This document shows, piece after piece, positions 1 through 64,000 of a stretch of DNA of 64,000 bases. Within the stretch, counting starts at the first letter, position 1, and each line of letters begins with the position of its first letter. The stretch spans positions 62,001 through 126,000 of the forward strand of contig JACDDS010000011.1 in the NCBI GenBank assembly GCA_013816805.1, in the 5' to 3' direction. This DNA is from Chitinophagales bacterium (GTDB taxonomy: Bacteria > Bacteroidota > Bacteroidia > Chitinophagales > UBA10324). The notes under the pieces were generated by a model that saw only the letters and a program-made list of their open reading frames with translations, did no database searches and was not told the origin of the DNA. The position numbers and the translations under genes are program-made.

Positions 1-610
1 TATGAATTAATATTTTTTCTCCATTAGGCGCAATTGCCTTTTTAAAATGTTCCTTTTTTGCTTTCCGGAAACGTTTCAGATCCACAAAGTTGGGAATCAC
101 TTCGATTTCCTGTGCGATATTAAAATTTTTATACGTCTGTTTTTTCAGATCCTCTGATACAGCAGTTACTCCATCTGATTGATTTATTGAAAAAGTTACT
201 ACCGGTGCATATGTTGGATCTTTTCCTACCAGCGTTATATCAGTTCCGTGAAGGGTGGTTATGTATGGAAGCTCAAGACCTTGTGTCTTCAGGATTTGCT
301 TCGCCATATACGCAGTGGCCGCATGTGGAATGGCGTAATGCACGTGGAGCAGATCCAAATGCTCAAATTTTGCTACATCCACAATTTTACTGGATAAGGC
401 GGTTTCATACGGAGCCCTTTCAAATAAGGGGTAATCAGCAAAACTTACTTCATGGTAAAAAACATTTTCAACAAATGAGTCAAGCCTGGCAGGTGCACGG
501 TAAGAAATAAAGTGCACTCTATGGCCTTTTTGCGCAAGCGCTTTTCCCAATTCGGTAGCAACCACACCGCTTCCGCCATAGGTAGGGTAGCAAACAATTC
601 CAATTTTCAT
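1..610 (-). CDS. bshA: N-acetyl-alpha-D-glucosaminyl L-malate synthase BshA (partial, 5' part)
   Basis: This is a GT4 glycosyltransferase of the BshA type, which joins UDP-GlcNAc to L-malate in the first step of bacillithiol synthesis in the cytoplasm. Reading the minus strand from the ATG at 610 gives an opening MKIGIVCYPTYGGSGVVATE, with the glycine-rich loop typical of BshA. Further on are HVHYAIPHA, an LHGTDITLVG stretch and VIPNFVDLKRF, all in BshA order. About 203 codons are present and the gene runs off the left edge, so the C-terminal nucleotide-sugar domain is not visible. Bacillithiol is known in Bacteroidota. The plus-strand open frame at 187-510 is only its shadow. Confidence 0.9.
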   Translation of the reverse strand, partial: MKIGIVCYPTYGGSGVVATELGKALAQKGHRVHFISYRAPARLDSFVENVFYHEVSFADYPLFERAPYETALSSKIVDVAKFEHLDLLHVHYAIPHAATAYMAKQILKTQGLELPYITTLHGTDITLVGKDPTYAPVVTFSINQSDGVTAVSEDLKKQTYKNFNIAQEIEVIPNFVDLKRFRKAKKEHFKKAIAPNGEKILIH

Positions 611-756
611 AGATACTTATTTATAATGTAAAGATACCTGCTTCGTAAAAGCATAGAGACAAACTTCACGAACATAAAAAATTCATCAATAGTTTAATAT
701 GCTTTAACTTATTCAATTGTATAATGTCAAATAATTCTTTTATGTGGATTACTATT

Positions 757-2076
757 TTATTTTTTAAGTTTTGGATCAAAAGCATCCCGTAATCCTTCCC
801 CTATCAAATTGAATCCGGTAACCGTACTAAAAATCATCAATCCCGGAAATATTACCATCCACCATGCATGGTAATTACCTCTTGCATCATTTAACAGCGA
901 TCCCCATGTTACTAAATCGTGAGGCACACCCACACCTAAGAAAGACAGTGATGATTCTAACAGTATGGCATTTGCAATCCCAAATGAAATGGTAACAATT
1001 GCGGGTGAAATTGCATTGGGTAATGCATGGCGGAGGAGAATCCTGAGTTGGCTATAACCTAATGCCCGCGCAGACTGGATGTATTCCTGATTTCTGACCC
1101 TTAACATCTCCGCACGGGTTAGCCTCGCTATTACTGTCCATGAGGTAAACCCTATAATAAGTATTACGTTTAGGATGGAAGGTTTTAAAATAGCAGTAAG
1201 CGATAAAATAAGCATAAAAACAGGAAGCGAAACAAGGATTTCGATAAGACGGGATATAATGGAATCAACAGGGATGTATATCTTATTTTTTAAGAATGGT
1301 AGCTTACTGATCCATTTTCCTATATAAGTAAACAGGCCAATAAATACAATTAAATCAGACAGGATGAATATGGCTTCGAATAATATGGTGACGAATGAAT
1401 TGCTGAATGTTTTACTTAAGATTCCTTTCCAGATTTGAATTCCATAAAACCAGCCTGCACAAATGCCTAAGATAACCATCCAAAATTCACCTCTTGTACT
1501 GATGAACGTGCGATCTCCGAAAAACCCTGCCAGCGAGCCCAGAATTAATCCGATGAAAGCTGCGATACCCATTGAAATAAAACCCACAGTAATTGAAACT
1601 CGGGTACCGTAGATTAAACCTGCCAGCAAATCGTTTCCCCGCTGTCCTGTTCCAAGCCAATGCCTGCAGCTTAAAGGAATTGGTAAAATTAAACCTGAAG
1701 GATTTAAAAATTTCTGTTTTTCAAAGGGACCTGTGAAGTTTGCATTCATAAAATCACTCTTCCAGGGAGAATACCGTATTGGAGCCCATATCACTGTTTC
1801 AAAATAAAATTGATTCCAGCTATTGTTATTTAAATCTATGGTTTCAGTGCTATCGTTCTGGCTATTCTTTATCTGGTATGAGTGCCTGAAAGTGAATGCA
1901 GGAAAAAAAAAGGATTTCTGATATTTAATCAGAAGCGGACGGTCATTTGCAATTACCGGTGCGAGTATGGCAATGAGCATCAAAAATGCGAGAAAATACA
2001 ATGAAGCATATGCTCCTTTATTCTGTTTAAACTGACGCCAGAAATAGTGAGTAAAACTTGATCGATCAGTTTTCAT
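757..2076 (-). CDS. Peptide-type ABC transporter permease, DppC/OppC family, with internal insertion
   Basis: This is an inner-membrane permease of a dipeptide/oligopeptide-type (DppC) importer. The first membrane segment is at residues 24-43. The core begins near residue 155 (GTRVSITVGF), and the ATPase-coupling EAA loop lies at about 321-355 (RAEMLRVRNQEYIQSARALG). The protein has 439 residues, whereas DppC proteins are usually near 300. The excess comes from a periplasmic stretch at about 44-135 and a second block at about 190-268, which contains two or three hydrophobic segments. That block sits between GSLAGFFGD and VDSIISRLIEIL, sequences normally adjacent in the family. It is the last gene of a minus-strand operon with the DppB-like permease and the binding protein. 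No ATPase gene is in the window. Confidence 0.88.
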   Translation of the reverse strand: MKTDRSSFTHYFWRQFKQNKGAYASLYFLAFLMLIAILAPVIANDRPLLIKYQKSFFFPAFTFRHSYQIKNSQNDSTETIDLNNNSWNQFYFETVIWAPIRYSPWKSDFMNANFTGPFEKQKFLNPSGLILPIPLSCRHWLGTGQRGNDLLAGLIYGTRVSITVGFISMGIAAFIGLILGSLAGFFGDRTFISTRGEFWMVILGICAGWFYGIQIWKGILSKTFSNSFVTILFEAIFILSDLIVFIGLFTYIGKWISKLPFLKNKIYIPVDSIISRLIEILVSLPVFMLILSLTAILKPSILNVILIIGFTSWTVIARLTRAEMLRVRNQEYIQSARALGYSQLRILLRHALPNAISPAIVTISFGIANAILLESSLSFLGVGVPHDLVTWGSLLNDARGNYHAWWMVIFPGLMIFSTVTGFNLIGEGLRDAFDPKLKK

Positions 2077-2155
2077 TTCCCTAAACTGATATTACCATTT
2101 TAAAATTGGTGGAAGTGCTTTACACTGGTGATACTTTTCATTTTAATTGATATTC

Positions 2156-3661
2156 TTAACTAGTCCCGGCAGAAAATGAAATTCTTGGATCTGCGGCAGC
2201 ATACAATACATCCGCAAACAAATATCCGGTAAGGGTCATTATACCTGTAATAGTAAATACTCCGACAATTACCGGATAATTCTGACTTTGAATTGCCTGA
2301 AATGTTTCAAGCCCCATTCCAGGTATCGTGAAGATGGTTTCAAGAATAACACTACCGCCAACTGCCGCAGGAAAAATATTGGAAAATACGGTGATAAGAG
2401 GCAACCAAGCATTACGGAGTGCATGTTTATAGATCACTGCTCTTTCACTCAATCCCTTTGCCTTAGCAGTGCGAATATAATCCTGATGAATTACGTCCAG
2501 CATGGCTACGCGCACAATCCGGCTTAAATAAGCCAGGGAGCTATACGTATAGGCAATAAGCGGCAAAATCAAATAAGGCAAACTGATCTTTATTTTCGCG
2601 AACACGGATGACTGGTCCGGGTACCCGGTAACAGGCTTAACTCCAGAGGCTGGAAACCAGTTAAACAATTCAACATTCGCAAACGTCAATAGTAATAAAG
2701 TTGCTACCCAGAATACCGGCATAGAATGTAAAAGGAACAGTATAACAGAAGAACGCCGGTCAAAGCGGGAGCCGTGTCTTACTGCCGCTTTTATGCCAAT
2801 AAGAATGCTTATAAGGTAGGCAATGAATACAGATGAAAGCGTCAATATCAATGACCAGCCAATATGTTTTTTTATCTCAGCCATTACGGGTTCGCGCGTA
2901 ACATAGGACATACCAAGGTCGCCACGGATAATACCCCGTGAGTAGATACTATGATTTCCTGTAAGCGCACTGCCATCTCCCAAGAGCCAGCGCTGGTATT
3001 GATTATCGGAATAAAAATGAATTGATGGAATAAAATTTTCCCAGCGCCCGGGCGACGTTACCACTTTTTCAAACTTTTCTTCCACCGTTTTCAATAATGC
3101 AGCAGAAGGATTTAAAAAGATATAACGGTAATACAAAGAGCTTAAGGCTTCTATTTTTAACTTAATTAATGCCGGATTACTTTCCGCTAATAAAGAATAA
3201 GTTTTTGAACGCGATTCAATAATAGCGTCATGAATCTCATTTATTGACATTTTCTTTTTTTCACCACTATCCAAAACTATTTCTTCCTGTGCCCTATTTA
3301 ATTCCTGTAACGCGGCATGGTACTGTTCAATCCATTTCCAGTTTCCATATGCATAAATCAATTTAGCCATTGCATTCCGTACATTTTTGTCCGGAATTTT
3401 ATATAAGGTATCCGGAAAGGCCATGGGTAAAACAGAAAAATAGAAAACAGGGAGATCGAGACCCAGACGATGCCTCCAGTAAATGCGTTGCTGTTGTTGT
3501 GATGCTGTGTTTGCATTTACAATATCTTCAGATGGAGAAGCGGTCATTAAACGCTCTACAGGATCACCCGGTGTATTTACATTTATTATAAATCCCAAAA
3601 TTGAAATAAGGATAAGGATGGGAATAAAAAGAAGTATGCGATTAACCAGATATTTAAACAT
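2156..3661 (-). CDS. Peptide-type ABC transporter permease, DppB/OppB family, with long periplasmic insertion
   Basis: This is the partner permease of the importer. The N-terminal membrane helix (residues 7-27) is followed by the DppB signature NTPGDPVERL and RHRLGLDLPVFYF. The usual GDLGMSYVTREPV motif appears only at about residue 248. The intervening 170 residues (about 76-245) are hydrophilic, helical-looking and absent from ordinary DppB proteins of 310-340 residues, so the total reaches 501. The C-terminal core has the EAA loop RVAMLDVIHQDYIRTAKAKG and ends in YAAADPRISF, the normal DppB ending. It lies 79 bp upstream of the DppC-like gene and 45 bp downstream of the binding protein gene, consistent with one transcript. 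Substrate is inferred only from the family. Confidence 0.9.
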   Translation of the reverse strand: MFKYLVNRILLFIPILILISILGFIINVNTPGDPVERLMTASPSEDIVNANTASQQQQRIYWRHRLGLDLPVFYFSVLPMAFPDTLYKIPDKNVRNAMAKLIYAYGNWKWIEQYHAALQELNRAQEEIVLDSGEKKKMSINEIHDAIIESRSKTYSLLAESNPALIKLKIEALSSLYYRYIFLNPSAALLKTVEEKFEKVVTSPGRWENFIPSIHFYSDNQYQRWLLGDGSALTGNHSIYSRGIIRGDLGMSYVTREPVMAEIKKHIGWSLILTLSSVFIAYLISILIGIKAAVRHGSRFDRRSSVILFLLHSMPVFWVATLLLLTFANVELFNWFPASGVKPVTGYPDQSSVFAKIKISLPYLILPLIAYTYSSLAYLSRIVRVAMLDVIHQDYIRTAKAKGLSERAVIYKHALRNAWLPLITVFSNIFPAAVGGSVILETIFTIPGMGLETFQAIQSQNYPVIVGVFTITGIMTLTGYLFADVLYAAADPRISFSAGTS

Positions 3662-3706
3662 ATTGCACCAGAAAGATATAAAAGACAGAGAAAGCAGCAG
3701 AACGTA

Positions 3707-5560
3707 TTATTTTCTGCTCTGTGTAATTACCTTAGGCCTTGAAAGCAATTTCAGATCATTTACAATTACACCGGGAAGCTCCGAGGTGAGCGTCACATTC
3801 CCGAACCGCTTATGAACAATTACTTTCCGGTAAGGTGTATACATAAATATGCAAGGCTGATCATCATAAACAATTTTCTGAAGCCGCTTCACCATCGATA
3901 TCCGCTTTTGCTCTTCAATGGTCACCTTTATAGAATCAATTAACTGGTCAGATGCAGCGGTGCCAAAGCCGCTATAATTACCTCCATTATCACTCCAGGA
4001 ACGGGTATGCCAAAGTTGCGTGTAATCTTCGGGCTGCGAATTAGTGGACCAGGAAATGAATGCCATATCGAAATCATGCTTTGCAGCATTCATACGCAGC
4101 GTAGATTGGTCGGTGGTTTTTAAAATTAAATTTATACCTGCCGTTTTCATTGATTCCGCTATCACATTTACCAATTGTTGCATGGATTTTCCTGAAATGG
4201 TATAGATCAATTCGATGCTCATTTCTATTTTTTCACCATCCACTATTTTATCGCGAATACCATTTCCATCAGTATCTTTCCACCCTTCCTTATCCAATAT
4301 TTTTTTGGCGCCCTCCACATCAAAAGAAATAAGTTTTAAATCCGGATTAAATTCTTTTTTAAGAGGAGAAACCATGCTGGGCCAGCGTTTTGCCTTACCT
4401 AATGCTATTACCTGGATAATCTGATCTACCGGCACCAGCATCGCCATCGCTTTTCTTACGTTAACATCTACCAGCAGTTTTTTTCTATGCGAGCCATCCG
4501 GTCTTTCATTCATAACAATCATAGTGCTGGTATACATCTCCATAAAGGCAGAATTGTAATTATGGTTAAAGGCAGAATCATTTTGCAGGCTCATAAGTGC
4601 CTGTGTAGTAAGCCAGGTAGAGACGTCAATTTGCTGGGATTCACATTCAAGCTTTGCTGCATTTTCGTCGCGTATAACTTTAAAAATAATTTTATCAGGA
4701 AAATTACTGAGGTACCTGTTGGGATGCTCCAGCTTTTGTACCCAGTTATTTTCTTTTCGCAGAAGCGTAATCGTCTGATCCCGATCCCAGGAAATTACTT
4801 TATAGGGGCCCTCACCAAACTGAAGACTCAAATCGTTGCCATATTTTCCCTCATTAAAATTATTTGCCCACGCGACAAGATCAGGGTGCTGGTCAGATTT
4901 TAAATTTAAATCGTCCAGTTGTTCCATGGAATAATTTGCCAGCACATTTGCGGAATCATAAAATTTATGTGAAAGAATAAAGTAGTCTGAAATCATCTGG
5001 AGGTTTGAAATACTTTTTTCTTTCATAACTATCGTAAACTTTTTATGGTTAGCAGAATCGGGAATAATGGTTTTTATATTCTCCAGATATGGCTTCATAT
5101 TTGGATTATTCGTGAGCGGGCATTTATTTGCTTTAAAGGTAAAAATGACATCATCCGTTGTTATCGGCGTACCATCATCCCAGGAAGCCTCCTCCAATAG
5201 ATCGTACGTAAATCTCAGATAATCATCAGAAATCACAGGCATGGCTTTTACCAGCATAGGAATTATCTGTTGGTTTGCCTGGTCATAAGTCAGCAGCGTA
5301 AAGTGAGTCAGCCGCAGAATCCATAAAGCATTAAAGAAGGATGTATTTACAGGATGAAGATATTGCGGATCAGATAACCAATGTACCACCAGTACATTAT
5401 CTTTTGACCACGCGGGGTCAATATGTTGCGCATCCTTGAGCTGAACAAAAGCTCCGTGGTTTACATTAGAAATAGTAGTTCCTCTATCATTATGATTACA
5501 CGAAGGGAAAAAAATACCTGAAAAAATAAAGGCCCAAATCACATACCGGAACCGTTTCAT
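3707..5560 (-). CDS. Extracellular solute-binding lipoprotein, SBP_bac_5 family
   Basis: This is the substrate-binding component of the peptide-type importer. The N-terminus has a hydrophobic signal ending in a lipobox-like SGIFFPSC, so the mature protein is probably anchored at the periplasmic or outer leaflet by a lipidated cysteine near residue 21. The body has the SBP_bac_5 layout: LLEEASWDDGTPITTDDVIF near residue 120, FGEGPYKVISWDRDQTITL, a VRKAMAMLVP segment and an IDSIKV-type C-terminal lobe. Its 617 residues fit the larger members of this family. It is the first gene of the three-gene minus-strand operon with the two permeases. The ligand could be a peptide, but nickel, oligosaccharide and other ligands occur in this family. 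Confidence 0.9.
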   Translation of the reverse strand: MKRFRYVIWAFIFSGIFFPSCNHNDRGTTISNVNHGAFVQLKDAQHIDPAWSKDNVLVVHWLSDPQYLHPVNTSFFNALWILRLTHFTLLTYDQANQQIIPMLVKAMPVISDDYLRFTYDLLEEASWDDGTPITTDDVIFTFKANKCPLTNNPNMKPYLENIKTIIPDSANHKKFTIVMKEKSISNLQMISDYFILSHKFYDSANVLANYSMEQLDDLNLKSDQHPDLVAWANNFNEGKYGNDLSLQFGEGPYKVISWDRDQTITLLRKENNWVQKLEHPNRYLSNFPDKIIFKVIRDENAAKLECESQQIDVSTWLTTQALMSLQNDSAFNHNYNSAFMEMYTSTMIVMNERPDGSHRKKLLVDVNVRKAMAMLVPVDQIIQVIALGKAKRWPSMVSPLKKEFNPDLKLISFDVEGAKKILDKEGWKDTDGNGIRDKIVDGEKIEMSIELIYTISGKSMQQLVNVIAESMKTAGINLILKTTDQSTLRMNAAKHDFDMAFISWSTNSQPEDYTQLWHTRSWSDNGGNYSGFGTAASDQLIDSIKVTIEEQKRISMVKRLQKIVYDDQPCIFMYTPYRKVIVHKRFGNVTLTSELPGVIVNDLKLLSRPKVITQSRK

Positions 5561-5678
5561 GAAAATGGTTTTGATCCATCTAATCTAAGTATTGAACAAA
5601 TGCTCAATAGTTTTATTTTTAAAGTATCCTTACTTTCTGTTCCCCAAACAATCAGCATTATGGGGCGTTAATTATAAG

Positions 5679-6583
5679 ATGGAAACCATTTTAATAACAG
5701 GAGGAACAGGATTGATCGGGAATTACCTTACTTCCTTTCTTCAAAATGCAGGATATAAAATAACTTATCTAAGCAGAAAAAAGAACACTACCGGAACAGT
5801 AAAGACCTATCTATGGGATCTTAAAAATTACCGGATTGATGAAGAAGCAATTACCACATGTAATCACATTATTCATCTTGCAGGGGCAAATGTAGCAGAT
5901 AAAAGGGGACACCTGCCTATAAAAAAGAAATTGCGGACAGCCGCATAGAAAGTCTAAATCTCCTTTATGAATCTTTAAGTAAAATTCCGAACCAGGTACA
6001 AACCATCGTTTCTGCTTCCGGTATAGGCTATTATGGTGATCAGGGTAATGAATGGCTATCAGAGGACCAGCTAGCAGCGCGAAACAATGATTTTTTAAGT
6101 CTGGTATGCGATCAATGGGAGCAGGCAGCCCGAAAATTGTCACAATTAAATAAAAGGGTTATCATCATCAGGACCGGAATTGTGTTGACAGAAAAAGGTG
6201 GTACGCTTCCTCCTTTATTACAATCGCTGAAATTTGGAATTGCACCTATTTTCGGCAGCGGAAAACAATATTACTCATGGATTCATATCCAGGACCTTTG
6301 CCGTATGTATTTGTACGCAATAGAGAAAAAAAATTTAAAGAATGTTTATAATGGAGTGGCCCCCTGCCCGGAGCAATACCGTGAGCTGATTAATGCGATA
6401 GCCCGGGTAAAGAACAAAATAAAAATAAATATACCTGTGCCCCTTTCTTTGCTAAAAATTTTTCTTGGAGAATTTTCAGAGACTCTTGGAACGAGTATTC
6501 GATGCTCTTCAAAAAAAATTGAAGATGCCGGTTTTCAATTCCGGTACCGTGAGCTAAAAGAAGCATTAACTGATCTTATTTAA
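5679..6583 (+). pseudogene. TIGR01777-family NAD(P)-dependent epimerase (SDR39U1/YfcH-like), single-base frameshift
   Basis: The first part (from the ATG at 5679) reads METILITGGTGLIGNYL, a classic Rossmann nucleotide-binding motif, and runs to HLAGANVADKR at about residue 76. The frame then breaks at 5904-5908. The next frame continues as TPAYKKEIADSRIESLNLLY, SASGIGYYGDQGNEW and PLSLLKIFLGEFSETLGTSI, all expected in order for this family. Adding one base before 5907 restores the expected DKRWTPA and yields about 301 residues, the usual length. It is therefore either a recently inactivated gene or a sequencing or assembly error. Members are epimerase-like oxidoreductases of uncertain substrate. 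The symporter gene begins 48 bp downstream. Confidence 0.85.
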
Positions 6584-6607
6584 ATTATTCTTCATTTTCC
6601 GAAATGT

Positions 6608-6615
6608 TATCTTCG
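6608..6615 (+). promoter_or_regulatory. Possible -7 promoter box (TATCTTCG)
   Basis: TATCTTCG matches the Bacteroidota -7 consensus TAnnTTTG at seven of eight positions and lies 16 bp before the ATG of the symporter gene. I do not see a convincing -33 TTTG, so this is a weak call. Confidence 0.3.
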
Positions 6616-6631
6616 CGCGATTTATAATTCG

Positions 6632-8101
6632 ATGTCATCTGCTGTTATTTTTTCATGCATTATTTTATACTCCGTAGTTCTTTTTGCAATTACCTTTTTT
6701 ACAAGCAGGAAGGCAGACAATGCGTCTTATTTTATTGGAAATAAATCATCCCCGTGGTATGTAGTAGCGTATGGCATGATTGGCGCGTCTTTATCAGGGG
6801 TTACATTTATGTCGGTACCCGGAGCCGTATACACAACTCAATTTTCATATCTGCAGGTAGTGCTTGGCTATTTGGTTGGGTATGCTATTATTGCTCTGGT
6901 CCTGATGCCGGTATACTACAGGCTCAACCTAACCTCCATCTATACGTATCTGGATCACCGCTTCGGCAGCGTGAGCTACAGGACTGGCTCACTGTTTTTC
7001 ATTTTGTCAAGGACTATCGGCGCAGCTTTCAGGATGTATATTGTTGTAAATGTGCTTCAGACATTTGTGTTCGAGGGGTGGCATGTTCCCTTTGCTGTAA
7101 CCGTACTTACTTTTATTGTACTCATTTTACTATATACGTTCAAGGGAGGCGTAAAAACCATTATATGGACGGATACTCTTCAAACAACCTTTATGCTGGT
7201 TGCAATGCTCTTTACAATAGTTTTTATTGCTCAGCAGCTTAACCTGGATTTTCTATCCCTGATAGAAAAAATTCATGGTGCAGATTATTCCAAAATTTTT
7301 GTGAGTGATGTAAAGTCTCCTAATTTTTTTATCAAAAACTTTTTGGGTGGTGCAGCAATTTCCGTAGCCATGACCGGGCTTGATCAGGAAATGATGCAGA
7401 AAAATCTTAGTTGCCGAAATATCCGTGAAGCTCAAAAAAATATGTTTACATTTTCAATGATACTGGTATTGGTCAATACCCTGTTTCTCATTTTGGGAGC
7501 AATTCTAATCTTTTATGCCTCCGAAAAGGGAATTGAAATTAACCCCTTGCATACTGATGATCTGTTTCCAACTGTAGCCTTACACTTTCTTACTCCCATA
7601 GCCGGCCTCATCTTTATTTTAGGGTTAATCTCTGCTGCGTATCCAAGCGCTGATGGCGCATTAACGGCACTTACTACTGCTTTCTGTTTTGATTTTTTGG
7701 GTATTCATAAAAATACCAGGCTTACACCTGAGCGACGGTTAAACATCCGCTACGCGGTTCATATTGCCTTTGCCATTGTTCTCCTGATCACTATTGTTGG
7801 TTTCCGGTTAATTAACAATGATGCTGTAATCAGAAATCTTTTTAGGGTTGCCAGCTACACCTATGGACCTTTGCTGGGTCTATACTCCTTTGGATTTTTT
7901 ACTACCAGGAAACTAATGGAGCCTTTTGTTTGGATGGTATGTATTTTATCACCGGTAGCCTGTTACTTTTTATCAGAATATTCACCAACAATCTTTAATG
8001 GTTATCGTTTTGGATTTGAACTGTTGATCGTGAATGGATTATTCACTTTTTTAGGCTTGTTCTTAATCAGTAAGAAAAATACAGTGATCGCGGATGTTTA
8101 G
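6632..8101 (+). CDS. Sodium:solute symporter (SSS family)
   Basis: This is a multi-pass inner-membrane transporter of the SSS family, which uses a sodium gradient to import small solutes such as sugars, amino acids or carboxylates. The 489-residue protein has about 13 hydrophobic segments. Family features are RKADNASYFIGNKSSPWYVV after the first helix, then GMIGASLSGVTFMSVPG, LTSIYTYLDHRFG, and the AYPSADGALTALTTAFCFDF stretch in the later helices. Substrate cannot be read from the sequence. Its stop codon overlaps the start of the M23 peptidase gene by 8 bp (8094-8101), suggesting translational coupling. The overlapping open frame at 6754-7242 is a shadow. Confidence 0.92.
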   Translation: MSSAVIFSCIILYSVVLFAITFFTSRKADNASYFIGNKSSPWYVVAYGMIGASLSGVTFMSVPGAVYTTQFSYLQVVLGYLVGYAIIALVLMPVYYRLNLTSIYTYLDHRFGSVSYRTGSLFFILSRTIGAAFRMYIVVNVLQTFVFEGWHVPFAVTVLTFIVLILLYTFKGGVKTIIWTDTLQTTFMLVAMLFTIVFIAQQLNLDFLSLIEKIHGADYSKIFVSDVKSPNFFIKNFLGGAAISVAMTGLDQEMMQKNLSCRNIREAQKNMFTFSMILVLVNTLFLILGAILIFYASEKGIEINPLHTDDLFPTVALHFLTPIAGLIFILGLISAAYPSADGALTALTTAFCFDFLGIHKNTRLTPERRLNIRYAVHIAFAIVLLITIVGFRLINNDAVIRNLFRVASYTYGPLLGLYSFGFFTTRKLMEPFVWMVCILSPVACYFLSEYSPTIFNGYRFGFELLIVNGLFTFLGLFLISKKNTVIADV

Positions 8102-9884
8102 AAGGCCAAATCGAGAAAACCAATTTTTTAAAAAAAATTTTACTTTTTATTTAATAGCTTACGTTAAAGCATATTTCAACAAGAGTAAACCAATTCATTT
8201 TTTCTTCACTCTTAGCTGCCTTGTTTGTTGCAATTTGATTAAGGCACAAACTCCGCCTGTTTTCGGCAATCCACTTGATATTCCCATCCAGCTTGCCGCT
8301 AATTTCGGAGAGGTACGCCCCGATCATCTCCATACAGGATGGGACATTCGTACGCATGAAAAGACGGGCTACCCGGTTCATGCAGCCGCAGATGGATACC
8401 TTTCAAGAATAAAAGTGTCGGCATCGGGCTTTGGACTGGTATTGTATGTAACACACCCTAACGGATATATGACAGTCTATGCGCACCTTGACCATTTCAA
8501 TACCGCAATCGGTAATTTTGTTAAACAGCAGCAATATTTAAAACAATCTTTCGAAGTTGAACTGTTTCCCTCAATAGAAAAATTTGTGGTAAAAAAGGGA
8601 GATGTAATAGCTTATTCCGGAAATTCAGGAGCTTCAGGCGGGCCTCACCTGCATTTTGAGATTCGCGATGCAAGCGGTGAAACGTATCCGCTAAATCCTG
8701 CTCTTTTGGGACTGGTAATTGCAGACACAGTAAAACCTGTGGTAAGCAGATTGTATTTATATCCCCTATCCAATAATGTAAATGATACCTCGTATTATTA
8801 TAAAGTACAAAAAGACAGCTGCGACTATTCTATAAAACCAGACTCCATTGTCAGTGATTACGCCGCCGTAGGCTTCGGAATAGTAGGTGCGGATTACAAA
8901 AATGGAAGCAGCAACGATTATGGAATTTATTATATAGAGGAAGCCCTGGATGGCAAGGATATCTTTAGTATAAAGTTTGACCGGCTGGACTTTTCAAATG
9001 CACGCTACGTAAATGCGCATATTGATTATGCAAAGCTTAAACAGGAGAACATTACAATTCACCGGCTTTACCGTCTTCCCGGCGATCACAACAGTATCTA
9101 CAGGCATTTGGTTAATGACGGACATATCGTCTTAAAAGATACTTTTTTTCACCAGGTCGTAATTACTTGTAAAGACGAAATGGACAATACTTCATACCTA
9201 ATCTTTTACCTTCGGTTTTCAGGAAAAACATTCCCGGCTGATAGTTCTATTGCTACAAATACTACTTTTTTTACATTTAATAAACCCCATGTTTTTTCTG
9301 CTGATAGTATCAGGCTGCAGTTTCCTTCAGACATTCTGTATACTAATTTAAATTTTCAATATTCCTGTTCTTTTTCTTCCTCAAAGGATATTTATTCTGC
9401 GATCTTTAATATTGGCAATGCTTCAATTCCCTTGCACAGTTACTACCAAGTATTTATTTTGGCGCGAGCTATTCCTGACTCTTTAAAATCTAAAGCGTTA
9501 ATTGTTTATCAAAACTCCGGAAGGGAATCTGCATTGGTTTCTCACTGGACGAGTGAGGAATTAAATGCACGTGCAAGAGAATTCGGGTACTTTTATGTGA
9601 AGCTCGATACCATTCCTCCCAGGATCGCAACTGCGGGCATTAAACAGAATCAGCATATAAAAAAACTTTTCCTTCGCTTTTACATTTCCGATAAGCTATC
9701 GGGAATAGCCACCTACAATGGTTACCTGGATGGGAAATGGATCTTGATGGAATACGACCAAAAGAATAACCGTCTTAACTGTAATCTTCCCACAAATTTG
9801 ACTTATGGTGAACACAGATTGAACCTGATTGTTACAGACCAGGTAAACAATAAAAATTCATTCACTCTGACTTTTAAGAAATAA
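8094..9884 (+). CDS. Exported M23-family metallopeptidase
   Basis: This is a LytM/M23-type zinc peptidase fold, a family that cuts peptidoglycan cross-bridges or regulates amidases. Zinc-site residues are visible: H80 and D84 in HTGWD, and H185/H187 in HLHFE. GNSGASGGPHLHFEIRD is intact. A hydrophobic signal at about residues 34-50 (FFFTLSCLVCCNLIKA) precedes the mature protein. About 35 residues lie ahead of it, and no internal ATG gives a tidier start, so the 8094 ATG is kept with caution. The peptidase domain ends near residue 205. The remaining 390 residues look like beta-sandwich repeats. It overlaps the symporter by 8 bp and ends 4 bp before bcp. Confidence 0.88.
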   Translation: MFRRPNRENQFFKKNFTFYLIAYVKAYFNKSKPIHFFFTLSCLVCCNLIKAQTPPVFGNPLDIPIQLAANFGEVRPDHLHTGWDIRTHEKTGYPVHAAADGYLSRIKVSASGFGLVLYVTHPNGYMTVYAHLDHFNTAIGNFVKQQQYLKQSFEVELFPSIEKFVVKKGDVIAYSGNSGASGGPHLHFEIRDASGETYPLNPALLGLVIADTVKPVVSRLYLYPLSNNVNDTSYYYKVQKDSCDYSIKPDSIVSDYAAVGFGIVGADYKNGSSNDYGIYYIEEALDGKDIFSIKFDRLDFSNARYVNAHIDYAKLKQENITIHRLYRLPGDHNSIYRHLVNDGHIVLKDTFFHQVVITCKDEMDNTSYLIFYLRFSGKTFPADSSIATNTTFFTFNKPHVFSADSIRLQFPSDILYTNLNFQYSCSFSSSKDIYSAIFNIGNASIPLHSYYQVFILARAIPDSLKSKALIVYQNSGRESALVSHWTSEELNARAREFGYFYVKLDTIPPRIATAGIKQNQHIKKLFLRFYISDKLSGIATYNGYLDGKWILMEYDQKNNRLNCNLPTNLTYGEHRLNLIVTDQVNNKNSFTLTFKK

Positions 9885-9888
9885 AGGC

Positions 9889-10344
9889 ATGGAAATTGGC
9901 TCTAACGCCCCATTGTTTAAGGGAAAAGATCAGGACGGGAATGTGATTGCGCTCTCAGATCTAAAAGGAAAAAAGGTGATCTTATATTTTTACCCTGAAG
10001 ATGATACCCCTACCTGCACTCAGGAGGCCTGTAATCTTCGGGATAATTATCACGTATTAAAGGAAAGAGGATTTGAAATACTTGGAGTAAGTCCTGATGA
10101 TATCAAAAATCATCAAAAATTCCGGCATAAGTTTAAACTGCCATTTTCCTTAATCTCAGACCCGGAAAAAAAAATTATAGAGGCTTATGGTGTTTGGGGG
10201 CCGAAGAATATGTTTGGTCATAAATACATGGGAGTATTACGGCATACTTTTGTTATTGATGAAAAAGGAAGAATTGAAAAAATTTTTAAGAAGGTTCGGA
10301 GCAATATTCATACTGATCAGATATTAAAAAGCTATGCTCAGTGA
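9889..10344 (+). CDS. bcp: Thioredoxin-dependent thiol peroxidase (Bcp/PrxQ)
   Basis: This is a one-domain peroxiredoxin of the Bcp/PrxQ class, which reduces hydrogen and organic peroxides in the cytoplasm using thioredoxin. The active site reads YPEDDTPTCTQEACNLRD, with peroxidatic C43 and a resolving C48 five residues later, the atypical 2-Cys PrxQ pattern. Its 151 residues match the family, and the C-terminal RHTFVIDEKGRIEKIF is also typical. It starts 4 bp after the M23 peptidase gene and is probably co-transcribed with it. Confidence 0.95.
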   Translation: MEIGSNAPLFKGKDQDGNVIALSDLKGKKVILYFYPEDDTPTCTQEACNLRDNYHVLKERGFEILGVSPDDIKNHQKFRHKFKLPFSLISDPEKKIIEAYGVWGPKNMFGHKYMGVLRHTFVIDEKGRIEKIFKKVRSNIHTDQILKSYAQ

Positions 10345-10422
10345 AAGAAATTCAAATAAATGAACCCAACGGATTATTTTCGCTCCCGATAATTTAGGGG
10401 TTACAACTAACAAACTCTAACA

Positions 10423-11265
10423 ATGCGTAAATTAAAATTTGCTATAATATCGACTGTCTTATGTGGTCTTTTATTCGTTCAGATTCAGGAAGTCCATACA
10501 CAATCGGCGCTACCTCCTGCGGGCAAAACCGGCGCTCCGGGTGAAACTACCTGTGGTGAAGTTGCCTGCCACAATACTACTCCTAACACCGGGCCGGGTA
10601 ATGTGGCTATTTCTTTTAGCAGCAGTACAGCTTCCTATATCCCTGATACCACTTACCAGCTAACCGTAACTGTTTCTCAAGCTGATATTCACAAATTCGG
10701 CTTTGAAGCCACCGCCATTGATAGTATTGGCAACAGGGCCGGCAATTTCTCCTTAATAGATTTGACCAATACCTCTCTTCCTCTTGGCGGTTTTCAAGGC
10801 CGTCAGTATGTAGGTCATCGGTTTGCAAGCGCCGTAAATACATGGACCGTTAATTGGACTGCACCCGATCATAACATGGGTCCTGTTACCTTCTATGCCG
10901 CGGGAAATGCCGCCAATGGCAACATTCAAAATACCGGTGATGAAATTTATACTTCCTCTATGGAAATTGCGGGAGAATTTGGAACTGCCGCTTTAAGTCC
11001 TTCTAATAGTTCTGTTCCCTTTCAGATCGTAAATCCGGCACTTAATGCGATTGATATAAAATACCAGTTAAATGCTACAGGCCCGGTAACTATTTTTCTT
11101 TATGATGAAACCGGCCGGTTAATTCAGCAATTGTGGAATGGGGAAGAAGTAAAAGGTCTTCAAACGCATTCTTTTCCAGTCAGAACGTTTGTTAATCCAG
11201 GGGTATACCTTTTACAATTGAACATTAGAAACAATAGCCACAGTGAAAAAATATTTATACAATAA
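10423..11265 (+). CDS. Choice-of-anchor V (Reeler-like) exported protein with T9SS sorting domain
   Basis: This secreted protein of 280 residues begins with a signal peptide (cleavage near VHTQS, residue 27). Just after it is GKTGAPGETTCGEVACHNTT, the conserved opening of choice-of-anchor V proteins. In relatives this segment often contains a CxxCH haem motif; here it is C-x4-CH. A beta-sandwich domain follows (DTTYQLTVTVSQ, HKFGFEATAID). The end has a T9SS type A sorting domain (VTIFLYDETGRLIQQL, PGVYLLQL, EKIFIQ), so export to the cell surface by the gliding/Por machinery is inferred. It heads a run of four exported-protein genes (10423-13361). Confidence 0.82.
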   Translation: MRKLKFAIISTVLCGLLFVQIQEVHTQSALPPAGKTGAPGETTCGEVACHNTTPNTGPGNVAISFSSSTASYIPDTTYQLTVTVSQADIHKFGFEATAIDSIGNRAGNFSLIDLTNTSLPLGGFQGRQYVGHRFASAVNTWTVNWTAPDHNMGPVTFYAAGNAANGNIQNTGDEIYTSSMEIAGEFGTAALSPSNSSVPFQIVNPALNAIDIKYQLNATGPVTIFLYDETGRLIQQLWNGEEVKGLQTHSFPVRTFVNPGVYLLQLNIRNNSHSEKIFIQ

Positions 11266-11285
11266 CAACTACCATTTTGTTAGCT

Positions 11286-11690
11286 ATGAAACGATTGATA
11301 ATGATTGCGGCGGCAGTATCGGTAATTACGTCATTTTTTATAATTGATGGATGTTCTTTTGAGAAAGCTGAAGTAGCAGTACCGGGTGATACTTGTCTCC
11401 TTGCAGGCGATACCGTTTCATATAAAAATGATATAGTTCCTATACTTGAAACTTATTGTAATAATCCGGACTACGGAAGCTGCCACCAGTCGATTGATAA
11501 TAATGGTTCGGGTTTTGATTATACCATCTATAGCGGAATTAAAATAGAAGTAGATAACAATCAATTACGAAGCCGTGTAATAGAACAGAAAAATATGCCT
11601 CCATCAAATTCAGCAGGCCCACAAAGCCTGACTGCATGCGATCTAAAGAAAATTGATGCATGGATTAACCTGGGAGGCCCCGAAAATTAA
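11286..11690 (+). CDS. Small lipoprotein, cytochrome c-like domain
   Basis: The 134-residue protein has a signal and lipobox ending at IDGC, so it is a likely lipoprotein. NDIVPILETYCNNPDYGSCH resembles the start of c-type cytochrome domains found in Bacteroidota and Planctomycetes (normally VxPIL...CxxCH). Here the cysteines are separated by seven residues. A later NMPPS stretch supplies the methionine typical of the distal haem ligand, and the end (CDLKKIDAWINLGGP) also fits such domains. The open frame could start at a TTG at 11277, but ATG 11286 puts the signal peptide at the right place. Haem binding is inferred from homology, not proven by a standard motif. Confidence 0.7.
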   Translation: MKRLIMIAAAVSVITSFFIIDGCSFEKAEVAVPGDTCLLAGDTVSYKNDIVPILETYCNNPDYGSCHQSIDNNGSGFDYTIYSGIKIEVDNNQLRSRVIEQKNMPPSNSAGPQSLTACDLKKIDAWINLGGPEN

Positions 11691-11737
11691 TTGTTTCCAA
11701 TACTGTTATTGCAATTATTCAACTTAAATCTTTTTAA

Positions 11738-12292
11738 ATGAAAATGATTATTGTATTCCTGTGCCTCATAGGAAGTTATTTCCGGGCATCTTCACAGGAC
11801 GTTCTTGTTAGTACCAATGGTTCTATTTCTTTTTTCTCAGAAACTCCCATTGAAAATATCGATGCTACCAGCAGCCAGGTGATAGGAGCCTTAAACGTGA
11901 AAACCAAGAGTATTTTTTTTAAAGTGCCTATGAAAACCTTTGAGTTTAAAAAAGCATTAATGCAGGAACACTTTAATGAAAACTATATCGAGAGTGATAA
12001 GTATCCTTATTCGACTTTTAACGGTTCCATTAATGAGGATATCGATTTGACAAAGGAAGGAACCTACCAGGTAACTGCTACCGGTAAGCTAAATATACAT
12101 GGCGTAGAAAAAGAACGTACCATTCCCGGAACGATAGTGGTAAGTGCTGGCCAGATCGAAATTAATTGTGCTTTCGATACTAAGGTGGTGGATCACCAGA
12201 TAAAGATCCCAACGGTAGTAGTGCAACATATTGCTGAAGTAGTAAATGTAAAAGTTCATTCAGTAATGACGCCAATCAAATCGGAGAGGTAA
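11738..12292 (+). CDS. YceI family exported protein
   Basis: This is a YceI-like lipocalin-fold protein with a signal peptide (MKMIIVFLCLIGSYFRASSQ). YceI folds bind isoprenoid chains such as polyprenyl or quinone-like lipids. The body shows the family order: GSISFFSETPIENIDATSSQ near residue 28, MQEHFNENYIESDKYPYSTF at about 70-90, TATGKLNIHGVEKERTIPGT at about 115-135 and the final VNVKVHSVMTPI strand. Its 184 residues match the usual length. It sits between the cytochrome-like lipoprotein gene and the DUF5777 gene, and a strong hairpin follows it. Confidence 0.88.
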   Translation: MKMIIVFLCLIGSYFRASSQDVLVSTNGSISFFSETPIENIDATSSQVIGALNVKTKSIFFKVPMKTFEFKKALMQEHFNENYIESDKYPYSTFNGSINEDIDLTKEGTYQVTATGKLNIHGVEKERTIPGTIVVSAGQIEINCAFDTKVVDHQIKIPTVVVQHIAEVVNVKVHSVMTPIKSER

Positions 12293-12311
12293 ATTTTATT
12301 CTTCACTCATG

Positions 12312-12344
12312 AAACCCTCATGCGTTTTATATACATGAGGGTTT
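12312..12344 (+). terminator. Intrinsic terminator-like hairpin
   Basis: An 11-bp perfect stem (AAACCCTCATG, 12312-12322, pairing with CATGAGGGTTT, 12334-12344) with an 11-nt loop is followed by ACTTTTAAT. It lies 20 bp after the YceI stop codon and probably ends that transcript, so the DUF5777 gene may have its own promoter. Confidence 0.7.
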
Positions 12345-12413
12345 ACTTTTAATAAAATAAATCGACCTTCATCTCTTAAACTTTATTAGTGCATTTATGT
12401 TAAATCAATCATC

Positions 12414-13361
12414 ATGAGAAAAAATATTACTTTTTGTCTGTGTTTCATTTTTTTAATAGTACATGCTGCTTTTTCACAACAGGATTTGTCTGCTATTGTT
12501 GATGAGAATGCACCTAAGGAACCCTCTGAAAGGGTATCAGCTACATTTAAAGGTTACAAAATCATCAATGCTCAAACAATAGAAACAGCTAAAAAGCGTA
12601 ACCTGTTTTTTAATATTGCCCATCGCTTTGGTGATATCGGCGGGATTGGAGGCGGGGCCCATTCTTTATATGGATTTGATGTATCAACGGACATTGTTTT
12701 TTCTTTTGACTACGGTATTACGGATAACCTGCAAATAGGTATCGGTCGCGCAAAAGGGATCCAGCCTTACACAGAGCTTTATGATGGAAATATAAAATAT
12801 AAATTACTGGAGCAGACCGTTGATGATAAAATGCCTGTAAGTGTTTCATTGTATGGAATTGCAGGTATATCAGGACGGAGGCCCTCCATAGATACCACTT
12901 CCGATGCAGCATTTGATGACCTGACTCAACGGACTTCTTATGTAACACAGGCTATTATTGCCCGAAAATTTTCTCAACGTATTTCATTTGAAGTTTTACC
13001 AACCTGGGTTCACCGGAATTATGTGATTTTTGGTGATAAGAATGATTTTTTCTCCCTGGGAATAGGCGGAAGAGCAAAACTCACCAAGCGCTTTGCATTG
13101 ATTTTCGATTACTTTCATAATTTTTCTTCTTTCCAGGAAGATGCAGTGGATGCTAATGGTAAAACTGTTTTTTTTGATCCATTGTCCGTAGGTGTAGAAA
13201 TAGAAACAGGGGGTCATGTATTCACGCTCAGCTTTACCAACAGCACCGGTATCCTGGAAAATTCCTGGCTGCCAGAAACCCGTTCTAACTGGCTTGATGG
13301 ACAATTCCGTTTCGGTTTTAATATTTCAAGAAATTTTGTGATTGGAGGAAAAAGCTGGTAG
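12414..13361 (+). CDS. DUF5777 family outer-membrane beta-barrel protein
   Basis: The 315-residue protein has a signal peptide (cleavage near AFSQQ) and alternates hydrophobic and polar residues in the way of an outer-membrane barrel. Recognisable DUF5777 segments are FKGYKIINAQTIETAKKRNL, FNIAHRFGDIGGIGGG near residues 66-85, and ITDNLQIGIGRAKG. A hydrophobic, aromatic terminal strand ends in GGKSW. Function is unknown. The family is typically found near YceI-like and cytochrome-like proteins in Bacteroidota, as here, which suggests a role linked to periplasmic redox or lipid binding. That link is inference only. Confidence 0.85.
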   Translation: MRKNITFCLCFIFLIVHAAFSQQDLSAIVDENAPKEPSERVSATFKGYKIINAQTIETAKKRNLFFNIAHRFGDIGGIGGGAHSLYGFDVSTDIVFSFDYGITDNLQIGIGRAKGIQPYTELYDGNIKYKLLEQTVDDKMPVSVSLYGIAGISGRRPSIDTTSDAAFDDLTQRTSYVTQAIIARKFSQRISFEVLPTWVHRNYVIFGDKNDFFSLGIGGRAKLTKRFALIFDYFHNFSSFQEDAVDANGKTVFFDPLSVGVEIETGGHVFTLSFTNSTGILENSWLPETRSNWLDGQFRFGFNISRNFVIGGKSW

Positions 13362-13429
13362 GGTAATTTTAATCAGTAGTTTTGTCAATCTGCTATATAG
13401 CTGCAAGTTATTCAAGTTAATTATGCCAG

Positions 13430-14200
13430 ATGGTTATTCCTTTACCAGAAGGATCTTATACTGTAAATGCCTCCAAAGAATTTGTTCAATATGATTCTGA
13501 TAAAGACAATCTAAAGGATCGGGCTGCTTCCTTGCTGGTGGATATAGTTCCTTTTCTGATAGCCACATCGCAGGATTTAATTGTAGTTGATCCGGGTCTG
13601 GGGTTGTTAAATTCAAAAGGAGAATATCATATTCAGGAAAATATAGCTATGCATGGCCATTCTGTTGATGATGTCTCAATAGTATTGCTCAGCCATTTAC
13701 ACAAAGATCACGCGGGTGGAATTAGCTATGGAAGAGAGAATGCATTTAATCTGATGTTTCCAAAAGCAAAATATTACTGCCAGGAAAAAGAAATGGAGTA
13801 TGCTTTTACTAAAAAAAACTCTCCTTCATTTCTCCCTGACCGGCTTCACTATTTAAAACGCACTTCAAACCTGGAGCTTATAAATGGAAATGGCAAAATC
13901 GGTAATGATATTCAATATGAAATCAGTGGTGGTCATACACCTTTTCACCAGGTTTTTTTGATTGAATCTGATCAACAGAAACTTTTTTTTGGAGGCGATG
14001 TGCTTCCGCAACCTTCTCAGCTACAGCGAAAATTTATTGCTAAATATGACTATGATGGAAAGGCCGCCTCTGCAAAAAGAATAGAATACGGCAACCGGGC
14101 CTTTGCAGAAAATTGGATATGCCTGTTTTTTCATTCAGCAACCATATCAATGGCGAGAGTAAAAGAAAAAAATAGCAAGTTTCTTATTGAAAAAGTTTAG
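13430..14200 (+). CDS. MBL-fold metallohydrolase
   Basis: This is a soluble metallo-beta-lactamase-fold hydrolase of 256 residues without a signal peptide. The zinc motif HLHKDHAGG begins near residue 89. A second metal histidine lies in SGGHTPFHQ near residue 167, and the bridging aspartate in FGGDVLPQ near residue 188. The final histidine is probably that of LFFHS near residue 238. The substrate is not readable; lactonases and glyoxalase-like enzymes share this layout. The start at 13430 is preferred because an ATG at 13423 is in another frame. Confidence 0.85.
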   Translation: MVIPLPEGSYTVNASKEFVQYDSDKDNLKDRAASLLVDIVPFLIATSQDLIVVDPGLGLLNSKGEYHIQENIAMHGHSVDDVSIVLLSHLHKDHAGGISYGRENAFNLMFPKAKYYCQEKEMEYAFTKKNSPSFLPDRLHYLKRTSNLELINGNGKIGNDIQYEISGGHTPFHQVFLIESDQQKLFFGGDVLPQPSQLQRKFIAKYDYDGKAASAKRIEYGNRAFAENWICLFFHSATISMARVKEKNSKFLIEKV

Positions 14201-14281
14201 CAATGCAAAGCTGATTGTTTAATGATGACAAGTGTAGAACAGGAGCCAATTAAATTAGAGTACATGTATGTATGGTTCCAA

Positions 14282-15232
14282 CTATCCGTGTTTATTCTTA
14301 TAATAGCCGTCGTTACTTTGAAGCATCGTATACAATATGCCTTCTTTTAATGCATAATCCGACTGCATTATTTTCGTAATATTTAATTTCTCAATTACAT
14401 ATTGAATAAGAATAGCCGCCACCACCATCATTTCCGCCCGGAAAACTATTAAACCTTTAATTTTTTTTCTTTCAGCCAGATCTTTGCTGAGTAAATCTTT
14501 ATAAATTTTATAGAATTGATCCACATCAATCCCGAAAGAAGGATTTGTTCGGAATATTTTGGGTGCGATGTTGGTAGAGATCATGCTGGCTATGGAATCA
14601 AAAGAACCGGAAGCTCCAATGAGCTGTATCACATTAAACCGGCTTGCTGCTGTGGTTAATGGACGAAGCTCTTTTTCAAGGTAGGCTATAATGTGTTTGA
14701 CCTCCTTTTCTGTTATAGGCTCTGTTGTATGAAACCTTTGCTTTAATTCCGAGGCTCCGAGTGGAAAGCTTTGCTTCCAGAAAATGCTTTCGCTGTTGGC
14801 CAAAATAAATTCAGTGCTTCCACCGCCAATATCCATTAACAGCGAAGTTTCATGGTTCATTTGTACAGCTTGTTTTACGCCCAGATAGATTAACCCGGCT
14901 TCCTCATCGCCGGATATTTTCCTGAAATCCATTGGGCAAATGCTTTTAGCCGCTTCAATGAATTCATCTCCATTTATTGCCTTTCGGATAGCCGCTGTCC
15001 CAACCGCAACAATTCTATCAGGGTTGTATCGGTCTATCACCTGTTTATATTTTTTTAACTGAGCTAATCCACGTCGAAAAGGAGAGGGTCCTATTTTATC
15101 TAATCCATCCTCACCAAGCTTCACAAATTCTTCAGCCTTATAAACAACTTCGAAAGAAGAAGCGGAGACAGAAACAATCAACAGGTGGAACGTATTTGTA
15201 CCCAAATCCAGGATTGCCCGGTACGGATTCAT
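14282..15232 (-). CDS. Ppx/GppA family phosphatase
   Basis: This is an exopolyphosphatase/guanosine pentaphosphatase-type enzyme of the actin/hsp70-like ATPase fold. The phosphate-1 motif is AILDLGTNTFHLLI near residue 5, and the phosphate-2 motif is LLMDIGGGSTEFIL near residue 135. Its 316 residues match the short form, which has the Ppx/GppA N-terminal domain but no HD-like C-terminal domain. It cannot be told from sequence whether polyphosphate or pppGpp is preferred. It is transcribed convergently with the MBL gene and divergently from the Rieske gene. Confidence 0.92.
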   Translation of the reverse strand: MNPYRAILDLGTNTFHLLIVSVSASSFEVVYKAEEFVKLGEDGLDKIGPSPFRRGLAQLKKYKQVIDRYNPDRIVAVGTAAIRKAINGDEFIEAAKSICPMDFRKISGDEEAGLIYLGVKQAVQMNHETSLLMDIGGGSTEFILANSESIFWKQSFPLGASELKQRFHTTEPITEKEVKHIIAYLEKELRPLTTAASRFNVIQLIGASGSFDSIASMISTNIAPKIFRTNPSFGIDVDQFYKIYKDLLSKDLAERKKIKGLIVFRAEMMVVAAILIQYVIEKLNITKIMQSDYALKEGILYTMLQSNDGYYKNKHG

Positions 15233-15354
15233 AATAAATGTAAATTAATTATAGAGACTGGGTGTTTCCACCTTACCGGTATCATATTTTTTAGATTTGA
15301 AGGCAAGTATCAGAATGGGAAAATAGTTACATTTCGAAAAAAAAAGAACTCTTT

Positions 15355-15804
15355 ATGGACCATATTACCAGGCGCAATTTTTTAAAGCTTTCTGGAACTG
15401 TGGGTGCATGTGCTTGTGGCATAGGTGCATTCTCATTAATTGAAAGCTGCTCCACCACTGGCAAGTCGGTTGCAACAGCAAAACCAAACATCACTGAAAC
15501 TGCCGACCAGCTTTTTTTTCCTAAGTCCATGGTTTCGGAAAAAGGATATATGCTCATTCAATCCCGCAGGTTTAAAGAACCAATATTTGCAACCCTTAAC
15601 ACTGATGGAAGCTATACCGCTGTTCGCTTGTTATGTACGCATAAAGGCTGTACACTGCACCCTGCCCAGGGGAAATTACTCTGCCCATGTCATGGTTCAG
15701 AATTCACAGTGGATGGAGCGGTAACAAAAGGCCCGGCAAAAACAGATCTCGAAAAATATTCTGTCACTTCAGATGAAACCAACGTATACATTCACTTTGC
15801 ATAA
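15355..15804 (+). CDS. Rieske 2Fe-2S protein with Tat-type signal
   Basis: This is an exported Rieske iron-sulfur protein of 149 residues. The cluster ligands are C94 and H96 (CTHKGC) and C110 and H113 (CPCHGSEF), with C99 and C112 placed for the stabilising disulfide. The N-terminus reads ITRRNFLKLSG, a twin-arginine signal, followed by a hydrophobic stretch and a possible lipobox at LIESC. It could serve in a periplasmic electron-transfer chain, but the bc1 or alternative complex III partners are not nearby. It starts about 120 bp from the divergent Ppx/GppA start. Confidence 0.9.
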   Translation: MDHITRRNFLKLSGTVGACACGIGAFSLIESCSTTGKSVATAKPNITETADQLFFPKSMVSEKGYMLIQSRRFKEPIFATLNTDGSYTAVRLLCTHKGCTLHPAQGKLLCPCHGSEFTVDGAVTKGPAKTDLEKYSVTSDETNVYIHFA

Positions 15805-15828
15805 TCACACCAATCTTTAAGGCAATTT

Positions 15829-16701
15829 GTGAAGAATAAACCAGCTCTTTATGATTGGCTTATGCTGATTGTGCTTTCGCTTATCTGGGGCAGCTCTTTC
15901 ATATTGATGAAAAAAGGCTTGGAGGTATTTGCTGCACCACAGGTAGCCGCCCTTCGTGTCATAATTACCGCTTTGATACTTGTTCCATTCGCATTTCTAA
16001 GAAGAAATGAGGTTCCAATTGCTAAAATTAAAGTGATTTTTATACAAGGGCTTTTCGGCAATTTTATTCCTGCCTTTTTATTCACTGCAGCTCAGCAACA
16101 TATTGAAAGTTCACTTGCAGGCATTCTAAATTCGCTGAGTCCTGTCTTTGTTTTTATTCTAGGGATCTTCCTCTTTAACACTAAATACAATTGGAAGAAT
16201 ATAACAGGTTTGAGCATTGCCTTTGCAGGTGTAATTGTATTAATGCTTTTTCAAACGGGAAAAGATACGATGTCCGGGGGCTGGTATGGTTTACTGATTG
16301 TAATGGCAACACTCTGTTATGGCATCAGCGCTAACATTATAAAGAAGTATTTGGCTGATGTGCGACCCCTAACTATTGTAACATTTGCTTTTATGACGTT
16401 GCTTTTCCCGGCTTTAATCTGTTTGTCTTTTTCAAATGTCGGAGAAAGCTTTCAGGAAGGAAAAAATACTTATACCGCTCTGGGTTATATTTCCATATTA
16501 GCAATTGGCGGATCAGCACTTTCTTCTGTAATCTACAATAAGCTGATCCAGCGCACCACAGCATTATTTGCCGCATCAGTTACCTACCTGATGCCAGTTG
16601 TAGCCTTATTCTGGGGATTTGTAGCGGGTGAAACCATTAGTAGCATAGATTTTTATGGAATGGCTTTAATATTTTGCGGAGTATATTTAGTAAGCAGGTA
16701 A
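15829..16701 (+). CDS. EamA/DMT-superfamily transporter
   Basis: This is a ten-helix inner-membrane transporter of the drug/metabolite superfamily, with two EamA halves (about residues 12-140 and 150-290). Typical features are LIWGSSFILMKKGLE in the first half, LNSLSPVFVFILG near residue 105, and the repeat of that pattern (VTYLMPVVALFWGF) near residue 248. It starts with GTG at 15829, 25 bp after the Rieske stop; no ATG is placed suitably. The substrate is unknown. Confidence 0.9.
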   Translation: MKNKPALYDWLMLIVLSLIWGSSFILMKKGLEVFAAPQVAALRVIITALILVPFAFLRRNEVPIAKIKVIFIQGLFGNFIPAFLFTAAQQHIESSLAGILNSLSPVFVFILGIFLFNTKYNWKNITGLSIAFAGVIVLMLFQTGKDTMSGGWYGLLIVMATLCYGISANIIKKYLADVRPLTIVTFAFMTLLFPALICLSFSNVGESFQEGKNTYTALGYISILAIGGSALSSVIYNKLIQRTTALFAASVTYLMPVVALFWGFVAGETISSIDFYGMALIFCGVYLVSR

Positions 16702-16708
16702 CATGATG

Positions 16709-16722
16709 TCCTGTTTTCAGGA
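16709..16722 (+). terminator. Weak hairpin after EamA gene
   Basis: A 5-bp stem (TCCTG/CAGGA, loop TTTT) is followed by an AT-rich tract soon after the transporter stop. The stem is short, so termination is only a possibility. Confidence 0.25.
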
Positions 16723-16829
16723 TTTATTATAATAATTTTATTAATAAGTAAGTTTTAGCCAAAAATAATTGTGTGTGATTGAGCAAATGCAGAATTGAAT
16801 TCTATGCACTTTCGCGATAAAAGAATAAC

Positions 16830-18017
16830 ATGCCGCGTGTAATGCAGATATTGAATCGATTAAACATGGGGGGCATTTCCCTTAATGCAGCGATTCTCTC
16901 AAAATATCTTGCACCGGAGTATGAAACTCTTCTCGTAACCGGCATGATAGATGAAACAGAAGAAAGCTCTGATTTTTTGCTCCATAATATGGGATTAAAG
17001 CCGGTTTATATTCCGGAAATGTATCGCGCTATTGATCCATTAAGGGACCGAAAAGCATATTTTAAAATTAAGCAGCTTATAAAGGAGTTTAAGCCTGACA
17101 TCGTTCATACACATGCAGCTAAAGCCGGAACATTAGGCCGTCTTGCTGCTGCAGCGTGTAAGGTTCCTGTAATTGTGCATACATTTCATGGGCATGTATT
17201 TCATTCTTATTTTCCCGGCTGGCAAACCAGGATGTTTATTGGCATTGAACGTTTTCTGGCGGAGAAGAGCTCCTGTATTATTTCTATAAGTGAGCGCCAG
17301 CGCAGGGAATTGAGCAAGATCTATAAAATTTGCTCTCATGAAAAGATTGAGGTTGTTCCTCTTGGTTTTGACCTTTCCAGGTTTTCTGACATGAGCGGCG
17401 AAAAAAGAAAATTGTTTCGAAGCAAATATTTGGTGGATGATGATGAAATAGCAATTGTAATAGTCGGTCGCTTAGTGCCTGTAAAAAATCACGGGCTGTT
17501 TCTAAGATCTATACAAAGTGTGGCTGCACGATCAAGAAAAAAAATTCGAGCCTTTATAGTAGGTGACGGAGAGGAAAGAAAAAATCTGGAGGCCCTGGCT
17601 CAATCACTTGAACTGGATTTCACCGATTTTGAATCAGCCCCCAGGAAAGCTACCGTTACATTCACCTCGTGGATAAGGGATATCGATAACGTGTATGCCG
17701 GATCGGACGTTGTTGCGCTTACGTCCTTAAATGAAGGAACACCAATGAGCATTATTGAAGGGCTTGCAGCGGGTAAGCCTATTGTTGCTACACGGGTAGG
17801 CGGTATTACAGATATTGTTCACCCCGGACTAAATGCCCTTATTGCTCCACGAACAAGCGAAAGAGTATTTTCAAAACACCTTCTGCGCCTTGTTGATGAT
17901 GATGCATTGCGAAATAATATGGCACAATATAAAGACGGCATTATGGAGCGTTTCAATTCTTACCGGCTGGTTAAAGATATGAGTCAGATCTATTCCCAAC
18001 TACTTACTGCATCCTGA
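16830..18017 (+). CDS. Family 4 glycosyltransferase (exopolysaccharide locus)
   Basis: This is a cytoplasmic GT-B glycosyltransferase of 395 residues. The acceptor-side domain has NRLNMGGISLNAAILSKYL near residue 9 and DIVHTHAAKAGTLGRLAA near residue 91. The donor side has IVGRLVPVKNHGLF near residue 211 and the EX7E-type NEGTPMSIIEGLAAGKPIVA near residue 300. The HTHAAKAGTLGR segment resembles enzymes acting on lipid-linked sugars in capsule pathways. It opens the plus-strand polysaccharide locus, 108 bp before the export protein gene, so a role in building the repeat unit is inferred. Confidence 0.9.
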   Translation: MPRVMQILNRLNMGGISLNAAILSKYLAPEYETLLVTGMIDETEESSDFLLHNMGLKPVYIPEMYRAIDPLRDRKAYFKIKQLIKEFKPDIVHTHAAKAGTLGRLAAAACKVPVIVHTFHGHVFHSYFPGWQTRMFIGIERFLAEKSSCIISISERQRRELSKIYKICSHEKIEVVPLGFDLSRFSDMSGEKRKLFRSKYLVDDDEIAIVIVGRLVPVKNHGLFLRSIQSVAARSRKKIRAFIVGDGEERKNLEALAQSLELDFTDFESAPRKATVTFTSWIRDIDNVYAGSDVVALTSLNEGTPMSIIEGLAAGKPIVATRVGGITDIVHPGLNALIAPRTSERVFSKHLLRLVDDDALRNNMAQYKDGIMERFNSYRLVKDMSQIYSQLLTAS

Positions 18018-18125
18018 ATTTTTTTGTTTCCTTACTTTTACTAATCCAATTGACCTATGCTCGTTGCATGCGATATACGTTGGGGGGGGATTATTGAACT
18101 TTTGTTTGACAATAAATAGAATTGA

Positions 18126-18863
18126 TTGAAAAGAATTCATTGCGCACTTGTGATAATAATCTTATTTTCTTCCTGTAAGATTTTTTATCCCGACAGGTTA
18201 TTTAAAGCGGATAGGGATTTTAAGCTATCTGACTCGATGAAAGTGGCTAAAGAATACGTGATCAGATCGGGAGACCTTCTTTCTATTGGTGTATTTTCGA
18301 ATAATGGTTATGAGCTGATTGATGTGCTGGGGAAAGAGAATACTTCCTTTTCTTCTTTAAATTACATAGTAAAAGAAGATGGATTTGCATTATTACCTCT
18401 TCTTGATTCCGTTTTTCTTTCAGGAAATACTATAGGTGACGCAGAAAATTTACTGCAGAAAAAATACAGCTACTATTTCGTAAATCCATTTGTGCGCATT
18501 GAAGTAACAAACAGAAGGGTATATGTTTACCGTGGAAGGCTGGGAGCAGCAGAAATAACCCTTGATAAAGAAAATATGAACTTGCTGGAAATACTTGCAA
18601 AAGCCGGAGGTATTCCTCCAGGGGGAAGAGCAGATCACATTCGCATTTTAAGGGGAGATCTGAAAGACCCTAAAGTATTTGATATCGATCTTTCCACGGT
18701 GGAAGGTATGATGAAGGCAAATCTTAACGTGGAAGCAAATGATGTAATCTATATTCAAACCCTGCTTACTCCTAATGATGTTTTAGTTCAGATAACACCC
18801 GTGCTTACCTTGATTTCTTCTTTAATCCTGATCACTTATTCTATAATTACTCTTACCAAATAA
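18126..18863 (+). CDS. Polysaccharide export lipoprotein, Wza-like (Poly_export/SLBB)
   Basis: This is a predicted outer-membrane polysaccharide exporter of the OPX family, with 245 residues and a TTG start. A lipobox (ILFSSC) ends the signal near residue 17. The export domain starts at EYVIRSGDLLSIGVFSNNG (about residue 44), with DGFALLPLLDSVFLSGNTIG near 85. An SLBB domain follows (VYVYRGRLGAAEITLDK to ADHIRILRGD), and a C-terminal hydrophobic helix spans about 217-242. It is followed after 1 bp by the Wzc-like gene, the usual partner pair. Confidence 0.9.
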   Translation: MKRIHCALVIIILFSSCKIFYPDRLFKADRDFKLSDSMKVAKEYVIRSGDLLSIGVFSNNGYELIDVLGKENTSFSSLNYIVKEDGFALLPLLDSVFLSGNTIGDAENLLQKKYSYYFVNPFVRIEVTNRRVYVYRGRLGAAEITLDKENMNLLEILAKAGGIPPGGRADHIRILRGDLKDPKVFDIDLSTVEGMMKANLNVEANDVIYIQTLLTPNDVLVQITPVLTLISSLILITYSIITLTK

Positions 18864-18864
18864 G

Positions 18865-21312
18865 ATGAGTGAAAAGCCAACCATATTAAGCCCTCTGCAA
18901 CGCCTGCTTGGTGAAGACTTTAACCCGGCACTGCTGTTTATAATGATACGCAAGAGCTTTTGGTGGTGCCTGCTGATCCTCTTGCTTACTACCTTTGCAG
19001 CTTTTATTTATTTGCGTTACACACCACCCACTTATGAGGTAAGCGCTGCTTTGATTGTGAAGCCAATAAATACTGCACAGGCGCTCAACATTGAAAACAA
19101 CAATAATTTGTTTCAGGGGAAGAATTCAAACATCGATATTGAAAAAGATATTCAGATCATGAAGTCGAACATGATCATAGACCGCGTAATCGATTCTTTA
19201 CAATTACAAGTCAGTTATTATGTAGCCGGTAATATATTAGACGAGGAACTTTATAAAAGCAGTCCATTCCGAATTGTTGCGGAAGTAAAAGATGGCTCCC
19301 TGTATAATCAATCCATTAATTTCAAATTTATTTCTGATAAACAATTTCAAATCAGTTACCTGTGGAACAGCAGGGAAGAAGTGAAAAAAGGTGAATTCGG
19401 AAAAAAATACTCTTTACCCGCCTTTACTTTTACCGCTCTTTTAAATAACTCCATTTTTGAAACTGAAAATAAGGCTTCATTATATGCCAGTTATTTTTTT
19501 GTCATCAATACCAGAAGCTCCCTCTATTCTCAGATTCGCTCCGCCTTACAGGTGGCACCCAATGACCCTACGATCGGCATCCTGATGCGCAATCGTAAGC
19601 CGCAGAAGGCGACGGATATTGTAAATGCGGTATGCGAAGAATTTATCAGGTACGACAAGGAGAAAAAAACAGAAAGCGCAACACTCATCCTTAACTTTAT
19701 TGAAGCCCAGGTAGACTCCATCAGCAATGATCTCAGGAATTATGAGGACCAGATGACTGCCTTTAAGCTTGCCAATGGTATTGCGATCGGAGGCATGGAA
19801 GAAGATCTGAACACTACTCTAAAAGATTTGAAACTGCAGTTAAATGAACAGGATCTGCAATACAGCACTCTTGAATATTACCGCAAATATTTTTTACGCT
19901 ATCAGGACTCTACTAAGCTGTTATACGGAATAATTGATCCCCAGTACACTTCTTTGAATGATTATATTAAGAATCTTGACGATTTACAATCGAAGCATCA
20001 GGAAATGCTGCTCAGGCTTTCTCCTAATAATCCGGAGATGATCAACCTTGACGATCAAATAGCCGATATGAAGCATAATATCCTGGAGAGCATTCTGAAC
20101 ATGGAAGATAAGCTGCACGATAAAAGCAATATGCTGCAACAGGAAGTTCATAAAAATCTTGGGCAGTTTTCAAATGTACCGGCCATACAAGCAGAATTTT
20201 TGCGGCTTAGCAGATTGAGCGATCTTAAAGAAAAATATTACCTTCTTCTTCTTGATAAAAAATCTGCTTTCAGTATTACAAAAGCAGGTTTTGTATCCGA
20301 TTATACCATTCTTCGCCGGGCAGATGTGCCTACCGTGCCGGTTTCTCCAAATACCAAGCTTATAAAATTACTTGGAATTGTTACAGGGCTCCTCTCCTGT
20401 TTTATACTTATTATCACCCGTTATCTACTACACAATAAAGTATTATCAGTTGCGGAAATAATGAAATACTCAGACGCTGGCTTACTGGGTGTAATTCCTA
20501 AATATCGCCAGCTGATGGATATTTCACAGCTGGTGGTGAACAAAAGCCCGAAGTCAATTATCTCTGAATGCTTCCGGTCTATGCGCACAAACCTGGATTA
20601 CATATCTCCTTCCAGGAATTCACAGCTCATGACGGTTACCAGCACTGTTTCGGGTGAAGGAAAAACTTTTATTGCCGTAAATATGGCGGGCATTCTTGCA
20701 GTAGGAGGTAAAAAGGTGGTGTTGCTCGATTTCGATTTGAGGAAGCCGCAAATTCATAAAGCATTTGGCATAGATAATCAGAAAGGCATCAGTACCCTTT
20801 TAATTGGCAAGCATCAGCTCGACGAATGCATCAGGCATTCAGAATGGGAGAATCTGGATATGATCACCTCCGGCCCGCTGCCACCGAGCCCTGCTGAATT
20901 TATTTTATCTAAAGAAACGGAAGAGCTGCTAAGCAATCTGAAAAAAAGATACGATGTAATTGTGGTTGATACACCACCTATTGGCATAGTTACCGATGCA
21001 CTTGAACTTATAAAAAAGGCAGACTTTCCAATCTATATTGTTCGGGCAGATTACTCCAGCCGCAATTTCCTGAATAATATCAACCATCTCGTTAATGATT
21101 ATCACATCACCAAGCTTTCAGTAGTACTCAACGATATGGGAGAGGGTGCTTCCATCTACAGCTACAACTATGGTTACGGCTATGGTTACGGATATGGCTA
21201 TGGCAGCGGCAATGCTTACCATCAATACGGCAGTAATTATTATACGGATGAAATGGTTTCTCAAAGAGGATTTTTTAAAAGAATGCTGGGCTTTGTAAAA
21301 TCATTTTTCTAA
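18865..21312 (+). CDS. Wzc-like polysaccharide co-polymerase / BY tyrosine kinase
   Basis: This inner-membrane protein controls polymer length and export and carries a bacterial tyrosine kinase domain. The N-terminal Wzz domain has a membrane helix at about 29-49 and the TPPTYEVSAALIVKP segment. A long coiled-coil periplasmic region spans about 265-480, and the second helix is at about 496-518. The kinase has Walker A STVSGEGKTF near residue 591, Walker A' VLLDFDLRKPQ near 618, and Walker B VIVVDTPPIG near 697. The C-terminus is Tyr-rich, with a GYGYGYGYGYG run at about 771-783, the usual autophosphorylation cluster. It starts 1 bp after the exporter gene and is followed 4 bp later by the WecA-like gene. 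Confidence 0.93.
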   Translation: MSEKPTILSPLQRLLGEDFNPALLFIMIRKSFWWCLLILLLTTFAAFIYLRYTPPTYEVSAALIVKPINTAQALNIENNNNLFQGKNSNIDIEKDIQIMKSNMIIDRVIDSLQLQVSYYVAGNILDEELYKSSPFRIVAEVKDGSLYNQSINFKFISDKQFQISYLWNSREEVKKGEFGKKYSLPAFTFTALLNNSIFETENKASLYASYFFVINTRSSLYSQIRSALQVAPNDPTIGILMRNRKPQKATDIVNAVCEEFIRYDKEKKTESATLILNFIEAQVDSISNDLRNYEDQMTAFKLANGIAIGGMEEDLNTTLKDLKLQLNEQDLQYSTLEYYRKYFLRYQDSTKLLYGIIDPQYTSLNDYIKNLDDLQSKHQEMLLRLSPNNPEMINLDDQIADMKHNILESILNMEDKLHDKSNMLQQEVHKNLGQFSNVPAIQAEFLRLSRLSDLKEKYYLLLLDKKSAFSITKAGFVSDYTILRRADVPTVPVSPNTKLIKLLGIVTGLLSCFILIITRYLLHNKVLSVAEIMKYSDAGLLGVIPKYRQLMDISQLVVNKSPKSIISECFRSMRTNLDYISPSRNSQLMTVTSTVSGEGKTFIAVNMAGILAVGGKKVVLLDFDLRKPQIHKAFGIDNQKGISTLLIGKHQLDECIRHSEWENLDMITSGPLPPSPAEFILSKETEELLSNLKKRYDVIVVDTPPIGIVTDALELIKKADFPIYIVRADYSSRNFLNNINHLVNDYHITKLSVVLNDMGEGASIYSYNYGYGYGYGYGYGSGNAYHQYGSNYYTDEMVSQRGFFKRMLGFVKSFF

Positions 21313-21316
21313 TAAG

Positions 21317-22444
21317 GTGAGTTTAAATCTTAATCCCGATACAATTTTTCTCTATATTGCTTATGTATGCTTTTTTTTGCTGTCAGTTATATTTTCTTTA
21401 TTAATCAATGGCTTATTAATCCGCTTTACGCGGACCCTTGGTAATCGCCAGATTCAGCACCAACGGCATATGCGCTGGTCAAGCAGTGTAAAGCCATCCA
21501 TTGGAGGATTTTCCTTCTATATATTATTTCTTGTAGCTGTTTCCATGACTGCCATTTTCAATCTCCGGACAAAAGATCCTATCAATGAGCATCTGCTTGG
21601 ATTAATTTTTTCAGCCTCTATCGGTTTCCTAATCGGGCTGGCTGATGATGCATACAATACCAATCCATTATTAAAATTTTTAGGGCAGGTAACCTGTGGT
21701 ATTTCACTTGTTGCAACCGGCACCTATATTCACGCAACAGGGATATACCTGATAGATGTTCTTATCACACTTATGTGGGTAGCAGGTATTATGAACTCCA
21801 TTAATATGCTCGATAATATGGATGGAATCAGCGGAATAGTTTCTCTATTTATTCTTTTTGCATGTTTTCTTGTGTTGCTGATTGAAAAAGATTTGTTTTC
21901 TGTGTACTCAATACTGCTTATTGGCGTGGCAGGAAGTATTACAGGATTTCTTTTTTATAACTGGAATCCTGCACGTATTTATATGGGCGATACAGGAAGT
22001 CAGTTTCTTGGTGCTTTTATTTCATCAATGTCAATACGGATCCTGTGGAAATTTCACGATCCCGCTGGAAGCATAATCCAGTTTAGACAATTTTTAATTC
22101 CGCTTATAGCATTTACAATTCCTTTTATTGATACGGGCACTGTAGTTATCCGCAGAATTGCAAGGGGTCAGTCGCCCTTTATAGGTGGTAAAGATCACAT
22201 CTCCCATCACTTCGCCTATGCGGGGCTTTCAGATCAACAGGTTATTTTTTTATTGGGAGGAATTTCATTTTTATCTGCACTCATTACTTCGGTTATTGTA
22301 TATGTAAAAGAACAGTTGAATGAAACAACCATCATTCTATTTTATAGTTATTTTTTCCTGCTGTTTTTTATAGTGCAGTATTTTTATAATCGCGGAAAGC
22401 GAAAGCAAATAAATAAATCGCACAGGACAGAAACGGATAATTAG
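21317..22444 (+). CDS. WecA/MraY-family undecaprenyl-phosphate sugar-phosphate transferase
   Basis: This polytopic membrane enzyme transfers a sugar-1-phosphate from UDP-sugar to undecaprenyl phosphate and so starts the repeat unit. The family motifs are GLADDAYNTNPLLKFLGQ near residue 112, NMLDNMDGISG near 161 and YMGDTGSQFLG near 222. It ends with a RGQSPFIGGKDHISHHF segment near 284, characteristic of the soluble catalytic loop. Its 375 residues are normal. Translation starts at GTG 21317, 4 bp after the Wzc-like stop, implying coupling. Exact sugar specificity cannot be read. Confidence 0.92.
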   Translation: MSLNLNPDTIFLYIAYVCFFLLSVIFSLLINGLLIRFTRTLGNRQIQHQRHMRWSSSVKPSIGGFSFYILFLVAVSMTAIFNLRTKDPINEHLLGLIFSASIGFLIGLADDAYNTNPLLKFLGQVTCGISLVATGTYIHATGIYLIDVLITLMWVAGIMNSINMLDNMDGISGIVSLFILFACFLVLLIEKDLFSVYSILLIGVAGSITGFLFYNWNPARIYMGDTGSQFLGAFISSMSIRILWKFHDPAGSIIQFRQFLIPLIAFTIPFIDTGTVVIRRIARGQSPFIGGKDHISHHFAYAGLSDQQVIFLLGGISFLSALITSVIVYVKEQLNETTIILFYSYFFLLFFIVQYFYNRGKRKQINKSHRTETDN

Positions 22445-22760
22445 TTAAAGAGAAGTCTCTGAACGGAGGCTTTTCGAACTGCTCCTGACCATTATTCCGA
22501 CAGTGAGTTTTTCACAGAGCCCGGATTCCTTGATTTTGTTTTTGCATATTCGGAGTAGTTGCTCAAGCAAAGGCTGTAATATTTCTTTTTTCATGATCTT
22601 TAATTTTTGATAAGAATATTTATACACAAAAAGTCAGGAAGCATGCACCAGAGTTATTGATATAATTCATATTGAACTTTATCCCGGTTTTACTTTTAGA
22701 ATTTTTAATTTATTGAAATATTGAGGCTCATAATAAACCGTAAATAATTAACCGGTAGCA
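22445..22760. other. Intergenic region before the O-acetylation pair
   Basis: This 316-bp stretch contains the hairpin at 22453-22474 and otherwise AT-rich sequence. A minus-strand open frame (22445-22627) encodes a lysine-rich 60-residue peptide that overlaps the hairpin and has no recognised relatives; I do not call it a gene. Promoter activity for the MBOAT gene is likely, but no clear TAnnTTTG box was found. Confidence 0.5.
22453..22474 (+). terminator. Possible terminator of the polysaccharide operon
   Basis: AAGTCTC (22453-22459) pairs with GAGGCTT (22466-22472) with one G-U pair and a 6-nt loop, followed by TTTTC. It lies 9 bp after the WecA-like stop. The T-run is short. Confidence 0.45.
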
Positions 22761-24173
22761 ATGGTATTTAGCAGCAGTATTTTCCTGTTTTATTTTTTCC
22801 CTGTATTTCTGCTAGCGTATTTTATCACTCCGGTTCACTTGAAAAATTATACAGCGCTTATTGCAAGCGTTGCCTTTTATGCCTGGGGTGCACCGAAATT
22901 CATTTTCATTGTTCTTATCATCCTTATAGCAGATTTCTTCCTCGGTAACAAAATCTTTGAATCACGAGGCAACAAGAAAAAGTGGCTTCTCATCTTTTCT
23001 CTTTCAATTAACGTGGGTTCACTGCTCTATTTTAAATACGCGAACTTTTTTGTCGAAAACTTCAATGACACACTTCAAGCCTTAGGATTTAATGCAGTTA
23101 GCTGGGCACGCATTGCACTTCCGATAGGCATATCGTTTTTCACCTTCCAGGAAATGAGCTATACTATTGACATTTACAGAGGAGTGCATAAACCTCTCAC
23201 AAAGTTCAGCGACTATATGCTTTTTATTTTCATGTTTTCACATTTGATCGCCGGCCCCATTGTTACCTATCATATCCTTGCCGATGATATCGTGGAACGG
23301 CGACACCAGCTTAATTTAAACTACAAAATACAAGGTGCTCTTCGTTTTACTATTGGCCTGGCTAAAAAAGTTCTTATAGCCAACCAGTTGGCTGTAGTTG
23401 CGGACCAGGTGTTCGGGCAGCCCGCTGGGCAACTTAATTTTTATTCATCCTGGATGGGTGCTATAGCTTATACATTTCAATTGTACTTTGATTTCTCCGG
23501 CTATTCAGATATGGCTATAGGGATTGGAAAATTCCTTGGCTTCAACTTTCCTGAAAATTTTAACAATCCCTACATTTCACAGAGCATTACTGAATTCTGG
23601 CGGAGGTGGCATATTACTCTGGGAAACTGGATGCGCAACTACCTTTATATTCCTCTGGGGGGCAATCGCGTTTCTATATCCAGAATGTATTTCAACCTGT
23701 GGGTTGTATTTCTGATTTCCGGATTTTGGCACGGTGCAGAATGGACGTTTGTGGTTTGGGGAATCTATCATGGTCTCTTTATAGTATTAGACCGGCTATT
23801 CCTGGTTAATCTTCTGAAGCCTGTAAGCAAAATATTCCGCATCGCTTTAACCTTCTTAATTGTAGTGCTGGGATGGATACTTTTCCGCTCAACCAGCTTA
23901 GCACAGGCATTTAACTTTTATCACTGCATGTTTTCATTTAACCTGACAATGGCATCTCCTGACCTTGATTATAAATTTATTTTCTTTCTGCTAATAGCCA
24001 TTTTTTTTTCATTCTTCGGAGTGGTTAATGCTATAGAACAAAACCAGATAAAATGGTTTAATCCCGAGCGATGGTTAATTCCAAAAATATTAAGTTCCAT
24101 ATTGTTAATGTTTTGGTGCCTTGCAGAAATTTCATCCGGAAGCTTTAATCCATTTATATATTTCCGTTTTTAA
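22761..24173 (+). CDS. MBOAT-family O-acyltransferase (AlgI-like)
   Basis: This is a polytopic membrane acyltransferase that passes acetyl groups across the inner membrane for polysaccharide O-acetylation, by analogy with AlgI. Its 470 residues carry MBOAT signatures: ALPIGISFFTFQEMSYTID at about 113-131, FDFSGYSDMAIGIGKFLGF near 245, ITEFWRRWHITLGNWMRNYL near 274, and the catalytic histidine in SGFWHGAEWTFVVWG near 321. Its stop codon overlaps the start of the AlgJ-like gene by one base (TAATG), so the two are translationally coupled. Its position next to the export genes suggests it decorates the same polymer. Confidence 0.93.
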   Translation: MVFSSSIFLFYFFPVFLLAYFITPVHLKNYTALIASVAFYAWGAPKFIFIVLIILIADFFLGNKIFESRGNKKKWLLIFSLSINVGSLLYFKYANFFVENFNDTLQALGFNAVSWARIALPIGISFFTFQEMSYTIDIYRGVHKPLTKFSDYMLFIFMFSHLIAGPIVTYHILADDIVERRHQLNLNYKIQGALRFTIGLAKKVLIANQLAVVADQVFGQPAGQLNFYSSWMGAIAYTFQLYFDFSGYSDMAIGIGKFLGFNFPENFNNPYISQSITEFWRRWHITLGNWMRNYLYIPLGGNRVSISRMYFNLWVVFLISGFWHGAEWTFVVWGIYHGLFIVLDRLFLVNLLKPVSKIFRIALTFLIVVLGWILFRSTSLAQAFNFYHCMFSFNLTMASPDLDYKFIFFLLIAIFFSFFGVVNAIEQNQIKWFNPERWLIPKILSSILLMFWCLAEISSGSFNPFIYFRF

Positions 24174-25306
24174 TGAAAGTAAAAAAATTTATATCGCTTT
24201 TTTTATGGATCAGCATTATTGCAATACCAATGACGCAAACCATTTTTCATTGGCCGGTTATAAAGCAGCTAAACGGAGCGTATGTTAAACCACTAAAGCC
24301 AGCCTTATCCTTGCACACATGGAGTAATGGCTCTTTCCAGGACAGCATGAATCAATATGCGGAAATTTATATGGGCTATCACCCTACCTTAGTGCGTATC
24401 AGAAATCAACTTGATTATTCCTTCTTTGACATTATTCATGCGAATGATGTTGTGAAGGGTAAGCACGCACAGTTATTTGAGAAAACATATATCGAAAAAT
24501 ATTATGGAATAGATACCACCAATCAGCATGCTCTTTTTTCTATTATCGAAAAACTGAAATTCCTGCAGGATACACTTGCCCGCGAAAATAAATTGGTAAT
24601 GGTAGTAGTTGCGCCAGGAAAAGCGCACTTCATGCCAGAAAATATCCCAAAGGGATTTGATTCTTCCAACATCAGGAAATCAAACTACAATCTGCTGATT
24701 CCTTTATTGAATAAGAATAATATAAATTATATTGACTTTAACAGCTATTTTCTTTCCATAAAAAAACACTCACCTTATCCGTTGTATGCTACAGGGGGAA
24801 CACACTGGAGCGTATATGGCGCCATGTTAGCCGCTGATTCAATGACCCGATTTTTGAAAATGAAATCACATTTACCGGTTATCTCATATGACATTTCGCA
24901 TGGCTTCTGGTCGAAAAAACCATTACAGGGTGACGATGATTTAGTTTCTATATTAAATCTTTCCTATCACGTAAATACTGAATCCCTTTGGTATCCCTGG
25001 ACTATAACAGATACTACCCAGGGAATAAAGCCGGATGTTTTAGTAATCGGTGACAGTTATTACTGGCGGATATTAGGTAATTATTTTCCGTACGAAGTTT
25101 ATGGACCAAACTTCAGCTATTGGTATTACGGTTGGCAAGCCTGGCCCGAAAGCAGCATCAATGGAAGGGAGGCCGCAGTAGGCCACATGAACCTGAAACA
25201 AGAAATTGAAAAGAGGCAAGTGATCCTATTTCTCGATGGAGAAGCTAATTATGCCGATATCGGCCATGACCTGATACAGAAGCTCTATGCTCTCTACCAT
25301 CCTTAG
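24173..25306 (+). CDS. AlgJ/AlgX-like SGNH acetyltransferase partner
   Basis: This 377-residue protein has an N-terminal signal-anchor (residues 5-24) and a periplasmic SGNH-hydrolase-like domain of the AlgX/AlgJ type, which transfers acetyl groups to the polymer. Key residues are the nucleophile block VLVIGDSYYWRI near residue 295 and the catalytic Asp/His-type motif TGGTHWSVYGA near 207. The N-terminal ANDVVKGKHAQLFE is where AlgJ proteins carry an equivalent conserved segment. It is coupled to the MBOAT gene by a one-base overlap. It meets the convergent DUF72 gene tail to tail with a 4-bp overlap. Confidence 0.87.
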   Translation: MKVKKFISLFLWISIIAIPMTQTIFHWPVIKQLNGAYVKPLKPALSLHTWSNGSFQDSMNQYAEIYMGYHPTLVRIRNQLDYSFFDIIHANDVVKGKHAQLFEKTYIEKYYGIDTTNQHALFSIIEKLKFLQDTLARENKLVMVVVAPGKAHFMPENIPKGFDSSNIRKSNYNLLIPLLNKNNINYIDFNSYFLSIKKHSPYPLYATGGTHWSVYGAMLAADSMTRFLKMKSHLPVISYDISHGFWSKKPLQGDDDLVSILNLSYHVNTESLWYPWTITDTTQGIKPDVLVIGDSYYWRILGNYFPYEVYGPNFSYWYYGWQAWPESSINGREAAVGHMNLKQEIEKRQVILFLDGEANYADIGHDLIQKLYALYHP

Positions 25307-26208
25307 CCATTACGCCTTTTTAGCTGGCGGGTTAATTCTTTTGCATTCTTTATTGCGTAACCATCCCTGTCATTATTAAAATAAACCCAGACCCGCATAG
25401 CTTTACTTGCTACAATACGCTGCACCCATTCAGCGAGCTCCTGCTGAGTATAATCATGCCGATACCATTTTTTAATACCATGAAATCGTATATAAACATC
25501 ATCCGCTGTTTTAATTAACTCATCGGGCAACCTTGGTGCACTGCAGCAACAAAATATGATTCCGGCTTTCCGGAAGGCAGTGTATACCTTTTGATTCCAC
25601 CAACTGGCGTGCCGGAATTCGACGACGCTTTTTCTTTCAGTGTCTAACTGGCTAACAATCGCTTTTAATCGTGCAGGAGTATAGTGATAACTGGGTGGCA
25701 ACTGGAATAAAAAACATCCCATTTTAGACTTTAATAAATCTGCAATTAATCCAAAGTCCTTCACATGCTCCCCTGTTTGGCTAAAGCGTCTGGTATGCGT
25801 AATTAGTTCATTGACCTTTACCGTGTAAATAAATTTTCGGCGACCTACCTGCCTAACCCAGGAGTTAACAGTGCCCAAGGTTGGCCATGAATAAAACGGA
25901 GCATTTAGCTCCACTGTCTTAAAGTGACTGGCATAATATTCAAACCATTTATTGTTCTCCAGGGTGGAGGGATAAAAAATATCCCGCCAGTGCCAGTAAA
26001 ACCAACCGGAACATCCAATATAATATTGCTGAACAGAATTAGCCGGAATATGGCTTTTTAAAACAGATCGTTTTTTTTGTGATTCGAATTTAAGTCTTGC
26101 CTGATGCATCTTTTCTGCACGTAGAATATTCTGCAACCGCTGCTTTTCCCTGCGTTCCTCGCGTTTTTGCCGGCGTTCTGTAAGAGTTAAAATGGCAGGT
26201 GTTTCCAT
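25303..26208 (-). CDS. DUF72 domain-containing protein
   Basis: This is a TIM-barrel-like DUF72 protein of 301 residues and unknown biochemical role. The domain starts at about residue 67 with YYIGCSGWFYWHWRDIFYP. Other features are the family's FKTVELNAPFYSWPT, FIYTVKVNELITHTRR, FLFQLPPSYHYTPARL, VVEFRHASWWN and a final VWVYFNNDRDGYAIKNA. A strongly basic N-terminal tail of about 60 residues (TERRQKREERREKQRLQ) precedes it and may bind nucleic acid. It is followed 69 bp upstream on the same strand by the LpxD-like gene. Confidence 0.9.
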   Translation of the reverse strand: METPAILTLTERRQKREERREKQRLQNILRAEKMHQARLKFESQKKRSVLKSHIPANSVQQYYIGCSGWFYWHWRDIFYPSTLENNKWFEYYASHFKTVELNAPFYSWPTLGTVNSWVRQVGRRKFIYTVKVNELITHTRRFSQTGEHVKDFGLIADLLKSKMGCFLFQLPPSYHYTPARLKAIVSQLDTERKSVVEFRHASWWNQKVYTAFRKAGIIFCCCSAPRLPDELIKTADDVYIRFHGIKKWYRHDYTQQELAEWVQRIVASKAMRVWVYFNNDRDGYAIKNAKELTRQLKRRNG

Positions 26209-26277
26209 TAGCTGTTAATAGTTTCGTAACTCAGTTATTTCAGCCCAACCAATCAATAATATCTATAAAATGGTTCA

Positions 26278-27207
26278 CTATTTCTTTTCAAAAATTTCCT
26301 TTAGCTTTTTTACGTAGGCGACTTGTCGCCATGCTTCACGAGCTTCCTGTGCAGGATATCCAAAGTATGTTTTACCCCCTTCCAACGACTGCGAAACACC
26401 TGATTGCGCAAGCACCACTGCACCTTTGCCGATTACTAAATCTTTATTTACGCCCACCTGCCCCCACAAGATCACATTATCTTCAATCTTCGCTACACCT
26501 GCCACACCTACAAAGGCTGCAAACAGACAATTCTTACCCACCACGGTATCATGCCCGATATGCACATGGTTATCCAGTTTGGTTCCGTTGCCAATTTCTG
26601 TAGTTCCCGACACGCCCCTGTCTATTGTGCAGCAAGCGCCTATTTCCACCCTATTGTGTATGGCTACATTTCCACAGGAATACATTTTTATATAACCCAG
26701 ATCCGGATATCTTTTAAAATAAAAAGCGTCTGCCCCAATCACAGTACCCGAATGAATAACACAATCATCGCCTATTTCACAATGGTCATATATACTTACG
26801 TTAGAGTGGACCAGGCAATTCTTTCCTATTGTAACATAATTTCCAATAAATGCCCCGGGCTGAATGATGGTTCCCTCACCTATGACGGCCAAATCTGAGA
26901 TGCTTTTTGTGGCATTCTCAAAGGGACGGTAATTCATCACCAGAAAATTATAATCCCTGAACGGATCGCTGGAAATAAGAAGGTGTTTGCCTAAAGGTGG
27001 GTTTACTTCCTTATTAATCAGGATTACTGATGCATCCGATTTAAGCGCCTTATCGTAATATTTCGGATGATCTACAAAGGTGAGGTCACCTTGCCGCACC
27101 ATGTGGATTTCGTTAATACCTTTCAGAAGATAATTTTCATCCCCGATTAATTGTGCCTTAATAAGCGAATTAACAACTGAAAGTGTAACGGGCGGGTTAA
27201 GATTCAT
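26278..27207 (-). CDS. LpxD-like UDP-3-O-acylglucosamine N-acyltransferase
   Basis: This is a left-handed beta-helix acyltransferase related to LpxD, which adds the second acyl chain in lipid A assembly. The N-terminal LpxD domain occupies about residues 8-100 (GDLTFVDHPKYYDKALKSDA), and hexapeptide repeats run from about 105 to 270. The catalytic-type histidine lies in NHVHIGHDTVVGKN, preceded by CTIDRGVSGTTEIGNGTKLD. At 309 residues it is shorter than typical LpxD (about 340), because the C-terminal helical part is brief. It may be a second, specialised LpxD paralogue, which Bacteroidota often carry, rather than the housekeeping enzyme. Confidence 0.82.
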   Translation of the reverse strand: MNLNPPVTLSVVNSLIKAQLIGDENYLLKGINEIHMVRQGDLTFVDHPKYYDKALKSDASVILINKEVNPPLGKHLLISSDPFRDYNFLVMNYRPFENATKSISDLAVIGEGTIIQPGAFIGNYVTIGKNCLVHSNVSIYDHCEIGDDCVIHSGTVIGADAFYFKRYPDLGYIKMYSCGNVAIHNRVEIGACCTIDRGVSGTTEIGNGTKLDNHVHIGHDTVVGKNCLFAAFVGVAGVAKIEDNVILWGQVGVNKDLVIGKGAVVLAQSGVSQSLEGGKTYFGYPAQEAREAWRQVAYVKKLKEIFEKK

Positions 27208-27343
27208 GGGTACAAATATTCCTGCTGCGAAGGTAGCCAGAAGTAATCTTAATCATTTATGTAGGCCAAATACTGTAGTGGACTTTTTATAAAATAGGAA
27301 TATAAACCGTTCCTCCTGTTTCCGAATATCATCCTCTAAAATC

Positions 27344-27351
27344 TATCTTTG
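27344..27351 (+). promoter_or_regulatory. -7 promoter box TATCTTTG for gcvT
   Basis: TATCTTTG is a perfect match to the Bacteroidota -7 consensus TAnnTTTG. It lies 24 bp before the ATG at 27376. It overlaps the possible TTG start at 27349, which therefore cannot be a start on this transcript. Confidence 0.65.
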
Positions 27352-27375
27352 TGCGATTTAAATTTTTATCCTGAT

Positions 27376-28461
27376 ATGAAGACCACTCCTTTAACAGAAA
27401 TCCATATACAGCTTGGAGCAAAAATGGCGGAATTTGCCGGTTATAATATGCCTATTTCATATTCAGGAATTAACAATGAGCATCAATGCGTACGGAATAA
27501 TGCCGGTATTTTTGACGTTTCCCATATGGGTGAATTTGTTTTGCGTGGTCCGCGTGCGCTTGAACTAATACAGAAAGTTACTTCAAACGATGCATCAAAA
27601 CTCCAGGTGGGTAATGTTCAATATTCCTGCATGCCCAATGAGCAGGGAGGTATTGTAGATGATTTGCTGGTTTATCACCTGCAGGAAAATTCTTACATGA
27701 TGGTAGTAAACGGATCGAACATTGAAAAGGACTGGAACTGGGTTGTACGAAATAATAACCTTGACGTAGATCTTAGAAACATCAGCGACCGTGCAGGTCT
27801 ACTTGCAGTTCAGGGTCCTAATGCTGTTAAAATTCTGCAAAAGCTCACGGATGTCGACCTTTCTTCAATCCCTTATTATTCCTTTGAGCGCGGGGTTTTT
27901 GGTGGAGTAAAAAATGTATTGATGTCTAATACAGGTTATACCGGAGCAGGAGGTTTCGAAATCTATTTTGAAAATACAGATGCCGAACACTTGTGGCGAA
28001 AAATTCTGGACGCAGGAAAAGAATATTCCTTAATGCCTTGTGGGCTTGGTGCCCGGGATACATTACGATTAGAAATGGGATTTTGCCTTTACGGAAATGA
28101 CATAGACGATACCACTTCACCTCTGGAAGCAGGTCTCGGCTGGATCACGAAGTTTTCGAAGGATTTTATCTCGAAAGAAATCTTAGAAAGGCAAAAAACA
28201 AATGGCGTATCCCGTAAATTAGTGGGTTTTGAAATGGTTGATAAAGGTATTGCACGCCATGGCTATGAAATAACTGATAGTACTGGAAATAAAACTGGCG
28301 AAGTAACCAGCGGCACCCAATCTCCCACTTTACAAAAAGCAATTGGGCTGGGATATGTTTCAGCGGACAATGCAAAGCCGGGCAATACCATTTTTATTGC
28401 GGTAAGAGGTAAAGATTTAGAGGCAAAAGTGGTGAAAATTCCTTTCCTTAAAAATGCCTGA
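27376..28461 (+). CDS. gcvT: Glycine cleavage system aminomethyltransferase (T protein)
   Basis: This is the T protein of the glycine cleavage system, which moves the aminomethyl carbon from the H protein to tetrahydrofolate, releasing ammonia. The start [20 protein letters not shown] is the normal family beginning, so the ATG at 27376 is chosen over the upstream TTG. Other signatures are [65 protein letters not shown] and [20 protein letters not shown]. Its 361 residues are standard. The other gcv genes are not in the window, as is common in this phylum. Confidence 0.96.
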
Positions 28462-28515
28462 TGCACACAGTTCCGGTAATCAGCTTTTCCGTTTCATAAA
28501 ATTCTGTTAAAAGCT

Positions 28516-29283
28516 ATGCCCGATAAATCAACACTCGAAGTTTGTCTTTCTCCTGGTTTATTACCACTCTATCCTGTAGATGGAAAAGTAGTGGTAGTAA
28601 TAGATGTTTTACGAGCTACTACTACCATGTGTGTAGCAATTGACCAGGGTGCGGATAAAGTTATTCCAGTAGATACCATAGAAGAATGTCTTTCTTACAA
28701 AGGGCGGGCGGGATATATACTTGCCGGGGAACGAAACGGAAGAAAAATTGAGGGATTTGATTTCGGTAATTCACCCTTCGAGTTTATGAATGGAATAGTG
28801 AAAGGCAAAACTCTTGTTCTTACTACTACAAATGGAACGCGTGCAATTGATATGACGAAGCACGCCCACCAGGTAGTGATTGGTGGCTTCTTAAACTTTA
28901 CTGCATTAACACGGTGGATTATAAGTGAAGGTAAAGAGACGCTGCTGGTTTGCTCCGGCTGGAGAAATAAGTTTAACCTGGAGGATACTGTGTTTGCAGG
29001 AGCAGTTATTCATCACATAAAAGAATTTTTCCTGGTAGATTCTGATTCCGCTTTTGCAGCTGAAAAATTATACCTTAATTCAAGAAAAAATATGCTGCAC
29101 TTCATGAAGCAATCATCGCATTACCGGCGCCTGGCACATCTGGGTGTGGTTAACGATATTAAATATTGTTTGCGCCCAGATCTTACCAGCGTAGTACCGG
29201 TATTAAAAGATGGTGCTTTAGTGAAAGCAGATGTGCATACAGACCTTGAAGGAGAATTTTTTTCCCTGAATCATACCCGATAA
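28516..29283 (+). CDS. comB: 2-phosphosulfolactate phosphatase family protein
   Basis: This 255-residue protein is of the ComB family, whose founding member removes phosphate from 2-phosphosulfolactate in coenzyme M synthesis. Family signatures are VVVVIDVLRATTTMCVAIDQ near residue 25, GYILAGERNGRKIEGFDFGN near 72, LTTTNGTRAID near 105, and LLVCSGWRNKFNLEDTVFAG near 145. Coenzyme M is not expected in this phylum, so the real substrate is probably a different phosphorylated or sulfonated compound. It lies 54 bp after gcvT in the same direction. Confidence 0.9.
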   Translation: MPDKSTLEVCLSPGLLPLYPVDGKVVVVIDVLRATTTMCVAIDQGADKVIPVDTIEECLSYKGRAGYILAGERNGRKIEGFDFGNSPFEFMNGIVKGKTLVLTTTNGTRAIDMTKHAHQVVIGGFLNFTALTRWIISEGKETLLVCSGWRNKFNLEDTVFAGAVIHHIKEFFLVDSDSAFAAEKLYLNSRKNMLHFMKQSSHYRRLAHLGVVNDIKYCLRPDLTSVVPVLKDGALVKADVHTDLEGEFFSLNHTR

Positions 29284-29435
29284 TTAAGATCATCTTGAAT
29301 TATTACTATACAGCGGGATTAAATCTGAATGATCCGCTTACCACAGGATTATTTTTTACCTCTCTTTAAATTAAACTTACTCCGAGGCTATATGGCAGCT
29401 TAGTAATATTGTTTTTAAGCTTACTCAATTGAGGT

Positions 29436-29443
29436 TATATTTG
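29436..29443 (+). promoter_or_regulatory. Possible -7 promoter box (TATATTTG) for the nuo operon
   Basis: TATATTTG fits TAnnTTTG and lies 16 bp before the nuoA ATG. A TTG at 29409-29411 could be the -33 element but the spacing (24 bp) is longer than usual. The leader would be very short. Confidence 0.4.
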
Positions 29444-29459
29444 TTTCACATTTGTACTT

Positions 29460-29810
29460 ATGGGACCTGCTTCTCTGATCGTACTTACTTTGGCGGCCAT
29501 ATTTTTTTCTGCTGGGGGAATATTATTTTCCAGGCTTATCCTGAAGCCAACAAAGAATCCTCAAAAAGGTGAAACGTATGAATGTGGAGTAACTACGCAA
29601 GGTCCGAGTTGGGTTCAGTTCAACGTTGGGTATTACCTCTTTGCTTTAATTTTTTTGATTTTTGATGTGGAGTTGATTTTTCTATATCCATGGGCAGTGG
29701 TAGTGAAACAAACCGGTTTACCTGCTTTGGCAGAACTTGTTATATTCCTGTTTATTCTTTTCATGGGTTTTTTATATGCGCATAAAAAGGGTGCATTAAA
29801 ATGGTTGTAA
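29460..29810 (+). CDS. nuoA: NADH-quinone oxidoreductase subunit A
   Basis: This is a membrane subunit of respiratory complex I with three predicted helices (about residues 4-26, 60-82 and 88-108) and 116 residues. The loop motif KGETYECGVTTQGPSWVQFN, with the conserved Cys, and the following FALIFLIFDVELIFLYPWAV are diagnostic. It opens a nuoA-B-C-D run, each gene separated by less than 100 bp. Confidence 0.96.
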   Translation: MGPASLIVLTLAAIFFSAGGILFSRLILKPTKNPQKGETYECGVTTQGPSWVQFNVGYYLFALIFLIFDVELIFLYPWAVVVKQTGLPALAELVIFLFILFMGFLYAHKKGALKWL

Positions 29811-29905
29811 TGATTGCTCGTTCTCCAAATGCCGGTGAATTGTTGTAAATTTCTATTCAGCGTTAAAAGAATAGGCCTGTTTCCAAATTAAAATTTATTT
29901 GAAAG

Positions 29906-30448
29906 TTGTCTAATATAGAAAAACCGTCTGCAGATTCCTTTCCGGGGAAGGTGCATCAAACTCCTGGTGGCGGCATTCTAACCAGTACTATCGATGATGT
30001 GATTAACTGGGCACGATCTAATTCGTTATGGCCTTTAGTATTTGGTACCAGTTGCTGCGCAATAGAGATGATGTCAACAGCCTCTGCAAAGTACGACTGG
30101 TCACGTTTTGGTTTTGAAGTAGCCCGCGCTACTCCTCGTCAGGCAGATGTAATAATTATTGCAGGAACTATAGTAAACAAGATGGCTCCCGTCCTGAAAA
30201 GGTTATACGATCAGATGGCAGATCCTAAATACGTGATTGCGATGGGCGCCTGCGCAACCAGTGGAGGTCCTTTTTTCTATAACACCTACTCCGTTGTAAA
30301 AGGGGCCGACCATGTGATACCTGTCGATGTCTATATAGCCGGTTGTCCACCCAGGCCGGAGGCACTATTGCATGCCTTAATCACGCTTCAGGAAAAAATT
30401 AAAAGTGGCGCTACACGGGAACAAATCAAAAATGAGATCAGGGTATAA
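29906..30448 (+). CDS. nuoB: NADH-quinone oxidoreductase subunit B
   Basis: This is the peripheral-arm subunit that carries the terminal iron-sulfur cluster N2 next to the quinone site. The four cluster cysteines are visible as C50 and C51 ([10 protein letters not shown]), C116 (MGACATSGG) and C147 ([11 protein letters not shown]). Translation must begin at TTG 29906, because a stop codon lies just upstream in frame and no ATG is available before the conserved region. Its 180 residues are normal. It sits between nuoA and nuoC. Confidence 0.96.
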
Positions 30449-30532
30449 TTTCTAAGGGTGTTTTGTTTCTTCGTGTTTAAAAAAAGAATTGTGCTTAAAC
30501 AGCTTTTAGATTCTATAAAATAGCTGACAGAA

Positions 30533-30988
30533 ATGAAGATTGATGATCTTAAAGTAATTATTGCAGAAAGCTTTTCATCTGCAACATTTGAAGAAAATGG
30601 AGAATGGTTAAGTGTAATTATTGATTCGGATGTTTGGCAACCATTTGCCAAACAAATATTTGAAAATCCCAAGCTTCAATTTGATTACCTGTTCTGCTTA
30701 ACCTGTGTGGATTGGAAAACGCATCTTACTATGGTGTATCACATTACCTCAACCACCTTCAGGCATTCAATGGTTGTCAAAGCAAAGCTGGATCGTAATA
30801 ACCCAGAAATAGAAAGCGTGGCACACCTCTGGCGTACTGCAGAATTCCATGAGCGTGAAGTTTTTGATTTATTTGGTGTGAATTTTATCCACCATCCCGA
30901 TCTAAGAAGGTTATTCTTAACGGATGACTGGGCAGGGTTTCCTCTCCGGAAAGATTTTGAAGATCCTATCAATCTAATTAAATTATGA
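30533..30988 (+). CDS. nuoC: NADH-quinone oxidoreductase subunit C
   Basis: This is a peripheral-arm complex I subunit (30 kDa type) of 151 residues. The conserved C-terminal block is visible: SVAHLWRTAEFHEREVFDLF, then GVNFIHHPDLRRLFL and WAGFPLRKDFEDP. The N-terminal FDYLFCLTCVDWKTHLTMVY is also typical. It is a separate gene rather than a NuoCD fusion, and nuoD begins 44 bp downstream. Confidence 0.95.
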   Translation: MKIDDLKVIIAESFSSATFEENGEWLSVIIDSDVWQPFAKQIFENPKLQFDYLFCLTCVDWKTHLTMVYHITSTTFRHSMVVKAKLDRNNPEIESVAHLWRTAEFHEREVFDLFGVNFIHHPDLRRLFLTDDWAGFPLRKDFEDPINLIKL

Positions 30989-31032
30989 TAGTGATCCTGA
31001 TTGGTACTATTATGTAAACGGAAGTTTAAAAA

Positions 31033-32148
31033 ATGCTTGAAGAAATAGCAACCACGGAGCAAGGGGATCTGATCATAAACATTGGACCACAGCATCCTTC
31101 CACACATGGCGTACTGCATCTGGTGGTGACGCTCAATGGTGAAACCATTAAAAATGTAGAACCTCATCTGGGCTACATTCACCGCTCTATTGAAAAGATG
31201 TGTGAGTCACTCAGCTACCGCCAGTTCATTTATGTTACCAGTCGTATGGATTACCTTTCTTCACACATTAATAACCACGGCTGTGCTTTATGTGTTGAAA
31301 AAGGACTACAGATAGAAGTGCCGAAACGTGCGCAGGTGATCCGGGTATTGATGGACGAGCTAACGCGACTTGCTTCTCACCAGCTGTGGTGGGGTGCAAT
31401 GGCAATGGATATAGGAGCATTAACCCCTTTCTTCCATGCATTCCGCGAACGCGAAATGATCAACGATATTATGGAAGAAACCTGCGGAGCGCGACTTACC
31501 ATGAATTATATGGTGCCGGGGGGAGTAATGTTCGATCTGCATCCTAATTTTCAGCTTCGGGTAAAGGAATTTATTTCTTTCTTCAAAAGCAAAATTGATG
31601 AATACGATGAATTGCTTACAGGCAATGTAATTTTTATTAACCGGATGAAAGACATTGGTATTATTTCAAAAAAAGATGCTATCTCTTACGGCTGCACAGG
31701 CCCCACTGCAAGAGCAAGCGGCGTGAATTGCGACATCAGAAAATTGTATCCTTATGAAATATACGGTCAGCTGCAGTTTGAAGAAGTGACAGAAGATGGT
31801 GGTGACTGCCTTGCCCGCTATGCAGTGCGCATGAAAGAAATGCGGCAGTCACTTCATATTATTGAAGAACTTATTGATAACATTCCCGAAGGTGAAATAC
31901 AGGCAAAAACAAAGGCTGTATTAAAGCTTCCCAAAGGAGAATTCTATTCGAGGGTAGAAACTGCGCGGGGAGAATTTGGAGTATATATTATAAGTGAAGG
32001 CGGAACTACACCATACAGAATCAAATTCCGCTCACCAGGATTTTCTAATTTATCTGCTCTGAACCATATGGCAAAAGGGCATAAAATCGGCGACCTCGTC
32101 GCAATCATGGGAAGCCTCGATTTGGTAATACCGGATATTGACAGATAG
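31033..32148 (+). CDS. nuoD: NADH-quinone oxidoreductase subunit D
   Basis: This is the 49-kDa type subunit forming the quinone cavity with NuoB. Signatures include INIGPQHPSTHGVLHLVVTL near residue 16, EPHLGYIHRSIEKMCE near 43, and TGPTARASGVNCDIRKLYPY near 222. The C-terminal GEFGVYIISEGGTTPYRIKF and DLVAIMGSLDLVIPDIDR are also present. Its 371 residues are usual for separate NuoD. In complete Bacteroidota operons nuoE/F/G would follow; here the next open frame is a broken four-helix-bundle gene and then nuoH. Confidence 0.96.
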   Translation: MLEEIATTEQGDLIINIGPQHPSTHGVLHLVVTLNGETIKNVEPHLGYIHRSIEKMCESLSYRQFIYVTSRMDYLSSHINNHGCALCVEKGLQIEVPKRAQVIRVLMDELTRLASHQLWWGAMAMDIGALTPFFHAFREREMINDIMEETCGARLTMNYMVPGGVMFDLHPNFQLRVKEFISFFKSKIDEYDELLTGNVIFINRMKDIGIISKKDAISYGCTGPTARASGVNCDIRKLYPYEIYGQLQFEEVTEDGGDCLARYAVRMKEMRQSLHIIEELIDNIPEGEIQAKTKAVLKLPKGEFYSRVETARGEFGVYIISEGGTTPYRIKFRSPGFSNLSALNHMAKGHKIGDLVAIMGSLDLVIPDIDR

Positions 32149-32249
32149 CATTTCGAATTGGTGATTGTAGAGTGCGAATAACAATAAATGATCGGGGAGT
32201 AAATTTTTTATATAAACTATGGAGGGTTAACTATAATTTAATATTTGAA

Positions 32250-32683
32250 ATGAAAGAAAAGTCAGAAGAACTTAAGCAAAGGACTAAAAATTTTGCTTTA
32301 AAAATGATTAAATTATACAGAAGCTTACCTCATGGAAAAGATTGTGATGTAATTGGATACCAGATGCTCAAATGCGCAACTTCTGTAGGAGCGAATTATA
32401 GAGCGGCATGCCGTGCACGATCTAATGCGACTTTATATCAAAAATTACATTTGTTGAAGAAGAAGCCGATGAATGTGGTTACTGGCTGGAATTAATTATT
32501 GAATCGGGATTAATGCAGAGAGAGAAAGTAATGAATTTACTTAATGAATCAAACGAACTGACTGCTATTTTTACTGCTTCGGGAAAAACAGCAAAAATGA
32601 AGAACAATATACAACCAGTAACCGGAAAGCAGCTGATTAAATCCACAATTCAAACTCCGCAATCCGCAATAAAAAATGTTTAG
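32250..32683 (+). pseudogene. Four-helix-bundle protein (23S rRNA intervening-sequence type), frameshifted
   Basis: From ATG 32250 the frame reads MKEKSEELKQRTKNFALKMI, then DVIGYQMLKCATSVGANYRA and ACRARSNA, the start of the TIGR02436/IVP four-helix-bundle family. The frame breaks at 32429/32430. One frame over, it continues as DFISKITFVEEEADECGYWL and EADECGYWLELIIESG and runs to a stop at 32683. One missing G after GCG at 32429 explains the break, and the restored protein would be about 144 residues. Its end overlaps the nuoH start by 8 bp. Function of the family is unknown. A GTG at 32172 in the same frame is too far upstream to fit. Confidence 0.8.
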
Positions 32684-33752
32684 CCTTCAGGGAATAACAA
32701 ATACAATCTATTCATGGCTGAACAGCACATTCAACTCAGCGTGGGCTTTATTGTTTGAATTTGTTATTGTAGGAATATCAGTGATCAGTTTGTTTGTCAT
32801 TCTCGGGCTGGTATTGATCATGATGGAACGCAAGGTATCGGCATACATGCAGGTGCGCTTAGGTCCCAATCGGGTAGGTCCTAAAGGCATGTTCCAAACA
32901 CTTGCCGATACGCTGAAGCTAATGGTTAAAGAGGGACTTACGCCCAATGGAGCTGATAAATTTCTTTTCAACCTTGCGCCCTTTATTGTTATCATTATTG
33001 CTATGCTCATAATAATTCCTATCGCTTTTGCGAGCGGATTCCAGATCTGGGATATCAATATTGGTGTGCTGTATGTTACTGCCGTTTCATCCCTTTCTGT
33101 AATTGGAATTTTAATGGCTGGATGGGCAAGCAACAATAAATATTCATTACTAGGTGCCATGCGAAGCGGAGCCCAAATAGTGAGTTATGAATTATCAGCA
33201 GGTCTTTCCGTTATTTCGATTGTCATATTATCGGGAAGCCTGAGGATCTCTGATATCATTGCATCACAACAAGACGGATGGTGGATTTTCAAGGGTCATA
33301 TTCCTGTGATTATCTCTTTTGTAATATTTTTAATAGCAGTAACGGCTGAGACAAACCGTGCTCCCTTTGACCTTGCGGAAGCTGAATCAGAATTGACTGC
33401 CGGCTTTCACACCGAATATTCAGGGATGAAATTTGCTCTTTTTTTTCTTGCAGAATACGTAAACATCTTCATAGTATGTGCCCTTGGTGCTACCTTGTTC
33501 TTAGGCGGCTGGATGCCCTTTCATATAGGTAAATGGAATAGCTTCAACCATGTAATGGACTATCTGCCCTCTTCTATCTGGTTTCTTGGTAAGACATTTT
33601 TTTTAATTTTTCTTATCATGTGGTTTCGCTGGACATTTCCCCGCCTTCGGATTGATCAGCTATTAAACCTGGAATGGAAATATCTGCTGCCTATCAGTAT
33701 GTTCAACCTGTTACTGGTTGCCCTTATTGCAATTATGGGCTGGTACTTTTAA
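32676..33752 (+). CDS. nuoH: NADH-quinone oxidoreductase subunit H
   Basis: This is the membrane subunit at the junction of the complex I arms, helping form the quinone channel. It has 358 residues with about eight helices. Diagnostic segments are MMERKVSAYMQVRLGPNRVG near residue 49, SLLGAMRSGAQIVSYELSAG near 157, AVTAETNRAPFDLAEAESEL near 222 and the FHTEYSGMKFALFFLAEY that follows. The chosen ATG at 32676 lies inside the tail of the four-helix-bundle pseudogene. Downstream is a glycosyltransferase, not nuoI, so the operon ends here in this window. Confidence 0.96.
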   Translation: MFSLQGITNTIYSWLNSTFNSAWALLFEFVIVGISVISLFVILGLVLIMMERKVSAYMQVRLGPNRVGPKGMFQTLADTLKLMVKEGLTPNGADKFLFNLAPFIVIIIAMLIIIPIAFASGFQIWDINIGVLYVTAVSSLSVIGILMAGWASNNKYSLLGAMRSGAQIVSYELSAGLSVISIVILSGSLRISDIIASQQDGWWIFKGHIPVIISFVIFLIAVTAETNRAPFDLAEAESELTAGFHTEYSGMKFALFFLAEYVNIFIVCALGATLFLGGWMPFHIGKWNSFNHVMDYLPSSIWFLGKTFFLIFLIMWFRWTFPRLRIDQLLNLEWKYLLPISMFNLLLVALIAIMGWYF

Positions 33753-33970
33753 GCAAAGAAGAAAAAACACTTACTATAAATGTAACTGCGATTAAAAGTG
33801 TTTGAACCTTCGTAAAATTCATGTGACAAATGTTTTACAATCAAATATTTAAAAGACAAATTTGTGACATGACTATTTATCAGCAATAAATATCAGAGCT
33901 AATGTTGCTGGTTCATTCATCTGTGCAATCATTATATTTTTTCTGATTTTATTTCACCAATCTTATTAAA

Positions 33971-35899
33971 TTGAAAATAACAAGTCTGAAAAATATTAAT
34001 TGGCTGTTGCTGCTGATCGTTGCCACAGGCACCGCTTTGCGTTTTTATCGGTTACCTTTTATTCCATTCACATATGATGAAGTAAGCGCATGGGCACGCA
34101 CAGGGTTTAGCAATTTTAAAGACCTGATAGAACAAGGTGTAATGGGAGATGGGCACCCGGCGGGTATACAGGTATTTCTTAACTATTGGCGAATGCTATT
34201 TGGTGACAGCGAGATATCGTTTAAGCTTCCCTTTCTAATGATGGGGATATTATGCATCTGGCTGGTATTCCTGATAGGAAAATTCTGGTTTAATGAAACC
34301 GTAGGTTTATTGTGTGCAGCTTTTATTGCTACTATACAATATGCAGTGGAATACAGCCAGATTGCAAGGCCCTATATAAGCGGACTTTTTTTCTCACTGA
34401 TGGCAGTTTGGTGCTGGACTAATTATTTGTTTAATACAGGCAAAATGACAAAGAGATTTCAGCTTACCGCTTATATTCTGTTTGCATCTTTATGTTGCTA
34501 CAACCATTATTTCAGCTTGTTGTTTGCATTCATTATTGGTGTTACTGGATTATTTTTTGTTGATGTACAAAAGCGCTGGCTGTACATTTTTGCAAACCTT
34601 GTTGTTGTAATTTTATTTCTTCCTCATCTTATCATCACTTTAAATCAATTTAAAATTGGGGGTGTGGGAGGTTGGCTTTCCAGGCCCGATTATTATTTTT
34701 TTTTCAGGTACCTGAATTATGTATTTCAATTTTCATGGTGGACAAAAGGCATCGTATTACTGCTGATCGCACTTGGTTTTTTTTATCCGGATAATAATAT
34801 TGCTTCAAAAAATAAATTTAGAATTATTTGCATACTATGGTTCTTCTTGCCCATGCTTACCGGGTATTTCTATTCCGTTTACAGGAACCCGGTACTGCAG
34901 TATTCTGTGCTTATTTTTTCCTTTCCCTTTCTCTTATTTTTCCTGTTCTCTTTTTTAAAACCCTTTAACCTCAGCGTAAATTTTTTACTGGTTGCAGGGG
35001 TAATGATTACCTGCAGCTATGCACTGATCTTTCAGCGAAAACATTATACTATTTTTTATCATCAGCCAATAGAACAGATTGCAAAAAACTGCATTCACAT
35101 AAATCAGGAATTAAATGGAAACGAAACGGTTTTGATCAATGAGCCTTCAAAATATTTTGGTTATTATTTGAATAAATACCAATCAAATATTAAGGCTTCC
35201 TACTGGCAGGATTTAAATATTCAATCATATATTCAATTTAAAAATTACCTGAAATCACTCGATCGCAAATTCATTATTGCAGGAAATATTCCGAATGATT
35301 ACCTCGCACTTATCAGGCAACGATTTCCATTTATGATTAGCAGGGAAACGGGATTCACTTATAACTTTTTCTGCTTCTCAAAAATTAAGGAAGGTGTAAA
35401 AGTATTCAATGATGTAATTTTTAATGATACACTAAATTTTAAACAACCTGATAAATATTGGATATCAGCAATTCCGCCAGCAGGTAGCTTAAACGATTCA
35501 GCACATTTTTCTATGGATGCCACACAAGAATTCAGCCCTGCATTTTATGCACCACTAAAAGATATTGCGAACAGCCATTACAATGTGGTCACTGTTTCAG
35601 TGCATGTAAAAAATCTTAATTGGCCAAATCAAACCTCTCTCGTTTTTAGCTTTTCAAATGGTGATTCTACTTTTTTCTGGCAGGAAAAGTCTCTGTCCCT
35701 TTTTATGGATTCTTCGGAATCATCAGGAACAGCTTTTTACAGCATCAGTCTCAGAGATGTGGATGTTGATATGAAACACACATTCATAAAAACGTATTTG
35801 TGGAATAAGAATAAAGAACCGTTTGATATTGATTTTATGAACGTACAACTACAGGAAGGAAATCCAGTTATTTATGGTTTAATAGAAAAAGTGAACTGA
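33971..35899 (+). CDS. GT39/ArnT-like membrane glycosyltransferase
   Basis: This is a GT-C type membrane glycosyltransferase of 642 residues starting at TTG 33971. The first extracytoplasmic loop has PFTYDEVSAWARTGF near residue 32, with the Asp-Glu pair used for catalysis in this fold, and later EYSQIARPYISGL near 127. Around ten hydrophobic segments lie before residue 370, followed by a soluble C-terminal part of about 270 residues. It likely uses a lipid-linked sugar donor and acts on a surface glycolipid or protein. The acceptor is unknown. The WG-repeat gene begins 17 bp downstream. Confidence 0.82.
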   Translation: MKITSLKNINWLLLLIVATGTALRFYRLPFIPFTYDEVSAWARTGFSNFKDLIEQGVMGDGHPAGIQVFLNYWRMLFGDSEISFKLPFLMMGILCIWLVFLIGKFWFNETVGLLCAAFIATIQYAVEYSQIARPYISGLFFSLMAVWCWTNYLFNTGKMTKRFQLTAYILFASLCCYNHYFSLLFAFIIGVTGLFFVDVQKRWLYIFANLVVVILFLPHLIITLNQFKIGGVGGWLSRPDYYFFFRYLNYVFQFSWWTKGIVLLLIALGFFYPDNNIASKNKFRIICILWFFLPMLTGYFYSVYRNPVLQYSVLIFSFPFLLFFLFSFLKPFNLSVNFLLVAGVMITCSYALIFQRKHYTIFYHQPIEQIAKNCIHINQELNGNETVLINEPSKYFGYYLNKYQSNIKASYWQDLNIQSYIQFKNYLKSLDRKFIIAGNIPNDYLALIRQRFPFMISRETGFTYNFFCFSKIKEGVKVFNDVIFNDTLNFKQPDKYWISAIPPAGSLNDSAHFSMDATQEFSPAFYAPLKDIANSHYNVVTVSVHVKNLNWPNQTSLVFSFSNGDSTFFWQEKSLSLFMDSSESSGTAFYSISLRDVDVDMKHTFIKTYLWNKNKEPFDIDFMNVQLQEGNPVIYGLIEKVN

Positions 35900-35916
35900 G
35901 CTCTTAGTAAATTCGA

Positions 35917-37092
35917 ATGATGTATAAAAATAAATCAGTACTTACTTTTTTTTATTTCCTGCTGATAGCCCAGTACTGCTTTTCGCAGGACATGAAATTC
36001 ATTCCCTACCGCTTTAAAGATCTGTGGGGATTTTCCGATACGAAGGGGAACGTAATACTTCCCACACGGTATCAGCAAGCGAATCCATTCAGTGAAGGCT
36101 ATGCTGTTATAGAATCGGACAATCATTTTTCATTTATTGATGATGATGGAGATTTAAAAATGCCCTTTAAGTATGATTACATAAGCAATTTCCATAATAA
36201 TGTTGCAGTGGTTTCCTTGGCTGAAAAGTGGAAAGTGATTGATACCCGCGCCCATGTGCTTACGAAGAATGACTATGATGCTATAGGCGAATTTTCAAAT
36301 GGACTGGCGCAGGTAAAAGCCGCAAATCAGTATGGATTTATTAATGACAAAGGTGATATTGTGGTAAAGCCACAATTCGATAATGTGCTTCCATTTTCCG
36401 AAAATATGGCAGTAGTTCAATCAGGCAACCTGTTTGGGTTTGTGAATCAGAAAGGCTTTATTGTTATACCGGTTCAATATGAAGGCGCAGCATCTTTTCA
36501 TGATGGTTTGGCGCTGGTGAAAAAAGATTCACTGGTAGGGTTTATAGATAAATCAAATAATGCAGTAATCCCGTTCCAATATAAAAGCGCAAATATTTTT
36601 TCAGAAGGGCTGGCACCTGTAATGAAAGATGGAAAAGTCGGTTTCATAAATACAAAAGGCGATGTGGAAATTCCAATTCAATATGAAAATGCAAATCCTT
36701 TCAGGGAAGGATTTGCCTTAGTGCAGAAAAATGGTTTGCTTGGTTACATTGATAAAAAAGGACATGAAATAATTGCCCCCGAATTTAATATCGCTGATGA
36801 TTTTCATGAAGGGTTCGCTTTAGTGAAAGACAGCAGCTGGAAATTTGTTAATGCCGAAGGAGAAAAATTGATGCTCGATATTCACTACCAGGAAGTAAAA
36901 GATTTTAGCAATGGGCTTGCACGGGTTAAAGGGAACGAAGTGTGGGGATATGTGAATCAATCAGGAAATGAAATAATCGAGCGGAAATATGAAGACGCCC
37001 AGGATTTTAATAACGGATATGCACTTGTTAAGCTCAATGGCAAATGGGGATATATAGATAAAACCGGAAAGGAATTTTTTAAAGAAAAGTAA
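35917..37092 (+). CDS. WG-repeat protein, exported
   Basis: The 391-residue protein has a signal peptide (cleavage near CFSQD) and then consists almost wholly of about eleven WG repeats of roughly 33 residues. Each contains a W/Y/F-G-F/Y-I/V-D/N core followed by KG and a PF-like turn (for example YGFINDKGDIVV, LGYIDKKGHEI, WGYVNQSGNEI, WGYIDKTGKEF). Such repeats form beta-rich scaffolds, often at the cell surface in Bacteroidota, with no known activity. It lies 17 bp after the GT39-type gene, probably co-transcribed, so a role linked to that glycosyltransferase is possible but unproven. Confidence 0.9.
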   Translation: MMYKNKSVLTFFYFLLIAQYCFSQDMKFIPYRFKDLWGFSDTKGNVILPTRYQQANPFSEGYAVIESDNHFSFIDDDGDLKMPFKYDYISNFHNNVAVVSLAEKWKVIDTRAHVLTKNDYDAIGEFSNGLAQVKAANQYGFINDKGDIVVKPQFDNVLPFSENMAVVQSGNLFGFVNQKGFIVIPVQYEGAASFHDGLALVKKDSLVGFIDKSNNAVIPFQYKSANIFSEGLAPVMKDGKVGFINTKGDVEIPIQYENANPFREGFALVQKNGLLGYIDKKGHEIIAPEFNIADDFHEGFALVKDSSWKFVNAEGEKLMLDIHYQEVKDFSNGLARVKGNEVWGYVNQSGNEIIERKYEDAQDFNNGYALVKLNGKWGYIDKTGKEFFKEK

Positions 37093-37127
37093 TTTCTCAT
37101 TCTAAAATGAAATACTAAGCAGTCTTT

Positions 37128-37949
37128 TTATATGCTTAAACTCACCTCTTCTTTTAACCTGTTCTTGATCACCATCAACTCAGTTTCCATCTTCTCTACC
37201 AATGCCAGCAATTCGTCCTTACCTCTTAGTTGTTCCGGAATTTCACTACTGATGTAGTTGCAAAATTTCCATACTTCTTTTACGTCATTGATATCAATTT
37301 CATACGGTTGGTAAGCTGTATTAAGTGAATGAAGCTCTAATTTTTTCTTTCGGCTAATGAGGTTATGAGCTATTTTGAAAACAATTCCTTCATCCTGAGT
37401 TAATAAAATACAAGCATCGCCATTTTTAATGTCGTTCCAGTTTTCAATGTATTCACCGATCACCCAGCTCTTGTCAGGAATGGGCAGCATAGAATCTCCA
37501 TCAATCTGGAACATGCGGTATTTACGATCATCGAAAAGAATGGGCAATTGGAAAGTCGAAAGTTTTTTAATAAAGTCGGGATCGGCATATCCATTCTTAT
37601 AACCTGCTTTTGCTTTTAACGGCACCGCTTCAATATTTTCTTTGTTCCCGCTATCTACAGTAGTGGCAAGCACCCGCAGCTTGCTGCCTGTTATATACAC
37701 ATCATGCCCCTTTTCCAATTCTGATAATTGAAAGCCGGACAGCTTGCTGAGGTCCATCTTTATGAGGGTATCCACGGAGACCTTAAAATATTTTGAAAAG
37801 CCTACGAGTGCCTGGAGTGTGGGATTTTTTACGCTTCCGTTTTCATAGCTGTTTAATGTAGAGCGGCTCATGTTTAATTCGCGTGCTACCATATCCTGGG
37901 TTTTGCTTCGTCTTGTGCGAAGAAGCCTGATATTATTGCTGAAGATCAT
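37128..37949 (-). CDS. XRE/S24 (LexA/CI-like) self-cleaving-type transcriptional regulator
   Basis: This regulator has an N-terminal HTH_3 domain (about residues 6-62; SKTQDMVARELNMSRSTLNS) and a C-terminal S24 peptidase-like domain. The LexA-type catalytic dyad is visible as S153 in IDGDSMLPI and K192 in GIVFKIAHN. An Ala-Gly bond at A115-G116 in LKAKAGYKNG is where LexA/CI-type proteins cleave themselves. It is therefore a plausible DNA-damage-responsive repressor. Its ATG overlaps the stop codon of the DnaE-type gene (ATGA, 37946-37949), so it is translated with that polymerase and probably controls it. Confidence 0.9.
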   Translation of the reverse strand: MIFSNNIRLLRTRRSKTQDMVARELNMSRSTLNSYENGSVKNPTLQALVGFSKYFKVSVDTLIKMDLSKLSGFQLSELEKGHDVYITGSKLRVLATTVDSGNKENIEAVPLKAKAGYKNGYADPDFIKKLSTFQLPILFDDRKYRMFQIDGDSMLPIPDKSWVIGEYIENWNDIKNGDACILLTQDEGIVFKIAHNLISRKKKLELHSLNTAYQPYEIDINDVKEVWKFCNYISSEIPEQLRGKDELLALVEKMETELMVIKNRLKEEVSLSI

Positions 37950-40900
37950 GTCAACTGTTTTTGAATGTTAATTACCTGGTGAAAAGTTGGACCCGGGGCA
38001 CGAGAAGCAAATTTAAATTCACGTACCATATCACACTTTGAAAGCCCGGACTCACGCCGCAGCAATACTATGCTGTTAACCAGGAAGTGCGCCGTGTAGT
38101 CGATTAAATAAAATTCTGAAGTGGCACGGCTGAATTTTTCCTTATCCAACCCTTTTGCAATGGCAAGGTGCGGATGGAAGTGATTTTTTACCGCAAGCTT
38201 CAGTTCCTGTTTTAACTTTTTGCTGACCTCTGAAACTTCTTCCGGGTTAACAATTTTATTGAAGATTGTATGAGGTTTAAAATGGTCGAAGCCATCCAGC
38301 TTTAAATGAAAGGGCTCGCATCTTTCGCTCACTTTCGCAATGGCACGAACCATTTCGGGTTCCATGGTTTCACTCTGAAGAAAGTTACAAAGTATAATAT
38401 CGGGTTTGGAAGCAATGGCCTGGTAATGATCAAACTGACGGTGAAATCTTTTCTTCAGGGATTCAATCTCCTGCCTGATGTGCGGAGGCGGGGCAATTAC
38501 CAGCAGGTATTCATATTGTTTGGAAGAGGGAACTACTACCGGCATGGCTATTGGATCGGGCTTTGAACGTGCAATCGACTCTGCATCATTTTCATACATC
38601 ACATAATCGAGCTTTTGCATTTCGACTACATCGATGCTGTAAAATCCAAAGTCTTCCACCACCTTTCCTTTTATCCAATAACAACCCTTTCCCCGAAAGG
38701 GAAATCTTTTTGTGATATCGGGAAAATGAGTAGTGTCGAAGAAGAACCCGTCTTTATCAAGGAAGGTACCGAACATCATTACTTCACCCTTAATGGTGGT
38801 TGTGGGCTTATAAGTAACATAGTACCCCATTATTTCTACTGCCCTTCCATGATTGATTTTCAACCTGGCAGCCACCAATTCACTTTGCAGGGGCTGTTTT
38901 ATAAGTGTGAATGGCGGGCAGAGAGGAAAACCAAGGATTTCTATTTCATCCCTTGCATCTTCAAAAGGATCATTATATAATTCAGGCAATAAAAAATTCT
39001 TATATCCATTATCAAATAATTCCTTTCGTGCTGTAGATCTCTTTTTACTTCCTATTACTGTATAAATATCCCACAGTAATTGTTTTTTTGTTCTTCCTGT
39101 AAAGCTAAATGCACCAACCCTGATAAGGAGCCGAAGCTGCTCTGCTGCAATAGAAACACGGTTCATGAAATCAACTAAATCTTTAAAGCCTCCATACGTT
39201 TTTCGTTCTTTCAAAATGGCTTCCACTGTTTTTTCTTCCAGCTCTGCCATATGTGTAAATCCTAAAAAAATATCTTTACCATACACCGTTGTAACGCAGT
39301 CACTTTTATTAATGTCGGGTGCATGAATGGCGGCACCTGACATGCGCGCCTCGTGAACGTAATATTCTGTACGGTAAAATCCGCCAAAGTTGTTAATCAC
39401 ACCTACCATAAATTCGATGGGATAATAGGCTTTCAGAAACATGCTTTGGTAGCTTTCCACAGCAAAAGACGCGGAATGCCCTTTAGCAAAGGCATAGCCT
39501 CCAAAGCTTTCAATTTCGCGCCATACTTCATTCGTTAATGCGTCAGGATAGTTTTCCTTCTTACAGTTTGTGAAAAACGTCTGCCTGATCTTTTGAAACT
39601 CCGCACGGCCCCGGTATTTTCCACTCATTCCCCTTCGCAGCATATCCGCCTCGCCCAGAGTAAGCTTTGCAAAATAGTGGGCTACTTTAATCACATCTTC
39701 CTGGTACACCATTACTCCAAAAGTGTCCGGCATTATTTTCCAAAGCTCGGGGATAGATTCTTTCTGGCCGTGAAGCGGATCATGAAAGCGGCGGATATAT
39801 TCGCGCATCATACCGCTGCGGGCCACACCGGGCCGTATGATAGAGCTTGCGGCTACAAGATCCAGGTAAGTCTTTGCACATAGCTTTGCAAGCAATCCCC
39901 GCATAGCCGGAGATTCTACGTAAAAGCAGCCGATCAGTTTTGCATTGGTAAGGTGCCACTCCACTTTCTTATCTTCTTTAAACCGTTTTACATCGTGGAT
40001 ATCAATTTCTTCATTCCTGTTTTTTTTAATGATCTCTACTGCTTCCTTTATATGACCCAAGCCACGCTGACTGAGAATATCAAACTTTGCAAAGCCCACG
40101 TCTTCCGCCTCCAGCATGCTGAACTGAGCGAGGGGAAATCCTTTAGGTGGATTGCTTAATGCAGTATAATAGGTGATCGGTTTATCTGAAATCAAAATGC
40201 CCCCTGCATGAATGCTGAGGTGGTTGGGAAAATCATGGATGCCCCGGCTGTATTGATAGATGAGCCTGATGATGTCATCGTCGGTTTCAGGAAACTCTTG
40301 CGGATCAAGAAGGCCATCAATCTGTGCTTTTGGCAAGCCAAATACCTTTCCCAATTCACGCACTACAGCATTGGCCTGAAAGGTACTGTAGGTTCCTAAA
40401 AGCGCCGTATGGTTTTCCCCGTATTTTTTGAAGATGTATTTAATAATCTCATCACGGTCTTTCCAGGAAAAATCTATATCAAAATCCGGAGGGTTAATGC
40501 GTGATGGGTTAATAAACCGCTCGAAATAAAGATCAAGGTCAATAGGATCTACATCCGTTATTTTAAGTAAATAGGCAACTATTGAATTGGCGCCACTGCC
40601 TCTTCCCACATAAAAAAAATTCCGTAAGCGCGCGTGCTTTACAATATCCCAGTTGATTAAAAAGTAAGAGGTAAACTGCTTTTCCTTAATCAGGTCAATT
40701 TCTTTTTTAAACCGCTCGCGGATCTTTTCATTAGCATTGGGATAGCGGTACTGCATGGTCTCTTCACACTCATTAAGTAATAATTCCTCATCACTCTTTT
40801 CGCTTCCCGTAAAAAACTTTTTGTTTTTATATTGCTCAAACTGAAAATCAATCACGTCGCATTTCAGGAGTAATTCCTCTGTGTTTCGGATGATCACCGG

Positions 40901-41590
40901 CCAGGAAGAAAATATTTTTTTTAACTCTTCTTCCGGAACCATTATTTCATCCGGTGCTGCCTGTTCATTTAGCGGAAGCTTGCTCAGTAATGTATTGTTA
41001 TCGATAGCGCGTAAAAGGCGGTGAATATTAAAATCTGATTTATTCCTGAATGTAACAGGGGCGAGGATCACCAACCTATCAGGTTGGTTTTTCCAGGGTG
41101 AAAAAGGAAGGCGGGTAAGGTCGCCCGGTTTAATACCTATAAATTCATTTTCTTTCAGGGGCAAGCGTGAAGCGGACAAATCTCCTCCATCACGCCGTGG
41201 CTGCGCTATTTGCAATGATGCAAAAGGATAGATTACAAATGCATTCTCAAGCGCAGGTGCACGGGCGGGAATTATTGCTTCCCTGCCGGTTAATCCGGGT
41301 TCGGCTTCCTGCAGGCACTTAGAAAGAAACTGGTTTAATTCATGAAAACCAGTATGGTTTTTTGCAATGCCAACAAAATGCTGCTGCATTCCATTTCTGA
41401 AGTCAATGCCTGCTACAGGTGTTACAGGATAGTTTTTCGCATGACGATGGAAATCTATAATGGCGGACGTATTATTAATGTCGGTCAACACGAGCTTTTG
41501 CACGCCTTTCGCAGCGGCCTCCTTTAGCAAAGCCTCAGGACTCATGGTTCCGAACTTGAAGCTGTAATAGGTATGGCAGTTGAAAAACAT
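37946..41590 (-). CDS. dnaE: DnaE-type DNA polymerase III alpha fused to a 2'-5' RNA ligase-like (2H) domain
   Basis: This is a 1214-residue C-family polymerase, probably the second, translesion-type DnaE of the genome. An N-terminal PHP domain (about 1-110) lacks key metal ligands: it has NCHTYYS in place of HxHSxYS, and LTDINN in place of TDHG. The polymerase core has GRGSGANSIVAYLLKITD near 329, the PDFDIDF aspartates D369, D371 and D373, and the third aspartate D504 in AKFDIL. FGGYAFAKGHSASFA is near 696, and an OB-like domain is near 915-995. Beyond residue 1024 comes an extra domain (YEYLLVIAPPPHIRQEIESL) with histidines in FKPHTIF (H1107) and HPHLAIA (H1141), the two-histidine pattern of 2H phosphoesterases. 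It precedes the S24 regulator with an ATGA overlap. Confidence 0.88.
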   Translation of the reverse strand: MFFNCHTYYSFKFGTMSPEALLKEAAAKGVQKLVLTDINNTSAIIDFHRHAKNYPVTPVAGIDFRNGMQQHFVGIAKNHTGFHELNQFLSKCLQEAEPGLTGREAIIPARAPALENAFVIYPFASLQIAQPRRDGGDLSASRLPLKENEFIGIKPGDLTRLPFSPWKNQPDRLVILAPVTFRNKSDFNIHRLLRAIDNNTLLSKLPLNEQAAPDEIMVPEEELKKIFSSWPVIIRNTEELLLKCDVIDFQFEQYKNKKFFTGSEKSDEELLLNECEETMQYRYPNANEKIRERFKKEIDLIKEKQFTSYFLINWDIVKHARLRNFFYVGRGSGANSIVAYLLKITDVDPIDLDLYFERFINPSRINPPDFDIDFSWKDRDEIIKYIFKKYGENHTALLGTYSTFQANAVVRELGKVFGLPKAQIDGLLDPQEFPETDDDIIRLIYQYSRGIHDFPNHLSIHAGGILISDKPITYYTALSNPPKGFPLAQFSMLEAEDVGFAKFDILSQRGLGHIKEAVEIIKKNRNEEIDIHDVKRFKEDKKVEWHLTNAKLIGCFYVESPAMRGLLAKLCAKTYLDLVAASSIIRPGVARSGMMREYIRRFHDPLHGQKESIPELWKIMPDTFGVMVYQEDVIKVAHYFAKLTLGEADMLRRGMSGKYRGRAEFQKIRQTFFTNCKKENYPDALTNEVWREIESFGGYAFAKGHSASFAVESYQSMFLKAYYPIEFMVGVINNFGGFYRTEYYVHEARMSGAAIHAPDINKSDCVTTVYGKDIFLGFTHMAELEEKTVEAILKERKTYGGFKDLVDFMNRVSIAAEQLRLLIRVGAFSFTGRTKKQLLWDIYTVIGSKKRSTARKELFDNGYKNFLLPELYNDPFEDARDEIEILGFPLCPPFTLIKQPLQSELVAARLKINHGRAVEIMGYYVTYKPTTTIKGEVMMFGTFLDKDGFFFDTTHFPDITKRFPFRGKGCYWIKGKVVEDFGFYSIDVVEMQKLDYVMYENDAESIARSKPDPIAMPVVVPSSKQYEYLLVIAPPPHIRQEIESLKKRFHRQFDHYQAIASKPDIILCNFLQSETMEPEMVRAIAKVSERCEPFHLKLDGFDHFKPHTIFNKIVNPEEVSEVSKKLKQELKLAVKNHFHPHLAIAKGLDKEKFSRATSEFYLIDYTAHFLVNSIVLLRRESGLSKCDMVREFKFASRAPGPTFHQVINIQKQLT

Positions 41591-41632
41591 GATAGGATTA
41601 GTACTTGCGACAGTGTCTTGCCGGATGATTAC

Positions 41633-41659
41633 ATTACAATCTTTATTACAGATTGCAAT
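41633..41659 (-). promoter_or_regulatory. Inverted repeat, possible operator of the dnaE/S24 operon
   Basis: ATTACAATCT (41633-41642) and AGATTGCAAT (41650-41659) form a 10-bp inverted repeat with one mismatch and a 7-nt spacer. It lies 43-69 bp upstream of the dnaE start, where a repressor of the CI/LexA type would bind. The link to the S24 regulator is inference from position and symmetry. Confidence 0.45.
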
Positions 41660-41759
41660 TTAATCATTATTCTAAAACTAACAATGCAGGGTGATATAAA
41701 TAAGGCAACACTTCATCACTGCAAAAGGTATCACTGCAAAATTATAATCAATATAAAAG

Positions 41760-41793
41760 AATAAGCCGGTTCATCATGCTGAACCGGCTTATT
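41760..41793 (-). terminator. Strong intrinsic terminator-like hairpin
   Basis: ATAAGCCGGTTCA (41761-41773) pairs perfectly with TGAACCGGCTTAT (41780-41792) around a 6-nt loop, plus one more A-T pair. It starts 21 bp beyond the stop of the T9SS gene, which it probably terminates. On the minus strand it is followed by CTTTTATATT. Confidence 0.8.
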
Positions 41794-41813
41794 TCAAAAT
41801 TTTCTCTAATAAA

Positions 41814-42794
41814 TCAGAGCTTTAAAAACTGTGACTGCAGTTTTTGGGTTGAAGAGAGCACGGTGATCAAATATATTCCTTTTGCAAAGCCGCTCAGGTC
41901 TAAAGCATCCTCATTGGAAAATAGATTTTTTGAATAAAGAATTTGACCCAGTGAATTAGAAATTATCAGCTTTCCTTCCTTTTCCGGCATTGCCACATTT
42001 ATTGTATTCGAGGCAGGATTGGGATATACTTTCAACTGGCTTCCTCCATCATCTGCAGCACCAACGATCACGCTTCCTTTACATTGATGCGATACTTCTA
42101 CCTTAACCTTATTGCTGGATACAATGCCGCAATCATCTGCAACGTTGCACCGGTACGTTCCTGGTTGAGCTGCCGAATACGAATTGTTTGTTTCCCCGGG
42201 AATTGAAGCATTATTTCTTTTCCACTGATAGCCTGTTGCATTATTGACGGATACCGATAGAACAACAGATTCACCTTCACAAAGAGAAGTTGTTCCATTA
42301 GTGGTAACTGTTGCTACACATTGGTTGGATATTAAAGATGCACAATGATCCCATCTTGCCGGATAGGAAGCATCGTAACCAGGAATTATAATTGCCCGGT
42401 TATAACCGCCAAATCCATCCGGTAAACCACAGTTCGCATTTAAAAACGTTGCGCCGGGATTGCCTTCACTGTAATCGGTATAATTGTCGTTCCATATATC
42501 ATTTCGTACAAATAAGAACTGCAGGGTTTCGCCGGCTGAAGATGAAGGAAAGTCCACATCAATGGAATACGTTGAAAAACTGTCGAGTGTCAATTGGCTT
42601 CCGGGAGCATCCGGTTGCCAGTCGGATTGAATGGTGGTTGATCCGGCAGAGGCAAAAGTGCCAGCAATATGCATACCACCTGGCCCAATATTAATTCCCT
42701 TCATGTCTACTGCAAAAGTGATGGTAACCTGCGAAAAGCCGAAGGAGCTGATGAGGAAGAATGCTCCCATTAAAAATGTCTTTTTTGTTTGCAT
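41814..42794 (-). CDS. Exported T9SS type A sorting domain protein with Ig-like domain
   Basis: This cell-surface protein of 326 residues has a signal peptide (cleavage after GFSQ, near residue 21). A beta-sandwich follows (about 22-155), beginning VTITFAVDMKGINIGPGGMH, a pattern seen in secreted carbohydrate-binding-like domains. Then comes an Ig-like domain (about 160-235: CEGESVVLSVSV, GYQWKRNNASIPG, PGTYRCNVADDCG). The end is a T9SS type A sorting domain (LKVYPNPASNTINVAMPEKE and a final LQSQFLKL). Ligand unknown. It faces away from the dnaE operon and ends at a strong hairpin. Confidence 0.87.
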   Translation of the reverse strand: MQTKKTFLMGAFFLISSFGFSQVTITFAVDMKGINIGPGGMHIAGTFASAGSTTIQSDWQPDAPGSQLTLDSFSTYSIDVDFPSSSAGETLQFLFVRNDIWNDNYTDYSEGNPGATFLNANCGLPDGFGGYNRAIIIPGYDASYPARWDHCASLISNQCVATVTTNGTTSLCEGESVVLSVSVNNATGYQWKRNNASIPGETNNSYSAAQPGTYRCNVADDCGIVSSNKVKVEVSHQCKGSVIVGAADDGGSQLKVYPNPASNTINVAMPEKEGKLIISNSLGQILYSKNLFSNEDALDLSGFAKGIYLITVLSSTQKLQSQFLKL

Positions 42795-43015
42795 AAAATG
42801 TAATTTTAGTTGAAGAGTATTAATAGTATTATACTTCGTGAATTAACTGCAGTTTATCAACCATTCAATCAGGTTGAAGAATGATGAATTAGTGAATTCT
42901 GCTAACTAAAAGGGTTGCTCCATTTCTTAGACAAAACGAATATACTTCCGGCAGAAGCAAAAAGCAAGTGATTCTAAATATATTTAAAACATTTATATCA
43001 ATAGGATATGAATAC

Positions 43016-44527
43016 CTATTTCAATAAATCTTCTTTTGATTTTGGCTTTTTATCAATCAGCCACTCAAAATTTTTTAATCGTGATTCTTCGGCAGGAAAT
43101 TGATCAAGGGGAAAGAACGTAGCATCTGGCTGTGTAATAAAATAGATTCGATCCACCTTTTTGTCTTCAAAATGAATGGTGATATTGCTGCAAACAGCTT
43201 TATTTACACCAATAAACCGGGAGCTGTCATCTTTAGCATAATAGACACTTTCTCCATTACCAATGCATTCCATCTTTCTCAATTCACCTTTGTCAAAGTA
43301 GCCATACATATTTTTGCCCTGCACCTGGTTAAATAATTCCGCCACAGTTGAATCGGCCTGGTTCGCAGCAAATGCATTTTGAATCAGCTCCATTTTGTAC
43401 AATGTTTTGTTTCGAAGCTGAAACCACATAGTATCTGCAGTCAGCTGGTTGTTATCGACCCACAATGCTGGGTTACGGAAGAGGCGAAATGTAGAGTCGG
43501 TATCGCTGTAGCTTATGGAATCGCAAATGCCCTGCAGGTCACTTTTGAAAATTTTTACATGATGATAGGCATATATGCTTCGATACTTATCGGAAGAGTC
43601 TAAGGTGGTATAAAAAGTATCTGCCCTCATGTACATTGAATCGGTATCCATTACTGCAACCATGAGCGGATGTCCAGTAGCTAAAACAGTTTTATGCTTA
43701 TCAAAATATTCTGCAAAGTTCCCGGTAAGAGTAACCTGCGAAGAGCTATCTACCATTTTCATTTTGGATCTGGCGAAGCCAAACCCGTTTATACGTTCAT
43801 AATAAATAGTATCTGCACTAAGAGCTTGTGGGGGCCGTACTAACCGCGCATGTTTTTCAAACTGAGCGATATCGTCCGCCGTATTATAATAGCCTCCTTC
43901 ACAATACACATTAAATGAATCGCCCGTGATGGTAGTCGGGCTTAAAAAAAAAGCCGTTTTGCTGTTTACATTATATCTCAGCGTATCGGTGTTCAATATG
44001 TAGTCAGGGTGGGCAAGCTTCACATCTTTTTTAAAATAGACATCCCCTGTAGTTGCGAAATAATAGCCGTGATTGCTTGTGAGCACAGCACTGTCATTCA
44101 CTATAGTTCCCTGCTGCAGGTAGGATGCGATACGGGTATTTAGATCGTAATTAAGTACCTCCGTGGTGAGCACCATGTGTGTATTGGTCAGCCGTACGTT
44201 TTTTGTCAGCTGTGCCATCTTACTATTTCCGTCGTAGTGGAGCTGATCACCATAGATATTAATGGTATCTGCTTGCTTGATATGGACGTTGCCGGTGGCA
44301 TCTACCACGTTTTTTTCCTGATCGAAATCGGCATTATCGCAAATGAGGGTTACATCCCTTTGCTGAAGTACTACATTACCCACCAGGTGCTTTGCTTTAC
44401 TTCCTGAAGCTTCATTGTAGGTTAGAGCATCTGCATTCGTTATAGTGATGGGTTCTCCCTGCTGCGCAGCCACCCTGGTACCATATACAATAAGAAACAA
44501 TCCCAGCCAACCCTTAGTCAATACCAT
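43016..44527 (-). CDS. OstA/LptA-like periplasmic protein
   Basis: The 503-residue protein has a signal peptide (MVLTKGWLGLFLIVYGTRVA, cleaved near residue 22) and repeated beta-jellyroll strands of the OstA/LptA type. Several repeat units begin with D-A-D/T-L-x-Y or ADTIYYE-like patterns (NADALTYNEASG, NTDTLRYNVNSKT, LSADTIYYERING, LTADTMWFQLRNK). LptA proteins bridge lipopolysaccharide across the periplasm; this one is longer than LptA (about 180) and typical of the Bacteroidota OstA-like family. It lies 75 bp downstream of the MlaD-like gene, so both probably belong to an envelope lipid transport operon. Confidence 0.87.
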   Translation of the reverse strand: MVLTKGWLGLFLIVYGTRVAAQQGEPITITNADALTYNEASGSKAKHLVGNVVLQQRDVTLICDNADFDQEKNVVDATGNVHIKQADTINIYGDQLHYDGNSKMAQLTKNVRLTNTHMVLTTEVLNYDLNTRIASYLQQGTIVNDSAVLTSNHGYYFATTGDVYFKKDVKLAHPDYILNTDTLRYNVNSKTAFFLSPTTITGDSFNVYCEGGYYNTADDIAQFEKHARLVRPPQALSADTIYYERINGFGFARSKMKMVDSSSQVTLTGNFAEYFDKHKTVLATGHPLMVAVMDTDSMYMRADTFYTTLDSSDKYRSIYAYHHVKIFKSDLQGICDSISYSDTDSTFRLFRNPALWVDNNQLTADTMWFQLRNKTLYKMELIQNAFAANQADSTVAELFNQVQGKNMYGYFDKGELRKMECIGNGESVYYAKDDSSRFIGVNKAVCSNITIHFEDKKVDRIYFITQPDATFFPLDQFPAEESRLKNFEWLIDKKPKSKEDLLK

Positions 44528-44602
44528 TTTTTAATAATTCATATAAAAGGAATAATTCTGCTCTTCAAATAACGATTTAACAGTAAAATATTTTATTAAA
44601 AA

Positions 44603-45592
44603 TCAATGAGCAGGCGGCGGTGCAGAAGCGGGCTTATCTTTTTTTCCGAATACCGAGATCCTAACGTACCTGCCAGGGTTTGCTTTCAGGTCATAAAGCA
44701 GCGCATCCAATGATTTTGCGGAGGCATTCAGGTTATTATACAGGCTGTCGTTGTTCACCAGTAAGCCCATGGATCCTTGTCCGTCATTGATCTTTTGAAT
44801 TACATCCCCAGCCTGAAGCAAAACTTGCTTCGCATTATTGATAGTGGCAGTGATATCGCTCCTGCGTATGGAATCGCTGATTGCAGAAAGATTTGATAAT
44901 AAAGCAGTGATATTATCCTGGTGTTTATTAAGGTTGGAGGTGAGAGATTCGATATTTGCAAATATCTTATTGAGCCTGCTTACATTATCCACCATTACAT
45001 CGTTCACCTTTGCCGTAGTCTGATCCAGGTTATTAAGTGTGCTCTGAATGCTTTTAATACTCTTCTGAAGATTGGCTTTTGCCTCATCGTTGAATACTGC
45101 TTTTACTACCATTACCACTGAATCAAGTGAATTCATCAGATTTTCGGCCTTTGCTTTAATAGGTGCAAGCTCTGCCTGCACTGATTCCTTAATACCTCCC
45201 TGGACCTTTGAAGGTATCGTATCACCTTTATTATAATAGTCAGTAGATTTGGAAAATTCAAGCTGCACAATCTTAGTTCCAAGAAGGTCAGGGCTTGTAA
45301 TGATGGCAGTACTTCCCTTCGGAATTTTAATTACCGGATCTACTGCAATCGTTACCATGATATCGAGGCTGGAATCCCTCACCAGCTGCAAATTCTGAAC
45401 GTGACCTACGTTCATACCATTCACACGCACATGGTTGGGAACTACCAGCCCGTCCACCCGCTCATATCTTGCATAATAGATATCCTGTTTGCTAAAAATA
45501 GGGTTTCCTTTAAGCAGGTTGTATCCAAGTATCAGGAGCACAATAGACACCGCAGCAAAAATTCCCACCTTGGTTTCATTAGATACTTTCAA
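44603..45592 (-). CDS. MlaD/MCE-family protein
   Basis: This is a membrane-anchored MCE protein, the lipid-carrying part of a Mla-type ABC importer. The start is placed at TTG 45592, giving KVSNETKVGIFAAVSIVLLI, the usual beginning with a signal-anchor helix. The open frame extends upstream to 45631 with no better start. The MCE domain spans about residues 35-115 (YYARYERVDGLVVPNHVRVN, GSTAIITSPDLLGTKIVQLE). A long helical region follows (about 140-300), with many regularly spaced hydrophobic residues typical of the MCE tunnel. It precedes the OstA-like gene. The ATPase and permease partners are not in this window. Confidence 0.9.
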   Translation of the reverse strand: MKVSNETKVGIFAAVSIVLLILGYNLLKGNPIFSKQDIYYARYERVDGLVVPNHVRVNGMNVGHVQNLQLVRDSSLDIMVTIAVDPVIKIPKGSTAIITSPDLLGTKIVQLEFSKSTDYYNKGDTIPSKVQGGIKESVQAELAPIKAKAENLMNSLDSVVMVVKAVFNDEAKANLQKSIKSIQSTLNNLDQTTAKVNDVMVDNVSRLNKIFANIESLTSNLNKHQDNITALLSNLSAISDSIRRSDITATINNAKQVLLQAGDVIQKINDGQGSMGLLVNNDSLYNNLNASAKSLDALLYDLKANPGRYVRISVFGKKDKPASAPPPAH

Positions 45593-45932
45593 AAATTTTT
45601 TTAAGTGAGCAAAAGTAAAATTTAATAACAATGTTTAGCTAGCTGCTGTCTTCTTTAAAATATAGTAAGGGCTGGTCAACAAACAGGCGTGACTTCTTTG
45701 AACGTTTACTTTGATTCTATAATGTAAGGAGATACATTTTATTTTTTTACACTTAGTGAAATTTCATTGTAATTCAGCTAAAGGCTTTGGGCCCGAAAGA
45801 CTACTATTCTTCAGGAAGCATCCAACCCTTAACTTCCTGAATTAAGTAAAATAAAAGTAATATTATCAGTAACTTAAACAGAGATTTATACATTCGAATA
45901 TTTGCTTTCTTAACCTTTCAAAATAACTGTCC
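45593..45932. other. Intergenic region between divergent genes
   Basis: This 340-bp stretch separates the MlaD gene (minus) from the secreted MBL-fold gene (plus), so both promoters should lie here. I see no convincing hairpin, repeat or perfect -7 box in it. Confidence 0.5.
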
Positions 45933-47063
45933 ATGAAAACAACTTATACCCTTTTATTTGTATCCCTTTTCATTAGTTTGTCACTGAGTTTGCGTGCGCA
46001 AAACATCACATTAGGTAAAGAGCAAATTATCAGGGACTCCTTTTATGTTGTGCATAGTGGGGAAGGAAATAATACTTTAACCGGACTATCCAATATCTAT
46101 CTCATCAAAGGGAAAAATGATACAGTTTGGATCTTCGGCGCGGGGTATGGGAATAAAAACGGAACGGTACCACCGTCGTATCCCTTGAGTGATATAGCCT
46201 ATTATGGTCGGGTTACGGCTTACCGCAATGCCATTGATGATGCCCGCATAACGGATACCATCATTCATTCCAATTTCGGAATTAGCAAATCCAGCGCAAA
46301 GCTTATGTTTATAACTCCACATGGTCATTTGGATCATATAAATATGGAATTCCTGTCATCGCTTTGCGACAGTCTTGGATACAATCGAAATGCATTGAAT
46401 ATTTTTGTACATGGAAATGATTACAAGCTGGCATCGTGCAATAAGCCCTATTGCGGAGATACCCTGCATCCACAAGATCCAAATAACCCTTATTTCGGTG
46501 CTCCATTCGATGTGCCATGGAATAACACTTATATAAAAAAATTCAAAAAACTTGGAGCATCGAAAGATTCATGCAACCAGGTTGTTAAGACCTTTACATC
46601 TGTGCTGGGAACCTGTTATGTAGTGAAAGGCAAGTCAGTCGCCAACGGAGGCCACACAGATGGAACTGTAAACCTTGACAATCCAAGTCATAAATTTCGT
46701 ATTGATGGCGCCGGTGCGGGAACACAGTGCCGGGTCGATCCTTCGTGGATAATATATCACATTCATGGCAACCTGCCGGGCAATTTAGCAGTGAGCCGTT
46801 TATCGCCTCCAAAAGAAAAAAATGAATTTGTAAAAGTTTTTCCAAATCCTTCCCGCGATGAGCTCAACTTTCTGTTAAGCTCAGAGCTTGAGAATGGTAA
46901 TATTGCAGTTTATGATGCTTTCGGAATTAGAAAAGTTGCCTTTACCCTATCCGCAGGTATGAGTAAAAAAATTTCGTGTGGTCAATGGCCACGTGGTTTT
47001 TATTCCATCGTATTTAGCAATGGGAATAATATAAGGAGCGAAAAGATCGTACTAATTGAATGA
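45933..47063 (+). CDS. Exported MBL-fold protein with T9SS sorting domain
   Basis: This is a secreted metallo-beta-lactamase-fold protein of 376 residues. The signal peptide ends near SLRAQ (residue 23). The zinc motif is TPHGHLDHINMEF, with H130, H132, D134 and H135. A second histidine is H241 in NGGHTDGT, and a third is H276/H278 in IYHIHG. The C-terminus (about 300-376) is a T9SS type A sorting domain (VKVFPNPSRDELNFLLSSEL, GFYSIVFSNGNNIRSEKIVL). The protein is rich in Cys pairs (CNKPYCGD), fitting an extracellular enzyme. The substrate is unknown. Confidence 0.85.
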   Translation: MKTTYTLLFVSLFISLSLSLRAQNITLGKEQIIRDSFYVVHSGEGNNTLTGLSNIYLIKGKNDTVWIFGAGYGNKNGTVPPSYPLSDIAYYGRVTAYRNAIDDARITDTIIHSNFGISKSSAKLMFITPHGHLDHINMEFLSSLCDSLGYNRNALNIFVHGNDYKLASCNKPYCGDTLHPQDPNNPYFGAPFDVPWNNTYIKKFKKLGASKDSCNQVVKTFTSVLGTCYVVKGKSVANGGHTDGTVNLDNPSHKFRIDGAGAGTQCRVDPSWIIYHIHGNLPGNLAVSRLSPPKEKNEFVKVFPNPSRDELNFLLSSELENGNIAVYDAFGIRKVAFTLSAGMSKKISCGQWPRGFYSIVFSNGNNIRSEKIVLIE

Positions 47064-47398
47064 TTTTGTTCTAAAAGAATATCTCCTGAAAGATTCAAGC
47101 AGACTCACTACAAGCTTTTTTTATAGAGGGCTATAATTCCACAAACTGCGTTATTTTATTGGCCGCTAAGCTTCTGTTGTGTAGTAGCAGATATTCAGTA
47201 TCAGAAGAAATCATCTACCGCCCAATATAACCTTTACAGTATTGTGCAGGTAAGGGTACGTACTTAGTTTCGGTACCGTTAATAGAATCCTCGAAATAAT
47301 AATTCGACGTTTTTCGTTATGAAACCTTTCAAGTTACTGCTATTCAGGGGTGCTCTATAGTTATGTTTCCAAGTTTCTTTCGAATAAATTTGCCGGTA
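47064..47398. other. Intergenic region before the PorE-like gene
   Basis: This 335-bp region holds no gene. The open frame of the next gene reaches back to an ATG at 47363, but the signal peptide begins at 47399. I found no clear promoter box or terminator. Confidence 0.5.
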
Positions 47399-49453
47399 AT
47401 GAAAATAAAAGCGGGCAGGAATTTAGGGTGGATATTAATTTTAAGCATCGTATTTAATTCCTGTCTTGTCACCCGTCAGGTGAAGAATGGCGACATGCTG
47501 TATAAGGAAAAGCAGTACACATTGGCCGCTGACCTGCTTCAAAAGGAGTTAAACGCTGAAACCGACCCCCAGTTAAAAGCAAAAGAAACCTTCGAAGTGG
47601 CAGAATGCTACCGCCTTTCCGGCCAATCGGTTCCTGCAGAAGAGTGGTATAAGAAAGCCGCCGACTACAACCTTGACGACCGTGCGCAATACCTCTATGC
47701 CCTCATGCTTAAAAACAATGAGAAATACGATGATGCGGTAAATGCCTTCAATGAGTATCTGAAAGTTGCACCCTACGATGAAGAAGCACGCGCACAGGTG
47801 GAAGCGTGTAATCTTGCTTCGCAATGGCAAAAGGAAAAATCAAATAAGAAAGTTACCGATGTAGAATCATTGAATTCTCCTGCTTATGATTATGCGCCCG
47901 CATTTTATGGAAAAAATGGAATGGTATTTACTTCTGACAGAAGTAATGCAGCCGGCGAAGATATCTACGGCTGGACCGGTGAAAAATTTAGTGATATATA
48001 TGTTGCCTACCGCGATTCAGGAAACCACTATGGAACACCGGTGCCGTTCAGCGATGTGCTAAACTCACCTGCAAACGAAGGCACCGTATGCTTCAATAAA
48101 GATTTTACGGAATGCTACTTCACGCGCTGCATAGGAGGCGTATCGTATAATATCTTTTGCAAGATCTATTATAGCTACCGCACAGGAGAAACCTGGAGCG
48201 ATCCGCAATTAATACCCATGTTTGAAGATAGCTGCAACGTAGTGCAGCCTTGTCTCTCTGGTGATGGAAAGGAGCTATATGTCTCCTCCGATGCTGATGG
48301 TGGCTATGGCGGAAAAGACCTTTACGTACTTTCAAAAACGGCTGATGGCTTGGGCAATCCACAAAGTTTGGGTCCTGTAATTAATACTACCGGTGATGAA
48401 GGGTTTCCGTATGTAGCACCTGAGGGCACTTTATATTTTTCTTCGAATGGTTTGGACGGCATGGGCGGGCTTGACATTTTTTCAGCAAAGCGAATAAATA
48501 ACCAATGGGGAAATGTTCAGAATTTAAAAGCACCCGTTAATTCCGGAGCCGATGATTTCGGTTTTATTTCTGAAAAAGTAAATCCGAAAGATGTACACGC
48601 CATAAGATCGCAGGGATATTTTTGCAGCAACCGGCCTGGCGGCAAAGGCAAAGATGATATCTATCATTTTGTAGAAGAGAAAACCAAGGTGTATTTGGTC
48701 GCTGGCGATGTAGTGCAAAAAAAGTTTGAAAAAGAAAATGACCCTAACAGCAACGTTGTTGGCTTTGACCCTTTACCGGCTGCTGCTGTAACGCTGGTGG
48801 AGCTTGATAAATCAGGAAACCCGGTTAACGGCTCTCAGAAAAATTTGAAGACGGGTACAAATGGAAAGTTTCAGTTTGCCCTGGAAGCAGAAAAAAAATA
48901 TAAGATCTCTGCGGCTCACACCGATTATTTTACTAAGTCCGAAGATGTAACTACCGTTGGTCTGATAAAGGTTGATAAGGATACGGTAACTGCTACGGTC
49001 CGGATTATTCTGGATAGAATTTACAAGAATGTGCAGGTTAACATTAGTAATATCTATTACGATTACAACAAAGCGAATATCCGTGCGGATGCTGCCAAAG
49101 TGTTGGATACTCTGGTAGTGCTCCTCAAAGAAAATCCGAATGTGAAGGTGGAGATTGGGTCACATACGGACTCCCGCGGTAAAGATGAATATAACATAAA
49201 TCTTTCACTGGCGCGCGCGCAGTCCGTAGTAAACTACCTGGTGAATAACGGTGTGGATGCTGCAAGGCTTTCTGCGAAAGGATATGGAGAGACCCAGCCG
49301 GTTAATGAATGTGTAAATGGTGTCAAATGCACAGAAGAACAGTTTCAGGCAAACCGGCGCACCACCTTTAAAGTGATATCCGATACTTACAGCCTGGAAT
49401 CAAAACCACCCGATACTATCATACAGAATCCAAATAAAAAAGACGAGCAATAA
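47399..49453 (+). CDS. PorE-like OmpA-family lipoprotein (TPR, beta-propeller, CRD, OmpA)
   Basis: The 684-residue protein has a lipobox (VFNSC, near residue 24), TPR repeats (about 30-150: MLYKEKQYTLAADLLQKELN), a PD40/WD40 beta-propeller (about 160-440: LPDxDG-like FTSDRSNAAGEDIYG, YVSSDADGGYGGKDLYVLSK) and a carboxypeptidase-regulatory-like domain (about 450-545). A C-terminal OmpA domain (about 560-665) has GSHTDSRGKDEYNINLSLAR, which binds peptidoglycan. This order is that of PorE, an outer-membrane component linking the type IX secretion system to the cell wall. The ATG at 47399 is preferred over 47363 because it directly precedes the signal sequence. purM begins 12 bp downstream. Confidence 0.88.
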   Translation: MKIKAGRNLGWILILSIVFNSCLVTRQVKNGDMLYKEKQYTLAADLLQKELNAETDPQLKAKETFEVAECYRLSGQSVPAEEWYKKAADYNLDDRAQYLYALMLKNNEKYDDAVNAFNEYLKVAPYDEEARAQVEACNLASQWQKEKSNKKVTDVESLNSPAYDYAPAFYGKNGMVFTSDRSNAAGEDIYGWTGEKFSDIYVAYRDSGNHYGTPVPFSDVLNSPANEGTVCFNKDFTECYFTRCIGGVSYNIFCKIYYSYRTGETWSDPQLIPMFEDSCNVVQPCLSGDGKELYVSSDADGGYGGKDLYVLSKTADGLGNPQSLGPVINTTGDEGFPYVAPEGTLYFSSNGLDGMGGLDIFSAKRINNQWGNVQNLKAPVNSGADDFGFISEKVNPKDVHAIRSQGYFCSNRPGGKGKDDIYHFVEEKTKVYLVAGDVVQKKFEKENDPNSNVVGFDPLPAAAVTLVELDKSGNPVNGSQKNLKTGTNGKFQFALEAEKKYKISAAHTDYFTKSEDVTTVGLIKVDKDTVTATVRIILDRIYKNVQVNISNIYYDYNKANIRADAAKVLDTLVVLLKENPNVKVEIGSHTDSRGKDEYNINLSLARAQSVVNYLVNNGVDAARLSAKGYGETQPVNECVNGVKCTEEQFQANRRTTFKVISDTYSLESKPPDTIIQNPNKKDEQ

Positions 49454-49465
49454 TAATTACTGCGG

Positions 49466-50632
49466 ATGGGTAACGATCTGAAGTATAATGAGCGTGGTGT
49501 TTCCGCCTCAAAAGAAGAGGTGTATCAGGCTATAAAAACACTTGATCCAGGCTTATTTCCTAATGCCTTTTGTAAAATTTATCCCGATTTTTTTCTCCAT
49601 GATCCTGAGTGGTGCAGCATCGTGCATGCGGATGGAGCGGGTACAAAGTCTTCACTTGCTTATTTGTACTGGAAAGAAACGGGAGATTTATCTGTGTGGC
49701 GGGGTATTGCACAGGATTCTTTGGTAATGAACACCGATGATTTGAGTTGCGCCGGAACTGCCGGACCTTTTCTTTTTTCCTCCATCATAAATCGTAATAA
49801 GCACCTGATCCCTGGCGAAGTGCTTCGGGAAATTATAGAAGGCACTGCTGCTTTTATCGATAAAATGAATTCTTTCGGAATCCAAATTAAATACATGGGC
49901 GGTGAAACAGCTGATCTTGGCGATATCGTACGCACTGTAACGGTAGATTCCACCATCAGCTGCAGGATGAAGCGATCGAACGTTGTAAAAAATGAGATTC
50001 GACCTGGCAATGTAATTATCGGCCTGGCTTCATTTGGAAAATCAACTTATGAAGAGGAATATAACAGTGGTATCGGTAGTAATGGACTTACTTCAGCAAG
50101 GCACGATGTGCTAACACACGAATATTACAAAAAATATCCGGAGACATTTGATCTAAATACTAAAGAAGATTTGATTTACAGCGGTACTAAAACGGTCAGG
50201 GATTCTTTTGAGGATGCACCCCTGAATATTGGAAAGTTATTACTTTCTCCCACACGCAGTTATGCACCGGTTTTAAAAGTGGTGCTTGAAAAATTTCAGA
50301 AACACATTCATGGCTTGATCCACTGCAGCGGCGGCGGACAGAAAAAGGTGATGCACTACGTTAATAACCTTCATGTCGTAAAGAATAACTTATTCGCTGT
50401 TCCTTATGTCTTCCGGTTAATTCAATCGGAATCAAAAACTCGGTGGCAGGATATGTATCAGGTTTTTAATATGGGCCACCGGCTGGAAATATATTGCGGA
50501 GAGCTAATTGCATCTGAAGTGATAAGTATTTGCGCTGAATTTAATATAGAAGCAAGAATAATCGGTAAATGTTTTTCTTCGGAAGAAAAAAAACTGACTA
50601 TAGAAAGTGATGATGGAACGTTTACATATTAA
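49466..50632 (+). CDS. purM: Phosphoribosylformylglycinamidine cyclo-ligase (AIR synthase, PurM)
   Basis: This is an AIR synthase-type enzyme of purine biosynthesis, closing the imidazole ring in an ATP-dependent step. Its 388 residues are the longer Bacteroidota form. Recognisable segments are SIVHADGAGTKSSLAYLYWK near residue 52, QDSLVMNTDDLSCAGTAGPF near 83, IKYMGGETADLGDIVRTVTV near 140 and IIGLASFGKSTYEEEYNSGI near 187. The late IHGLIHCSGGGQKKVMHY is the family's C-terminal site. It starts 12 bp after the PorE-like gene. Some annotation pipelines label this form only as AIR synthase related. Confidence 0.9.
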   Translation: MGNDLKYNERGVSASKEEVYQAIKTLDPGLFPNAFCKIYPDFFLHDPEWCSIVHADGAGTKSSLAYLYWKETGDLSVWRGIAQDSLVMNTDDLSCAGTAGPFLFSSIINRNKHLIPGEVLREIIEGTAAFIDKMNSFGIQIKYMGGETADLGDIVRTVTVDSTISCRMKRSNVVKNEIRPGNVIIGLASFGKSTYEEEYNSGIGSNGLTSARHDVLTHEYYKKYPETFDLNTKEDLIYSGTKTVRDSFEDAPLNIGKLLLSPTRSYAPVLKVVLEKFQKHIHGLIHCSGGGQKKVMHYVNNLHVVKNNLFAVPYVFRLIQSESKTRWQDMYQVFNMGHRLEIYCGELIASEVISICAEFNIEARIIGKCFSSEEKKLTIESDDGTFTY

Positions 50633-50643
50633 AATGAAGTCTC

Positions 50644-51489
50644 TCAGAAGGAATAGGCAAACACCAGTCTCGCATTAAGTTTTTCATCATCTTCCAGAGT
50701 GCGTCCTCCATTTTTTAAGTCAATTATCTGGGGCAATGCTGCAAATGAAAGCCACCAGTTTTCCTGTCGGTAAGAAATATTGGGACCTATATACAGTGCG
50801 GAATGCTCGAACCCTTCATCATGTGAAAAGACATTATTGCTGCGTGCTTCCAATCCTATATTAAACGATTTGGTAATAGCATAAGAAAGACCATAATCCG
50901 CTTCTAGCTTGGTTTCGCGCTTCCATACAGTCTTGCTGTTTTGCTCTTTTGCTTCCCATTCTAATTCGCCAACCAGGTTAAATGCAGTAAGGAAGCGATC
51001 TATATTTTTATCAAGTATAACCTTGCCTTCCAGCTCAAATTCATTGGAAAAAATGGTTACTTCACAATATAGAGCTGATCCTATAGTATTGGTAATTGGA
51101 TCTGTGAGCTGGTATTTCCATTCATTTGAAAAGCCTATATCGAATTTTGTTTTCAGGTCTGTCTGCGGCTCAAAAATTGTTTCACCTGTAGTCGTTGTAA
51201 TGGGTATGTAAGTGGTGAAAGGCACGGTAGATGCGCCGAGGTTTAAATAAAATGATGTCTGTAACTTTTTTCCCAACCCAACCTCAAATTCAATCCTGTT
51301 TTCAACGGCAGAAAAAAAATCTTCGCGTCCATATTTATAGGTTGTCCAGACTTCTAAATCCCGTAACCCGCCCTGCAAGGTTCGGCTTTCATAAACAAAA
51401 GCAAAACTTCGATCCGTTGCACGTAAATTATGTGTTCCTAAAATAAATGCGATCAAGAAAAGAAAAAATAAATTGAGGTATCTGTTCAT
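50644..51489 (-). CDS. Predicted outer-membrane beta-barrel protein, unknown family
   Basis: The 281-residue protein has a signal peptide (MNRYLNLFFLFLIAFILGTH, cleaved near LRATD) and alternating-pattern strands ending in an aromatic-final NARLVFAYSF, the mark of a beta-barrel. Strands include RDLEVWTTYKYGREDFFSAV and FNIGLEARSNNVFSHDEGF. I do not recognise a family. The open frame extends to 51537, but ATG 51489 starts the signal sequence. It faces purM tail to tail. Confidence 0.7.
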   Translation of the reverse strand: MNRYLNLFFLFLIAFILGTHNLRATDRSFAFVYESRTLQGGLRDLEVWTTYKYGREDFFSAVENRIEFEVGLGKKLQTSFYLNLGASTVPFTTYIPITTTTGETIFEPQTDLKTKFDIGFSNEWKYQLTDPITNTIGSALYCEVTIFSNEFELEGKVILDKNIDRFLTAFNLVGELEWEAKEQNSKTVWKRETKLEADYGLSYAITKSFNIGLEARSNNVFSHDEGFEHSALYIGPNISYRQENWWLSFAALPQIIDLKNGGRTLEDDEKLNARLVFAYSF

Positions 51490-51562
51490 TAATATATCTG
51501 AAATAGCATTAGGATAATTTGCATTTATCGTTCTCACCTAATTTGAATTTTTATTGTTAACG

Positions 51563-52720
51563 CTAGGGAATCAGCTTTTGAAGTACAGTTAACAGATTTT
51601 CCCCTCGCAGGTTAGAAGCCACGATACGGCCTTCTTTATCGAGAAGATAATTTTGAGGAATAGACTGTATTCCATAGGTCTGGCAGATTGCGGATTTCCA
51701 ACCCTGTAATTCACTCACGTGGTTAGGCCACATCAAGCCATCCGATTTTATTGCATTCAGCCATTTGTCGCGGTCCGTATCCAGAGAGACACTATAAATT
51801 GTAAATCCCTTATCCTTATAGGACTGGTACGCTTTCACTACATTGGGATTTTCACGCCGGCACGGACCACACCAGGAAGCCCAAAAATCGACCAACACGT
51901 ATTTACCACGCAGTGTTGAAAGCTTTAAAGATTTTCCATTGGCATCGTTTAGCTGGATATCAGGTGCAATGGCTCCGGTTGCGAATTTGGGATCGTTTTG
52001 ATTTTGCTGACTTCCACCCCGCTGATCGGCCAACTGCTTAAGAAAGGTCTGTACAAAAGGAACACTTCCAAATTTGGTTTTTATTCGGTTTTCCAATGAA
52101 TCAATTACGTTTTTATCCCGCTGATAATTGAGATTATAAGCCGCAAAAATGGCGAGCACAGGATTCTCAACTGTATCAATATACTTTGTATTGTAGGTCC
52201 GGAAAGCTGCGTCTGCAACCCGCACCTTTTCCTCATATATTTTTTTTATGGAATCGGGAGTTTGTTCGCCGGCGTTCGAATTGTACTCCTCCATAGCAGC
52301 ATGGAATTGCTCGCCATATTGCTTTGTTTTCATTATATAACCCCGCAATTGCTCAGAAGCTGGTGAACCCGAAACGTGGTAATTGAAAGAGGTGAAATCA
52401 GACGTGTCTGCAGTAACCTGTACAGCTGAAGATTTATCGTCAAGCACCAGGAGGAGTGCTCGTTCCTGTCCCATACGCAACTGGTAGAGTCCATTACTTT
52501 TTATCGATCCCTGCATTAAAAAATTTCCGGTAGCATCTGCCTTTGCTGTGTCTACGCCACGGGTAGAATTGTAATTAATCTCTTCGAGATATATAGGAGT
52601 ATTTACAGCAACATTTTTTATTTGACCCTTCAGGGTAAACTCCTCACTCTTCATCTGTGATTGACACGAATAAAGAAAGGAAAGGGAACACGTGATGAAC
52701 GCTAATAAAAATATTTTCAT
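51563..52720 (-). CDS. TlpA-like thioredoxin-fold lipoprotein with DUF4369 domain
   Basis: This 385-residue protein has a lipobox (SFLYSC near residue 18), an N-terminal DUF4369 beta domain (about 25-125: FTLKGQIKNVAVNTPIYLEE, GLYQLRMGQERALLLVLDD), a helical middle, and a C-terminal thioredoxin domain with active site VDFWASWCGPCRRENPNVVK. It belongs to the TlpA/ResA-type disulfide reductases typical of Bacteroidota, facing the periplasm and supplying electrons to exported thiols or cytochrome maturation. The ATG at 52720 precedes the signal; the frame extends to 52747 without better evidence. Confidence 0.9.
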   Translation of the reverse strand: MKIFLLAFITCSLSFLYSCQSQMKSEEFTLKGQIKNVAVNTPIYLEEINYNSTRGVDTAKADATGNFLMQGSIKSNGLYQLRMGQERALLLVLDDKSSAVQVTADTSDFTSFNYHVSGSPASEQLRGYIMKTKQYGEQFHAAMEEYNSNAGEQTPDSIKKIYEEKVRVADAAFRTYNTKYIDTVENPVLAIFAAYNLNYQRDKNVIDSLENRIKTKFGSVPFVQTFLKQLADQRGGSQQNQNDPKFATGAIAPDIQLNDANGKSLKLSTLRGKYVLVDFWASWCGPCRRENPNVVKAYQSYKDKGFTIYSVSLDTDRDKWLNAIKSDGLMWPNHVSELQGWKSAICQTYGIQSIPQNYLLDKEGRIVASNLRGENLLTVLQKLIP

Positions 52721-52975
52721 TTTATAAGAACTAAAGAGGTTATTCAATGATCTTTTTGGTTAAAACTTAAATTAGAATTACGTTATGTTATTGCTTCCTG
52801 CAAAGCCCAGATTTGTTCACTATACTTCTTCAGTGCAAAACTACTAAAGCAGTTGTTAACGAAAGCTGAACATTTAAATTTGCCACAAAAAATATTGATT
52901 ACATTATGTCTGATTACAATATTAAAGAACATGGGGCTGACAGCTTTTTTGTAGTTTCGCATCAATTGATTTAAA

Positions 52976-53446
52976 ATGAAAAATATTATTCTTGCGTTTT
53001 TACTCGGGATTACCTTGTACAGCTGCAAAAAGAATTCATTACCGTTTGATCCCGGTCAGATAGGAACAGGGGAAACTGGTGGTGGAAACGATTCATCGGG
53101 CACTATATTGATCCATGATTATGAAGGTGGTTACCATGGAATCGTCCACGAAAAGGGAGTTATTGCCTATAGCCAGCCGTTCATTAAATACGATACTACA
53201 TATGAATACACTATTTCTGTATTATCTGCAGGAATTAATCTTATTAATATACAGGGAACTGAAAATATTGACAGCATTATAGTAGATGATTCAGGCCATT
53301 TTGCCTTCCAGGATTTTCACCGCACCATTGCCGGACGTTTTACTGATGGCGACGATAGCCTGTACATGAATACCGATGCTATCGGCGGAGCCTTTCCTGT
53401 TAGCTATACCAGCTCTCATATGGAGTTTGCCGGTCAAAAAAAGTAA
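52976..53446 (+). CDS. Small hypothetical lipoprotein
   Basis: The 156-residue protein begins with a short lipoprotein signal (MKNIILAFLLGITLYSC, cysteine at residue 17). A Gly/Ser-rich linker (IGTGETGGGNDSSGT) leads into a beta-rich body. I recognise no family. It ends 9 bp before gldC and is probably co-transcribed with it. Confidence 0.72.
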   Translation: MKNIILAFLLGITLYSCKKNSLPFDPGQIGTGETGGGNDSSGTILIHDYEGGYHGIVHEKGVIAYSQPFIKYDTTYEYTISVLSAGINLINIQGTENIDSIIVDDSGHFAFQDFHRTIAGRFTDGDDSLYMNTDAIGGAFPVSYTSSHMEFAGQKK

Positions 53447-53455
53447 CCTGTTAAT

Positions 53456-53809
53456 ATGACATCAGAAGAACGCCTGAGTACTATAAACCTTTCCATTAGT
53501 CTTGATAAAAATAATATTCCTGAAAAGATTGATTGGGTTGCAACAGATGCCGAACCGGGCATACATGAGGCAGGTGCCATGCTGGTCGCTCTCTGGGATC
53601 AGAAGGCAAAGACGGGTTTAAGCATCGATCTGTGGACGAAGGAAATGACTATACCTGAGATGAACTTATTTTTCTATCAGACATTCTACCAATTATCAGA
53701 AACTTTTGTCAGGGCTACGCAGAATAAAGAACTGAGTGAGGACATAAAAAAATTTGCAAACGAATTTATTGAAAAGGTGAAGCAGGCTGAAAAGCTTGCC
53801 CTTAAATAA
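53456..53809 (+). CDS. gldC: Gliding motility protein GldC
   Basis: This is a small cytoplasmic protein of the GldC family (117 residues), linked genetically to gliding and the type IX secretion pathway, with an obscure molecular role. Signatures are ISLDKNNIPEKIDWVATDAE and MLVALWDQKAKTGLSIDLWT, then EMTIPEMNLFFYQTFYQLSE. Together with the PorE-like gene and the T9SS sorting domains it argues for a working type IX system. It follows the small lipoprotein gene by 9 bp. Confidence 0.9.
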   Translation: MTSEERLSTINLSISLDKNNIPEKIDWVATDAEPGIHEAGAMLVALWDQKAKTGLSIDLWTKEMTIPEMNLFFYQTFYQLSETFVRATQNKELSEDIKKFANEFIEKVKQAEKLALK

Positions 53810-53930
53810 GTGGTAGTCGATAAAGCTTCAATTCATTTTTCAATCGCTATTTGCTTTATTTCTTTCGATTCTACAATTCTGTACCTATAATTCTGTTGTG
53901 TGGAGGGCTGTCAACAATTCTGTTTTCTTA

Positions 53931-54806
53931 TTACTCCCGGTCATCTTTTAATACTGGTGATAGAAGCCTTAGTGCATTGAACACCGCCTGGTGGCTTACG
54001 GTGGCATGGTTCTCCTGAGGCAGATAGTCAAAATAAATATTTAAACTATTGCTTTCCGAATTTTTTAATTTTTCTGCCAGAAGATTTACATCTACTTCCA
54101 TAACACGTGGAATGTCGCTGGGGGTCAATCCTTCTTTTCCTACCCCGATATAAATATCTGTTTTAGCCGTAAAAGTTTTTTGAAGTATTTCAAATTGGCT
54201 GTTTAGTAAGGATCCATTGTCCCACCATAGGCTTGGGCTTACAATAATATATTTATTAAATAAGGTTGGTTTTCCAAATAATATTTCTGTTGCCAGAAGT
54301 CCGCCTAACGATTCTCCAATAATCGTTTTGGTATCATTGGTTTTGTATTTATTCTGAATATAGGGTTGCAATTCTTTTTCAATAAAATCTATAAACTTAT
54401 CTGAGTGACCGGATGAAGGATATCGTTTCTGATCCGTTGCTACAGTTGTCGGAAAAGTAAAATCTCTTTTTCGATCTGTATTGGCAATTCCAACAATAAT
54501 TGATTTCGGAACGCGGTTTATCCAGGGGAAACTGTTAAACTGATACAGTCCCACAATATGAATAAAATCTTCGTCAGCTCCGCCATCAAGGAGGTAGACC
54601 ACAGGATATTTTGTAGTATCATTTTGATTGTAACCTTCAGGCAGATATATATTTAAAATTCTTTTTTCGGATAATTCAACAGATTCAATTTCGTCGATCT
54701 CTCCGAGGATAAATGGCTTGCTGTTGTCCGATTTTTTAGCCTGCTTATTCTGGCTGTAACAAGCTGTTGTAAAAAGGATAAGTACACAGATTAGCAAGGT
54801 CTTCAT
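53931..54806 (-). CDS. Exported esterase-type alpha/beta hydrolase
   Basis: This 291-residue protein has a signal peptide (MKTLLICVLILFTTACYSQN) and a putative esterase fold of the IroE/feruloyl-esterase-D type. The nucleophile elbow reads IIGESLGGLLATEI, with serine near residue 158. Upstream are NIYLPEGYN and YPVVYLLDGGADEDFIHIVG; the final histidine is likely in LPQENHATVSHQAVF. It is annotated from ATG 54806, although the frame extends to 54902 in overlap with mutL. Substrate unknown. Confidence 0.86.
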   Translation of the reverse strand: MKTLLICVLILFTTACYSQNKQAKKSDNSKPFILGEIDEIESVELSEKRILNIYLPEGYNQNDTTKYPVVYLLDGGADEDFIHIVGLYQFNSFPWINRVPKSIIVGIANTDRKRDFTFPTTVATDQKRYPSSGHSDKFIDFIEKELQPYIQNKYKTNDTKTIIGESLGGLLATEILFGKPTLFNKYIIVSPSLWWDNGSLLNSQFEILQKTFTAKTDIYIGVGKEGLTPSDIPRVMEVDVNLLAEKLKNSESNSLNIYFDYLPQENHATVSHQAVFNALRLLSPVLKDDRE

Positions 54807-54867
54807 AGATACATTGTAATCTAAAATGGAAAATGGCGCGATGTAAAATCGAATAGTAACTTCTCTT

Positions 54868-56730
54868 TTATTTCCCCTTCGAAAAAAGCTTCGACAATTC
54901 ACCCAGCTCGAAAGTAATTACGGTAAGCTGACCATTCGGCGAGACATAGGGAGTATCACATGCAAAGAGCTGATCAATCAGGTTTTTCATCTCTTTTTCA
55001 ATCAGCACCTCACCCGCTTTTATAGAGGCTCTTTTTGCCATCGTGACAGCAAGCTGGTGGCGCTTACCGGATTTTGTGTTCACGTTGCTCAGCTTAAATT
55101 CATCGAGCATGCGTTCTATCAGGTCTTTCTCATTTCCGAGCCTTATATCAGAAGGAATACCATGCAATACAAATGAGTTTCCTCCGAATTCCTGGATGTC
55201 AAATCCAAATGCACAAAGCTCGGGCAGCAGCTCACGCAGCAACTCAACGTCGGGTGGAGCGATGTGAATGGTTTCAGGAAAAAGCTGCTGTTGGGTAGTA
55301 AGGTTATTCGTATCGAGGCCTTTCACAAATTTCTCGAAGAGGATGCGCTCATGCGCCGCCTGCTGATCTATAAGTATAAACCCCGATTTTATCTGCGATA
55401 AGATGTATTTTTTGTGAAGCTGAAAAGGTGCTGATTGCGTGTCAGGAATATCTTCAAACATGGCAGCAGCAGCATCACTAAATGGCTGGTCTATACTGCC
55501 TGAAATAGTGATGGTGCTTAACTGAGGTATGGATTCAGGCTCATACATTTTTTGCCAGTTGCGGATATTTGATTGATTCCGTGAATGTGTTTCTGCAAAG
55601 GGAAATTGCTGTTTTCCAAGCAGGGGTAATGAAAAAGATTTTTTAGACGAAGAAGTTTCAGAAAAAGGCTTTGCAGGCGTGGAAAAAGCCTGCAGGTGAT
55701 CGAAGGCTGTTTCGCGGTCGAAGTCGAGAGTAGGGGTAACAGAAAATTTTGAAAGCGCTCCTTTCACTGCAGTATTCACAAAGGCATACACTATCTTATC
55801 ATCATCGAATTTAATCTCCTGCTTGGTGGGATGCACGTTGATATCTATCCGTGAAGGATCGATGTCAAGAAAAATGACATACAGCGGAAAGGTATCTTTC
55901 TGCAGCAATTGATGATAGGCACTTACCACCGCATGGTTCAGGTAATTATTCCGGATAAACCTCCGGTTCACAAAAAAATACTGGTCACCGCGCATCTTCT
56001 TTGCCGACTCCGGCTTTCCCACAAATCCAAAAATGTTTACAATGCTGGTTTGCTCTTCCAGCGGCACCAGCCGCTCGTTATAGTGGTTACCAAAAATATT
56101 ACGGATGCGCTGGCGGAGGTTTGATGGAGGAAGGTGAAACACTTGCAGGCCGCTGTGGTGCATCTCAAAGTGTATTTCAGGATTTGATAGTGCAATGCGC
56201 TGAAATTCATCTATGATATGCCGGGTTTCCACCGGGTTGCTTTTCAGGAAATTCCTCCGTGCGGGGATGTTGTAAAATAAGTTTTTAATAGCGATAGAAG
56301 TGCCCTCGGTTACCTGGGCAGGCTCGTGCTTTCTCACTTCCGATCCCTCTATTTCGAGCAGGCAGCCCAGCTCATCTCCTCTTCTCCTGGTCTTTAATTC
56401 TACTTGTGAAATAGCGGCAATAGAGGCCAGTGCTTCCCCCCGGAAGCCCATGGTTCGGATAGCAAACAGATCTTCGGCAACAGCGATCTTCGAGGTAGCA
56501 TGCCTTTCAAAGCTCATCCGGGCATCGGTTTCCGTCATGCCGCATCCGTTATCAATTACCTGGATGAGCGCTTTGCCGGCATCCTTAATGATCAGCTTGA
56601 TGGAAGTGGCACCCGCATCCAGAGCATTTTCCATCAGCTCTTTTACTGCAGAAGCCGGCCGCTGAATAACTTCACCCGCAGCTATCTGATTGGCGATCGA
56701 ATCAGGAAGAAGGTGAATGATGTCGGGCAT
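54868..56730 (-). CDS. mutL: DNA mismatch repair protein MutL
   Basis: This is the matchmaker ATPase of mismatch repair, with 620 residues. The N-terminal GHKL ATPase is intact (IANQIAAGEVIQRPASAVKE, NALDAGATSIKLIIKDAGKA, DNGCGMTETDARMSFERHAT and GFRGEALASIAAISQVELKT), followed by the S5-like fold and a variable linker (about 340-425). The C-terminal domain has LIDQQAAHERILFEKF, the endonuclease-motif region, in which the usual DQHA is DQQA. This Gln variant also occurs in other Bacteroidota to my recollection, so I would not call it broken. It is followed downstream by the esterase gene. Confidence 0.95.
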   Translation of the reverse strand: MPDIIHLLPDSIANQIAAGEVIQRPASAVKELMENALDAGATSIKLIIKDAGKALIQVIDNGCGMTETDARMSFERHATSKIAVAEDLFAIRTMGFRGEALASIAAISQVELKTRRRGDELGCLLEIEGSEVRKHEPAQVTEGTSIAIKNLFYNIPARRNFLKSNPVETRHIIDEFQRIALSNPEIHFEMHHSGLQVFHLPPSNLRQRIRNIFGNHYNERLVPLEEQTSIVNIFGFVGKPESAKKMRGDQYFFVNRRFIRNNYLNHAVVSAYHQLLQKDTFPLYVIFLDIDPSRIDINVHPTKQEIKFDDDKIVYAFVNTAVKGALSKFSVTPTLDFDRETAFDHLQAFSTPAKPFSETSSSKKSFSLPLLGKQQFPFAETHSRNQSNIRNWQKMYEPESIPQLSTITISGSIDQPFSDAAAAMFEDIPDTQSAPFQLHKKYILSQIKSGFILIDQQAAHERILFEKFVKGLDTNNLTTQQQLFPETIHIAPPDVELLRELLPELCAFGFDIQEFGGNSFVLHGIPSDIRLGNEKDLIERMLDEFKLSNVNTKSGKRHQLAVTMAKRASIKAGEVLIEKEMKNLIDQLFACDTPYVSPNGQLTVITFELGELSKLFSKGK

Positions 56731-56906
56731 GAAGTAATAACAGTAGAAGTAAAAATAATATTAACCTTCGAAAATGGAAAGTAACCCTGCCATATTAATA
56801 GGGGTTATAAAATTATCAATACGAGAAAATCAGCAAGATCCGCTAAACGAAATCTATAAATAGCTTAATACTGGTTTAGCTATGACTTATCAGAAAAATA
56901 CCACGT

Positions 56907-57128
56907 CTAATCATCGCCCATCAGCGATGAGACCTTATTCTTTAGATTACTGATAAAGCGCTTTCCCTTTACAATCTCATCCTCCACGTCGCCCTTTATT
57001 TTATTCGCAGAATTACGAAAATCATCGATAAGCTCTTCCTTATTATCTATTGCAAGCACGTAGCCGATACCGATGCCAATAGCTACACCAAACAGCAGGA
57101 TCATCATCCCTTTTGAATTTTTCTTCAT
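56907..57128 (-). CDS. YtxH-like small membrane protein
   Basis: The 73-residue protein has one membrane helix (residues 8-26, GMMILLFGVAIGIGIGYVLA) followed by an amphipathic, charged helix with regular coiled-coil-like spacing. This is the shape of YtxH-domain proteins, which are often stress-linked. It is intact and preceded by an AT-rich upstream region. Confidence 0.75.
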   Translation of the reverse strand: MKKNSKGMMILLFGVAIGIGIGYVLAIDNKEELIDDFRNSANKIKGDVEDEIVKGKRFISNLKNKVSSLMGDD

Positions 57129-57253
57129 GGTATTAAATTTCGATAAAGATAAAAAAATTGAGGACGTAAAAGTGAGTTAGAATTCCTCCCTGCAGCTTAC
57201 TTTAATTAAGTATGTGTGCGCAGGATCATAGGAAGTTAAAGAAACTTAAATAC

Positions 57254-57299
57254 CGCAGCTTCCTTCATCCTCACTGAAGCTCAACGAAGTGAAGCTGCG
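57254..57299. repeat. REP-like palindromic element, copy 1
   Basis: CGCAGCTTC (57254-57262) and GAAGCTGCG (57291-57299) form perfect 9-bp arms 28 nt apart, with a second inner pair CTTCA/TGAAG. The 17-nt start AAATACCGCAGCTTCCT is shared with the copy near 59134. Confidence 0.7.
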
Positions 57300-57605
57300 A
57301 GGAGAAGAAAAAATAATTATAAACACGGTTCAGCAGGAGGAATTCTGTAAATCAAAAAAGCATTTAGAGAGCGACACGGTAAGCATGTAAAGATCAGATA
57401 GCTCGGTGTATGACTTGAAATTTTTACAGAGTGGGACTAATTAACAATATAGTTACATTGACATCAGTCACTGAGAAAATGTTATATTTTTATAGCATTT
57501 CGACAGATGTTGTAAGTAACATAAGTAGTATGACAATTGCCTGTCATTAAATAGTTATGGTGTTTTTGAGAATTTACTTATTTAGGCGATTTAAAAGACA
57601 AGAAC

Positions 57606-57644
57606 ATGAATACACAGCAATTGATTATTCAAAAAACCAATTAA
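57606..57644 (+). pseudogene. Possible C-terminal fragment of a T9SS paralogue
   Basis: The frame ending at the TAA at 57642-57644 reads MNTQQLIIQKTN, close to INAQPVIIQKTIDP, the end of the intact gene at 59126. It stops 3 bp before the start codon of that gene, as if a tandem paralogue had been deleted. The match is short, so chance is possible. Confidence 0.4.
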
Positions 57645-57647
57645 ATC

Positions 57648-59126
57648 ATGAAGGCGCAAATTTTCATTTGCGCCTTTCTTCTTATAAGTTTGATTGGAAA
57701 GGCGCAAATAACATTTGATACTACGTATGATCATAATTTAAATCAGGAATTTGGTATAAGTATATTATTACTTCCTGATTCAGCATATCTCTGTACTGTC
57801 AATTCATTTAATTTTGCCACAGGTAATAATCAGGATTTGCTATTATATAAAATAAAGCCTACAAGGAATATTAGTTTCCTAACTATATTGGGTGAGGATT
57901 CCTCATATTTTTATGGTGGATTGCCAGGCTCTCTTATTAAATTACATGATGAAAATTATGCCTCATGTGGTACAAAAGTTTATTATAACAATAATTCAGA
58001 TGGAATTTATATAAAATACGATCGAATAGGCAATATTGTTTTTTATCAATTATACCACGGTGGATACCAAGATGCTTTGTATAATATTACTGAAACGTAT
58101 GACCATGGAATTGTTATGATTGGCTATACAACTTATTATGACAGCATCCAAAATAAAACAACTGATGACTGTTTACTTATGAAAGTTGATAGCAACGGAA
58201 AAGTGCTATGGCGGAAGACTTTTGGTGGATTAGAAGTTGACGCAGGGTATAGCGTTCATGAAATTTCGGAAAAAAGACTATTTATCAGTTGTTTAAAAAA
58301 ATTCGCAATCAATAATTTGGTATCATGGATTATTATCACCGATAGCATCGGCAATATTATACAGGAAAAGGAATTTAATAATTCATCACTAAATTGTGAT
58401 GCGGCCTTTACGACTACTTCTCTCGATAATCAATACTTCTTATGGGGTTGTATTGACACAATTATTAATTCAAATGATTATTCAAGTCCAGCATTTATTG
58501 GAAAATTAGATGAAAATCTGAATTTTGTTTGGAAAACCATATTTAATGGACCTACCTTAAATGGCATTTTAAATGTAAGGCAACTTTCAGATAGTTCTAT
58601 AGTTTTCGTTGGTGGAAGCTATCCCTATGCATGGATAGGTAAGCTTACTAAATCCGGTAAAATGATTTGGCAAAAAAACTTTCAACATGATACCAGTCCG
58701 GATAATTATTTTGCAGACTTCCAGCAAACCTGGGATAAGGGATACATTATAACTGGAAGCACTAATGGTCCCACAGGCCAGGATCTGTGGCTGGTAAAAT
58801 TGGATAGCAATGGAGTGCTTGCAACGGATACATTCAATACAGGCACCGTAATGATAGATACAAAAAAGCCGTCTTTTAAGGCTTATCCAAACCCTGCAAC
58901 TGATCAGCTTTACATTGAATTTAATGATGGAAAGAATGAAACGTGGCATTTGATTATTACCGATAGTTATGGGAGACGAGTATTTAAAAAAAATTACACG
59001 GGTAACTACGTGGTAGAAGTTCCGCTAAACACCCTTTCTAATGGAATTTACTTTGTTCAGGGGATTCTTAATGGAAAAAGTATTAATGCACAGCCAGTGA
59101 TCATTCAAAAAACAATTGACCCTTAA
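57648..59126 (+). CDS. Exported beta-propeller-type protein with T9SS sorting domain
   Basis: The 492-residue protein has a signal peptide (MKAQIFICAFLLISLIGKAQ) and repeats of the SBBP/delta-60 type: DCLLMKVDSNGKVLWRKTFG near residue 175, FIGKLDENLNFVWKTIFNG near 285, AWIGKLTKSGKMIWQKNF near 327, and a last DLWLVKLDSNGVLATD near 380. It ends in a T9SS type A sorting domain (FKAYPNPATDQLYIEF, NGIYFVQGILNGKSI). It is a surface protein of unknown role. It is flanked by palindromes and paralogue fragments, and codons 2-10 form a strong hairpin. Confidence 0.82.
   Translation: MKAQIFICAFLLISLIGKAQITFDTTYDHNLNQEFGISILLLPDSAYLCTVNSFNFATGNNQDLLLYKIKPTRNISFLTILGEDSSYFYGGLPGSLIKLHDENYASCGTKVYYNNNSDGIYIKYDRIGNIVFYQLYHGGYQDALYNITETYDHGIVMIGYTTYYDSIQNKTTDDCLLMKVDSNGKVLWRKTFGGLEVDAGYSVHEISEKRLFISCLKKFAINNLVSWIIITDSIGNIIQEKEFNNSSLNCDAAFTTTSLDNQYFLWGCIDTIINSNDYSSPAFIGKLDENLNFVWKTIFNGPTLNGILNVRQLSDSSIVFVGGSYPYAWIGKLTKSGKMIWQKNFQHDTSPDNYFADFQQTWDKGYIITGSTNGPTGQDLWLVKLDSNGVLATDTFNTGTVMIDTKKPSFKAYPNPATDQLYIEFNDGKNETWHLIITDSYGRRVFKKNYTGNYVVEVPLNTLSNGIYFVQGILNGKSINAQPVIIQKTIDP
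57651..57676 (+). promoter_or_regulatory. Hairpin over the first codons of the T9SS gene
   Basis: AAGGCGCAAAT (57651-57661) pairs perfectly with ATTTGCGCCTT (57666-57676), loop TTTC, directly after the ATG at 57648. The same 11-mer recurs at 57699-57709, which could pair instead. Followed by TTCTTCTTAT, it also resembles a terminator. Confidence 0.55.
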
Positions 59127-59133
59127 AATACCG

Positions 59134-59176
59134 CAGCTTCCTCTATCCACGCTATTGGCTTAACGGAGTGAAGCTG
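59134..59176. repeat. REP-like palindromic element, copy 2
   Basis: CAGCTTC (59134-59140) and GAAGCTG (59170-59176) form 7-bp arms. The surrounding 55-60 bp match the copy at 57248-57310 at roughly three quarters of positions by eye. Confidence 0.65.
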
Positions 59177-59191
59177 AGGGGGGAGAAAACC

Positions 59192-59225
59192 ATGAAGGCG
59201 CAGATTCTAATTTGCGCCTTTCTTT
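59192..59225 (+). pseudogene. N-terminal fragment of a T9SS paralogue, forming a terminator-like hairpin
   Basis: From ATG 59192 the sequence encodes MKAQILICAFLF, almost identical to the start of the gene at 57648 (MKAQIFICAFLL), and then diverges. AAGGCGCA (59195-59202) pairs with TGCGCCTT (59213-59220), followed by TCTTTTT. It may now act as the terminator for the upstream gene. Confidence 0.6.
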
Positions 59226-59234
59226 TTCCCTCCA

Positions 59235-59282
59235 TGCAGCTTCACTTTCCTAAAGCATATGTGCGCAGCAGAGGAAGCTGCA
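59235..59282. repeat. REP-like palindromic element, copy 3
   Basis: TGCAGCTTC (59235-59243) and GAAGCTGCA (59274-59282) form perfect 9-bp arms, with ATATGTGCGCAGCA between, also seen in degenerate form near 57215. It lies just beyond the end of queA. Confidence 0.7.
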
Positions 59283-59291
59283 GGAGAAATA

Positions 59292-60509
59292 TTAATGCTC
59301 AACAGATCGCCACATCAGGCTCGCATCTCCGTAGCTAAGGAAACGAAAATTATTTTTTAGTGCATACTCGTAAACTTTTTTCCAGTCGTCGCCAATAAAT
59401 GCAGACACTAATAACAATAAGGTGCTGCGTGGCATGTGAAAATTAGTGATCAGTGCGTCCGTAAGCTTAAAAGCATAGCCCGGGGCAATGAGCAGTTTTG
59501 TCTCTGCTATCAGCTGCGTTAATTCTTTCTTTTCCATAAAATTCAGGATCGCTTCCATGGAATCTGCAGTGGTAATAGACATGATGCTCTCATAAGGCAT
59601 CCACTGATCAACTATAAGTGATTCATCCCCTTTTAACAATTTTAACCCAAGCCAGTAAAGGCTTTCTAAGGTTCGCAGCGAAGTGGTCCCAACTGCCACC
59701 AGCGGAGTCTTCTTGTTTATTAATTCTTCCAATACCATCTTTCGAATTACAAATTGCTCTTCGTGCATGCGGTGATCTTTCAAAGTTTGAGCTTTTACAG
59801 GCCTGAAGGTGCCTGCGCTAACGTGAAGCGTTAGAAAAAGTGAATAAATATTTTTCCCGGTAAATTTTTTGAAAAGTGATTCTGTAAAATGAAGCCCTGC
59901 AGTAGGTGCTGCCACTGATCCATCCTGGAAAGCATACAGTGTCTGGTAACGGTCTTGATCCTCCGTACCGGCATTTCGCCTGATGTAGGGTGGAAGCGGT
60001 ACATTCCCTGCTGCTTCAAGTACCTGTGCGAAAGATACCGTTTCCGGCTTCCACGAAAAATCTATTACAAAATCATCCTCTCCTTTTTCTCTCATGCACG
60101 CTTCCAATGTTGCTGCCTTATCTCCAATCTTTATTTTCCGGCATAAAACCTTTTCTCTCCACTTCTTTACATTCCCTACCATACACCGCCAGGTACACGC
60201 GCCGTGCAGAAACATGGCCAGCTGCATATCCCGCACAGGCTCCATTGGTTCCAGTAAAAACACTTCTATGTTTGCACCATTTTCATTTTTGAAAATGATC
60301 CGGGCATGGATCACTTTAGTATCGTTAAAAACCAGCGTTGCATTTTCAGGCAAATAATTCAGGAGGTTGCAAAAAAGATCTTCCTCCATTGCTCCATTGT
60401 TATATACAAGCAATTTTGAATGATCGCGCTGGGATAACGGCTCCTGCGCAATCCTGTCAGGTGGCAATACATAATTATAATCAGCAATGGAAAAATCCTT
60501 CGGATGCAC
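59292..60509 (-). CDS. queA: tRNA preQ1(34) S-adenosylmethionine ribosyltransferase-isomerase (QueA)
   Basis: This enzyme adds the ribosyl moiety of SAM to preQ1 in tRNA on the way to queuosine, in the cytoplasm. Its 405 residues (from GTG 60509; TTG 60512 is the alternative) carry the family blocks: PDRIAQEPLSQRDHSKLLVY near residue 18, LVFNDTKVIHARIIFKNENG near 60, VAAPTAGLHFTESLFKKFTG near 204, LFLTLHVSAGTFRPVKAQTL near 226, and AVGTTSLRTLESLYWLGL near 278. It is divergent from the GH3 gene. Confidence 0.95.
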   Translation of the reverse strand: MHPKDFSIADYNYVLPPDRIAQEPLSQRDHSKLLVYNNGAMEEDLFCNLLNYLPENATLVFNDTKVIHARIIFKNENGANIEVFLLEPMEPVRDMQLAMFLHGACTWRCMVGNVKKWREKVLCRKIKIGDKAATLEACMREKGEDDFVIDFSWKPETVSFAQVLEAAGNVPLPPYIRRNAGTEDQDRYQTLYAFQDGSVAAPTAGLHFTESLFKKFTGKNIYSLFLTLHVSAGTFRPVKAQTLKDHRMHEEQFVIRKMVLEELINKKTPLVAVGTTSLRTLESLYWLGLKLLKGDESLIVDQWMPYESIMSITTADSMEAILNFMEKKELTQLIAETKLLIAPGYAFKLTDALITNFHMPRSTLLLLVSAFIGDDWKKVYEYALKNNFRFLSYGDASLMWRSVEH

Positions 60510-60537
60510 CAAACAAAATTAACCTTGTTGAAAAACT

Positions 60538-60570
60538 TTTGCAGCATTGCCTCAGCAATAGATAAATTTG
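60538..60570 (+). promoter_or_regulatory. Probable promoter of the GH3 fusion gene
   Basis: TTTG (60538-60541) and TAAATTTG (60563-60570), 21 bp apart, resemble the Bacteroidota -33/-7 pair. The -7 box ends 8 bp before the ATG at 60579, implying a very short leader. Confidence 0.45.
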
Positions 60571-60578
60571 CCGCCATT

Positions 60579-63521
60579 ATGCTTAGGCAAATCTATATTG
60601 TATTCATTTTTATTTTTTTCTCCTTCACCGCTTTTTCCCAGCAAAACAATTCAGGCGACAAGCTGCCGCCATACCTTTATGTGGAGAATAGCTGGGTAGA
60701 TTCCGTATTAAATACAATGACTCCGGATGAGCGCATTGGCCAGCTATTTATGGTAGCTGCCTGGTCGAAAAACGGTCCGGCCGAATTGGAGCGGATAGCA
60801 AACCTGATCCGTAAGCAGCATATAGGCGGCATCATTATGATGCAGGGCGGACCGGTTCGGGAAGCAGCGTTCATCAACTTTTCCCAGTCCATTTCAAACG
60901 TGCCTTTGCTTATTTCACAGGATGCCGAATGGGGATTGTCCATGCGGCTCGACAGCACGATAGTATTTCCCCGGCAGGGTATGCTGGGTGCCATGCAGGA
61001 CGATTCACTGGTGTATAAATTTGGGAAAGAGATGGCGAGGGAATGCACGCGCATTGGTGTAAATGTTTCTTTTTCTCCCGTTGTCGATATCAATAATAAT
61101 CCATTGAACCCCGTTATTGGTGACCGTTCTTTTGGGGAGGATAAGTTCAATGTGGCTGCAAAGGGAATAGCTTATATGAAGGGGCTGCAGGACGGTGGTG
61201 TGCTCGCCTGCGCCAAACATTTTCCGGGGCATGGCAATGCTGATAAAGATTCGCACAAAACACTACCTGTAATTAACGGTTCTAAAAAAGAACTGGACTC
61301 GCTGGAATTGTTTCCATTCCGGAAAATTTTCTCAGAAGGTGTTGGAAGCGTTATGGTAGCGCATCTCAGCATTCCCGCTCTGGATTCCACAAGCAATGCC
61401 GCCTCGTCACTTTCGTCACGGATTGTTACCGGGCTTTTAAGGAATGACCTGGGTTTTAAAGGATTGGCGTTTACCGATGCATTAAATATGGCCGGAGTCG
61501 GCAACTACCCCGAACCTGGAATGGTTGATTTAAAAGCATTGCTTGCAGGAAACGATATTCTTCTTTTCTCAGGTGATGTAGCTGCTGCTATAAACCAAAT
61601 AAAAACAGCAATTAAGAAAGGGAAGGTTGATCAGAGTGAGATAGATATCCGGGTGAGAAAAATTCTGCAGGCAAAATTCTGGCTCGGATTATCTGAACGC
61701 AAACCAGTGGATATGCATAATCTCTATGAAGATTTAAACTCGGGTGAGGCGGTTTATCTGAAGCAGCGGCTTATCGGGAATTCGCTGACTCTGGTACATA
61801 ATAAAGATGGTTTCCTCCCTGTAAAAGATCTTACAGCTCAAACGTTTGCATCGGTATCCATTGGAAGTGATTCCATAACACCATTTCAGCATATGATTTC
61901 AAATTATGCAATGGTGCAACACTTTAATATCAGTAAGGATGCAAAGGAAGCGGAATTCAATGACCTTGAAAAAAAATTGCAGAACTACAGCATTGTATTC
62001 ATCGCGCTGCAAAACATGTTGCGGTCTCCGGAAAAGCAGTTTGGAATAACACCGAACAGTATAAATTTCATTAACCGTATGAGCTTTCAGCATAAAGTGA
62101 TTTTGACTGTTTTTGGAAATCCCTATGCATTACAAAATTTTTCATCGCAGGATTGGCTGCTTGAAGCATATAACGATGAACCGCTTACACAAAGCCTTGC
62201 AGCTCAATTGCTGTTTGGTGGTATTGAAGCCAACGGAAAGCTACCTGTCAGCGCCTCATTAAATATACGCGCAGGAGAAGGAATGGTGTCAAAGACCATC
62301 GGCCGTTTACAATATACCCTACCTGAAGATGCGGGCATTTCCAGTTATAAATTAAAGAAGATTGATTCTCTGGTTCAGGAAGGAATCACACAACACGCGA
62401 TACCGGGTTGTCAGGTTTTTATCTCGAAAGACAGCAAAGTGCTCTTGCAAAAATCATTCGGCAACTTTACATACGATGTGAATGAAAGTGTTGCAAACGA
62501 TGATCTGTATGACCTTGCATCTATTACAAAGGTGGCCGCCACTACCTTAATGCTAATGAAGCTTTATGATGAAAAGAAATTAAATCTCTCAGCTAAGGCT
62601 TGCCATTATTTACCTGACCTTAAAAGAACGAACAAAGAAAATATAACGATTAAACAACTACTGCTGCATGAGGGAGGACTGGTGGCCTCCATTCCATTCT
62701 ACAAAAAAACGATTGACAGTGCAGGCTACTTGTCCGGGATAATTTACAGGAATCAGATAGAGGATCCTTATACTGTAATGGTGACTCCATCTTTGTATAT
62801 GAACCATTTCTATTTGGATACACTGTGGAAAGAGATTTTAGAATCTCCCGTAGAAGCGCCCGGCAAATATGTGTACAGTGATCTGGATTTTATAATATTA
62901 AAAAAAATAGCAGAGAAAATTTCCGGCGAAACGCTGAATAATTTTGTAACGAATAATTTCTATCGCCCATTGGGCTTGAGTACGATCGGTTTTAATCCCC
63001 TTTCTTATTTTCCTAAAGAGCGCATTGTTCCATCTAACTATGATTCTAGCTTCAGGAAACAGCTGATACAGGGAACTGTTCACGATCCGGCTGCAGCTAT
63101 GTTGGGAGGTATTGGCGGACATGCCGGGCTTTTTTCGGATGCGAATGACGTGGGTATTCTTATGCAGATGTTACTTAACTATGGAGAATATGCAGGGGTG
63201 CGCTACCTCGATTCTGCTACAGTAGTAAGGTTTACTTCACGCAACAGTGAGCACAGCAGAAGAGGTTTTGGATTCGATAAACCTGAAACGGAGCCAGACA
63301 AACCCAGCCCCGTGTGCGACAGTGCGTCAGCGCTTACGTTCGGCCACCAGGGATTTACAGGAACGTGTGTATGGGCTGATCCGAAATATCAACTAATTTT
63401 TGTGTTTCTGTCAAACCGCACCTTTCCGGATGAAGAAAATAAAGAGCTCCTTAATCTGAACATCAGAGGCAGGATAGAGGAAGTGATCTATGATTTGATG
63501 CAAAATAAATCTCCATTTTGA
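60579..63521 (+). CDS. GH3 beta-N-acetylglucosaminidase fused to a serine hydrolase (beta-lactamase fold)
   Basis: This 980-residue exported protein joins two enzymes. After a signal peptide (cleaved near FSQQN, residue 22), the GH3 domain (about 30-390) has KHFPGHG (K213-G219), the Asp-His dyad D224/H226 in KDSH, and the nucleophile D300 in FTDALNMAGV: NagZ-type signatures. A middle alpha/beta part spans about 395-585. The C-terminal domain (about 595-970) has the serine-hydrolase motifs S648-x-x-K651 (LASITKVA), Y766-S-D (KYVYSDLDF) and GHQGFTG near 935. It would release GlcNAc from muropeptides and act on a D-amino-peptide or ester bond. The ATG at 60579 is chosen because the signal peptide follows at once. 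Confidence 0.92.
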   Translation: MLRQIYIVFIFIFFSFTAFSQQNNSGDKLPPYLYVENSWVDSVLNTMTPDERIGQLFMVAAWSKNGPAELERIANLIRKQHIGGIIMMQGGPVREAAFINFSQSISNVPLLISQDAEWGLSMRLDSTIVFPRQGMLGAMQDDSLVYKFGKEMARECTRIGVNVSFSPVVDINNNPLNPVIGDRSFGEDKFNVAAKGIAYMKGLQDGGVLACAKHFPGHGNADKDSHKTLPVINGSKKELDSLELFPFRKIFSEGVGSVMVAHLSIPALDSTSNAASSLSSRIVTGLLRNDLGFKGLAFTDALNMAGVGNYPEPGMVDLKALLAGNDILLFSGDVAAAINQIKTAIKKGKVDQSEIDIRVRKILQAKFWLGLSERKPVDMHNLYEDLNSGEAVYLKQRLIGNSLTLVHNKDGFLPVKDLTAQTFASVSIGSDSITPFQHMISNYAMVQHFNISKDAKEAEFNDLEKKLQNYSIVFIALQNMLRSPEKQFGITPNSINFINRMSFQHKVILTVFGNPYALQNFSSQDWLLEAYNDEPLTQSLAAQLLFGGIEANGKLPVSASLNIRAGEGMVSKTIGRLQYTLPEDAGISSYKLKKIDSLVQEGITQHAIPGCQVFISKDSKVLLQKSFGNFTYDVNESVANDDLYDLASITKVAATTLMLMKLYDEKKLNLSAKACHYLPDLKRTNKENITIKQLLLHEGGLVASIPFYKKTIDSAGYLSGIIYRNQIEDPYTVMVTPSLYMNHFYLDTLWKEILESPVEAPGKYVYSDLDFIILKKIAEKISGETLNNFVTNNFYRPLGLSTIGFNPLSYFPKERIVPSNYDSSFRKQLIQGTVHDPAAAMLGGIGGHAGLFSDANDVGILMQMLLNYGEYAGVRYLDSATVVRFTSRNSEHSRRGFGFDKPETEPDKPSPVCDSASALTFGHQGFTGTCVWADPKYQLIFVFLSNRTFPDEENKELLNLNIRGRIEEVIYDLMQNKSPF

Positions 63522-63599
63522 TTTTTTTAGAAGTCTTTGGTTCAAAGCCTGATCGTTAATATTACTATCTTTAAAGCCTCTCAATTTGTTCTCTTTCAG

Positions 63600-64000
63600 A
63601 TGCAGGTAAAAACAAATGCAGGATACATTTTTGACCAGTTAAGCTTTCTTCTTCAAAGTTTAACAGATGAGCAATATCATTGGTCATGCGAGGAATTTTA
63701 CGGTGCGTCTATAGGTAAGCATTATCGGCATATCATAGAATTTTTCCAGTGTGTGTCTGTCGCGGATCAAACCGGAACAATCTGTTACGACAATCGCCCC
63801 CGGGATGAGCGGATAGAAAAAATCCGGTCTTTTGCTTTACAGGCACTGTCCGATTTGCAAACGGAGCTGTCCGAAATTGATGATTCAAAAATTCTAACGA
63901 TGATCGGAGATATCAGTGCCGGAAATAATTCAGAAGGCTCCGTTATGAGCACAAGCCTGTTCCGGGAATTCCACTATGCAATAGAACATGCCATTCATCA
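63600..64000 (+). CDS. DinB-family protein (partial, 5' part)
   Basis: From ATG 63600 the frame runs off the right edge with 133 complete codons. It reads MQVKTNAGYIFDQLSFLLQS, GASIGKHYRHIIEFFQ near residue 41 and FREFHYAIEHAIHH at the edge, the helical DinB/YfiT layout with histidines placed for metal binding. These proteins often act as thiol transferases (some bacillithiol-dependent) or have unknown roles. It lies 78 bp after the GH3 gene in the same direction. Confidence 0.72.
   Translation, partial: MQVKTNAGYIFDQLSFLLQSLTDEQYHWSCEEFYGASIGKHYRHIIEFFQCVSVADQTGTICYDNRPRDERIEKIRSFALQALSDLQTELSEIDDSKILTMIGDISAGNNSEGSVMSTSLFREFHYAIEHAIH

Follow-up and report, generated by a model that had tools for sequence, protein, structure and literature searches.

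Enzymes of the 2H superfamily have been described in RNA processing and in nucleotide signalling, and what many of the bacterial members do is obscure. The 2H domain of human ASCC1 belongs to a complex with a link to the repair of alkylated DNA. On the side of the polymerases, the closest described system is the PolY2-DnaE2(B)-RecA set of Bacteroidetes, a putative mutasome, and the passages that deal with it in the two papers concerned make no mention of a 2H domain (PMC6511836; PMC12926913). According to a survey of DnaE proteins from 2013, no DnaE2 has a CTD and the tails are mostly unstructured (PMC3919608). Accessory domains that recur next to DinB, UmuC and DnaE2 or as fusions to them, and that are found with radical-SAM photolyase-like genes, have been described in the form of SRAP and ImuB-C. 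The 2H domain treated here resembles them in both respects, but their fold is unrelated to 2H and their description does not mention 2H or LigT (PMC3765255). The cinA-ligT-recA operon of Deinococcus does combine a 2H gene with recA, although its LigT is a standalone protein and not a polymerase domain (PMC2669436). No 2H protein or RNA ligase tied to TLS or SOS, or to the PolY-DnaE2 system, was found in the literature, of which coverage was partial, so that this absence is a weak one.

The window, a stretch of 64,000 nucleotides from a Chitinophagales bacterium, encodes on its minus strand (37946-41590) a dnaE2-type translesion polymerase of 1214 residues with a C-terminal 2H domain, in a single ORF without interruption. 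Pfam matches to PHP (residues 5-92), DNA_pol3_alpha (270-506), the finger domain (512-680) and HHH_6 (752-838) bear out the complete polymerase core of the preliminary description, and the catalytic Asp motifs of the polymerase are kept (PDFDIDF at 368-374 and KFD at about 502-504). The genome holds two DNA_pol3_alpha genes, the present one and one other DnaE (DnaE1), and one Y-family polymerase, DinB, which shares an operator with the fused gene. As far as the available passages on the PolY2-DnaE2(B)-RecA mutasome go, the locus thus agrees with it in having a second DnaE beside DnaE1, and in the coupling to an apparently active DinB/PolY, which is operonic in one related genome (G002, with dinB directly upstream), close upstream in another (G108) and seen in the common operator in the window's genome. 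The polymerase is of the DnaE2 type, and since the 2013 survey denies a CTD to every DnaE2, an architecture with a folded C-terminal domain is new to this group. Between dinB and the fused gene of G108 lies a small gene (L106:2687-3166) that by eye appears IS200/REP-type transposase-like.

The C-terminal domain spans residues 1024-1195 (38006-38521, minus strand) and is the only 2H domain in the genome. Residues 1034-1182 match PF13563 (2_5_RNA_ligase2) with an E-value of 4.5e-16 and 59.7 bits (cut-off 27), while the NCBIfam models PRK13679 and 2_5_ligase match below their cut-offs. An AlphaFold2 model built from a 52-row alignment has a 2H fold (pLDDT 92.4, pTM 0.83). Its closest solved structure is Bacillus subtilis YjcG (PDB 2d4g; PRK13679), which is also the best sequence match in the PDB (Foldseek E-value 5.6e-11; VIA-align Z 21.1, rmsd 1.8 over 163 residues). 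Structures of LigT, CPDase and AKAP18 come next. The profile and structure checks proposed in the preliminary description therefore both came out in favour of a 2H domain. The fold is shared with the LigT/ThpR phosphoesterases at Z 17-18 and with ASCC1 (KH and 2H; PDB 8tuk, 8tly) at Z 13-14, the latter being, unlike the window protein, eukaryotic and without an attached polymerase. In contrast to YjcG and LigT/ThpR, the window domain lacks the catalytic HxT motifs and is joined to a polymerase.

The positions of the catalytic motifs were set by profile alignment to YjcG (2d4g), 2fyh and 1vdx and by an alignment of 92 domains. Motif 1, which corresponds to the earlier PHxTL position, is degenerate in the window protein (SKPDII, 38393-38410, minus strand), with Asp for His and Ile for Thr (D1064-x-I1066). 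Motif 2 is half kept (HPHLAIA, 38156-38176, minus strand; H1141-x-A1143). Of the four motif residues H1141 alone thus remains, and the two H-x-T/S motifs of an active 2H enzyme are not present. The two-His pattern proposed earlier stands for H1141 and for the Ala in the usual place of Thr/Ser, which the alignments confirm, but not for H1107. The latter lies in FKPHTIF (38261-38281, minus strand), a non-catalytic strand that aligns with 'pvnNVIYIK' of YjcG and not with HxT, ruling it out as a catalytic His. Judged by profile, fold and motif alignment, the domain is a member of the 2H superfamily but not a canonical enzyme. With motif 1 lost and motif 2 lacking its Thr, it is unlikely that this polymerase brings along an enzyme for RNA ends or cyclic nucleotides, as had been suggested.

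The DnaE2-2H fusion also occurs in two further genera of the family, G002 (63% identity) and G108 (61-63% for the two), the latter on record JAFDYS010000023.1. Because two other genera carry it, in an assembly of 10 contigs (G002) and in the MAG SZAS-60 (G108), an assembly artefact is ruled out, and the recurrence adds to the ORF, the Pfam matches and the modelled fold in upholding the fused architecture first proposed. Within the family the fusion is seen in 3 of 16 genomes, and in four relatives belonging to genus g4 the polymerase stops at the position equivalent to residue 1001 and a 2H gene is absent. Beyond the family, a search of 396 genomes from the order, 395 from the class and 395 from the phylum turned up no DnaE2-2H, and a tblastn search against phages for an origin of the domain returned no match. 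The module is dispensable, given that the survey yielded only these three sequences in 3 of the 16 genomes.

Motifs 1 and 2 read DII/HLA, HLQ/CLA and EIV/QLF in the three fused domains, every one of them broken and each domain lacking at least one catalytic His, which rules out a canonical two-His enzyme in all three cases. The domain might still be an enzyme of changed chemistry or substrate, processing for example blocked 3' or nucleotide-linked ends ahead of the polymerase by means of H1141 and other residues. Such a reading would agree with the retention of H1141, the confident fold and the intact motifs of two DinB-fused relatives (G455 and G778) and of 63 of the 85 standalone relatives. 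However, it is unlikely in view of the D-x-I of the window's motif 1, the loss of both His in G108 and of the motif-2 His in G002, and the lack of a common replacement residue. Alternatively, the domain could control the polymerase as a sensor of a small nucleotide (a cyclic nucleotide or a 2'-5' oligonucleotide), in the manner of AKAP18, which binds AMP without catalysis. The loss of catalysis and the fold matches to AKAP18-AMP and LigT-nucleotide complexes would suit a sensor, but the residues of the motif pocket are not conserved across the three fused proteins and no signalling gene was noticed nearby, which makes this a rather improbable explanation.

Between the three DnaE2-2H genomes, codon positions 1, 2 and 3 of the 2H domain are identical at about 0.6, 0.7 and 0.4 of sites. 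Positions 1 and 2 are thus conserved (58-70%), while the third position (about 40%) has diverged as far as that of the polymerase core (0.39-0.45), from which it follows that the domain is constrained as a protein. This bears on the idea of an accidental capture, by which a neighbouring 2H gene was fused through loss of a stop codon and is carried along as a neutral or decaying passenger. A patchy spread (3 of 16 family genomes, with g4 relatives devoid of any 2H gene) and a decaying catalytic site are what a passenger would be expected to show. Conservation of positions 1 and 2 far above a saturated position 3 is not, and members of the same 2H subfamily are separately fused to DinB and tied to umuDC/radical-SAM SOS loci. 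Capture, already disfavoured, therefore has a slim chance of being correct, and the phrase 'simply captured', used of a neighbouring gene in the preliminary description, falls short of explaining a subfamily repeatedly tied to DinB, DnaE2 and UmuDC loci.

The fused gene forms an operon with a repressor of the S24 (LexA/CI-like) type (37128-37949, minus strand; HTH_3 and Peptidase_S24), the ATG of which overlaps the dnaE2 stop codon in ATGA (37946-37949). The repressor has its key residues, Ala-Gly in AKAGYK, Ser in GDSML and Lys in VFKIA, and thereby the CI-type HTH and S24 domain with Ala-Gly and Ser/Lys that mark the SOS repressor of Bacteroidetes (PMC8565304). Its convergent neighbour encodes a WG-repeat-like protein (35917-37092). 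The dnaE2 ATG is preceded, at a distance of about 37 bp, by an operator-like bipartite palindrome, GATTACATTACAATC-N9-GATTGCAATTTAATC (41627-41665). The palindrome of about 39 bp is also found before the genome's own dinB, some 90 kb away, and before dinB of G002 and G108, and the 3.57-Mb genome has four occurrences of its core, two of which are those at dinB and dnaE2-2H. It is unlike both published SOS motifs of Bacteroidetes, GGA-N5-TCC and CTAA-N5-TTAG, the second of which was shown as an operator by EMSA (PMC8565304) and was not found at the fused loci. As the window operator differs from these two motifs, SOS control is something that we infer here. The consensus TTRCAATC-N9-GATTGNAA before dinB and dnaE2 (41627-41665, L110:3727, L107:8402 and L106:1116) may represent a third class of SOS operator in Bacteroidota.

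A class-wide search with a DnaE2-2H profile gave as its best matches beyond the family frames of 519-610 residues, which Pfam identifies as Y-family polymerases of the DinB type bearing a 2H domain at the C-terminus. They occur in five genomes of other families, G475, G455, G310, G391 and G778, the last of which joined the survey after the other four. The Pfam 2H match is clear in G475 and G455 and weak in G310; in the partial G391 it is below threshold and the domain was found by the custom profiles of this analysis. Both motifs are intact in G455 (HIT/HIT) and, read by eye, in G778 (HVT/HMT), while G475 has HIM/HMT and those of G310 and G391 are not intact. An unfused dnaE2 is directly next to the DinB-2H gene in G475, G391 and G778, is separated from it by a small SRAP gene in G310 and lies away from the locus in G455. 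Across the eight fusion genomes the 2H domain is on DinB or on DnaE2 but never on both: where DnaE2 carries it, in three genomes, DinB has no 2H end, and where DinB carries it, DnaE2 is free of it. Among the plasmid matches listed, none was a DinB-2H copy with a query coverage of 80% or more. In G310 a compact SOS cassette runs from radical SAM through DinB-2H and SRAP to dnaE2 (L097:2769-9549). The dnaE2 beside DinB-2H in G778 (L155:277-3287) is in two frames (661 and 359 residues), through either a frameshift or a fault of the assembly. By eye alone, DinB shows a stretch resembling RecA-N.

Taken together, we consider it fairly probable that the product of the gene is the DnaE2-type polymerase in a PolY-DnaE2(-RecA) mutasome of Bacteroidota, and that its 2H end, having lost the two-His site, is retained in the complex for a structural or binding role. 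Against a wholly non-catalytic role stands the kept H1141, with which a residual or altered activity is conceivable. The reading is a sequence-based one, built on the fold, the loss of motifs, the purifying constraint, the operator shared with dinB, the S24 operon, the single 2H domain per mutasome (on DnaE2 or DinB) and the link of the subfamily to SOS polymerases, and with it the guessed connection to repair holds. DNA damage would lead to cleavage of the S24 repressor, upon which dinB and dnaE2-2H would be induced together. The 2H domain could then dock onto a partner (DinB, RecA or the clamp) or onto a primer or nucleotide end and so tether the complex. The drift of the domain among DinB, DnaE2 and standalone proteins is of the 'Rosetta stone' kind and predicts a physical interaction.

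The wider subfamily was delimited in a tree of 92 domains (4 DinB-fused, 3 DnaE2-fused, 46 standalone from family f20 and 39 others from Bacteroidota), in which one branch parts the 7 fused and 46 standalone f20 domains from the 39 others with an SH-aLRT of 95, this being the sole measure of clade support on long branches. A umuC, umuD or PA0069-type radical-SAM gene lies within about 1.5 kb at 35 of 35 standalone loci of the subfamily compared to 2 of 39 others. CTAA-N5-TTAG is present at most 300 bp upstream of the 2H domain at 33 of the 35 loci versus 1 of 39 controls (0.2 loci expected by shuffling). Seven loci with radical SAM only (L018, L114, L120, L122, L124, L125 and L140) have it as well, so the box is not merely that of a divergent umuDC. 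Furthermore, a clamp-binding-like C-terminal QxxL[F/Y] ends 33 of the 46 standalone proteins and none of the 39 controls. Since the loci stem largely from a single family, these counts do not represent independent observations.

Standalone relatives with intact motifs and such a tail probably perform the ancestral enzymatic job at the fork, where they may act on ends at stalled forks. Because the closest relatives of the window domain are found inside or beside other damage-tolerance polymerases under SOS-type control, 2H proteins seem to be a hitherto overlooked component of this mutagenic machinery. A broader proposal, which we put forward tentatively and would not yet bet on, is that the subfamily constitutes a general SOS-induced, clamp-recruited translesion factor of Bacteroidota, which in the standalone forms and in some DinB fusions would be an enzyme for ends that are damaged or contain RNA, and on DnaE2 a non-catalytic tether. 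The SOS boxes, the clamp-binding-like tails and the fusions to both mutasome polymerases give the subfamily a testable place in damage-induced mutagenesis, as a possible missing component of the PolY-DnaE2 system.

In f20, 2H genes also often occur as tandem pairs (L021, L026, L030, L070, L072, L125, L129, L130, L136, L139 and L140), of which one or both have a broken HxT and usually one alone carries QxxLF; these are possibly pairs of enzyme and pseudoenzyme. Unusually long frames of 417-486 residues contain 2H domains in genus g274 of the same family (e.g. G633:C1:4900530). Outside the mutasome-type group, an intact standalone 2H gene in G512 (L099:4054-4695) is convergent with and abuts dnaE2, possibly another independent link between the two.

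Follow-up and report, generated by a model that had tools for sequence, protein, structure and literature searches.

The systems closest to the locus analysed here are the non-canonical LexA repressors of Bacteroidetes, a polymerase module predicted for the same group, and the ImuA-ImuB-DnaE2 mutasome. According to PMC8565304, the operators of non-canonical LexA proteins have the form CTAA-N5-TTAG or GGA-N5-TCC, diverged operators have been reported in the family, and genes of the SplB/COG1533 type are conserved members of the regulon. The polymerase module, DnaE2B-PolY-RecA, is predicted in PMC12926913 and can be compared with the PolY2-DnaE2 pair of PMC6511836; both sources describe a RecA-NT-like tail for other PolYs. 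The regulator class dealt with below is already known, and the polymerase module is known as a prediction. Here, both are found in a rearranged form, with the regulator placed last in the operon, PolY detached, and the operator changed from CTAA-N5-TTAG together with the recognition helix.

The window, i.e., the whole stretch of 64 kb under study (C11:62001-126000), carries a second DnaE and a LexA-like regulator in one operon. These genes very likely belong to the SOS mutagenesis system of a bacterium of the Bacteroidia, in which a module of the DnaE2B-PolY-RecA type is controlled by a Bacteroidetes non-canonical LexA and has been split and rearranged. The coding features of the operon are the following:

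37946..41590, minus strand: DnaE2-type polymerase with a C-terminal 2H domain, 1214 aa (open reading frame and Pfam).
38045..38491, minus strand: 2H (2_5_RNA_ligase2) domain of DnaE2, residues 1034-1182, E 4.5e-16, motifs DII and HLA (Pfam, alignment).
37946..37949, minus strand: ATGA overlap of the DnaE2 stop (TGA) with the regulator start (ATG), read from the sequence.
37128..37949, minus strand: S24 regulator gene of non-canonical LexA type, XRE/CI-type HTH plus S24 peptidase, 273 aa (open reading frame and Pfam).
37767..37931, minus strand: HTH_3 domain of the regulator, residues 7-61, with the recognition-helix segment NSYEN at residues 33-37 (Pfam, alignment).
37602..37607, minus strand: Ala115-Gly116, putative self-cleavage bond of the regulator (invariant in 41/41).
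37491..37493, minus strand: Ser153, putative S24 nucleophile of the regulator (invariant in 41/41).
37374..37376, minus strand: Lys192, putative S24 general base of the regulator (invariant in 41/41).

The regulator matches HTH_3 (PF01381; residues 7-61, E 4.3e-12) and Peptidase_S24 (PF00717; residues 133-222, E 7.1e-8). This combination of a CI-type HTH with an S24 domain, an Ala-Gly bond and a Ser-Lys dyad is shared with the Bacteroidetes non-canonical LexA of PMC8565304. Canonical LexA is different in this respect, the winged-HTH domain PF01726 being absent among the Pfam matches of the window's regulator, whose N-terminus is recognised by HTH_3-type families only. Ala115, Gly116, Ser153 and Lys192 are found at the residue numbers given in a preliminary description of this DNA and are invariant in all 41 distinct regulator sequences, which were collected by similarity to the window's regulator. 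The overlap of the regulator start with the polymerase stop that had been reported there is likewise borne out, since the minus strand reads ATGA at 37946-37949, and we infer from it that DnaE2 and the regulator are translationally coupled. A PDB sequence search with the regulator returned small HTH repressors only, and single-sequence structure prediction was unusable (mean pLDDT of 35.5 for the 2H domain and 37.1 for the regulator). Convergent with the regulator, at 35917-37092, lies a gene for a WG-repeat protein with 10 matched stretches.

The window's DnaE2 contains the Pfam domains PHP, DNA_pol3_alpha, finger and HhH, followed by 2_5_RNA_ligase2 (2H), and scores below the cut-offs of the NCBIfam equivalog models. 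The other DnaE of the genome, located on contig C1 and presumably the main one, is 33% identical to it over the matched part. Elsewhere in the window, a small 107-aa open reading frame (32172-32495) sits between two genes that, judged by eye, resemble those for subunits of respiratory complex I.

The preliminary description had seen no Y-family polymerase and had regarded the operon as a reduced version of error-prone DnaE cassettes. The former holds inside the 64-kb window but not for the genome (3.57 Mb, estimated to be 100% complete), in which a Pfam IMS search finds a single strong Y-family gene, PolY (C11:14265-15488), which shares its contig with the window and lies about 84 kb from the regulator. 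PolY retains DLD and DE motifs, which we take to be its catalytic motifs, and is apparently active to judge by them. Its C-terminal tail is similar to the N-terminus of the RecA encoded in this genome, with a score equalled by 4 of 2000 shuffles. Moreover, it is 59-74% identical to the DnaE2-adjoining PolYs of other families and 82-84% identical to the PolYs of the relatives G296, G394 and G412. An ImuB identity for this Y-family protein was considered and rejected, as the only strong Y-family gene keeps its acidic motifs. Like the ImuA-ImuB-DnaE2 mutasome, the system of this genome combines a second DnaE with a Y-family protein in a cassette of the damage type, but the Y-family protein retains its catalytic motifs, and a search with the RecA-family model PF00154 finds one protein only, RecA. 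The likeness to the DnaE2B-PolY-RecA module of PMC12926913 and PMC6511836 lies in a second DnaE, here a putative DnaE2B, together with an apparently active PolY with a RecA-NT-like tail. In contrast to the module of PMC12926913, about 84 kb separate PolY from DnaE2, and the window's DnaE2 bears a degenerate C-terminal 2H domain. A UmuD-like gene is also present in the genome (C3:22561-22980) and, with PolY as the only strong Y-family gene, appears to have no umuC partner.

It could be argued that the regulator and DnaE form a reduced two-gene operon, in which the regulator controls only a DnaE working without a Y-family partner. The ATGA overlap and the lack of a Y-family gene within the 64-kb window are in line with such an operon, but we consider it most improbable given that the genome does contain a PolY of the cassette type, preceded by the tandem operator that also precedes DnaE2 (see below), a finding that likewise speaks against a reduced version, and that in G296, the closest arrangement among relatives, the three genes directly follow one another.

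Gene arrangements were compared in neighbourhoods from 33 other genomes, which were selected for having hits and include several short contigs. Linkage of the regulator with PolY and/or DnaE2 is seen in 20 of these 33, and PolY and DnaE2 lie within one stretch in 24/33. The commonest layout, a regulator divergent from PolY-DnaE2, occurs in the window's own family as well (G406). Two further members of this family are arranged differently: in G296, PolY, DnaE2-2H and the regulator follow each other in one direction, with the operator present before PolY only, while in G394 PolY and DnaE2-2H are together and the regulator is some 42 kb off. The conserved pairing envisaged in the preliminary description is seen as linkage of the regulator to PolY and/or DnaE2, but the position directly downstream of DnaE2 recurs only in G296. 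G400 was examined as a possible further instance of a regulator downstream of DnaE2 but was discarded, since no DnaE2 tail could be recognised by eye in the 235 bases that remain before the contig ends. In the window's genome, PolY is the detached part of the cassette. The DnaE2-2H frame of G394 (L098 5321-9373), 1350 aa long, matches the core of the window's DnaE2 in split form, which suggests that it contains inserted extra sequence. G326 and G315, of the same family, keep PolY, with a tandem operator that has 2 mismatches in G326 and 3 in G315; a regulator like that of the window was not found in them at E 1e-3, nor a DnaE2 at E 1e-150, and they may represent a still smaller version of the system.

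The operator was approached through the published motifs. CTAA-N5-TTAG, GGA-N5-TCC and TTAC-N5-GTAA were not found upstream of the window's DnaE2, of its regulator or of PolY, which led to a search that yielded a candidate operator, the 15-bp palindrome GATTG-N5-CAATC (e.g., GATTGTAATACAATC), occurring in pairs 24 bp apart. The pair before DnaE2, identified by pattern search, consists of:

41651..41665, minus strand: distal operator-like palindrome, GATTAAATTGCAATC, at -75 to -61 from the DnaE2 start.
41627..41641, minus strand: proximal operator-like palindrome, GATTGTAATGTAATC, at -51 to -37 from the DnaE2 start, 24 bp from the distal one.

In the window's genome the pairs are thus positioned at -75/-51 before DnaE2 and at -39/-15 before PolY, and the latter positions are also those of the pair before PolY in G296 and G394. 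Pairs 23-24 bp apart, some with 2 mismatches, precede DnaE2 in G360, G382, G388, G135 and G195, and the best sites before PolY in genus g159 carry 2 to 3 mismatches. Inside DnaE2, no operator site of a separate regulator promoter was found, the best candidate having 3 mismatches and being matched by 215 of 300 shuffles.

The whole genome was searched with the tandem pattern GATT-N7-AATC-N9-GATT-N7-AATC, allowing up to 3 mismatches and using the reversed pattern as control. The pattern occurs at 41 places (two perfect, one with 1 mismatch, one with 2 and 37 with 3), against 26 in all for the control, and the weak copies are noise. However, the two perfect copies in 3.57 Mb are exactly those of the PolY and DnaE2-regulator promoters, with 0.003 perfect and 0.14 one-mismatch copies expected at the window's base composition; the count is partly circular for these two promoters, from which the pattern was in part derived. 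Independent, out-of-sample support therefore comes from a radical SAM gene and from the PolY of G326. The one-mismatch copy, third-best in the genome, overlaps the start of a radical SAM gene of the PA0069 family (494 bits against a cut-off of 360), which is of the SplB/COG1533 type, so that the three best tandem sites of the genome belong to PolY, DnaE2-regulator and an SplB-type gene. In a scan of 16 genomes of the family (up to 2 mismatches), tandem copies were also found before the PolY of G326 and before the detached regulator of G394. The single palindrome is insufficiently specific in this genome: with at most 1 mismatch it occurs at 126 places, compared with 31 for the reversed pattern, and among its 5 perfect copies only that of PolY lies at a DNA-repair gene, as read by eye from the neighbours. 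In the window's genome, recA carries no tandem operator and the umuD-like gene no operator, its best site having 2 mismatches. A one-mismatch tandem operator is also present in G296:C2 (L209 4053-4091), before a 130-aa open reading frame of unknown function.

Compared with the operators of the non-canonical LexA described in PMC8565304, the candidate operator is similar in being palindromic with an N5 spacer and in its presence at DinB/PolY, DnaE and SplB-type genes. Unlike there, the window's operator is GATTG-N5-CAATC in tandem at 24 bp and not CTAA-N5-TTAG or GGA-N5-TCC, the recognition helix of its regulator reads NSYEN and not GAYEE/GSYEE, the regulator is the 3'-most gene of the operon that it presumably targets, and recA is without a site. 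As diverged operators have been reported in the family, we treat the operator as a variable trait and assign the regulator to non-canonical LexA as a divergent member.

The helix and the operator seem to vary together. At residues 33-37 of the 41 aligned regulators, NSYEN is found in 17 (the window's included), GAYEE/GSYEE in 16 and other sequences in 7, the segment missing in 1. An exact CTAA-N5-TTAG lies within 300 bp upstream of 14 of the 40 other regulators, and these regulators align to that of the window; 12 of the 14 have GAYEE/GSYEE, 1 is truncated and 1 (L122) has NSYEN, the last carrying both CTAA-N5-TTAG and GATTG-N5-CAATC. Conversely, all four regulators with GATTG-N5-CAATC upstream (at most 1 mismatch, 300 bp) have NSYEN. 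The association of the operator change with the recognition-helix change (NSYEN/GATTG versus GAYEE/CTAA) is suggestive and not proven, because among the 16 other NSYEN regulators 4 have a GATTG-N5-CAATC site and 12 do not.

These data also bear on the possibility that some other regulator, e.g., another XRE protein, binds the palindrome pairs and that the S24 protein regulates something else. In its favour, the operator is unlike the published motifs, recA has no site, G326 retains the operator with no detectable relative of the window's regulator, and the genome does encode a second XRE-S24 protein (C20, about 8300). The latter, however, has VADDFMKP in place of the Ser motif and is probably incapable of self-cleavage. 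Moreover, the palindrome keeps the dyad-N5-dyad form of published operators, the sites track the helix class (4/4 site-bearing regulators with NSYEN, 12/14 of those with CTAA-N5-TTAG having GAYEE/GSYEE), and the detached regulator of G394 carries the site itself. A different binder is thus improbable.

Under control by the S24 regulator, the system would function as follows. Repressor dimers would bind both palindrome pairs, probably cooperatively on adjacent sites. Cooperative binding to adjacent operator sites is known for lambda CI. Upon DNA damage, RecA filaments would prompt the repressor to cut its Ala115-Gly116 bond by means of Ser153/Lys192, whereupon joint induction of both blocks would supply PolY, DnaE2-2H and fresh repressor at the same time. 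As the repressor is the last gene of one of its own presumed target operons, it would be negatively autoregulated and the response would reset itself. PolY, held by RecA via its C-terminal tail, would insert opposite lesions and DnaE2 would extend thereafter, with the 2H domain acting non-catalytically, as a binding or docking module. From the DNA-damage-type operon of the preliminary description we retain an SOS-type LexA-like repressor co-translated with an error-prone-type DnaE, under a tandem operator common to other SOS genes, but not its reduced form without a Y-family partner.

An additional feature of the system is the 2H domain of DnaE2. It matches the 2H phosphoesterase family (PF13563) but differs from it in the loss of the HxT/S motifs, the catalytic motifs of 2H proteins, and in its fusion to a replicative-type polymerase; in the window's domain, the two motif positions read DII and HLA. 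A 2H profile search of 295 Bacteroidia genomes gave matches in 60, comprising 3 fused cases, 20 others in which neighbourhoods were examined, and 37 compared by eye and coordinates with the listed DnaE2 places only. Fused 2H domains are carried by DnaE2 in three cases (the window, G296 and G394) and by PolY in two (G166 and G249); of these fused domains only that of G249 has no Pfam match on its own, those of G166 and G394 score just under the curated cut-off, and all three were recognised through alignment. In G014 and G215, PolY and DnaE2 flank a free 2H gene, and two exact CTAA-N5-TTAG precede PolY in each. In G110, G278 and G229, umuD is accompanied by one or two 2H genes, with a umuC-type polymerase gene adjoining and an exact CTAA-N5-TTAG in the umuD-2H region, while 15 of the 20 examined non-fused neighbourhoods are not near PolY/DnaE2 or umuDC genes. 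Both HxT/S motifs are kept in 15/15 of the unlinked 2H proteins versus 2/12 of the mutasome-linked ones (G229 and one of two in G110, both umuDC-linked) and 0/5 of the fused ones, a difference for which Fisher's test gives 7.8e-6, a value that overstates the evidence as the 2H sequences are related. A tree of 27 sequences was built, in which all five fused domains fall into one cluster (UFBoot 92), the umuDC-linked ones form a group (UFBoot 97) beside them (79 for both together), and the G014/G215 pair is placed elsewhere with weak support.

From this distribution it seems that 2H was recruited to these mutasomes at least once, moved between partners and lost catalysis. Its presence on either polymerase would be expected if PolY and DnaE2 form one complex, and the window's 2H is most likely a binding or docking module of that complex and not an enzyme. 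That the polymerase carries a catalytically active 2H phosphoesterase is very improbable: the Pfam match is significant and both motifs survive in two of the umuDC-linked relatives (that of G229 and one of the pair from G110), but in no fused domain out of five. Somewhat less remote, though still rather unlikely, is a decaying passenger without function, with which the strong divergence (relatives 19-43% identical to the window's 2H domain) and the loss of the catalytic motifs would agree, but which is at odds with the open frame of the domain being intact in every one of the five fusions (three DnaE2, two PolY) and with the grouping of their 2H domains (UFBoot 92). Returning to the docking module, we tentatively propose, with slightly less than even confidence, that the Bacteroidota mutasomes, both Pol V umuDC and DnaE2-PolY, share an unrecognised SOS-controlled 2H partner, the catalytic site of which decays as 2H becomes a fixed subunit, fused to PolY or to DnaE2 depending on the lineage. 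The recurrence of 2H in these mutasomes, whether fused to DnaE2 or to PolY, free between them or beside umuDC, is apparently undescribed, and no link of 2H to these systems was found in the consulted parts of open-licence main texts, including those of PMC8565304, PMC12926913, PMC6511836 and PMC3919608.

In all, the locus suggests that an SOS mutagenesis cassette can split, with its parts about 84 kb apart and a near-identical tandem operator kept on each. It also offers a natural experiment in which a LexA-like repressor changes its operator (GAYEE/CTAA versus NSYEN/GATTG) while the dyad-N5-dyad form is kept. If 2H is indeed a shared partner of these mutasomes, the pseudo-enzyme may read a damage-related ligand, e.g., an RNA or DNA end, a cyclic phosphate or a compound of the ADP-ribose type, or may instead dock the two polymerases to each other. 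The recurrent 2H domain may be a component of translesion synthesis in bacteria that has so far escaped notice.
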